From: an uncultured Desulfobulbaceae bacterium
GTDB taxonomy: Bacteria > Desulfobacterota > Desulfobulbia > Desulfobulbales > Desulfocapsaceae
Length of the DNA: 34,050 nucleotides
Direction: 5' to 3'
Assembly: GCA_937132035.1 (NCBI GenBank)
Contig: CAKZOA010000070.1
Coordinates: 1-34,050, forward strand
Shown here: positions 1 through 34,050 of the stretch, in pieces
Numbering within the stretch: position 1 is the first letter of the stretch
Layout: the number at the start of each line of letters is the position of its first letter
Position numbers and translations under genes: made by a program
The notes under the pieces: generated by a model
Seen by the model: only the letters and a program-made list of their open reading frames with translations
What the model was told of the DNA's origin: nothing
Database searches by the model: none

Positions 1-2
1 AA

Positions 3-1352
3 CTGGTGCTCGCTGGTTTTGATGGAGAGATCGTTGCCGCCGTTACTGTGCTGGAGGGTCTGCGCTTTTTTCCAGTCGATATTGTCGAGCCGGAGCTTCG
101 GCAGCAACTGCGGGGTGTCGCCGGCATCAGGGCTCTTATTCCGATCTGCAGCCGGAGGATCGCCAGCGAACCCTTCGATCTGCGCAATGGCGACCGGAAA
201 ATCGTCGTCCGGGCCCTCTACCAGTACGGCAGTGCGGTTGTAGACGGCCAGGAGGCGGAGCTGCAGCCGCTGGTTCGCATCGACGAGGTTCGTGGCTACG
301 AATCGGATTTTGAAAAAGCCTCGGAGCTGTTGGCCGATGCCGGTCTCGCGCCGACCGAGGGGCGGAACAGCCTCGATCTGGCCCTGGCAGCGCTTGAGGT
401 GCCACGGCCTTCCTACTCTTCAAAATATGCTCTGGCCCTGGGTGATGACATACGCCTGCGGGATGCCGTCGTCACGATCGGCGGGTATCTTCTTGCCAGC
501 ATGGAGGTAAACCACAGCGGCGTCATCGAGGATATCGATACCGAATTCCTTCACGATTTCCGTATTGCCGTACGCCGCACCCGTTCCCTGTTGTCGCAGA
601 TGAAAAACTACCTTCCCCGGCAGCAACTCGAGTTTTTTCAAAAGGAGTTCAAGTGGCTCGGTTCCGTCACCGGTCCGGTACGCGACCTCGATGTCTATCT
701 GCTGATGAAAGAGGACTATACCGACATGTTGCCCAGGCAGCTGCACCGCGGATTGGAGGAGTTTTTCGTCGAGCTCGGCCGCCAAAGGGCCGAGATGCTG
801 GAGATCATGAATAAGGGTCTGACTTCCGACCGCTACGCCAGGCTCATACGCGAATGGAAGCAGTTCCTCGAGGACGACGGTGAGTCGTTTCCATGGCCCG
901 GTGCACAACAGCGATGCCAGCCCGTGGTCAGAAAGGCCATTCGCCGGCGTTTTCAAAAAATTCTGAAGAAGGGTGCGAGAATTGATGCTCACAGTGCCGA
1001 CAACGATCTGCACAGCTTGAGAATCCAGGGGAAGAAACTTCGGTATATGCTGGAGTTTTTCCGCTCCTTCTATGCCGAGAAGGAGATCGACTTTTTTCAC
1101 AGGCAGATGAAGAAGCTGCAAAACAATCTTGGCGATTTCAATGATATAGCTGTACAGCTGGAGATGCTCGAAGAGTACGGCAATGCTTTGCGCCCAGGCA
1201 GCAAACGCTCGCTGCGCATCAGTGCCGCCGTCGGCGGGCTGATAACCCATCTGTCTCAAAAACACTCGAAGGTTCGGCAGAAATTTGAAAAGACCTTTTC
1301 TGATTTCGCCTCGACGAAAAACCAGAAACGTTTTCAACAAACGCTAGTCTGA
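3..1352 (+). CDS. CYTH/CHAD domain protein, 5' end outside the window
   Basis: The frame is open to the left edge, so the GTG at 6 is probably internal and the N-terminus is missing. The first 120 or so residues look like the end of a CYTH (triphosphate tunnel) domain, with basic and acidic beta strands such as RKIVVRALYQYGSAVV. From about residue 155 a CHAD domain follows: an all-helical domain with conserved histidines and arginines (HDFRIAVRRTRSLL, VRDLDVYL, LHSLRIQGKKLRYMLEFF, LQNNLGDFNDI). CHAD proteins are known to bind polyphosphate and to associate with polyphosphate granules. The gene ends 32 bp before a ParA-type ATPase and is probably in one operon with it and a SixA phosphatase. 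The CHAD call is firm; the CYTH part is less so because it is truncated. Confidence 0.88.
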   Translation: MVLAGFDGEIVAAVTVLEGLRFFPVDIVEPELRQQLRGVAGIRALIPICSRRIASEPFDLRNGDRKIVVRALYQYGSAVVDGQEAELQPLVRIDEVRGYESDFEKASELLADAGLAPTEGRNSLDLALAALEVPRPSYSSKYALALGDDIRLRDAVVTIGGYLLASMEVNHSGVIEDIDTEFLHDFRIAVRRTRSLLSQMKNYLPRQQLEFFQKEFKWLGSVTGPVRDLDVYLLMKEDYTDMLPRQLHRGLEEFFVELGRQRAEMLEIMNKGLTSDRYARLIREWKQFLEDDGESFPWPGAQQRCQPVVRKAIRRRFQKILKKGARIDAHSADNDLHSLRIQGKKLRYMLEFFRSFYAEKEIDFFHRQMKKLQNNLGDFNDIAVQLEMLEEYGNALRPGSKRSLRISAAVGGLITHLSQKHSKVRQKFEKTFSDFASTKNQKRFQQTLV

Positions 1353-1384
1353 TACAAAGAGGGTCGTATCGGAGGGGAGAAGAA

Positions 1385-2122
1385 ATGAAGATACTTGCCG
1401 TATATTGCAGTAAGGGTGGAGTTGGCAAAACTGCAACGAGCGTCAACCTTGCCTATACGGCTTCCCAAAACGGTCTGGCAACCTTGCTCTGCGATCTCGA
1501 TCCCCAGGGCGCTTCGTCCTACTATTTTCGGATTCGGCCCAAGAAAAATTTCAATTCGAAAAAACTTCTGGAAGGCAATATCCGCAAATATATCCGCGCT
1601 ACCGACTTTGACGATCTCGATCTTTTGCCAGCTCATTTCTCCTATCGCAATATGGACCTGAAGCTTGACCGTAAAAAACAGGAGGCGACGGCGCTGCGGG
1701 AGGCTCTCGCTCCTCTGGCAGAAGAGTATGACCTGGTCTTTCTCGACTGTCCCCCCAACCTGACCCTGCTCTCGGAGACCATTATCGCCTCAGCCGATAT
1801 GGTGGTCACTCCGGTGATTCCGACGACGCTTTCCATGCTTTCTCTGGAGCAGCTGCTCAAGCTCTGCAAAAAGATAGGCGTAGATAAGACCAAGATCCAT
1901 GCCTTTTTCTCTATGGCCGAAAAACGCAAATCAATGCACCTCGATACCATCGGTAAATACAGGAAGTACAAGCTCTTCATGAAGGCCGTTATTCCCTATA
2001 TGGCCGAGGTGGAAAAAATGGGCATCACCAGAAAACCCGTCGGTGCAGTCAGAAGCAGATCCGTTGCATCACTGGCCTATGAAAGGCTCTGGAAGGAAGT
2101 TGAACAGCGGGGCCTGGTGTGA
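1385..2122 (+). CDS. ParA/MinD-type P-loop ATPase without a ParB partner
   Basis: This 245-residue protein begins MKILAVYCSKGGVGKT, a deviant Walker A motif with the signature lysine of ParA/MinD ATPases. A Walker A' region (CDLDPQG) and a Walker B-like strand (LVFLDCPPNL) follow. Such ATPases dimerise on ATP, bind the nucleoid or membrane and position a cargo. No ParB, parS-like cluster, chemotaxis gene or replication gene lies nearby, so this is an orphan, cargo-type ParA rather than the chromosomal segregation copy. It sits between a CHAD protein and a SixA phosphatase, and its stop codon overlaps the next start (TGATG at 2120-2124). The start has a good upstream purine stretch (ggaggggagaagaa). 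The family is clear; the cargo is inferred at most. Confidence 0.9.
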   Translation: MKILAVYCSKGGVGKTATSVNLAYTASQNGLATLLCDLDPQGASSYYFRIRPKKNFNSKKLLEGNIRKYIRATDFDDLDLLPAHFSYRNMDLKLDRKKQEATALREALAPLAEEYDLVFLDCPPNLTLLSETIIASADMVVTPVIPTTLSMLSLEQLLKLCKKIGVDKTKIHAFFSMAEKRKSMHLDTIGKYRKYKLFMKAVIPYMAEVEKMGITRKPVGAVRSRSVASLAYERLWKEVEQRGLV

Positions 2123-2625
2123 TGAAAAGGCTATTTTTGATCCGCCATGCCAAATCGAGCTGGAATGATCCGGAGGCCTCGGATTTCGAGAGGAAACTCA
2201 ATAAACGCGGAAAAAGAGACGCCCCCTTCATGGCCCGGCAGCTGGCCGGGCGAACCGGAGCTCCGGACATACTCATTGCCAGCCCGGCCTCTCGGGCGAG
2301 AAAGACGGCGGAGATCATGGCCGACGGTGTTGGGTATGCCCGCAAGTACATCCGCTTCGAGAAAGATGTCTATGATGCCGGCACCCAGGATCTTCTGCGC
2401 ATTGTCCGGTCTCTCGACGACGAATGCCGGAGCGCTTTTGTCGTCGGCCACAATTATGCCATAACCGACTTCGCCGAGCGGCTGACCGGTGAGTCGCTGA
2501 ACAATATCCCCACTTCGGGCATAGTAGCCGTTGACTGCGGCGTCGATCAGTGGCAGCGGCTCGCCTATGGCAACTGTCACCTGCTGTTTTTCGATTTTCC
2601 CAAAAATCATGCCGAACTCCGGTAA
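2122..2625 (+). CDS. sixA: SixA-type phosphohistidine phosphatase (histidine phosphatase superfamily)
   Basis: This protein of about 167 residues starts MKRLFLIRHAKSSW, the RH signature of the histidine phosphatase (phosphoglycerate mutase-like) superfamily in its SixA form. A second catalytic histidine is in VVGHNYAI and the family's GIVAV strand is near the C-terminus. SixA enzymes dephosphorylate phosphohistidine on phosphotransfer proteins. The superfamily also contains phosphoanhydride and polyphosphate-related hydrolases, so the substrate here is open. The ATG at 2122 overlaps the parA stop by one base, which implies translational coupling; a GTG one codon earlier is also possible. Linkage to a CHAD protein suggests a role in phosphate or polyphosphate metabolism, which is inference. 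Confidence 0.85.
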   Translation: MKRLFLIRHAKSSWNDPEASDFERKLNKRGKRDAPFMARQLAGRTGAPDILIASPASRARKTAEIMADGVGYARKYIRFEKDVYDAGTQDLLRIVRSLDDECRSAFVVGHNYAITDFAERLTGESLNNIPTSGIVAVDCGVDQWQRLAYGNCHLLFFDFPKNHAELR

Positions 2626-3823
2626 GGTGCGGCCAGGCTCCGCACCGTTCGCAGGTCATTCCGCAGGCGGCTGCGGCAGGGCGGTGCCGGTGATTCTTTT
2701 TCTGGCCTTTCTCTTCTACCTCAACTTTCTCTCGCGGGTGCTGTTTTCACCGATACTGCCGCTGGTACAGGGGGAGTATGATCTGAGCAATATCCAGGCC
2801 GGTTCGCTCTTCTTCTTTATTTCCTCCGGGTACTGTCTGTCGGTCTGCTTTTCAGGTTTCGTTTCGGCGAAGATCAATCATGCCAATACCATTCTGCTCT
2901 CTTCCTGCTGTGCCGGAGGCATGCTCATCGCCGTGTCCTTCAGTCACACCTTTTTTCTCTTCTGCACGGGACTCTTCTGTCTCGGTCTGGCAGCAGGCCT
3001 TCATCTGCCCTCGGCGCTGAGTACAATCTTCCGCATTATGCCTCCCGCCTATCTCGCCCGCGGCATGGCCATGCATGAGCTTGCCCCTAACCTCGGATTT
3101 ATTACCGCACCGCTTCTCTGGCAGCTGGCCGGAGGGTACTTCTCCTGGCGCCAGTGCCTGCTTGGGATGGGCTGTGTCATTATCGTCGTTGGCGCCGGCT
3201 ACGGCCTGTCGCCGCTGGCCGTCAGAAGCTCAGGGGTGCGACCTGACGGCATACTGCTGAGGACACTTTTCTGCAGAGCCAGGTTTTGGCTGCTGGTGCT
3301 GGTGTTTTCTCTTGCAATAAGCTCCACTCTGGGGATATATGCAATGCTGCCGCTGTTTCTGGTAAACGGCCATTCCATGGAGATGGATCATGCCAACCTC
3401 ATTGTCTCGCTGTCGAGACTGGTCTCTCTTTTCACCCCCTTTGCCGGGGGATGGCTGGGCGACAGAGTGGGAAACAGCAGGGTAATGGCTGCGGTTCTGC
3501 TGACCGGCGGGTTGCTCACCGCGGTCATGGGGATGAGTTCGGGCACATTTCTTATTGCCATCATCGTCATACAGGCTATGGTTGCCGTGTGCTTTTTTCC
3601 TTCGGGACTGGCGGTTTTATCCTCCTATTCGGTCCTGGGGCGGGATAACGTGGCCATATCTTTTTGCATTCCCATCGGCTTCGTTATCGGTGGGGGCCTG
3701 GTGCCGCTGGGTATCGGCAGGATCGGTGACGGCGCCACCATTGGCACGGGAGTCGCTCTGGCGGGGCTGGTGATATTTGCCGGAGGCCTTGCGGCTTTGG
3801 TATTTCTCAAAGATGAGCAGTGA
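2609..3823 (+). CDS. MFS-family membrane transporter
   Basis: The product is about 404 residues and very hydrophobic, with roughly twelve predicted membrane segments. The first begins near VILFLAFLFYLNF and is followed by a typical MFS N-half. The loop GGWLGDRVGNSRVMA, between segments of the second half, matches the family's loop pattern (G-x-L-x-D-R-x-G). The substrate cannot be told from sequence. The start is uncertain: the ATG at 2609 overlaps the end of sixA by 17 bases and gives a short hydrophilic leader, a GTG at 2627 is an alternative, and an upstream in-frame GTG at 2531 lies deep inside sixA and is unlikely. Close spacing suggests co-transcription with the upstream three genes. 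Confidence 0.85.
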   Translation: MPNSGKVRPGSAPFAGHSAGGCGRAVPVILFLAFLFYLNFLSRVLFSPILPLVQGEYDLSNIQAGSLFFFISSGYCLSVCFSGFVSAKINHANTILLSSCCAGGMLIAVSFSHTFFLFCTGLFCLGLAAGLHLPSALSTIFRIMPPAYLARGMAMHELAPNLGFITAPLLWQLAGGYFSWRQCLLGMGCVIIVVGAGYGLSPLAVRSSGVRPDGILLRTLFCRARFWLLVLVFSLAISSTLGIYAMLPLFLVNGHSMEMDHANLIVSLSRLVSLFTPFAGGWLGDRVGNSRVMAAVLLTGGLLTAVMGMSSGTFLIAIIVIQAMVAVCFFPSGLAVLSSYSVLGRDNVAISFCIPIGFVIGGGLVPLGIGRIGDGATIGTGVALAGLVIFAGGLAALVFLKDEQ

Positions 3824-3909
3824 TGCGAGCAGCGAACCACAAGAGATGGGAGATGGAGATGGTCCCTCTTTGGCAAAGGACAGGGTAACAGCAGCCGGCG
3901 GTGAATCAT

Positions 3910-4089
3910 ATGCAGAAGGGCATGCCGAACTGTTATATGTGCACATATTTCTATATTACCCATAAACCCTCGCGTCCCTATGGCTGCCGGGGCATGAAAT
4001 TCGTCTCGCGACAGCTGCCAGCCAGGGTGGTCTTTCTGTCCTCCGGTGAGCACTGCCGCCTGTTTACAGCCAAAAAAAGGAAACAGTAG
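3910..4089 (+). CDS. Small four-cysteine protein, probably metal-binding, unknown function
   Basis: This 59-residue protein has Cys8-x2-Cys11, Cys26 in the motif PYGCRGMKF, and Cys49 in SSGEHCRLF. The layout (CxxC, aromatic stretch, PYGCR, SSGxxC) fits a widespread small hypothetical protein family that I recall from proteobacteria but cannot name. The four cysteines suggest one zinc or iron site. The ATG at 3910 is chosen; a GTG at 3901 and an ATG at 3922 are alternatives. Its stop TAG overlaps the GTG start of the next membrane protein (TAGTG), so the two are probably translationally coupled. Coding is supported by the motif pattern and the overlap. No function is assigned. Confidence 0.7.
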   Translation: MQKGMPNCYMCTYFYITHKPSRPYGCRGMKFVSRQLPARVVFLSSGEHCRLFTAKKRKQ

Positions 4090-5096
4090 TGAAACACCAC
4101 GATCACGACGAACACCAGGGCGCGGCTCGGAAAGACGTCAGGCAAAGAGCTGAAGCTCTTGTACGGGAGTTGGTTACCGAGACCCTGCATACCAGCTGGG
4201 AGCTCATTAAGATTACCATTCCGGTGGTGATTATCACCAAAATACTCGAGGAGCTCGGGCTGATCACGCTCTTAAGCGGTATACTCGAACCGGTTATGGG
4301 CATTATCGGCCTTCCGGGCTCCATGGGATTGGTCTGGGCGACGGCCATACTCACCAATCTCTATGGAGCGGTAATCGTCTTCGCCTCGCTGGTGCCGGAT
4401 CTTGATCTCACTACTGCCCAGGTGACGGTGGTCTGCTCGGTGATGCTGATCGCCCACGCTCTGCCGCTGGAACTGACCATCACCAAAAAAGCAGGAGCGT
4501 CCTTTACAGCCATTGCCCTGATACGATTGACGGGAGCCTTTATCTATGGTTTCCTGCTCCACAGTCTATGCTCGGTCTTCCACATCTGGCAGGAGCCGGC
4601 GGCGATGCTTTTTCAGGTGGAAGCGCGGCCTGATACTCTGTGGGCCTGGGCGATGGGGCAATTGCAGAATTTCGCCTTGATTGTTGTCGTTATCTTCTGC
4701 ATTATCATCATCATGAAGCTCCTTCGCGTTTTCGGCATCCTGGCATTTTTTGAGCGCATGCTCGAACCGGTATTGCCGCTGTTTGGCATGAGTCGCAAGG
4801 CGGCGCCGGTGACGGTGGTGGGCATGGTTATGGGGATAAGCTACGGCGGCGCCCTGATCATCCGCGAAACCAATAGCGGCGCCATGGGCAGGCGAGAGGT
4901 TTTCTTTTCGCTGGCGCTGATGGGGCTAAGTCATGCGCTGGTGGAGGATACCCTGCTTATGCTGGCTTTAGGGGGGCACTGGGGCGGTATTCTTGTCGGT
5001 CGAGTGGTGTTTTCGCTCGTGGTCATTTATCTTCTGGCCCTGACCACCGGCAGAGGCCTACGCGCCCCCTCGGTGCGGACGCATAAAGGTTTGTAG
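4089..5096 (+). CDS. Nucleoside-recognition (gate) domain inner-membrane protein
   Basis: This 335-residue protein starts with a hydrophilic, His-rich leader (MKHHDHDEHQG). Two related membrane blocks follow. Each has the gate-domain pattern of a helix ending in LEP followed by a Gly-rich membrane region: LLSGILEPVMGIIGLPG near residue 70, and FFERMLEPVLPLFGMS near residue 225. This is the Gate (nucleoside recognition) fold also found in FeoB, concentrative nucleoside transporters and spore maturation proteins SpmA/SpmB. No ATPase partner is present and the substrate is unknown. The GTG start overlaps the stop of the small Cys protein. Membrane location is certain; the transport role is inferred from the family. 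Confidence 0.82.
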   Translation: MKHHDHDEHQGAARKDVRQRAEALVRELVTETLHTSWELIKITIPVVIITKILEELGLITLLSGILEPVMGIIGLPGSMGLVWATAILTNLYGAVIVFASLVPDLDLTTAQVTVVCSVMLIAHALPLELTITKKAGASFTAIALIRLTGAFIYGFLLHSLCSVFHIWQEPAAMLFQVEARPDTLWAWAMGQLQNFALIVVVIFCIIIIMKLLRVFGILAFFERMLEPVLPLFGMSRKAAPVTVVGMVMGISYGGALIIRETNSGAMGRREVFFSLALMGLSHALVEDTLLMLALGGHWGGILVGRVVFSLVVIYLLALTTGRGLRAPSVRTHKGL

Positions 5097-5167
5097 CCAG
5101 TGAAGGGAGTTTGGGCCACGACGACCAAGAGAACAATGGGATCAATCAGAAAAGAAAAGTGGGTGTG

Positions 5168-5178
5168 ACCATCTCAAC
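5168..5178 (+). repeat. Solo copy of the dispersed-repeat 3' tail (ACCATCTCAAC)
   Basis: These eleven bases are identical to the 3' end of the dispersed hairpin elements at about 9942 and 18601. The hairpin part is absent here. It may be a decayed remnant of the element; alone it is weak evidence. Confidence 0.35.
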
Positions 5179-5226
5179 GCCTGAAATCTCCGGTTTGAGA
5201 CCGGCATACACTCTGGAAATAACGTG

Positions 5227-6489
5227 ATGACATATTCAAAATTTGGTGAAAAATTTGCCCGGGAGGTCGGTATTCTTTCGCTCATGAAAGATATGGGTGA
5301 GGCGCTTGCCTCCGGCAAAGATGAGTTTATCATGATGGGCGGCGGCAACCCCGGCCATATACCGGTGTTCCAGCAGCGAATGCAGCAGCGGCTGCAGAAA
5401 ATCGCCGCCGATGAAGATCTGTGTCGACGGATGCTGGGGGTCTACTGCGCTCCCCAGGGCGAAAAAGGGTTTCTCGACAGCCTGGCTTCGCTCCTCCGCA
5501 ACCAGTATGGCTGGAAGGTGGGGCCGGAGAACATCTGCATCACCAACGGCAGCCAGACCGGCTTCTTCCTGTTGCTCAATATCTTTGCCGGCGAATACGA
5601 CCACGGGCGACGAAAGCACATACGACTGCCGCTGGCGCCTGAATACATCGGCTATGCCGACATTGGTCTCAGCGAGGACTTCTTCATCGCCACCCGTCCG
5701 AAAATCGACCGGCTGGAAGAGCATCTCTTCAAGTACCGGGTGGATTTCGACGCCATCGAGGTAAGCGAAGAAACCGGTGCCCTCTGCGTCTCCCGGCCTA
5801 CCAATCCCACGGGCAACGTCATCACCGATGAGGAGGTACACAGGCTCGACCGGCTGGCCAAGGATGCCGGTGTTCCCCTCATCCTTGACAGCGCCTATGG
5901 CCTCCCCTTTCCGGGAATCGTCTTTTCCGAGGCCACCCCTATCTGGAACGACAATATCATCCTCTGCCTGTCGCTTTCCAAGCTCGGCCTGCCGGCCGTT
6001 CGTACCGGTATAATCATTGCCGGAGAGGAGCTGATACGCCTGATCTCGGGCATGAACGCTATCATGGCCCTGGCGCCGGCCGGTTTCGGCACCTTTCTGG
6101 CCCATGACCTGGTCAAAAGTGCCGAGATCCTCGATGTCAGCAAGGATGTTATCCGTCCCTTTTACGAAAGCAAGGCTATGGCGGCAGTGCGCATGTTCGA
6201 GAAAACGCTCGCTGGAGCACCCTACACAATCCATCGGCCGGAAGGCGCGATCTTCCTCTGGTTGTGGTTTGAGAATTTACCTATCTCATCGAGAGAACTC
6301 TATGAAAGATTGAAGAAAAGAGGCGTGCTGGTGATCAGCGGTCATTTTTTCTTTCCGGGCCTGGAAAATGACGATTGGGCTCATAAAAACGAATGTATTC
6401 GGGTAAACTACTCCCAGGATGAGCACCTGGTCGAACGGGGCATAGAAATCATCGCCGAAGAAGTGAAAAAGGCCTATGCGCAGGGGTGA
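5227..6489 (+). CDS. avtA: Valine-pyruvate transaminase-like PLP aminotransferase
   Basis: This 420-residue class I/II fold-type I aminotransferase has the AvtA pattern. The N-terminus FIMMGGGNPGHIP is the substrate-binding Gly-Gly-Asn-Pro loop. ENICITNGSQTGFFLLLN binds the cofactor phosphate, SRPTNPTGNV carries the cofactor Asn, DSAYGLPFPG carries the Asp/Tyr pair, and SLSKLGLPAVRTG contains the PLP lysine (about residue 252). The C-terminus has the substrate arginine in ECIRVNYS. AvtA interconverts valine and pyruvate with 2-oxoisovalerate and alanine. Substrate specificity rests on overall similarity, so other amino acids remain possible. A GTG one codon earlier (5224) is an alternative start. 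A 130-bp gap with a partial repeat tail separates it from the gene upstream. Confidence 0.88.
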   Translation: MTYSKFGEKFAREVGILSLMKDMGEALASGKDEFIMMGGGNPGHIPVFQQRMQQRLQKIAADEDLCRRMLGVYCAPQGEKGFLDSLASLLRNQYGWKVGPENICITNGSQTGFFLLLNIFAGEYDHGRRKHIRLPLAPEYIGYADIGLSEDFFIATRPKIDRLEEHLFKYRVDFDAIEVSEETGALCVSRPTNPTGNVITDEEVHRLDRLAKDAGVPLILDSAYGLPFPGIVFSEATPIWNDNIILCLSLSKLGLPAVRTGIIIAGEELIRLISGMNAIMALAPAGFGTFLAHDLVKSAEILDVSKDVIRPFYESKAMAAVRMFEKTLAGAPYTIHRPEGAIFLWLWFENLPISSRELYERLKKRGVLVISGHFFFPGLENDDWAHKNECIRVNYSQDEHLVERGIEIIAEEVKKAYAQG

Positions 6490-6538
6490 ACATGGCGCAT
6501 TGACCCAAAAGAATCTTTAAATCCGGAGAAAGCTGGTT

Positions 6539-7939
6539 ATGAAAAAATGCTGCATCATACTCCTGCTCCTGCTCTGCACCTCTGCTTCGGTTGTCATGGC
6601 GGAGCAATGCCTGGAGGGGGACTGCATCGACGGAACGGGCACGATACTCCACGAGGACGGTAGAAAATACACGGGTGATTTTGAGAACGGCGTCATTCAT
6701 GGCACCGGCGTTTTTCATTATCCAGACGGCAGCGTCTACGAAGGCGAGTTGGTCGACGGCAAGATGCATGGTCGCGGTGTCCTCACCGGGGCCGATGGCA
6801 GGCGCTATGAAGGCGAGTTTCGCGACAATGTCATAGAGGGTAAAGGCGTGCTCGACATGAGAGACGGCAGCAGGTACACGGGCGAATTTACCCTGGGCCG
6901 CTTCAACGGCAAGGGCCTGCTGGTGTATCCCGACGGCAGACGCTATCGGGGAGACTTTCGAAACAATATCATCCATGGACAGGGCAAACTGACTTATGAG
7001 GACGGCACCTGGTTCGAGGGGCAGTTTCGTAACGGCAGGCCGGCGGGTAATGGTATCAGGTTATATGCCGACGGCAGCCGTTATGAGGGCGAATTCCACA
7101 ATAGTCTCCGCCATGGCCGGGGGGTATATGCCAAAGCCGACGGCCGTGTGTATTCCGGCTCCTTTAAAGACGACGTCTACAACGGCAGCGGCTCGCTTGA
7201 TTTCGGCGACGGCCGCACCTATACCGGAGAATTCAGCATGGGCGCCATCACCGGTGCCGGCACGATGGAGTATGGCGACGGCAGCAGGTATCGCGGTGAT
7301 TTCGTCGATGGAGTCCGGCAGGGCCGGGGTGAGATGGATTATAGTGACGGCAGCAGCTACAGCGGCAAGTTTGTCGACGGAGAGCCTCACGGCAAGGGGC
7401 GCCTGGTTCGTGCTAACGGCGATATTTATGAAGGAGATTTTCAGCGCGGGGTAATACAGGGGGAGGGGGTCCTTTCCCGTAATGGCAAGGTGGTGCATAC
7501 CGGCTCCTTCGAAGATGGCGAACCGGCCTCAAGCGATGAACCGCTGGTGACCGAGGTGGAAAAGAGCGAGGCCCCGGTTGAAGAACTCAGCGAAAACACA
7601 CCTGCTGCCCCCGTCGAGACGGAGGAATTAGTGCTTGTCGACGGTGTGCTGGTCCAGACTTCGGCACCGACGGTTCCCTACAGCGGCGTGGGTTCCTATA
7701 CCTATGCCAACGGCACACTCTATGAAGGCCAGATACAACAGGGCCGGATCTCCGGAGAAGGCCGTATCGATTACGCCAACGGCGACACCTACAGGGGCGA
7801 ATTCAGGGACGGCAAACTCCATGGAACGGGCAGATATGTGTACCGGGACGGGCGCAGCTACGAAGGCGATTTTGTGATGGGGGTGAAACAGGGGGATATT
7901 CAGGTATCCGTTTTCGAGCCAGTACCATGGAGAATTTGA
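6539..7939 (+). CDS. Secreted MORN-repeat protein, main open part (frame broken near 7890)
   Basis: The 466-residue product starts with a Sec signal peptide (MKKCCIILLLLLCTSASVVMA, cut likely after MA). About 16 MORN repeats of 23 residues follow, each of the form DGxxYxGxFxxGxxxGxGxxxY. Twelve are contiguous, then there is an acidic linker (about residues 330-380), then more repeats. MORN arrays form elongated beta structures; the function here is unknown, though an extracytoplasmic place is likely. The last 15 or so residues (from about VKQG) lose the repeat pattern, while the next frame resumes MORN repeats at once, so the natural protein probably ran to 8243. The start ATG is preceded by a purine-rich ccggagaaag. 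Confidence 0.85.
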   Translation: MKKCCIILLLLLCTSASVVMAEQCLEGDCIDGTGTILHEDGRKYTGDFENGVIHGTGVFHYPDGSVYEGELVDGKMHGRGVLTGADGRRYEGEFRDNVIEGKGVLDMRDGSRYTGEFTLGRFNGKGLLVYPDGRRYRGDFRNNIIHGQGKLTYEDGTWFEGQFRNGRPAGNGIRLYADGSRYEGEFHNSLRHGRGVYAKADGRVYSGSFKDDVYNGSGSLDFGDGRTYTGEFSMGAITGAGTMEYGDGSRYRGDFVDGVRQGRGEMDYSDGSSYSGKFVDGEPHGKGRLVRANGDIYEGDFQRGVIQGEGVLSRNGKVVHTGSFEDGEPASSDEPLVTEVEKSEAPVEELSENTPAAPVETEELVLVDGVLVQTSAPTVPYSGVGSYTYANGTLYEGQIQQGRISGEGRIDYANGDTYRGEFRDGKLHGTGRYVYRDGRSYEGDFVMGVKQGDIQVSVFEPVPWRI

Positions 7940-8243
7940 TGAGGATCAGTTCCATGGTCACGGAGAGTACCTCTTTGCCGACGGCAGCAAATACAACGGA
8001 AAGTTCCATCGGGGTAGCTTCAGCGGCAGGGGAACATTAGAGTATAGCGACGGTTCCTTCTACGAGGGTATGTTTGCAGGCGACGTTCCGGACGGCGAGG
8101 GCGTTTTCAAATCAGTGGACGGCAGTGTCTATGAAGGACATTTCATCAACGGCAGAAGAAACGGACCTGGGAAGCTCATCCTGGCCAACGGAGCGGTGTA
8201 TGAAGGAATTTTTAAAGATGACGAACTACTCACTTCCCAGTAA
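7887..8243 (+). pseudogene. Out-of-frame continuation of the MORN-repeat gene
   Basis: Read in the frame one base forward of the upstream gene, this stretch encodes about five more MORN units: SQYHGEFDEDQFHGHGEY, ADGSKYNGKF, SDGSFYEGMF, VDGSVYEGHF and ANGAVYEGIF. They end in a TAA at 8241-8243. No start codon with a ribosome site lies at its beginning. The junction is just after a GGGGG run at 7891-7895. Matching the 23-residue period across the junction suggests about five bases have been lost, since two residues are missing between KQG and IFRYP. A sequencing error, a true mutation or recoding could explain it. With this part the intact protein would have about 21 repeats. Confidence 0.8.
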
Positions 8244-8286
8244 AGAAACTCTGCGAAAGAGAAAGCGTGAAGGAGGGAGCAGGTAG

Positions 8287-8646
8287 ATGCGCTGGTGTTA
8301 TAAAACAGTCCATTATGATCTGAAAAAGGAAGGGTTTCTCGGCAGTTCGTTTCTAGACGAGGCCGAAGTGGAACAGTCTCTCAATGAATACGGTCAATCC
8401 GGTTGGGAACTTATCTCCGTCATCGAGACGCAGGACGGTCTGATCGCCGTATTCAAACAGCCGTTGGATCCCGTGGCCGAGCCTGTCACCCTCGGTAGAG
8501 CAATTCACGAGAACGAACTCTATGAAGAACTGGACTATGAGATGACCGAGAACGATCTCGTCGAAGAAGAGCCTGCCCAAAAACCGACAACGGAGGAGGC
8601 CAGCCCCAAAAAGGATGACGACCTGTACTCAATACGTATCGAGTAG
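8287..8646 (+). CDS. DUF4177-like small protein
   Basis: This 119-residue soluble protein has a first half (WCYKTVHYDL, then LNEYGQSGWELISVIE and LIAVFKQP) with the DUF4177 pattern: a beta strand with an aromatic YK, an acidic helix, the GWELV-type strand and a C-terminal hydrophobic strand. The second half is acidic and low-complexity, and probably disordered. The start has a strong ribosome site (gaaggagggagc). The gene ends 2 bp before the amidohydrolase start, so the two form an operon. The function of the domain is unknown. Confidence 0.8.
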   Translation: MRWCYKTVHYDLKKEGFLGSSFLDEAEVEQSLNEYGQSGWELISVIETQDGLIAVFKQPLDPVAEPVTLGRAIHENELYEELDYEMTENDLVEEEPAQKPTTEEASPKKDDDLYSIRIE

Positions 8647-8648
8647 CC

Positions 8649-9842
8649 ATGTTTAAAGAAAACAGCCCTGTTCTTTTCGCTGTAGATGCGCAACTGATTG
8701 ACTGGATAACCCGGATCCGACGGCACATCCATGCCTATCCCGAGTTGAGTTTTCAGGAGTATGAGACGGCGAGTTTCATTGAGGGCAAATTGCGGGAGCT
8801 CGCTGTTCCATTTACACGCGGTGTTGCCGGCACGGGTATTGTTGCCGATATTGGTGCTAGTGAGAAACCGGTGGCGGTGGCCCTGCGCGCAGATATGGAC
8901 GCCCTGCCGGTGAACGAGGAGACCGGGCTTTCCTTTGCTTCCCGGCGGCCGGGCAGTATGCATGCCTGCGGTCACGACGGCCATGTGGCCATGCTGCTTG
9001 GTGCCGCAGCCCTGCTGGTTCGCCAGCAATTGCCAGGCAGGGTCAGGCTGCTTTTCCAGCCGGCGGAAGAGCACGGCAACGGCGGCGAGCGTTTTGTCGA
9101 TGCCGGTGTGCTTGAGGGAATTGACGAAATATATGCCGGTCACATTGATACCCATTATCCCTTGGGAACCGCAACCATCGACGAGGGCATCATCTGCGCC
9201 TGGGCCGATCCTTTTTCCGTAAGAATAAAGGGGAGCAGCGGACATGCCGCCAGACCACACGAGGCCGTGGACGCCGTGGTCGCTGCCGCCAACATGGTTA
9301 TGTCGGTGCAGACTCTGGTCTCCAGGGAAGTCGATCCCAACCGGGCCGCAGTCATTACCATCGGCAGCATGGAGGCCGGCACGGCTCAGAACATCATCGC
9401 CGGCACCGCCCTGCTGAAAGGAACCATTCGCTCCACCCATTGCCAGACACGCAAGAGTACCATAGGGGGCCTGAAACGTATTGCCGAGGCCATTGCCGGG
9501 ATGTACCGTGTTGAAGTTGATCTGCGTTTCATGGGGGCCATCCCGGCGGTCAGTAATGAGAAGAGGACGGTGGAAAACGCCCGCATAGCCTCTTCGCGCA
9601 CCCCGGGGTTGCGTGGTGTTGTCAGCCAGGGGGCGCCGAGTCTCGGTGCCGAGGACTTTGCCTTTTATCAACAGAAGATTCCGGGATGCATGGTTCGCTT
9701 CGGCAGTGCACCGTCACATGCCGCCGGCGTTGCCCACAGTTCCACCTTCGATTTCAGCGAGGAGGTTCTGGCTCTTGGCGCCTCATGGTATGCCAATGTC
9801 GCCTGGCAGGCGTTGAGTCGCCTTGCTGACGGTGATTCCTGA
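8649..9842 (+). CDS. M20D-family metallo-amidohydrolase (amino-acid amidase / hippurate hydrolase type)
   Basis: This 397-residue enzyme has the M20D layout: HAYPELSFQE near the start, ALRADMDALPV, the metal-binding MHACGHDGHVAML, FQPAEEHGNGG with the catalytic glutamate pair, the dimerisation-domain motif GSSGHAARPHEAVDAV, and the late GAPSLGAEDFAFY and HSSTFDFSEE. Family members are cytoplasmic di-metal enzymes that remove N-acyl groups or cleave amide-linked conjugates (N-acetyl-amino acids, hippurate, IAA conjugates). No signal peptide is seen. The exact substrate cannot be told. It follows the DUF4177 gene with 2 bp spacing and precedes a gamma-glutamyltransferase, which hints at peptide or conjugate salvage. 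Confidence 0.9.
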   Translation: MFKENSPVLFAVDAQLIDWITRIRRHIHAYPELSFQEYETASFIEGKLRELAVPFTRGVAGTGIVADIGASEKPVAVALRADMDALPVNEETGLSFASRRPGSMHACGHDGHVAMLLGAAALLVRQQLPGRVRLLFQPAEEHGNGGERFVDAGVLEGIDEIYAGHIDTHYPLGTATIDEGIICAWADPFSVRIKGSSGHAARPHEAVDAVVAAANMVMSVQTLVSREVDPNRAAVITIGSMEAGTAQNIIAGTALLKGTIRSTHCQTRKSTIGGLKRIAEAIAGMYRVEVDLRFMGAIPAVSNEKRTVENARIASSRTPGLRGVVSQGAPSLGAEDFAFYQQKIPGCMVRFGSAPSHAAGVAHSSTFDFSEEVLALGASWYANVAWQALSRLADGDS

Positions 9843-9850
9843 AGGACGGC

Positions 9851-9953
9851 GATGGGCAAGACAATATGGCCTGGCCTCCTTTGTTGCTTCTGTGAGTGGT
9901 ATACTTCAGTATAGCCAGTCACAGGTCTTTTCGTCGAGCTTACCATCTCAACC
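9851..9953 (+). repeat. Dispersed intergenic hairpin element, copy A
   Basis: This is one of three related elements in the window (others at 18503-18613 and 26043-26153). It holds a hairpin at 9890-9924: outer arms CTGTGA/TCACAG and inner arms TATAC/GTATA around a ttca loop. GTCTTTTCGTCGAGC and ACCATCTCAAC follow. The upstream module is degenerate relative to copies B and C. It sits between the M20D gene and the gamma-glutamyltransferase. There is no T-tract after the hairpin, so it is not an ordinary terminator. Confidence 0.7.
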
Positions 9954-10020
9954 CCCCGCACTGTTCGGGGCAGGTGGTGGAAGACCTTCCCCATGTCATT
10001 GACAACATATAATTTTTACC

Positions 10021-11541
10021 ATGAATACACATTACGATAAAGCCGTGGTTGCCTCCGGGCATCGTCTGGTCAGTGAAGCCGGGGCGGAAATACTGGCCGC
10101 CGGGGGCAATGCCTTCGACGCTGTAGTCGCAGCCGGCCTGGCTTCGACGGTGGTGGAACAGACCTTGACCAGCCTTGGCGGCGGCGGATTTCTGCTGGGC
10201 TACGACGGAGCCCAAAACCGGAGCCTCTGCTTCGACTTTTTCGTCGATACGCCTGGGCGCGGCAGTAGTGAAGCTGGCGGTTCACCGCATTTCTTTCCGG
10301 TGACTGTCCACTTCACCGGTGCGCCGCAGGTCTTCAATATCGGCCTGGGAGCAGTCGCCGTTCCCGGTGTAGCCAAGGGCCTGCTCCATATTCACCGGCG
10401 CCTTGGCCGCATGCCTCTTGGCGAAGTGGCAGCGCCGGCGATAGACTATGCCCGCGGCCACGAACTCAACAGATTCCAGGCCAGCTTTCTCAGGCTTCTG
10501 CACCCCATAGTCACCCAGACGGAGACGGGAAGGAGGCTCTACGGATGCCGGGAAACCTTTGTCGGCGAGGGCGATCGTCTGGAAAACCATGAACTCGCCG
10601 TGTTTCTCGAAATGCTGGTCGAAGAGGGGGCCGAGAGTTTCTACCGCGGCGATATTGCCGCGGCCATGGTCAAGGAAATGAAGGAAAACGGGGGACTGCT
10701 GACCGCCGAAGATCTCGAAAAATATCGGGTAATCGAGCGTAAGCCCTTGGAGGTGAAGCACCGCAACAGCATTTTCCATACCTGTCCGCCGCCCTCCATG
10801 GGCGGGTCCCTTATTGCCCTGTCTCTTGAACTTTATGCCGCCTGCACCACTCCCGGCTTTGATTGGGGCAGCCGTGAGCATCTGCTGCAGACCGTGACCA
10901 TCATGCAGGAGGTTGAGAGACTGCGCCGGTGCGGTATTCTTTCGCCGGAGCACCTGCAGTCCCACGACGCCGATGAGGTCGCAGCTAGCCTTGCTTCCGT
11001 CAGGCTGTTTTCCAGAGGCACTACTCATATAAGCATAGCCGATAAAGAGGGAAGCTGCGCCGCCATGACGTGCTCCAACGGTGAAGGCTGCGGCTGGTAT
11101 GCCCCTGGCACCGGTGTCATGCTCAACAATATGATGGGTGAAGACGATCTCCATCCCGAGGGGTTCCATACGGGGCCTGCCGGTCAGCGGGTGGGCTCGA
11201 TGATGGCGCCGTCGATGCTCATGGACGAAGACGGTGTCAAACTGGTACTCGGCAGCGGCGGATCCAAGCGCATCCGTACTGCCATTACCCAGGTGCTCAG
11301 TCAGGTGCTGGATTTTGATCGAGGCCTGCAGCAGGCGGTGGTCGCCCCCAGGCTGTATTGGGACGGCGATCGTCTTCAGGTCGAACCGGGCTTCGACAGC
11401 ACGACCCTGCAATCGATGGGGATAGAGCTGAACGTCTGGCAGGCTGCGGATGTCTATTTCGGCGGCGTGCATGCCGTCATTCCCGGCAGCGAGGGGGCGG
11501 GCGACCCGCGCCGTGGCGGCTACGTCGTTGAAGTAAAATAG
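10021..11541 (+). CDS. Gamma-glutamyltransferase family protein, probably cytoplasmic
   Basis: This 506-residue Ntn hydrolase shows the GGT family markers: VVASGHRLVSEAGAEIL at the start, GGNAFDAVVA, GGGGFLL, and the processing site GTTHISIAD, where Thr334 should be the nucleophile exposed by self-cleavage. PGTGVMLNNMMGE and the late glycine motif LGSGGSKRI follow. Predicted subunits are about 333 and 173 residues. Unlike periplasmic GGTs it has no signal peptide, so it should act in the cytoplasm. It may transfer or hydrolyse gamma-glutamyl groups, or be a related acylase. No ribosome site precedes the ATG, but family alignment starts at about residue 8, so this start fits. Confidence 0.87.
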   Translation: MNTHYDKAVVASGHRLVSEAGAEILAAGGNAFDAVVAAGLASTVVEQTLTSLGGGGFLLGYDGAQNRSLCFDFFVDTPGRGSSEAGGSPHFFPVTVHFTGAPQVFNIGLGAVAVPGVAKGLLHIHRRLGRMPLGEVAAPAIDYARGHELNRFQASFLRLLHPIVTQTETGRRLYGCRETFVGEGDRLENHELAVFLEMLVEEGAESFYRGDIAAAMVKEMKENGGLLTAEDLEKYRVIERKPLEVKHRNSIFHTCPPPSMGGSLIALSLELYAACTTPGFDWGSREHLLQTVTIMQEVERLRRCGILSPEHLQSHDADEVAASLASVRLFSRGTTHISIADKEGSCAAMTCSNGEGCGWYAPGTGVMLNNMMGEDDLHPEGFHTGPAGQRVGSMMAPSMLMDEDGVKLVLGSGGSKRIRTAITQVLSQVLDFDRGLQQAVVAPRLYWDGDRLQVEPGFDSTTLQSMGIELNVWQAADVYFGGVHAVIPGSEGAGDPRRGGYVVEVK

Positions 11542-11848
11542 CATTGAGAATGGTTGTGCAGGCAGAGTACAGAGATGGCAAGATACCAGCGGCCCTGATA
11601 CGTTAGAGAAAAATCTTCTCGCCACCTCATTGCTCAGGTTGTGTATTTGTGTGTTACTTTATTTCAGGAAGCAGCGGATCGGAAGAGATCTTTTCACGGG
11701 ACGTCCATGAACAGGAACCTGAATTCCATACGTGATCAGATAGAAAGATGGCCCAGGAAGAAAAGGGGGAATAGTTCATCCCCGGCGGTACTCATAAAGG
11801 CAGACGATAGCGAAGGTACCGGGCGATATTGCTTTTGGGAAATACTCA
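11542..11848. other. Intergenic region without a convincing gene
   Basis: About 307 bases separate the GGT stop from the sigma-factor start. A small inverted repeat (GAGAA/TTCTC, 11604-11618) is present. No reliable promoter or terminator could be fixed, and the one open frame (from 11641) has no family features. The transcript of the sigma operon probably starts here. Confidence 0.4.
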
Positions 11849-12427
11849 ATGAAACGATTTCGACGGGTTGACAAAAAACGGTTCAAGGAGCTTACCTATC
11901 CTCACTTAGAGTTTCTCTACAATGTGGCGTTAAAGTACTCTGGTGTTTCCTATGACGCCGAAGATCTGGTGCAGGAAACAATGTATACCGCCTATCGCAA
12001 GTTCTCCCAGCTGCGGGAGGAGAGCAAGTGCAGGGCGTGGCTGTTCATGATCCTCCGAAGCCATTTTCTCAAGGAAAGACGGCAGTGGCTCAAACGACCC
12101 TATCTCGATGACGGCAGTGGCTACTTAAAAAACGTTACCCTGGGAAAAGATTCGGAAACAGCCAGGATATATGAAAAAAGCGTTGATAAGAAGCAGGTGC
12201 GTGAAGTGCTGTCGCGACTCCCGGAAAAATTTCAATCGGTACTTATCCTCTATTACATGGAGGAGATGACCTACCAGCAGATTGCCGATTATCTCGATAT
12301 TCCCATCGGCACGGTGATGTCCCGTCTTGCCCGTGGAAAGAAATATATGAAAAAGGAATTGATCCAGCGGCTCAAGGGATCGTCTTCGGCCAAGAAGATT
12401 GTTCCCATTGCAGGGTTGTTCGGTTGA
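11849..12427 (+). CDS. ECF-type RNA polymerase sigma factor
   Basis: The 192-residue protein has the two ECF modules. Region 2 is about residues 15-80: LEFLYNVALKYSGVSYDAEDLVQETMYTAYRKF, with the DAEDLVQET signature and the KCRAWLFMILRS stretch. Region 4 is about residues 115-170: LSRLPEKFQSVLILYYMEEMTYQQIADYLDIPIGTVMSRLARGKK, a helix-turn-helix for the -35 element. It lacks region 1 and most of region 3, as expected. The next gene, 10 bp after its stop, is a membrane anti-sigma factor, so the pair forms a switch responding to an envelope or redox signal. The signal itself cannot be read from sequence. Confidence 0.92.
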   Translation: MKRFRRVDKKRFKELTYPHLEFLYNVALKYSGVSYDAEDLVQETMYTAYRKFSQLREESKCRAWLFMILRSHFLKERRQWLKRPYLDDGSGYLKNVTLGKDSETARIYEKSVDKKQVREVLSRLPEKFQSVLILYYMEEMTYQQIADYLDIPIGTVMSRLARGKKYMKKELIQRLKGSSSAKKIVPIAGLFG

Positions 12428-12437
12428 GGAGGGTGCT

Positions 12438-13127
12438 ATGGATTGTCTGCAATTTTGCCGATGGCTCGAAAGCAGGGACACACATGATGTTTCGGTAGCG
12501 GACCAGGCCATGAAACATGCGGCTTCATGTTCGCAGTGCCAGGAAAGACTTCGTTTCGACGAGCATCTCGATGGTCTTATTTCCAAGACGATGGCAAAAG
12601 AGGCACCGCCCTCGGGGCTGGAGGCCAAAGTCGATATGATTCTGGAGACAACGGCGGTAAAACGAGCGCCTCGGCTTCTGGGGCTCTATGGGGCTCTGGC
12701 AGCGGTGCTGGCGGTGATGGTTATCCTGGTGGTGCCATTCTGGCCCGATACCTCCAAAATCCATTCCATGGATGAGATGGAACAGTACGTTATCGCCGAT
12801 CACAACGGTCACGGCGATGATCAGCTGATCATTGATCATCCCGGCAATCTCGGCAGTCTCGGCACTCTTGGCGTTGATTATGAGACAATCCGCGGAGAGT
12901 TGCCGCCATCCTTCGTCTTTGTCGGGGCCCGTATATGCCCTCTGGGAGAGTGCGAGGCCTTCCATCTGGTTTTCCGTGACGGCGGCAACAGGGTTTCGCT
13001 CTATCTCGTCAAAGCAGAGGATGTTGGTTTTCCCTTATCCCTCGACAAGAGGTATAGCATCAGCGCCGGTCACCAGACAGTGCAGCTCTGGCAAAAGGGC
13101 GGCTATGTCTATACCCTCATAGCCTGA
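12438..13127 (+). CDS. Membrane anti-sigma factor with zinc-type HxxxCxxC motif
   Basis: This 229-residue protein starts at the ATG at 12438, which has an excellent ribosome site (gaggaggg) and sits 10 bp after the sigma gene stop. The cytoplasmic N-terminus holds His27-x3-Cys31-x2-Cys34, preceded by Cys3 and Cys7; this is the ZAS pattern of zinc anti-sigma factors that sequester ECF sigmas. One membrane segment follows (about residues 80-100), then a periplasmic C-terminal domain of about 125 residues with two cysteines in ICPLGEC, which I do not recognise. That CxxxxC pair could sense redox state. The partner is inferred to be the sigma factor upstream. Confidence 0.85.
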   Translation: MDCLQFCRWLESRDTHDVSVADQAMKHAASCSQCQERLRFDEHLDGLISKTMAKEAPPSGLEAKVDMILETTAVKRAPRLLGLYGALAAVLAVMVILVVPFWPDTSKIHSMDEMEQYVIADHNGHGDDQLIIDHPGNLGSLGTLGVDYETIRGELPPSFVFVGARICPLGECEAFHLVFRDGGNRVSLYLVKAEDVGFPLSLDKRYSISAGHQTVQLWQKGGYVYTLIA

Positions 13128-13215
13128 GACTCGACATCATGATTTTTTTTACCTGATTACCCCTGAAATTCCGCCTAGCCAGCTATGGGAAGACAGGGGT
13201 GGTCTTTCCACGGCC

Positions 13216-13268
13216 GTCTGCAGCCTGGACGGCTGCAGACAAGCCCGCAAGGACGGGTTATGGCGTCC
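13216..13268. repeat. Compact palindromic element between convergent genes
   Basis: A perfect 10-bp stem, GTCTGCAGCC (13216-13225) with GGCTGCAGAC (13231-13240) around a five-base loop, is followed by two shorter pairings: CCCG/CGGG, and GGACG/CGTCC at 13251-13255 and 13264-13268. The layout (stem, CCCGCAAGGACGGGTT, then GGCGTCCC) resembles short palindromic intergenic repeats that I recall from several proteobacteria. Only one copy is seen here. It lies between the 3' ends of the anti-sigma gene and feoB, and could act as a two-way transcription stop, but it has no T-tract. Confidence 0.55.
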
Positions 13269-13320
13269 CGTGCAAGGAGCAATCCGGTCCCCCCGACGCG
13301 TAGCTGAATTTCATTGGTAA

Positions 13321-15474
13321 TCAGCTAAGGGCTGATCCTACCTGGAAAACCGTCACGGCCAGGACAAAGGCGAAAACGGTATTGAAGATGATGGAAAACG
13401 ATGCCCATTTCCAGGAAGATTCCCTGGCGATGCAGACAACGGTGACGAAGCACGGAGCATAGAACATGATAAAGAGCAGTGCTGCTATGGCGACGTTTTT
13501 GTTCCAGTTCTTGTCTTCCTTCAGCTTCTTGCCCAGCGGTTCGGCCTCTTCCACGTCAATATCCCCCATGGAATAGGCCGTTCCCAGCGTTGAGACTATC
13601 ACTTCCTTGGCGGCAAAGCCTCCCACCAGAGCGATGTTGGTCTTCCAGTCGAAGCCGGCCAATGAGGTTACCGGTTCGAGGAAGGTGCCGAATCTGCCGG
13701 CCAGGGAATAGCGGAGCTCTTCCTCTTTCTGGCGGCGCTCGAGGGCATTGAGGTTCTCTGTGGCATTTTCCGTAGAGGCTGTCTGTAACTGCACCCTTTC
13801 CGCCTCGAAAGAGGCAGCCTTCTGCTCGGGCAGTCCCGGAAAGGTCATGAGTGCCCAGAGCAGTATGGAGATGCCCAGAATAACTGTGCCGGCCTTTTTT
13901 ATATACTGCCAGGTCCTTTCCCAGGTGTGGATGAGCAGACCGCGCAGGGTAGGCAGACGATAGGGCGGCAGTTCCATGACAAAGGGGGTGGAGGTTCCCT
14001 TGAGTACCGTTGCCCTGAAGAGACGGGCGGCGAGAAGGGCGACTACCCAGGAGATGAGGGTGAAAATGAACATGTAGCGGGCCTTGTCCTCACTGAAAAA
14101 GGCGCCAATCAGAAGGGCCAGCACCGGCAGTTTGGCGCCGCAGTTCATGAAGGGCACGGTCAGCAGCGTGGCCATGCGCTCCTTTGGCGAGCGCAGGGTT
14201 CTGGTGGCCATCACCCCGGGGACCGCGCAGCCCCCGGCAATTCCACCGGAGACGATAAAAGGCATGACTGAGGAGCCGTGGAGGCCGAAGATTCTGAAAA
14301 GCCTGTCCATCATATAGGCCACTCTTGCCAGATAGCCGGTATCTTCGAGAATGGCGATGCTGAAAAACATGAACATAATAAGCGGGACGAAGCCGAGGAC
14401 CCCGCCGACGCCGTCGATAACGCCGGAGATCAGCATTGATTTCAGCAGGCCGTCATCAAGGGCTGAATCGATGATGGTACCGAGCCAGCCGAAGACATTT
14501 TCCAGCCAGATCACCGGAACTTCACTCCAGGAAAAGGTGAACTGGTATACACCGAAAAGAACAGCCAGCATGATCACCGGCCCCAGAAGTCGGTTGGTGA
14601 GAATCATGTCAATTTTGTCGGAGGTGTAGAGGCGGTCGCTCTCATATCTGTGACTAATCACACCCTGGCGCAGCAGCGACTTGATAAAGCCATAGCGCTG
14701 ATCGGCGAGAATAGACTCCGGATATACGTCCAGGGTCTGTTGGGTGTGTCGGCTGAGTTGAGCGGCGGTTTCTTCAAGTTCCGCCGCCACTGTGGCGTCG
14801 GCCTGCCGGCCTTTGGCCAGAATCTGCTCATCATCTTCGAGGTATTTAATGGCGGTGAACAGAGGGGGGGTGGTGCTTGTCAGAAAGGATTTGTCGCTGA
14901 TGACCGCCATCATCTGCTGCAGGGTGGCATCGAGATCCTCGCCATAGGAAATTTTCGCCATCGGTTGTGGTGTCGGCTCTGCGGCTACTTCCAGGGCGAC
15001 CTTCATGAGTTCGTCCACCCCCTTGCCCGAGCGGGCGATGATGCCGACTACGGGTACGCCGAGCAGTTCCTGGAGTTTTTCCGCCTGGACGGTCATGCCG
15101 CGGTCCTCGGCCACGTCGATCATATTCAGCGCAATGACCATGGGAACGCCGAGTTCCAGGAGCTGGCAGGTCAGATAGAGGTTGCGCTGCAGGTTCGAGG
15201 CATCGACGATATTGATGACGGCCTGCGGCTTTTCCTCGGTGAGATGGTCGCGGGCGACGATTTCCTCCATGGAATAGGCGGTGAGAGAGTAGGTCCCGGG
15301 CAGGTCGGTGATGCTCAGTTTCGCGCCGCCGTGCTGCATGTAGCCGACTTTATGGTCGACGGTAATGCCTGGATAGTTGCCGACATGCTGCCTGGCGCCG
15401 GTGAGATAGTTAAACAGGGTCGTCTTGCCGGCATTGGGATTGCCGGCCAGGGCCATTGAAATTTCGTTATTCAT
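13321..15474 (-). CDS. feoB: FeoB, GTP-driven ferrous iron transporter
   Basis: This 717-residue protein has an N-terminal G domain with G1 GNPNAGKTTLFN (residues 11-22), a G3-type DLPGTYSL and a G4 ALNMIDVAED, followed by a helical spacer. From about residue 290 come two Gate modules with the membrane segments. The conserved Cys motifs are present: GCAVPGVMATR and MNCGAKLPVLALL. FYAPCFVT marks the late membrane region. FeoB imports Fe2+ across the inner membrane. It is the last gene of the minus-strand unit after the Cys-rich protein and feoA, and starts 40 bp after feoA. Regulation is inferred from the palindrome at 16030-16047. Confidence 0.97.
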   Translation of the reverse strand: MNNEISMALAGNPNAGKTTLFNYLTGARQHVGNYPGITVDHKVGYMQHGGAKLSITDLPGTYSLTAYSMEEIVARDHLTEEKPQAVINIVDASNLQRNLYLTCQLLELGVPMVIALNMIDVAEDRGMTVQAEKLQELLGVPVVGIIARSGKGVDELMKVALEVAAEPTPQPMAKISYGEDLDATLQQMMAVISDKSFLTSTTPPLFTAIKYLEDDEQILAKGRQADATVAAELEETAAQLSRHTQQTLDVYPESILADQRYGFIKSLLRQGVISHRYESDRLYTSDKIDMILTNRLLGPVIMLAVLFGVYQFTFSWSEVPVIWLENVFGWLGTIIDSALDDGLLKSMLISGVIDGVGGVLGFVPLIMFMFFSIAILEDTGYLARVAYMMDRLFRIFGLHGSSVMPFIVSGGIAGGCAVPGVMATRTLRSPKERMATLLTVPFMNCGAKLPVLALLIGAFFSEDKARYMFIFTLISWVVALLAARLFRATVLKGTSTPFVMELPPYRLPTLRGLLIHTWERTWQYIKKAGTVILGISILLWALMTFPGLPEQKAASFEAERVQLQTASTENATENLNALERRQKEEELRYSLAGRFGTFLEPVTSLAGFDWKTNIALVGGFAAKEVIVSTLGTAYSMGDIDVEEAEPLGKKLKEDKNWNKNVAIAALLFIMFYAPCFVTVVCIARESSWKWASFSIIFNTVFAFVLAVTVFQVGSALS

Positions 15475-15514
15475 TATCCTGGAGTGAGGTTAAGTGAGAA
15501 AGAGTATGAAATGT

Positions 15515-15751
15515 TTACTCATTCAGGAAAATATCGATATGATCTGCTTCGTTGTTTCTGAGGGTGAGAACCGAATCCATGATGCGCACGGCCACCGGAT
15601 CTCTAAGCGGCGCTCTGCCCTGGATTTTGATGGTGGTTCCGGGAACCAGGCCCATTTCTCTCAGCCTGCGGCCCAGTTCGCCGGTTGCCTTGATAGAGGC
15701 TATGGTGCCGCTCTGCCCCTTTTTCATCTGTCGCATTGAAATGCTTTTCAT
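15515..15751 (-). CDS. feoA: FeoA, SH3-like partner of FeoB
   Basis: The 78-residue protein follows the FeoA pattern: MRQMKKGQSGTIASI, GELGRRLREMGLVPGTTIKI, then DPVAVRIMDSVLTLRNNEADHI. This small beta-barrel domain is thought to interact with FeoB and modulate its activity. It lies between the Cys-rich FeoB-associated gene and feoB, all on the minus strand. A second, longer FeoA-like gene lies upstream, so the locus has two FeoA domains. Confidence 0.95.
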   Translation of the reverse strand: MKSISMRQMKKGQSGTIASIKATGELGRRLREMGLVPGTTIKIQGRAPLRDPVAVRIMDSVLTLRNNEADHIDIFLNE

Positions 15752-15840
15752 GATTCTGCTCGTGATATTTCTTTTCTTAGCGCCCCTATCTGGAGCAGCT
15801 CATCTCGCCTCTCTGGAATTGGATATGCTGTATGTTGAGG

Positions 15841-16011
15841 CTAGTCCGATTTCTTTTTCAGTCCTTTTCCCGATGAACAGCCGGCGCAGTCGCCGCTGCA
15901 GTCGAGATCCGGGTTTTTGCCGGCGGCGTTCCGCATTTGTCTGACAAATCGTCGGCCGACGAAGAAGACGCAGAGGACGAGAATAATGATGACCAGTATG
16001 TTCTCCCACAT
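15841..16011 (-). CDS. FeoB-associated Cys-rich membrane protein (56 residues)
   Basis: Translating the minus strand from the ATG at 16011 gives a protein with an N-terminal membrane helix (about residues 4-19, ENILVIIILVLCVFFVG) and a basic stretch. A Cys cluster (Cys38, Cys42, Cys45 in DCSGDCAGCS) and a Lys-rich tail follow. This matches the small FeoB-associated cysteine-rich family often found in feo operons. It may bind iron near FeoB, but its role is not settled. It is easily missed because it is so short. It is the first gene of the unit with feoA and feoB, and the operator-like palindrome lies 19 bp upstream of its start. Confidence 0.85.
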   Translation of the reverse strand: MWENILVIIILVLCVFFVGRRFVRQMRNAAGKNPDLDCSGDCAGCSSGKGLKKKSD

Positions 16012-16029
16012 TTTTGCTTACCGATATAA

Positions 16030-16047
16030 AGTTAGAGCAGGCTAACT
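16030..16047 (-). promoter_or_regulatory. Palindromic operator 1 upstream of the Cys-rich/feoA/feoB unit
   Basis: AGTTAG (16030-16035), a six-base spacer and CTAACT (16042-16047) form an inverted repeat that recurs at 16486-16503, including the flanks ATAA on the left and GA on the right. It sits 19-36 bases upstream of the first start codon and next to a TTTATAT-like -10 on the minus strand. Half-sites of the type GTTAG/CTAAC resemble the core of DtxR/IdeR boxes more than a classical Fur box, so a DtxR-family iron regulator is the best guess. That is inference. Confidence 0.65.
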
Positions 16048-16057
16048 GAGAGCCGCG

Positions 16058-16080
16058 AAAAAAACCCGAGTGCCGCTCGG
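16058..16080 (-). terminator. Intrinsic terminator after the stand-alone feoA-like gene
   Basis: On the minus strand CCGAG and CTCGG pair around a five-base loop (plus-strand 16066-16080), followed by G and a seven-T run (plus-strand A-tract 16058-16064). It lies 12 bp downstream of the feoA-like stop. This implies that the upstream feoA-like gene and the Cys-rich/feoA/feoB group are separate transcription units, each with its own operator. Confidence 0.8.
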
Positions 16081-16091
16081 ACAACCGGGGA

Positions 16092-16394
16092 CTACAGAGA
16101 TTCTACCAGTATGTTGTCGCTGATGGCGGCATCGAGGCTTATGGTTGTGTCGGCAATGCGGAAAAGGCATTGCGACCCTTTTTCACCACAGAGCAGAATA
16201 ATCTCCTCTCCGGGGAAAACGCCCATGGATGCCATTCTGGCACAGAGCTTTCTGTCGCCGGTAATCTTGCAGATTCTTTTTCTGCCGGCTCTGCAGTCCT
16301 GTGAAAGAGGTGCAATCGTCTTTTCCGCCGGGGCGGTGCAGAAAGCTGATTGCAGCATGTTTTTGATATGTCTTTTTCTGCATCGTTTCTTCAT
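16092..16394 (-). CDS. Second FeoA-domain protein with N-terminal Cys extension
   Basis: The protein is about 100 residues. The C-terminal 70 residues follow the FeoA pattern: APLSQDCRAGRKRICKITGDRKLCARMASMGVFPGEEIILL, then QCLFRIADTTISLDAAISDNI. The N-terminal 30 residues are basic. The protein has several cysteines, some in the FeoA domain where FeoA usually has none (DCRAGRKRICKI, KLCARM, LLCGEKGSQC). The ATG at 16394 is chosen because aGAAGGa precedes it by nine bases; a TTG two codons earlier is possible. It has its own upstream palindrome and terminator. It may be an accessory or regulatory FeoA. Confidence 0.85.
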   Translation of the reverse strand: MKKRCRKRHIKNMLQSAFCTAPAEKTIAPLSQDCRAGRKRICKITGDRKLCARMASMGVFPGEEIILLCGEKGSQCLFRIADTTISLDAAISDNILVESL

Positions 16395-16485
16395 TATCAA
16401 CTATCCTTCTCTGTAGTACGGGTGTCATAATTAGGTACACCAAACTCTAGGCCTCGTCAATGAAATTGTAAAGCAGATGGAATAA

Positions 16486-16503
16486 AGTTAGCACAACCTA
16501 ACT
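16486..16503 (-). promoter_or_regulatory. Palindromic operator 2 upstream of the stand-alone feoA-like gene
   Basis: AGTTAG (16486-16491), spacer cacaac and CTAACT (16498-16503) match the site at 16030-16047, including the flanking ATAA and GA, while the spacer differs at most positions. It lies about 92 bp upstream of the feoA-like start. Conservation of both arms but not the spacer is what a dimeric repressor site should show. A metal-responsive regulator is inferred. Confidence 0.65.
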
Positions 16504-16614
16504 GAACGGGGCGATGGCTGCCCGGATCCGGCCGGTGATAGACCATAACAACCGGCCCCCTCTCAACCATCTCCCTTTTCCGCAGCAGGGGGAGACAAAG
16601 AGATGTGAGGAAGA

Positions 16615-16646
16615 CTCCGGCAGCCCGTCATCGCCGGCTGCCGGAG
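16615..16646 (-). terminator. Strong hairpin just downstream of glnS
   Basis: CTCCGGCAGCC (16615-16625) and GGCTGCCGGAG (16636-16646) form a perfect 11-bp GC-rich stem with a ten-base loop, starting 9 bp after the glnS stop on the minus strand. The T-tract is poor (TCTTCCTC), so it may pause or protect the 3' end rather than be a strong intrinsic terminator. Confidence 0.6.
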
Positions 16647-16655
16647 CAAAATCTG

Positions 16656-18344
16656 CTATCTGTTGGCCTTGGTCCAGGAATCCCGCAGGGTGACGATACG
16701 GTTGAACACTGGTTTTCCGGACTCAGAGTCCTCCGGGTCTATCGAAAAATAGCCCTGCCTCTCGAACTGGAATCGCGATCCCGGCGGGTGGTCGACAATG
16801 CCCGGTTCCAGTCTGCAGTTCTCCAGCACGATTTTGGATTCGGGATTGAGGTGATCGATGAACTCGGTGGTTTTATCGCCTTCGGGATTCTCGGTAAGGA
16901 AAAGCCTGTCATAGAGTCGAACCGTGCAGGGAATGCAATGGGTGGCGGAGACCCAGTGAATCGTGCCTTTGACTTTACGGCCGTCGGGACTTGAGCCGCC
17001 TTTGGATTGTGGATCGTAGGTGCAGTGAATTTCCACGACTTCACCGGTCTGTTCGTCCTTGACCATGGAGGCGAAACGAATGTAGTAGGCGTAGCGCAGC
17101 CGTACCTCCCGGCCGGGGCCGAGGCGGAAATATTTTTTCGGCGGATCCTCCATGAAGTCGGAGCGCTCGATGTAGATTTCCCGGGAAAAGGGCACCTTCC
17201 TGGTGCCCATCTCCGGTTTCTGAGGATGATTCTTGGCCTCGATCTCTTCACTCTGCTCTTCAGGATAGTTGTCGATGACGACTTTGAGTGGGTCGAGAAT
17301 GCCCATGACCCGGGGCGCCGATTCGTTGAGATCCTCACGGATGCAGTTTTCCAGCACGCCCATGTCGATCCAACTCTCTTTTTTACCGACGCCGATGGTT
17401 TCGCAGAACCTGCGGATAGAGGCCGGGGGGCAGCCTCGACGGCGCAGTCCGGAAATGGTAAGCATGCGCGGGTCGTCCCAGCCGTCGACATACCTGCCTT
17501 CAACCAGTTTCAACAGCTTGCGCTTGCTCATGACGGTGTAGGACAAATTGAGCCTGGCAAATTCTATCTGACGGGGATGGCAGTCGGTCTCCAGGGTATC
17601 GAGGACCCAGTCGTAGAGCGGACGGTGATCTTCGAACTCCAGGGTGCAGAGCGAGTGGGTAATATTTTCGAGGGCGTCGGAGAGACAGTGGGTATAGTCG
17701 TACATTGGATAGATACACCAGGTATCGCCGGTGCGGTGGTGGGGAACTTTCATGATCCGGTAAAGGACGGGATCGCGCATGTTGAGGTTGGGGGAGGCCA
17801 TGTCGATTTTGGCCCGGAGGACGTGGCTGCCCTCGGTGAATTCCCCATCCTTCATGCGTTTGAAGAGCTCGAGGTTCAGGGCGATGCTGCGGTTGCGGTA
17901 GGGGCTGTCTTTCCCCGATTCCTTGAGGGTGCCGCGGTATTGGCGAATCTGTTCGGCGGTGAGTTCACAGACATAGGCCTTGTCCATCTCTATGAGGCGG
18001 ACGGCAAAGTCGTAGAGCCGGGCAAAATAGTCGGAGGCAAAAAAGAGTTTGTCCCCCCAGTCATATCCCAGCCAGTCCACATCCTTTTTTATGGACTCGA
18101 CATAGAAATCCTCCTCCTTGGTCGGGTTGGTATCATCGAATCGAAGATGACAGATGCTGTCGTTTTCTTCGGCGATGCCGAAATTGAGACAGATGGACTT
18201 GGCGTGGCCGATGTGGAGGAAACCGTTGGGTTCCGGAGGAAAACGGGTAATCGGCTGCTGGTGTTTGCCGCTTGCACGATCGTCGGCGACTATCTGACGG
18301 ATGAAGTCGAGCGGTTTGTCCTTCTTGATGTCATTAGTATCCAT
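16656..18344 (-). CDS. glnS: Glutaminyl-tRNA synthetase
   Basis: This 562-residue class I synthetase has the HIGH motif in [18 protein letters not shown] (about residues 37-54), the GlnRS-type FDDTNPTKE and DWLGYDW stretches, and the KMSKS-class loop [12 protein letters not shown]. The C-terminal half is the GlnRS anticodon-binding beta-barrel region ([27 protein letters not shown]). It charges tRNA-Gln directly; a tRNA-Gln(TTG) gene is in the same window at 24036. Direct GlnRS charging is not universal in bacteria. The gene lies on the minus strand downstream of gltX, separated by a 284-bp gap that holds repeat copy B. Confidence 0.97.
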
Positions 18345-18502
18345 AGTATGCTCAGTCGACGTAGAGTTTTAGCCCGAATATTTCATGAAAAATAGACGGG
18401 ATGTTGCAGATAACGTTAAATATCGATTTGTTAAAACCAATCTCAAAGTGATATTGGATGGTGCAGTTTGTACAAAGAGAAAACACTCCCGGTTATATCC
18501 AT

Positions 18503-18613
18503 TTTCACCTTCGGGAGAGTCGATATGGCCTGCTATCCTTCGTCGGTTCTGTGATTGGCATGCTGCAGTATAGCCAATCACAGGTCTCCTCGACTAGCAG
18601 ACCATCTCAACTC
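18503..18613 (+). repeat. Dispersed intergenic hairpin element, copy B
   Basis: This is the best preserved copy. TTCACCTT and GGCCTGCT on the left are followed by a hairpin with an 11-bp perfect stem, CTGTGATTGGC (18549-18559) with GCCAATCACAG (18573-18583), then GTCTCCTCG, AGCAGACC and ATCTCAAC. GGCCTGCT and AGCAGACC also pair with one mismatch, giving an outer arm. It lies between the gltX 3' end and the glnS start, oriented opposite to those genes. Copy C aligns with it over 111 bases at similar spacing. Confidence 0.75.
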
Positions 18614-18628
18614 GTGAAATATCCGTGT

Positions 18629-20107
18629 CTAGGCGTAGAGTGCGGGTACGGCTCGCAGGCGGGGCACGACTTTTTCCCGGCCGAGGGCCATGAGTATATC
18701 GAACATCGAGGGGCCGGCAAGCTGTCCCGTCACGGCCGTGCGCATGCCGTTGATGATGACGCCGGGCTTGACCTCTGCTTCGTCGGCCGTCTCTCTGGCG
18801 ATGCGTTCGGTCTCCAGGGCGGTGAAATCCTCGAGCTCCTCGTAGCTATCGGCAAGCAGCGGCAGCCACTTTTGGAGATCCGGGTACTTGTCGAGATTTT
18901 TCTTGCGGGCTTTGTCGCAGATGGCAAAGTCATCGGCAAAGTAGGCCCGGCCAAGAGTGACGAAATCCCTGAGGGTATGGTAGCGTGCTCGGATGAGGTC
19001 GATGGTATCGACAAACCACTGTCGGCTTTCTTTCTCATATTCCTCTTTCCACAACCCCTCCTTCTGCAACTCGACCTTGACATAGAGTGCAAGCTCCTCA
19101 ATATCCATGGTGCGCAGGTAATGTTCGTTGATGGCGATGGCCTTGGGGTCGGTGAAAAATTTCGGATCGTTTTTGCGATAATTGAAAATTGCATGCGATG
19201 TGTTGATGCGCTCCAGCGAAAAGGCCTCGATGAGTTCCTCGCGGGAGAATATCTCCTGGTCGTTGCCCGGAGCCCAGCCAAGAAGAACCAGAAAATTATT
19301 GAAGGCCCAGGGTAGAAAGCCGTTTTCCTTGTAAAACTGGACGGCCACTATTTCCCCATGGCTTCTTTTGGAAATTTTGGCGCGCTTGGTGTCCATGGTC
19401 AGGGGCATGTGGGCGAAAACCGGCAGGGGGGCATCGAGTGCCTCGTAGAGGAGGACCTGACGGGTTGTGTTGGTCATATGATCCTGTCCTCTGATGACGT
19501 GACTGATGCGGTCGCGGATGTCGTCGACGACATTGCAGAGGAGGTAGAGCGGTTTGGTGTTGGAGCGGACGATGACGAAGTCGTCTACCTCTTTATAATC
19601 ACATGATATGGTACCAAGAACCTTGTCTTCGTAACTGAGTTTTCCCTGCCGCTCGGGAACCTTGAAGCGGATGACGTAGGGCAGGCCGGCGGATTCCTTG
19701 GCGGCTGCCTCTTCGGTGCCCAGGCGGCGGCAGGTGCCGTCGTAGCCAAGGCTGTTTTTGGCGGCCAGGGCTGATTCTCTTTTGGCGTCAAGCTCCTCTT
19801 TGGTGCAGAAGCATTTATAGGCCTTGCCCTGCTCGAGAAGCCGGGCTGCGGCGCGTTGGTGATCGTCGCCGAACTCCGTTTGAAAGTAGGGTCCTTCATC
19901 CCAGTCTATGCCGAGCCACTGCAGCCCTTCGATGATGCCGTCGATGGACTCTCTGGTCGAACGTTCGATGTCGGTATCTTCGATTCTAAGAATCAGCTTG
20001 CCGCCAGTTTTCTTGGCATACAGCCAGTTGTAGAGGGCCGTTCGTGCTCCACCTATGTGCAGATAGCCGGTGGGGCTGGGTGGAAAACGTAGTCTGGTTT
20101 CTGTCAT
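18629..20107 (-). CDS. gltX: Glutamyl-tRNA synthetase
   Basis: The protein is about 492 residues. It starts MTETRLRFPPSPTGYLHIGGART, with the HIGH-class motif and the GluRS start PPSPTG. The ATG at 20107 has a good site (aaggagcagta); the open frame runs further upstream but that part is not GluRS-like. LRIEDTDIERSTRE and the KMSKS-class KISKRSHG are present, followed by a helical anticodon-binding domain. It charges tRNA-Glu and belongs to the bacterial discriminating or non-discriminating class; this cannot be told by eye. With a separate GlnRS present, a discriminating enzyme is expected. Confidence 0.97.
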   Translation of the reverse strand: MTETRLRFPPSPTGYLHIGGARTALYNWLYAKKTGGKLILRIEDTDIERSTRESIDGIIEGLQWLGIDWDEGPYFQTEFGDDHQRAAARLLEQGKAYKCFCTKEELDAKRESALAAKNSLGYDGTCRRLGTEEAAAKESAGLPYVIRFKVPERQGKLSYEDKVLGTISCDYKEVDDFVIVRSNTKPLYLLCNVVDDIRDRISHVIRGQDHMTNTTRQVLLYEALDAPLPVFAHMPLTMDTKRAKISKRSHGEIVAVQFYKENGFLPWAFNNFLVLLGWAPGNDQEIFSREELIEAFSLERINTSHAIFNYRKNDPKFFTDPKAIAINEHYLRTMDIEELALYVKVELQKEGLWKEEYEKESRQWFVDTIDLIRARYHTLRDFVTLGRAYFADDFAICDKARKKNLDKYPDLQKWLPLLADSYEELEDFTALETERIARETADEAEVKPGVIINGMRTAVTGQLAGPSMFDILMALGREKVVPRLRAVPALYA

Positions 20108-20560
20108 TACTGCTCCTTGAAAGATGGTGATGATAGAGTATTGGTCCCCCTGGAGCGGGTCGGAGGATATGTTCCGCTTTGCTTCGACGCGCTCCTGAGG
20201 ATAATGCAAGGCAACATTACCATGAAATTTTCGGTAAATGTAATCAAGATAAACAGTTTTTAAAGGAATGCTGCATTTTTTCCTCCACCATTCTGTCACT
20301 CAGACCTGGAGAAATTGCAGGGCTGGTCGATGAAAACCATCGTATATAGCTTCTTCTCGTATCGACTTCAACTTCTTCTGTGTCGATTTCTTTGGAAAAA
20401 GGCGGTTTATCGACACTGGAATCTTTAAGCTCTCCCGCCTGTCCGGGTATATCCTGCTTCTTCTGTTCTGCTTTAAGATCGACAGCTGAGCAGGGCCGGG
20501 CGAGGCTGCTCCGTTATGGCGGATCCTGAACAGGTGTATGGTGAAAGGGCGGTATTTTTG

Positions 20561-20589
20561 TTGTTCTTCCCAGCCAATAGCTGTATATT
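20561..20589 (+). promoter_or_regulatory. Candidate sigma-70 promoter for serA
   Basis: TTGTTC (20561-20566), a 17-base spacer and TATATT (20584-20589) give a reasonable -35/-10 pair. If used, the serA leader would be about 260 bases and contain the hairpin at 20804. This rests on sequence match only. Confidence 0.35.
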
Positions 20590-20803
20590 CGATACTCTCA
20601 ATTTTTTCCTGGTCTTTCCGCGCTGCGGCCTGCAGGGATATATTGCCGGAAAAGTCTGTTGACCCGGAGGCGTGTTATCTCGTCCTCTCCTGAAAAACCG
20701 GTATATGTCATGCTCCGGATTTTGCCTTTGACCAGGGTATGTACAGACTGCATACGTCATGGCGGCGCCCGTCGGTTCGGCGATGTGATCACCTCTAATT
20801 ATC

Positions 20804-20832
20804 CCACACCCGAAGACGTTAGTCCGGGTGTG
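20804..20832 (+). promoter_or_regulatory. Hairpin in the serA leader
   Basis: CACACCCG and CGGGTGTG pair around a loop of about 12 bases, extended to CCACACCC/GGGTGTGG, and end about 14 bases before the aaaggag ribosome site of serA. No T-tract follows, so it could influence translation or mRNA stability rather than terminate. Confidence 0.45.
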
Positions 20833-20857
20833 GACGACACGCACGAAAGGAGTAGAG

Positions 20858-22453
20858 ATGAAAGTACTGATTAGCGACAATTTGTCGCCGGTGGGGGCGG
20901 AAATACTCGAAAAGGCCGGCATCGAAGTAGATGTAAATACCGGTTTGCCGCCGGAGGAGTTGAAAAAGGTTATAGGAAAATACGACGGTCTCATTATTCG
21001 CAGCGCCACGAAAGTAACGCAGGATCTTCTTGAATCCGCCTCCAATCTGAAGGTGGTGGGACGGGCCGGCATCGGTCTGGACAATGTCGATATTCCCGCG
21101 GCCAGCCAGAAGGGTATCGTTGTCATGAATGCCCCCGACGGCAATGCCGTGACCACGGCCGAGCATGCCATCACCATGATGATGGCGCTTTCCCGGAACA
21201 TTCCCCAGGCAACGGCCTCGATGAAAGCCGGCAAGTGGGAGAAGAAGAAATTCATGGGTCGCGAGGTAACCGGCAAGACCCTGGGCGTCATTGGCATCGG
21301 ACGCATAGGAGGCATTGCCGCCAGCAGGGCTCAGGGGCTGAAAATGAAAACGATCGCCTATGATCCGCACATGCCCAAAGAGATGGCCGAAAAAATAGGC
21401 GTCGAACTGGTCAGTCTCGACGAGCTGGCCGAGCGTTCCGACTATATAACTGTCCATGTGCCGATGACCAAGGAAACCAAGGGCATTATTTCCGCAGATT
21501 TTTTCAAAAAAATGAAAAAAGACGCTATGTTTATCGACTGTGCCCGGGGAGGGGTCTGTGACGAGGAGGCGCTCAACAACGCGCTGCGCCAGGGTGAGAT
21601 TGGCGGCGCGGCCCTTGATGTCTTCGCCCTAGAACCGACGAGCAGGGAAAACTGTCCGTTGCTCGAGCTTGACAATTTCATCTGTACCCCCCATCTGGGG
21701 GCCTCGACCAGTGAGGCCCAGGAGAATGTCGCCATTATCATCGCCGAACAGATGGCCAATTTTCTGCAGAGAGGGGCTGTCACCAACGCTGTCAATGTCC
21801 CCTCGGTCAGCGACGACGTCCTTACCCAGGTGGGACCGTATGTGACCCTGGGAGAAATGCTCGGCAGCCTTCACATGCAGATAGCCAAAGGCGGAGTCGA
21901 AGAGGTCACTGTGGAGTACAGCGGCGCTCTGGCTGAGCTCAATACCTCGCCGATCACCATCGCCTTTCTCAAGGGCTTGTTCACGCCAATTCTCAAGGAT
22001 GCTGTAAACTACGTCAATGCCCCCATAATTGCCAAGGACAGGGGCATCAAAGTCATCGAGTCCAAATGCGAGAGCTCCGATGACTTCATAAATGTCTTAT
22101 CAGCGCGGGTGCGTACCAGCGAGGGTGAAAATGTACTTGTCGGCACCGTTTTCGGCAAGAATGAACCCCGTCTCGTCCGTCTCAACACCTTCCGCCTTGA
22201 AGCCTTGCCTGCCGGCCCCATGCTGCTGGTTTACAATAGAGATGTGCCCGGTGTCATCGGTGCCTTAGGAACGACCATCGGCGCCGGCGGGGTCAATATC
22301 TCCCGGATGACGGTGGGCAGAGAGGAGACAAGCCAGCAAAACATCATCCTGCTGTCGACGGATTCCCTCATTCCCAAGGAGCTTTTGACGAAAGTCTGTA
22401 GTCTGGACAATATAACCGACGCAGTGGCTCTGGATATGGCTATGTACGGGTAG
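20858..22453 (+). CDS. serA: D-3-phosphoglycerate dehydrogenase (long form with ACT domain)
   Basis: This 531-residue enzyme catalyses the first step of serine synthesis from 3-phosphoglycerate. The ATG at 20858 follows aaaggag. Substrate domain motifs open the protein (MKVLISDNLSPVGAEIL, GRAGIGLDNVD). The NAD Rossmann loop VIGIGRIGG is at about residues 145-153, FIDCARGGVCDEEAL follows, and the catalytic His is in TPHLGAST. After about residue 310 comes the intervening domain of long-form SerA, and the C-terminal 75 residues are an ACT domain (LLVYNRDVPGVIGALGTTI). Serine feedback is usual for this form. It stands alone here, without serB or serC. Confidence 0.97.
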   Translation: MKVLISDNLSPVGAEILEKAGIEVDVNTGLPPEELKKVIGKYDGLIIRSATKVTQDLLESASNLKVVGRAGIGLDNVDIPAASQKGIVVMNAPDGNAVTTAEHAITMMMALSRNIPQATASMKAGKWEKKKFMGREVTGKTLGVIGIGRIGGIAASRAQGLKMKTIAYDPHMPKEMAEKIGVELVSLDELAERSDYITVHVPMTKETKGIISADFFKKMKKDAMFIDCARGGVCDEEALNNALRQGEIGGAALDVFALEPTSRENCPLLELDNFICTPHLGASTSEAQENVAIIIAEQMANFLQRGAVTNAVNVPSVSDDVLTQVGPYVTLGEMLGSLHMQIAKGGVEEVTVEYSGALAELNTSPITIAFLKGLFTPILKDAVNYVNAPIIAKDRGIKVIESKCESSDDFINVLSARVRTSEGENVLVGTVFGKNEPRLVRLNTFRLEALPAGPMLLVYNRDVPGVIGALGTTIGAGGVNISRMTVGREETSQQNIILLSTDSLIPKELLTKVCSLDNITDAVALDMAMYG

Positions 22454-22783
22454 TCTCGGCGTTGCGGAGACACCCGCACCTGGTCACGCAGGCGTCTGGC
22501 AAGCAAGCAACCGGGCCGGCGGCTGGGCTGGGTCGTTGCCGTCCCCGTCCGTGAATGGCCGAAGATTTTGGCAGCTGCGGGGCAATGATAAATTGACAAC
22601 ACGTCTCGAACTCTTATTTTTCACAGTGACTGAAAAATCGGAGCGGTTGCCTGCAGCAACATCGACAGCCGCAATGGACGAGAAAGACCTGTTGTACCGA
22701 AACCGGCAGAGAGCAGAGGAGTACGGAAGGGTATACTCAAAAAGGTGCGGTAAAACAGGCCAGACAGAAAAGGTGAGACAAAG
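22454..22783. other. Intergenic region with a likely promoter (330 bp)
   Basis: No gene is seen. The left part is GC-rich and has an imperfect hairpin (GCAAC 22507-22511 with GTTGC 22535-22539) that may end the serA transcript. The right part carries a promoter candidate for the DUF1844 gene. Confidence 0.45.
22593..22621 (+). promoter_or_regulatory. Candidate promoter for the DUF1844-ispE unit
   Basis: TTGACA (22593-22598) followed after 17 bases by ATTTTT (22616-22621) resembles a sigma-70 promoter with a perfect -35 and a weak -10. It would give a leader of about 155 bases to the DUF1844 start. Confidence 0.4.
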
Positions 22784-23104
22784 ATGGCAGATGAGAAAAA
22801 AACCGATTGTGCATGTGAAGAAGGAAAGGTGCCGAATAAGGAAGGCAAGTGCGTTATGCCCGAAGTCAACTTTCAGGCTTTCATCATGTCTCTCAATACC
22901 TCGGTGCTGTATCATCTCGGCGCAATCAAGGATCCGCAGACAGGAGAAACTACCGTCGATCTCGACCTGGCCAGACACGGCATCGACAGTCTTACACTCA
23001 TTCAGGAGAAAACCAAAGGCAATCTCGAAAAAGACGAAGAGGAGATGCTCAAGAATATTCTCTATGATCTGAAAATCCGTTTTGTACAGACCGCCAAGAA
23101 ATAA
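22784..23104 (+). CDS. DUF1844 family protein
   Basis: This 106-residue protein has a DUF1844 core (VNFQAFIMSLNTSVLYHLGAI, then DLDLARHGIDSLTLIQEKTKGNL and EEEMLKNILYDLKIRFV). Two helices flank a loop with a conserved hydrophobic face. The N-terminal 25 residues are unusual, with Cys9, Cys11 and Cys23 and many charged residues. The family is widespread in Desulfobacterota and other bacteria without a known function, and often sits near ispE or housekeeping genes. It lies 53 bp before ispE and is likely co-transcribed. Confidence 0.85.
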   Translation: MADEKKTDCACEEGKVPNKEGKCVMPEVNFQAFIMSLNTSVLYHLGAIKDPQTGETTVDLDLARHGIDSLTLIQEKTKGNLEKDEEEMLKNILYDLKIRFVQTAKK

Positions 23105-23157
23105 GCTCACGGCCAGCGGCCGGCAGAGAATGGTGGTCGCATCTGAGAGGTGCCTCG

Positions 23158-24030
23158 GTGAACTCCTTTGATCTCCGCCTAAAGGCACCGGCAAAAATCA
23201 ATCTGGTTCTTCGTGTTCTGGCCCGTCGTAGCGACGGCTATCATGAGCTGGAAACCTGGATGCAAAAGGTCGGCCTGTTCGATGTGGTCACTTTGCGATT
23301 GCGGAAAAGCCCGGGAATAGAAATGAGCTGCAGTACCGAGGCGCTTCCGCAGGATGAAGGCAATCTGGTCTGGCGGGCGGCGGAGCTTTTCTTCAGGCAC
23401 AGCGTCAGGTCCCTGGGCTGGGGACTTGCAATTGACTTGCAGAAGAACATTCCCATCGCCGCAGGACTTGGCGGCGGCAGCAGCGACGCCGGTACCGTTC
23501 TGAGGGGGTTGAACACTCTTTTTGACAATGAACTGAGTGAGGAGGCGCTTCTGGAGCTGGCGCTGATGCTCGGAGCTGACGTACCCTTTTTCACAGTGGA
23601 TGCCCAGAGCGTTTTGGCCACCGGCGTAGGTGAGAAGATGGTGCCGGTCAACCCTCTTTCTCCGTGTTCGTTTTTGCTTGTCAACCCCGGATTCAGTGTT
23701 TCTACGGCTGCGGTTTTTGAAAAATTTGCATTGACAGAAGCTGCAAAAAATTCTACTATCTCAGGTTTGCCAAAGTTACGTCCTGAGACACTGACGCTAT
23801 CCGATCTGGAAAATGATCTGGAAAAGGTGACCCTGGAAATGTTTCCGGTCATCGGCGATATCAAAGACGAGCTCAGAGACGCCGGCGCCGATCATGTGCT
23901 CATGTCCGGCAGTGGGCCGACGGTTTTTGCTGTATTTACAGGATCTCTTCGGCGAAGACACGAGGCCGTGGAACGAGCAGCCGACCGCATGCGTCGTACA
24001 CGCGGTGAGATACTATATAGAGTCGAGTAA
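23158..24030 (+). CDS. ispE: 4-diphosphocytidyl-2-C-methyl-D-erythritol kinase
   Basis: This 290-residue GHMP kinase acts in the non-mevalonate (MEP) isoprenoid pathway. The N-terminus LKAPAKINLVLRVLARRSDGYHELETWMQ is typical of IspE. The ATP-binding glycine motif PIAAGLGGGSSDAG is at about residues 99-112, and the C-terminal motif HVLMSGSGPTVFAVF is present. It starts with GTG at 23158, preceded by gagagg. It ends five bases before the tRNA-Gln gene. Confidence 0.96.
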   Translation: MNSFDLRLKAPAKINLVLRVLARRSDGYHELETWMQKVGLFDVVTLRLRKSPGIEMSCSTEALPQDEGNLVWRAAELFFRHSVRSLGWGLAIDLQKNIPIAAGLGGGSSDAGTVLRGLNTLFDNELSEEALLELALMLGADVPFFTVDAQSVLATGVGEKMVPVNPLSPCSFLLVNPGFSVSTAAVFEKFALTEAAKNSTISGLPKLRPETLTLSDLENDLEKVTLEMFPVIGDIKDELRDAGADHVLMSGSGPTVFAVFTGSLRRRHEAVERAADRMRRTRGEILYRVE

Positions 24031-24035
24031 AGGGT

Positions 24036-24111
24036 TGGGGTGTAGCCAAGTGGCCAAGGCACCGGGTTTTGATCCCGGCATTCGTAGGTTCGAGTCCTAC
24101 CACCCCAGCCA
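24036..24111 (+). tRNA. tRNA-Gln (anticodon TTG)
   Basis: The acceptor stem TGGGGTG (24036-24042) pairs with CACCCCA (24101-24107), followed by discriminator G and an encoded CCA. The anticodon stem CCGGG/CCCGG encloses the loop TTTTGAT, giving anticodon TTG (Gln, CAA). The T-arm GTAGG-TTCGAGT-CCTAC is perfect. A T-rich run downstream may help release. It fits tightly between ispE and prs. Confidence 0.97.
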
Positions 24112-24151
24112 TTTGTTTTTTTGAGATTGCTCACCTCCACGAAGGGGAACA

Positions 24152-25090
24152 ATGCCGAACATCATCAAAATATTCTCCGGCAACGCCAGTCCGGAAATGG
24201 CCGAGCGTATCGCCGGGCATCTCCAGCTGCCGCTTTCGAAAGCGGATGTGAAAAAATTCAGCGACGGCGAAATTTTCGTCGAGGTACGAGAAAATGTCCG
24301 CGGCGCAGATGTCTTTGTCGTTCAGCCCACCTGCACGCCGGTAAACGACAACCTTATGGAGCTTGTCATTATGGTGGATGCCCTTCGGCGGGCATCGGCC
24401 AGACGCATTACCGCTGTCGTGCCTTACTACGGTTATGCCAGGCAGGACCGGAAAGTCGCTCCTCGAGTCCCCATATCGGCCAAGGTCGTAGCCGAAATGT
24501 TTATGGCCGTAGGTGTGCGGAGGGTGCTGTGCATGGATCTGCATGCAGGCCAGATACAGGGTTTTTTCAACATACCGGTGGATCATCTCTATGCCGCACC
24601 GGTATTGCTGCGTTACATTGGCGACCGATTTGATGACCCGATCATGGTATCGCCGGATGCTGGCGGCGTGGAAAGAACGCGGGCCTTTGCCAAGAGGCTG
24701 AGCTGCGGTTTGGCTATCATCGACAAGAGACGCGACCGTCCCAATGAAAGTGAAGCCATGCACGTCATAGGCGATGTCAAGGGCAAGACAGCCATTCTCC
24801 TGGATGATATGGTCGATACTGCCGGCACTCTGTGCAATGGTGCCGAAACACTGATCAAGAACGGGGCCAAAGAGGTGCATGCCTGCTGTTCACACCCGGT
24901 GCTGTCCGGTCCCGCCGTTGAACGAATCACCAACTCGGTTATCAAATCACTGGTAGTTACCGACTCGATACCCCTGCGTGGTGACGCCCTGAAATGCAAA
25001 AAGATTAAAGTGCTTTCCGTATCAGAGTTGCTCGCGGAAGCCATTAGACGAATACATAATGAAGATTCCGTCAGTTCACTCTTTGTGTAG
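24152..25090 (+). CDS. prs: Ribose-phosphate pyrophosphokinase (PRPP synthetase)
   Basis: This 312-residue enzyme makes PRPP from ribose-5-phosphate and ATP for nucleotide, His and Trp synthesis. Family motifs are present in order: [17 protein letters not shown] at the start, the FSDGEI loop, [22 protein letters not shown], the metal and ribose region [28 protein letters not shown], and the PRPP-binding loop [12 protein letters not shown] (about residues 213-224). The length equals that of bacterial class I enzymes. It is followed by rplY after 80 bp, a common pairing. Confidence 0.97.
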
Positions 25091-25170
25091 AGGGATTCTT
25101 CTGACCGGATGTCACGTAAAACGCTGTACTGCTGCCGACAGCGGCAACACTCAGGCGAAGGAGAAAGATA

Positions 25171-25830
25171 ATGTTAAAGATAGATATGACCGCCTCCATC
25201 AGGAAGGAAACAGGAAAGGGCGCAATGCGGCAGTTGCGGTTAAATGGCATGACCCCAGCCGTAGTCTACGGCGGCGGCGAAGAGGCCCTTCCGCTCAAAC
25301 TCGAGACACAGGCATTTTTCAAGCGACTTCTTGATATATATAGAAAAAACGCCATTATATCCTTGACTCTCGATGACGGATCGACCAAGCATGTTCTTGT
25401 CCATGAGATCCAGACAGATCCCATCAAGGATACGCTGCTGCATGCCGATTTTATAGAAATAGATGTCGTTAAACCGCGAGTCTTCGAGGTTCCGATCAAC
25501 TATACCGGCGAAGCCGAGGGCTGTGACCTGGGCGGTATTCTTAACGTCGTTCTCGATACCCTTGCCGTTGAGGCTGCACCACTGGATGTGCCCGATGAGT
25601 TTGTGGTTGATATCTCCGCTCTCAATATCGGTGATTCGATCCAGGTGTCCACCATCGATATCCCTGAAAACCTCACGCTGGTTACCGATCCGGAAATGGC
25701 CTGTGTCAGCGTTATTTCCCTGCAGCAAGGTCCCCTGGATGATGAGCTCGAGGAAGGAGAGGATGAAGAAGGCGAGGCCGCTGAGGGTGAGGCCGAAGAA
25801 GGCGACGAAGAAGAGGCCTCTGCAGAATAA
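25171..25830 (+). CDS. rplY: 50S ribosomal protein L25, general stress (CTC) type
   Basis: This 219-residue protein has an N-terminal L25 domain (about residues 1-92) that binds 5S rRNA (TASIRKETGKGAMRQLRLNGMTPAVVYG, then HVLVHEIQTDPIKDTLLHADFIEI). The CTC (TL5) beta domain (residues 93-190) follows, then a very acidic tail of about 30 residues, mostly Glu, Asp, Ala and Gly. It starts at 25171 after aggagaaag. A strong terminator follows at 25883. Confidence 0.95.
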   Translation: MLKIDMTASIRKETGKGAMRQLRLNGMTPAVVYGGGEEALPLKLETQAFFKRLLDIYRKNAIISLTLDDGSTKHVLVHEIQTDPIKDTLLHADFIEIDVVKPRVFEVPINYTGEAEGCDLGGILNVVLDTLAVEAAPLDVPDEFVVDISALNIGDSIQVSTIDIPENLTLVTDPEMACVSVISLQQGPLDDELEEGEDEEGEAAEGEAEEGDEEEASAE

Positions 25831-25882
25831 GATCTGCACGAGCGTACATCTCTTAAGGTCTTGCAGTTCGCCAGTGATATCA

Positions 25883-25915
25883 ATCCGGTGGTTTTATACC
25901 ACCGGATTTTTTTTT
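25883..25915 (+). terminator. Intrinsic terminator after rplY
   Basis: ATCCGGTGG (25883-25891) and CCACCGGAT (25899-25907) pair perfectly around a seven-base loop, and nine T residues follow (25907-25915). It is a textbook intrinsic terminator 52 bases after the rplY stop. Confidence 0.93.
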
Positions 25916-26042
25916 AGCACCGGAATTTCATGAAAAAGGGACAACAAAGTAATAGCTTGATAACAACCGGTTAAATGTGTCATTGGCAAGAGTGTGGAGG
26001 TGACATTGCGTACACGAGGAGAAGAACGGTGGGTGTGTCCAG

Positions 26043-26153
26043 TTTCACCTTCCGAGCAAGTCGAAACGGCCTGCTCTTTTCGTCGCAGATGTGGATGGCA
26101 TAGGCAGCTATGGCCAGTCCTGGGTCTCCTCGTCGAGCAGAACATCTCAGCTC
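26043..26153 (+). repeat. Dispersed intergenic hairpin element, copy C
   Basis: TTCACCTT, AGTCGA and GGCCTGCTC on the left and GTCTCCTCGTCGAGCAGAAC on the right align with copy B over 111 bases with only small compensating gaps. The central hairpin (26093-26120, with GGCATAG facing CTATGGCC) has diverged in sequence but still pairs, with two bulged bases. CTGCTC and GAGCAG make an outer arm. It lies upstream of pth. Confidence 0.72.
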
Positions 26154-26199
26154 TTGAATCATTGATGGTAGTGCGGATAACTCCGAGAGGAAAGCGCGT

Positions 26200-26793
26200 A
26201 TGGCCGCAGAAAACTATATTTTAGCAGGTTTAGGCAATCCGGGAGAGAAATATGCCGGGAGCCGCCATAATATCGGCTTTGAGGTGATTGACGCTTTTTC
26301 TGCTCACCTGAAAGCCGCTGTTGCAACAAGCAAATGGGATGCCCTGTATGCCAAGACTGCCGTTAATGATGCCACGGTTCATCTTGTCAAGCCGATGACC
26401 TATATGAACCTCAGCGGCAGAGCGGTGTCGAGATTTGTTGATTTTTATAAAATCCCGATTAACCGGCTGGTGGTGGTTCATGACGACCTGGACATGAAGG
26501 TGGGCAGACTGAAGCTGGTTCGTGGCGGTGGAGCCGGAGGACACAACGGCATCCGCTCTCTGGTCGATTCACTGGGCAGCGCTGAGTTCTATCGTCTCAA
26601 GATAGGTATTGGCCGACCTGGCAGCGGTTCTGTGCCAGCAGAAATTCCTGTGGAGAGATTTGTCCTCACCAGGTTTTCCGAGGAGGAGAATAGACACATC
26701 TCCGATAGATTCGCAACCATGGTCAACGGCTTAAAAACCCTTATCGACGGTGAGCCTCTCCGCGCCATGAACTTCCTCAACAGCTTCAAATAA
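26200..26793 (+). CDS. pth: Peptidyl-tRNA hydrolase
   Basis: This 197-residue enzyme releases tRNA from stalled peptidyl-tRNA. It has the family start MAAENYILAGLGNPG, the catalytic His23 in SRHNIGFEV, the substrate Asn in MTYMNLSG, and HDDLDMKVGRLKLVRGGGAGGHNG (His at the start, GHNG at the end). The length equals the usual bacterial Pth. It is separated from rplY by a terminator and a repeat. Confidence 0.96.
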   Translation: MAAENYILAGLGNPGEKYAGSRHNIGFEVIDAFSAHLKAAVATSKWDALYAKTAVNDATVHLVKPMTYMNLSGRAVSRFVDFYKIPINRLVVVHDDLDMKVGRLKLVRGGGAGGHNGIRSLVDSLGSAEFYRLKIGIGRPGSGSVPAEIPVERFVLTRFSEEENRHISDRFATMVNGLKTLIDGEPLRAMNFLNSFK

Positions 26794-27130
26794 GAGGTAA
26801 GAGCTTCCCGCCCCCTGTACCTCTGTAAGTCCGCCGACCGAATTTTTACTGCAATATGTCGCCCTGCCCGGCTAAAATCGCGGATACTCCTGCGCTCAAG
26901 CGAACCATGTCAGTCAATACTACCCGTTGTATTTTCGGAAAACAGGGGCATTTTTCCTCCAATTATGTTATAGTTTGGCTGTTGTCCATTATGGAAGGCT
27001 AATTTATTGATCAGAGAACTTTTTGAATCACAGGTAAAGGCATACAGTCCACGCCTATTGAGGTGTTTCCGGTATGCCATGTTTGGATACTACCGGAATG
27101 CCCTCTGGTTAAGAAAATGAGGAGATCGCA
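26794..27130. other. carD leader and upstream intergenic region (337 bp)
   Basis: No gene is seen. A stem AGAGGTA/TACCTCT (26793-26824) directly follows the pth stop and may end its transcript. An AT-rich stretch around 26950-26985 (ttatagt) is a likely promoter area. The last 100 bases before carD can form two mutually exclusive hairpins, entered separately. Confidence 0.45.
27039..27098 (+). promoter_or_regulatory. Alternative hairpins in the carD leader
   Basis: GGCATAC (27039-27045) can pair with GTATGCC (27072-27078). TTCCGGTA (27067-27074) can instead pair with TACCGGAA (27091-27098). The two share bases 27072-27074 and so compete. The ribosome site (gaggag) and GTG start follow 20 or more bases downstream. 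Competition of this kind is typical of leader control, but no T-tract or known ligand motif is seen. Confidence 0.45.
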
Positions 27131-27610
27131 GTGTTTGCAGAAGGTGATATGGCTGTTTATCCAGCCCACGGTGTTGGTGTAATCAAGGCTATAGAAACGC
27201 AGAAAGTAGCAGGAATCGACCAGAAATTTTACGTACTGCAGATTCTCGATAACAACATGACAATTATGATTCCGACAATCAGCAGTGAGAATGTCGGCCT
27301 CCGCGCCATTGTCTCTAACAACGAAGCAGATAAGGTTCTTGATATCCTTCGTGACAGGGCAATCGAAATCGATTCGCAAACCTGGAATCGAAGATACCGC
27401 GACTACATGGAAAAGATCAAAACCGGCTCCATTCACGAAGTTGCGGCGGTGTTGCGTGACCTGTTCCTGCTCAGTGTGGACAAGGATCTCTCCTATGGAG
27501 AGAGAAAAATGCTCGACACGGCCAAGGGACTACTCGTCAAAGAGCTGTCATTGGCACGGAAGGTCGACGAGGGCAATATCAGCAACGAAATCGAGACAAT
27601 CTTTGCCTAA
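27131..27610 (+). CDS. carD: CarD/CdnL-family RNA polymerase-binding transcription factor
   Basis: This 159-residue protein starts at a GTG after gaggagatcgca. The first 60 residues are the RNA polymerase interaction domain (FAEGDMAVYPAHGVGVI, then QKFYVLQILDNNMTIMIP), shared with the Mfd polymerase-binding region. The C-terminal helical domain (residues 65-159, with NRRYRDYMEKIKTGSIHEVAAVLRDLF and LSYGERKMLDTAKGLLVKEL) binds promoter DNA in relatives and stabilises open complexes, notably at rRNA promoters. It lies in a run of translation and RNA genes. Confidence 0.94.
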   Translation: MFAEGDMAVYPAHGVGVIKAIETQKVAGIDQKFYVLQILDNNMTIMIPTISSENVGLRAIVSNNEADKVLDILRDRAIEIDSQTWNRRYRDYMEKIKTGSIHEVAAVLRDLFLLSVDKDLSYGERKMLDTAKGLLVKELSLARKVDEGNISNEIETIFA

Positions 27611-27663
27611 GCTCCGGTAACGCGCCGGATTTTCCGTATATTCACATCTATCCGTGCTTGTTG

Positions 27664-28631
<968 letters not shown>

Positions 28632-28635
<4 letters not shown>

Positions 28636-29222
28636 ACATCGCGGTGACGGGCAACATTGGTTCCGGCAAGAGTGTTGTTGCCCGCGAACTGGCGGTACGG
28701 CTGGGAGCCGAGTACTGCAATGCCGATCTGGTGTGCCGGGAACTTCTTGAAAAGGATGCTCCAGGCTGGAAAGCGTTCGTGCACCGCTGGCATTCAAGAT
28801 ACCTCGATGACGAAGGCAATATCGACCGAGTCGCTCTGCGCCGGGCCATTTTTGCCGACGGCCAGCTGCGCAGCGAGCTTGAGAGCATTCTACATCCCTT
28901 GGTTCGCCAGCGATTACAGGAACTCATGCGCCAGTGCCGGCACCAGCAAAAACATCTGGTTGCCGAAATCCCCCTTCTGTTCGAGAGCGGCTGGCAGCAC
29001 GAATTCGACCGTGTCGTTACCGTCTATGCCGGGCCGGAAATCAGTATCCGCAGGGTGGTGGCGAGAGATGGTGTCTCGCGGCAACAGGTGCAGCGGGCGC
29101 TGGCAGTGCAAATGGATATCGATGAAAAAGCAAAGAGCTCTGATTATGTCATCGACAACAGTCAGACCCTGGAGCGCACCCTGTCCGCTGTAGATGCTGT
29201 GGTAGGCGATCTCCAGACCTAG
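28632..29222 (+). CDS. coaE: Dephospho-CoA kinase
   Basis: This 196-residue P-loop kinase catalyses the last step of coenzyme A synthesis. The start MNIAVTGNIGSGKSVVAREL holds the Walker A loop GNIGSGKS. The nucleotide-lid and CoA-region motifs follow (CNADLVCRELLE, LHPLVRQRLQEL, AEIPLLFESGWQHEFDRVVTVYA, DEKAKSSDYVIDNS). It begins with TTG, overlapping the last four bases of the pseudouridine synthase gene, so the two are translationally coupled. Confidence 0.95.
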
Positions 29223-29357
29223 GCGTCTGGCGGAGAAGGAACTTTTGCCGGCAAACTCCCAGAGTCCGGCCGAATACTTCACCTCTCTGATCTCTGTTGT
29301 CCCGTCTGTTATCCAGGAGGAGAGGGTGTACCAGCCAGAGTTCTTTTCACCTCGCAG

Positions 29358-29368
29358 AGCATCTCAAC
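29358..29368 (+). repeat. Partial dispersed-repeat tail (AGCATCTCAAC)
   Basis: TTCACCTCGCAGAGCATCTCAAC (ending at 29368) resembles the 3' part of the repeats at 18600 and 26140 (CCTCG, AGCAG, then CATCTCAAC). The hairpin part is absent. It looks like a truncated or decayed copy. Confidence 0.4.
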
Positions 29369-29426
29369 CCAAACAATATTCGGGCTGACGGCATTATGAT
29401 AAACAGTCTTTTTTCCGGGAAAAACA

Positions 29427-29455
29427 CTTGACAGGCAAGGAGGGACGACGTATAA
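29427..29455 (+). promoter_or_regulatory. Strong sigma-70 promoter upstream of rho
   Basis: TTGACA (29427-29432), a spacer of exactly 17 bases and TATAAG (29450-29455) match the sigma-70 consensus at 11 of 12 positions. Transcription would start near 29462, about 307 bases before the rho start codon. Confidence 0.75.
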
Positions 29456-29692
29456 GAGAACAACAGCCGGAAAGAGTATCCTGCCCTGGATAATCAATAC
29501 ATTCTATGCCGCAAATATACATCAAAGATCTTGGCCGCCACAAGGCCGATCAAAAGACCTGTACCATATAAAACTCACTCAAAACCAGTCTGAAACAGCA
29601 TCCAACTCTGCTCGACGCATATATAAATGAGCATATTCCGTCCCGGGGATATGTGCATTATCAATCCTGGCACCACCTGCCGTGATTGCCTG

Positions 29693-29722
29693 TTGAAACC
29701 AATTATACAGTTACTCTACAAT
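29693..29722 (+). promoter_or_regulatory. Second promoter candidate close to rho
   Basis: TTGAAA (29693-29698), 18 bases and TACAAT (29717-29722) form a plausible -35/-10 pair, with a start near 29729 and a leader of about 40 bases that includes the aaaggagaaag ribosome site. Confidence 0.5.
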
Positions 29723-29768
29723 CGATGAATTTCATACACCGTAACGAAGTAAAAGGAGAAAGCGATAA

Positions 29769-31019
29769 ATGAATTTAGCTGAGCTAAAGATTAAAAAAAT
29801 CGGTGACTTAGTTAAGCTTGCGCGCAAATATAAAGTAGAGGGGTACAGTTCCATGCGCAAGCAGGAACTGATCTTCGCCCTTCTGCAGGCCCAGGCCGAC
29901 AAAGAGGGACAGATGCGCGGCAACGGTGTTCTGGAAATTCTGCCGGACGGCTTCGGCTTTCTGCGGGCTCCTGATTACAACTATCTTCCCGGACCTGACG
30001 ATATTTACGTTTCGCCATCCCAGATTCGACGGTTGAACCTTCGTACCGGCGATGTCATCGAAGGACAGGTTCGGGCTCCCAAGGAGGGTGAGCGCTATTT
30101 TGCCTTGCTCAAGGTGGAAAGCGTCAACTTCGATCCGCCCGAGGCCATCAAACAGAAAACGATCTTCGGCAACCTGACTCCCCTTCATCCTAACGAAAAA
30201 TTTATTTTAGAGTGGCAGCGCGATAACTACTCGATGCGTCTTATGGACATGTTCTGCCCCATCGGCAAGGGACAGCGTGGACTGCTGGTGGCCCCGCCGC
30301 GTACGGGAAAGACGGTTCTGATGCAGAAGATAGCCAACTCCATCGTGCGCAACCATAAAGAGGTTTATCTCATCGTCCTTCTTATCGATGAAAGACCGGA
30401 GGAGGTCACGGAGATGTCGCGTTCCGTCAAGGCGGCGGAAGTGGTCAGTTCGACATTTGACGAACCGCCGCAGCGGCATATACAGGTTGCTGAGATGGTT
30501 ATTGAAAAGGCCAAACGACTGGTGGAACACAAAAAGGACGTGGTCATTCTTCTTGACAGTATTACCAGGCTGGCTCGGGCCTATAATACCGTCACTCCTT
30601 CCAGCGGCAAGATACTCTCCGGCGGTGTCGAGGCCAACGCCCTGCACCGGCCGAAGCGGTTTTTCGGGGCGGCCCGTAATATCGAAGAAGGCGGCAGCCT
30701 TACTATACTGGCGACGGCATTGGTCGAGACCGGCAGTAAAATGGATGAAGTTATCTTTGAAGAGTTTAAAGGTACCGGCAACATGGAGCTTATTCTCGAC
30801 CGGAAGATGTCGGACAAGCGCATTTTCCCGGCGATGGATATCAAACGTTCCGGCACCCGAAAAGAAGATCTGTTGATCGACAGTGATGTCATCAACCGCA
30901 TATGGATTCTGCGGAAGCTTTTGGCTTCCATGAATCCCGCCGATGGCATGGAATTTCTCGTCGACAAGTTGAGACAATCGAAGACCAACAATGATTTTCT
31001 CGACTCGATGAACAGTTGA
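29769..31019 (+). CDS. rho: Transcription termination factor Rho
   Basis: This 416-residue hexameric RNA helicase has an N-terminal helical domain ([21 protein letters not shown]), then a cold-shock-like RNA-binding domain with [35 protein letters not shown] (about residues 55-95). The ATPase core has the P-loop APPRTGKT (about residues 176-183), [13 protein letters not shown] and [11 protein letters not shown], plus the secondary-site loop [20 protein letters not shown]. The length and order match Rho without the insertions seen in high-GC Gram-positives. The ATG follows aaaggagaaag. Confidence 0.98.
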
Positions 31020-31080
31020 TTTTTACTCCCGAATGGCTAGTGTTTTCATGATATGTAAATGTGTTCTTGGCTGTTTTCTG

Positions 31081-31108
31081 TTGAAAAAAATCTTTGACAG
31101 GGTATACT
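31081..31108 (+). promoter_or_regulatory. Promoter candidate for rpmE
   Basis: TTGAAA (31081-31086), a 16-base spacer and TATACT (31103-31108) precede rpmE by about 85 bases. A TTGACA at 31094-31099 is too close to that -10 to serve it. The strong terminator after rpmE is consistent with an independent short transcript. Confidence 0.5.
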
Positions 31109-31191
31109 GCTGAATTTGCATTTTGGCTCATTCGCAGGCGCAGAAGGCCCTGTCTCGCTATATGTAAATGATTATCAAGGAGTAAGGAAAT

Positions 31192-31410
31192 ATGAAAACC
31201 GATATCCATCCGCAATATAACCAAATTAAAGCCGTTTGTGCCTGCGGCAATGAATTTGAACTGGGCAGCGTTAACAAGGAAATGAACGTTGAAATCTGTT
31301 CCGGCTGTCATCCGTTCTTCACCGGCAAGCAGAAGCTCATGGACACAGCCGGGAGAATTGAAAAATTCAAAAAGAGATACGCCAAGCATTTCGAAAACAA
31401 GAAAGCGTAG
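31192..31410 (+). CDS. rpmE: 50S ribosomal protein L31, zinc-binding type
   Basis: This 72-residue protein carries the zinc ligands Cys16, Cys18, Cys36 and Cys39 ([29 protein letters not shown]), the C+ form of L31. The C-terminal motif [13 protein letters not shown] is typical. The ATG follows aaggagtaagga. It lies between rho and prfA, an order shared with many bacteria. Confidence 0.96.
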
Positions 31411-31454
31411 CAGTATTCTCCACGTGGGGATTCCCATGCTGGTCGTAATGGTGA

Positions 31455-31494
31455 AAGTCCACAGCACCTTGTATTGCTGTGGACTTTTTTTATT
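31455..31494 (+). terminator. Intrinsic terminator after rpmE
   Basis: AAGTCCACAGCA (31455-31466) and TGCTGTGGACTT (31475-31486) form a perfect 12-bp stem with an eight-base loop, followed by a T-rich run to about 31494. prfA starts only about 40 bases later, so it needs its own promoter or read-through. Confidence 0.92.
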
Positions 31495-31533
31495 TACTCA
31501 CGACCCTTTACATCTTTCCTTGCCGCTATCGTC

Positions 31534-32604
31534 ATGTTTACCAAATTTGAAGACTTAGAAGAGAAGATTTCGGACCTGGAGGGACGGCTCTCTGATCCCT
31601 CTCTGATGGACGATCAGCATGAGTATCAAATCGTCGTCCGCGAACACTCGCAGCTGACCAGGCTCAATGAGCTGTATACCAGATTCAGGAATATCGAAGA
31701 GAATATCACCGATAACCAGTCGATCATACACGATCCCAAGGAAGACGGCGAACTCAAGGATATGGCCAGGGAGGAAAACGAGGAGCTGCTCAGCGAAAAG
31801 AGCAATCTGGAAAGTCAGATCCGTATTTTCCTGCTGCCTAAGGATCCAAACGACGAAAAGAATACTTTTTTGGAAATACGTGCCGGTACTGGCGGCGATG
31901 AGGCCGCTCTTTTTGTCGGTGATCTTTTCAGAATGTATTCCCGCTATGCCGAAAATGAAGGATGGCGTGTTGAAGTAATGAGTTCCAGTCCTCAGGGCGT
32001 CGGCGGCTTCAAGGAAATCATAGCCCTTATCAGCGGCGACAGCGTCTACTCCATGCTCAAATACGAAAGCGGCGTTCATCGGGTGCAGCGTGTGCCAGAG
32101 ACCGAAACGCAGGGCAGGATCCACACCTCGGCGGTAACGGTCGCCATCCTGCCGGAAGCCGAGGAGGTCGATCTGAAAATAGATATGAACGAACTGAAGT
32201 TCGATGTCTTCAGATCCTCAGGGCCGGGCGGCCAGAGTGTCAATACGACAGACTCCGCCGTGCGCATAACCCATCTTCCCACCGGTCTTGTAGTAACTTG
32301 CCAGGACGAGAAGTCCCAACATAAAAACAAAGCCAAGGCGCTGACTGTGCTGCGTGCCAGGCTGCTTGACAAGATTGAGCAAGAGCACCATGACAAAATA
32401 AGCCAGGATAGAAAAAGCCAGGTCGGCAGTGGAGATCGCAGTGAGCGTATCCGCACCTACAATTTTCCGCAGGGCAGAATGACCGATCATCGCATTAACC
32501 TGACACTCTACAAGCTCGAGTTGATAATGAACGGTAAGCTCGACGAGGTGATCCATCCACTCATAGCTCATGATCAGGCGGAAAAGCTTAAGGGTTTAGA
32601 GTAA
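31534..32604 (+). CDS. prfA: Peptide chain release factor 1
   Basis: This 356-residue class I release factor recognises UAA and UAG. The coiled N-terminal domain begins [44 protein letters not shown] opens the core domain. The anticodon-like tripeptide region lies around [18 protein letters not shown], of the RF1 (not RF2) type. The catalytic GGQ is at residues 232-234 in [17 protein letters not shown]. The ATG at 31534 is chosen because it matches the family length; an in-frame start 60 bases upstream falls inside the rpmE terminator. prmC, its methylase, follows. Confidence 0.96.
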
Positions 32605-32643
32605 TTTGTCGAGTCAGTACCTTCTTCTTTTCAGGTGGCCGAC

Positions 32644-33525
32644 ATGGAGATAGCCAGGCTTTTGGAAGAGGGGGGTAAAATTCTGGCGGACAGTGGTGTC
32701 GAAGACGCTGCTACCGATGCCCGCCTGCTTCTCGGGCACTGTATGCAAATGTCGAGAACCGAGTTGTATCTGTATGGTCGCAACCGTGTCGGCTCAGCAG
32801 ACCTTGAGAGATTTTTTGCATATATACGCCGAAGAAGTGCACGAGAGCCGGTGGCCTATATAACTGGGGAGCAGGAGTTCTGGTCGCTGCCATTTGAGGT
32901 AAATTCAAGCGTTCTCATTCCCCGACCGGAAACGGAGTTTCTCTTGGAAACGGTGCTTGGCAACGTCTCTGCAGTCGATCGCTCTCAGGGGTGCTGCCTT
33001 GACCTCTGCTGCGGCAGCGGGGTCATCGCCGTCGTGCTGGCGCGGGAAATCAATGCGCGGGTGACAGCGGTTGATCAGTCGCCTGAAGCATTGCGGCTTG
33101 CACGGAGAAATTGCCGTCGCCATGGCGTGGACGATCTGGTAGCGTTTGTGGGTGCAGATCTTTTCGAGGCGTTTTCGAAGGAGGTGGTGTTTCCGTTGAT
33201 TGTCACCAATCCCCCCTATGTTTCCAGCGTGGAGATAGATAGCGCCCTGCAGCCTGAAGTTGCCGACTACGAGCCTCATTTGGCTTTAGATGGAGGTAGT
33301 GACGGCCTTTCCCTGATACGTCGGATAGCCGACCGGACATTGGCGCATCTCACACCGGGAGGCATGCTGTTCATGGAGTTCGGTTGTACTCAGGGCGAAG
33401 CCGTGACAGCGCTGTTCACAGAGACGGTGCAGGGAAAGCGTTTTTTTGAGAATATTGAAATTCTAAAGGATTACAGCGGCAGGGACAGAGTTCTTTGTGG
33501 CAAGGCAAATTTTTACCGTGAATGA
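32644..33525 (+). CDS. prmC: Release factor glutamine methyltransferase
   Basis: The protein is about 293 residues. It has an N-terminal helical domain, an SAM-binding Rossmann fold with motif CLDLCCGSGVIAVVLA, then VTAVDQSPEALRLARRN, and the catalytic NPPY (about residues 189-192) in LIVTNPPYVSS. PrmC methylates the glutamine of the GGQ motif of release factors, which fits its place directly after prfA. It starts at the ATG 32644 or possibly at the GTG 32635; no strong ribosome site decides. Confidence 0.94.
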   Translation: MEIARLLEEGGKILADSGVEDAATDARLLLGHCMQMSRTELYLYGRNRVGSADLERFFAYIRRRSAREPVAYITGEQEFWSLPFEVNSSVLIPRPETEFLLETVLGNVSAVDRSQGCCLDLCCGSGVIAVVLAREINARVTAVDQSPEALRLARRNCRRHGVDDLVAFVGADLFEAFSKEVVFPLIVTNPPYVSSVEIDSALQPEVADYEPHLALDGGSDGLSLIRRIADRTLAHLTPGGMLFMEFGCTQGEAVTALFTETVQGKRFFENIEILKDYSGRDRVLCGKANFYRE

Positions 33526-33528
33526 GAT

Positions 33529-34050
33529 ATGGAAAAACTGATAATAGAGGGTGGCGTCCCCTTGAGAGGCGAATTGAAAATTAGCGGTGCCAAGAACGCC
33601 GCCTTGCCGCTTATCGCTGCCACCTTGCTGGCTCCGGGAGTGCACAGGTTACGCAATGTTCCTGATTTACGAGATACCAGGACTTTTCTCAAGCTCATGC
33701 AGAACCTGGGCGTTGAATGGAAGTATGATGGCTACAATCTGGAGGTTGACAGCACCCGTCTTCTCGTCTCCGAGGCATCCTACGACCTGGTCAAAACCAT
33801 GCGGGCTTCAGTGCTGGTACTGGGACCGCTTCTGGCCCGTCTCGGCCGGGCCAAGGTTTCCCTGCCGGGAGGCTGCGCCATCGGTGAGCGGCCCATTGAT
33901 TTCCATATCCGGGGCTTCGAGCAGATGAACGTCGAGGTACGCCTCGAGCAGGGCTATGTGGACGCAGAGGTGCGCGGCACCATGGAAGGCAGCGTCGTCT
34001 ATTTCGATATCCCCTCTGTTACCGGAACGGAAAACATTCTTATGGCGGCA
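33529..34050 (+). CDS. murA: UDP-N-acetylglucosamine 1-carboxyvinyltransferase, 3' end outside the window
   Basis: The first 174 residues match MurA, which makes the first committed precursor of peptidoglycan from UDP-GlcNAc and PEP. The start [31 protein letters not shown] carries the Lys/Asn pair of the active site. The catalytic cysteine (Cys116) is in [11 protein letters not shown], so the enzyme is of the Cys type that is sensitive to fosfomycin in relatives. The start is 3 bp after the prmC stop. The gene runs off the right edge. Confidence 0.95.

Follow-up and report, generated by a model that had tools for sequence, protein, structure and literature searches.

AlgP of Pseudomonas aeruginosa spaces polyphosphate granules by acting as a histone-H1-like DNA tether (PMC9239181). 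A 2025 review ties granule spacing to this one DNA-binding protein in P. aeruginosa, records that the granule-spacing proteins of Caulobacter have not been identified, and leaves the use of ATP open (PMC13052382). The CHAD protein of Chlorobium tepidum (CtCHAD; PDB 6qva, 6qv7, 3e0s) has been solved with a polyphosphate chain bound, and mutation of His253, Arg256, Arg260, Arg296, Arg418 or Tyr419 weakens polyphosphate binding (PMC6537752). A survey of ParA/MinD systems that act on cargo names neither CHAD nor polyphosphate (PMC10241942). In Acidithiobacillus, according to the part of the article available, the gene order folD-ppk-parA-CHAD was noted and the ParA was taken to serve plasmid partition (PMC10892726, 2024).

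The text available on CtCHAD does not name a ParA neighbour, and a link between CHAD and ParA was not found in PMC10553843 or PMC6328274. A literature search on polyphosphate granules, ParA and the nucleoid returned no such system by title or abstract. We found no paper proposing or testing a joint function of CHAD and ParA, and no experiment on where they localise; preprints and most subscription papers fell outside the scope of the search, and an earlier description is possible. Here we describe a locus in which an orphan ParA-type ATPase is encoded beside a CHAD protein, and propose, by analogy with other ParA systems and with a probability of about 0.48, that the pair may use ATP to place polyphosphate granules, and to share them out, via CHAD.

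Organisation of the locus

The stretch of DNA analysed (the window) is an entire contig of 34,050 nucleotides (G000:C70:1-34050) from a draft genome of 4.4 Mb in 499 contigs, and statements about the rest of this genome are based on searches of it, for example with Pfam for PPK1 and PPK2. The three genes of the original prediction were found at the start of the window, all on the forward strand and in the order CHAD, parA, SixA-like. The contig begins inside the first open reading frame (3-1352), which lacks its 5' end and encodes a protein whose orthologues are ~520 aa long. A GGAGGG motif read at 1371-1376, 14 bases before the ATG of parA (1385-2122), is the likely ribosome-binding site of that gene. 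The SixA-like reading frame (2119-2625) can start at GTG 2119 or, more likely, at the in-frame ATG that begins at 2122. The stop codon of parA (TGA) occupies 2120-2122, and the predicted one-base overlap of the last two genes is correct if ATG 2122 is the start. Further along, a gene for a MORN-repeat protein (6539-7939) adjoins an aminotransferase gene and is kept in the synteny block of the family.

The same genome encodes PPK1, two PPK2 proteins and a second CHAD protein. Both PPK2 genes lie on another contig (C226), an end of which faces the start of the window contig (C70) by synteny, and we infer that they adjoin the CHAD-parA locus. The second CHAD protein (G000:C191:7526-8179) is short, belongs to another subfamily and has no ParA nearby.

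The CHAD protein

The first protein matched Pfam CHAD (PF05235, E=1.3e-56), with the domain at 492-1169, and its CHAD half matched CtCHAD (6qva/6qv7) with an E value of about 1e-116, placing it in the same subfamily. Six residues (H247, R250, R254, R290, R410 and Y411 in orthologue numbering) were invariant in the alignment, the window copy included, and correspond by motif and spacing to those mutated in CtCHAD. A full-length orthologue modelled with AF2 (pLDDT 92.6) superposed on 6qva with a Z score of 36.6 in a fold search (1.5 A over 307 residues, 37% identity). Residues 1-200 of this orthologue model adopt the TTM/CYTH triphosphate-tunnel fold (Z about 13 against TTM proteins), a domain whose first part is missing from the truncated window copy.

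The protein had been predicted to be of the CYTH/CHAD type. The CHAD assignment stands, while neither the window nor any of eight full-length homologues gave a match to Pfam CYTH, and the ExExK catalytic motif was absent from the alignment rows covering the N-terminus. As modelled, the CYTH domain is real at the level of the fold, with the catalytic motif lost. The CHAD half would bind the polyphosphate granule, making the protein the proposed cargo adaptor, and the N-terminal triphosphate-tunnel fold may serve docking or sensing.

In McdAB-like systems a charged, disordered N-terminus of the partner contacts the ATPase. A constant N-terminus of this kind, long, basic and disordered, was not evident in the CHAD proteins, which may count against a role in positioning; the model of one orthologue (L047) was ordered almost from residue 1, and that of another (L117) had a short N-terminus of low confidence. 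We also compared ParA-linked with unlinked CHAD proteins for a docking site, and several residues were special to the linked copies (K128, G160, Y161, T286, K408 and others). This candidate site was dropped, as most of the 13 unlinked CHADs compared belong to other subfamilies and lack the N-terminal domain, so that the contrast carries little information.

The ParA ATPase

The second gene encodes a ParA/MinD-type ATPase (AAA_31, E=6.4e-37) that belongs to a CHAD-linked ParA subfamily. Residues K10, K15, D37, D39 and D121 are invariant in this family and make up the deviant Walker A motif KGGVGKT, with its signature lysine, and the Walker A' and B motifs. The nearest solved fold to a modelled relative was Soj/ParA (TM 0.82-0.88 by target length), profile searches with the ParA matched Soj, McdA and MinD, and no C-terminal membrane helix was evident. 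In five carrier genomes tested, the CHAD-linked ParA scored 337-350 bits and the next best at most 128. One Bacteroidetes member of the family (L116:5992-7677) runs on into a C-terminal domain that we assigned by eye as a HAD-like phosphatase.

The generic fold, and database names such as plasmid partition, would suit an ATPase that partitions DNA, be it the chromosome or an integrated plasmid, which is how the Acidithiobacillus ParA was read (PMC10892726). The surroundings of the gene argue otherwise. No ParB or parS was found at the locus, and a dedicated ParA-ParB pair is encoded elsewhere in the genome (C480:23050-23781 and C480:23889-24170). Since the ParB of the genome adjoins that separate ParA, the window ParA is an orphan, as had been predicted, and the case of a ParA tied to a distant ParB, which would have spoken against the prediction, was not encountered. 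The window ParA shares only 28% identity with the Soj of its own genome, and the DNA-contact signature NVRLSE of Soj is replaced in its family by an E/D-x-E-K-M-G motif, with E210 in all rows. Phages gave no match, and among 72,556 plasmids just 9 did. These observations make DNA partition in general highly improbable, and partition of a plasmid or phage was rejected on the strength of the separate ParA-ParB pair, the missing phage match and the plasmid count.

The altered signature bears also on the matrix that a positioning ATPase would use. In Myxococcus xanthus ParA, a change of R238 abolishes DNA binding (PMC12462528). This residue aligns with E/D208 of the CHAD-linked family, a position that is acidic in 86% of rows; the equivalence is by alignment, with the chain numbering inferred. 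Replacement of the canonical DNA-binding arginine by an acid counts against positioning on the nucleoid. Four basic residues (R49, R88, K182 and R216) are invariant or nearly so in this family, and the Soj sequences used for comparison have no basic residue at these positions. These residues, the acidic replacement and the fact that CHAD holds the same polymer raise the idea that the matrix of ParA might be polyphosphate, or the surface of the granule, instead of DNA, which we consider rather unlikely.

BcsQ, which has the same fold as ParA and serves cellulose synthesis, provides a model for a different role, and it was among the near folds of the modelled ParA relative. ParA could be a nucleotide switch that governs the synthesis of polyphosphate, the nucleation of granules or their turnover, and not a positioner; cycling between ATP and ADP states, it would bring PPK, CHAD and a phosphohydrolase to the granule and thereby tie the length of the polymer or the number of granules to ATP. 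A ParA family without the DNA-binding arginine is consistent with such a switch. Retention of the deviant Walker A lysine and of the Soj-like fold of positioning ATPases speaks against it, as does the dedicated cargo-binding protein encoded next door, which usually marks a positioning system.

At a locus where the two genes share a frame, we read CHAD through its stop codon into ParA and modelled the product as a single AF2 chain. Both parts were well folded, and the pTM of 0.75 is compatible with more than one packing of the two and does not amount to a resolved interface, which we take as a weak point of ATP-driven positioning through CHAD.

Distribution of the CHAD-ParA pair

Near-relative loci were taken as the 34 that hold a ParA orthologue at >=45% identity (at least 45%). 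CHAD lay directly 5' of ParA in 32 of these 34, and no CHAD adjoined generic ParAs of ~30% identity. At least two genomic backgrounds were seen in the family, with gene names in relatives taken from sequence clusters and reading of the sequences. One has the order argJ-CHAD-parA-(sixA)-MFS, preceded on the opposite strand by one or two PPK2 genes together with genes for a metallophosphoesterase and a cardiolipin-synthase-like protein; in the other, CHAD-parA is divergent from, or near, PPK1. The two backgrounds occur together in one genome (L045 and L064), and a locus from a different family within the order (L058) has CHAD-parA-sixA followed by PPK2.

The ParA alignment was then scanned over ~85,000 species genomes, and the best 80 loci were chosen by ParA similarity alone. 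CHAD was directly 5' of ParA and co-directional with it in 75 of these 80 (73 by script, plus L139 and L143, in which the ParA reading frame had been lengthened by an upstream start); of the remaining five, one begins at a contig edge and four are from Methylococcaceae. The pair occurs in Desulfobacterota, Chlorobi, KSB1, Latescibacterota and Verrucomicrobia, and in alpha-, beta- and gammaproteobacteria. An even sample of 395 Desulfobacterota genomes contained 23 ParA copies in 22 genomes. CHAD adjoined ParA in 19 of the 23 copies and was present in 19/22 ParA-positive genomes, compared with 29/373 of the others. On a tree of 150 ParAs, CHAD linkage required 6 changes against a shuffled mean of 50 (0/500 shuffles), which marks the linkage as an old, clade-bound trait. 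The adjacency of CHAD and ParA is not due to chance.

Distances among CHAD proteins followed those among their ParAs (r=0.80 over 70 pairs; 0/2000 permutations as high), a correlation to which shared ancestry also contributes. The CHAD and ParA of the betaproteobacterium Nitrosomonas europaea are both nearest, after another Nitrosomonas, to alphaproteobacterial pairs (Paracoccus, Falsochrobactrum), which points to co-transfer. These sequence comparisons point to a pair that moves as a unit and is found in unrelated contexts.

Linkage to CHAD does not hold throughout the relatives of this ParA. Among 398 evenly sampled Pseudomonadota genomes, CHAD adjoined only 7 of 69 related ParAs (in 68 genomes), the rest falling mostly in separate stand-alone clades, and we restrict our claim to the clades with CHAD linkage. 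A stand-alone clade that is sister to the CHAD-linked ParAs (L245-L283 and others) was present in ~15% of the sampled Pseudomonadota. On the plasmid pMAQU02 of Marinobacter nauticus (L334), a stand-alone relative has genes for phbB and pyruvate kinase close by, a single case in which a link to another storage granule is possible. Within one genus, two genomes (L054, L055), the exceptions among the 34 near-relative loci, have cleanly lost CHAD from between argJ and parA and have kept parA and both PPK2 genes; one of the two has no CHAD match anywhere in the genome. Both the retention of ParA after loss of CHAD and the existence of a sister clade without CHAD linkage count against positioning of granules via CHAD.

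The same two observations could indicate that the role of ParA is unrelated to granules, and that its adjacency to CHAD reflects inherited operon history without direct contact. Stand-alone relatives in Proteobacteria often lie beside rnfH-like, cysM, uppP or truA-like genes (named by eye). The pair recurs in unrelated contexts and is apparently co-transferred, which speaks against this reading, as does co-occurrence with CHAD at the level of the genome, which extends even to stand-alone ParAs: a strong CHAD match was found in 36/61 genomes with a stand-alone ParA and in 54/330 others (Fisher p about 2e-11, uncorrected for kinship). Among 20 genomes with a stand-alone ParA that we inspected, 11 encode a CHAD protein of 300-360 aa, of another subfamily, with PPK2 in the same stretch. 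We regard a role unrelated to granules as improbable. The combination of a CHAD-only protein of another subfamily and a nearby PPK2, noted above for proteobacterial genomes with a stand-alone ParA, is seen at L319, L321-L326, L328-L330 and L332.

Polyphosphate enzymes and the third gene

A census of the 75 linked loci, which average 10.5 kb each, revealed PPK1 or PPK2 in 17, where about 0.7 would be expected if a genome of 3.5 Mb carries three PPK genes. Other enzymes present were Ppx (7 loci), a CYTH enzyme (15), SixA (16) and NUDIX (4). The predicted link of an orphan ParA with CHAD thus proved deep and recurrent, and often lies beside polyphosphate kinases. The gene that follows ParA in N. 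europaea (L132:6747-7202) is NE1496, 151/151 identical to PDB 2fbl. This CYTH enzyme (NE1496/NeuTTM; PDB 2fbl, 3typ) has been described as a specific tripolyphosphatase, and its position directly 3' of CHAD-ParA suggests that polyphosphate is the likely context in which it acts. A Paracoccus plasmid has the order CHAD-ParA-CYTH-NUDIX.

The enzymes of polyphosphate chemistry encoded around the pair (PPK1, PPK2, Ppx, CYTH tripolyphosphatase, SixA, NUDIX), and the fusion of one ParA to a HAD-like phosphatase domain, speak for the nucleotide switch described above. Weighed with its ParA fold and cargo-binding neighbour, that alternative appears possible, though doubtful.

The window protein encoded by the third gene falls within the histidine phosphatase superfamily (PF00300, His_Phos_1, E=2.3e-10), with 2rfl as its nearest solved structure. 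Its score of 46.8 bits with TIGR00249 is below the cut-off of 74.5 for the SixA equivalog, and the predicted SixA type therefore holds for the superfamily and not for the specific family. Nor did the three genes turn out to form a conserved unit: SixA is present in only 16 of the 75 linked loci, can sit elsewhere, and gives way in other lineages to a gene for a CYTH tripolyphosphatase, a NUDIX protein or Ppx, while CHAD and SixA also recur together without ParA. Conservation of the predicted gene order beyond close relatives extends across phyla for CHAD-ParA and to only part of the loci for SixA. SixA is best read, from these comparisons, as one of several interchangeable, optional phosphohydrolases.

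Discussion

Membership in the CtCHAD subfamily, conservation of the polyphosphate-binding residues, conservation of the pair and its linkage to polyphosphate enzymes together identify CHAD-ParA, by computation, as a polyphosphate-linked module. The link to polyphosphate, which is common to granule positioning and to a nucleotide switch, is very probable. We favour ATP-driven placement of granules via CHAD, for which we infer contact between CHAD and ParA, a ParA matrix and granule movement. The adjacent ParA would be the dedicated ATPase of the CHAD protein. On the model of ParA-ParB and McdA-McdB, CHAD bound to the granule would stimulate ParA dimers held on a cell matrix to hydrolyse ATP, and the gradient of ParA that results would keep the granules spaced and see that both daughter cells receive a share. 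An accessory role may fall to SixA, or in other lineages to a tripolyphosphatase, NUDIX or exopolyphosphatase, as a phosphohydrolase that works on the ends of polyphosphate or on a phosphorylated partner.

CHAD-ParA is the best current candidate for ATP-driven placing or control of polyphosphate granules, and narrows the question of granule spacing to one defined ATPase and one cargo protein that occur in species open to cultivation. If the proposal is true, a cargo would be assigned to a group of orphan ParAs now annotated as plasmid or chromosome partition proteins.

Among known systems, AlgP spaces polyphosphate granules, as is proposed for CHAD-ParA, but is a DNA tether and not an ATPase. 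Chromosomal Soj/ParA of ParABS shares its fold and ATPase motifs with the window ParA, which differs in having no ParB or parS, in its replaced DNA-binding signature and in falling in a separate clade. CtCHAD has the same CHAD subfamily and polyphosphate-binding residues as the window protein, whereas the construct that was crystallised comprises the CHAD half only. At the N. europaea locus, NE1496 directly follows ParA, in the place held by the SixA-like gene in the window. The Acidithiobacillus locus has the same two gene types adjacent to each other and beside ppk; in the portion of that article available, it was described in one genus and without a proposal of joint function (PMC10892726). 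The McdA-McdB system, like other ParA/MinD cargo systems, resembles CHAD-ParA in having the gene of an orphan ParA-type ATPase beside that of a likely organelle-cargo protein. The CHAD-ParA module differs in that the canonical nucleoid-binding arginine is absent from its ATPase and in that the partner is a folded TTM-CHAD protein in place of McdB.
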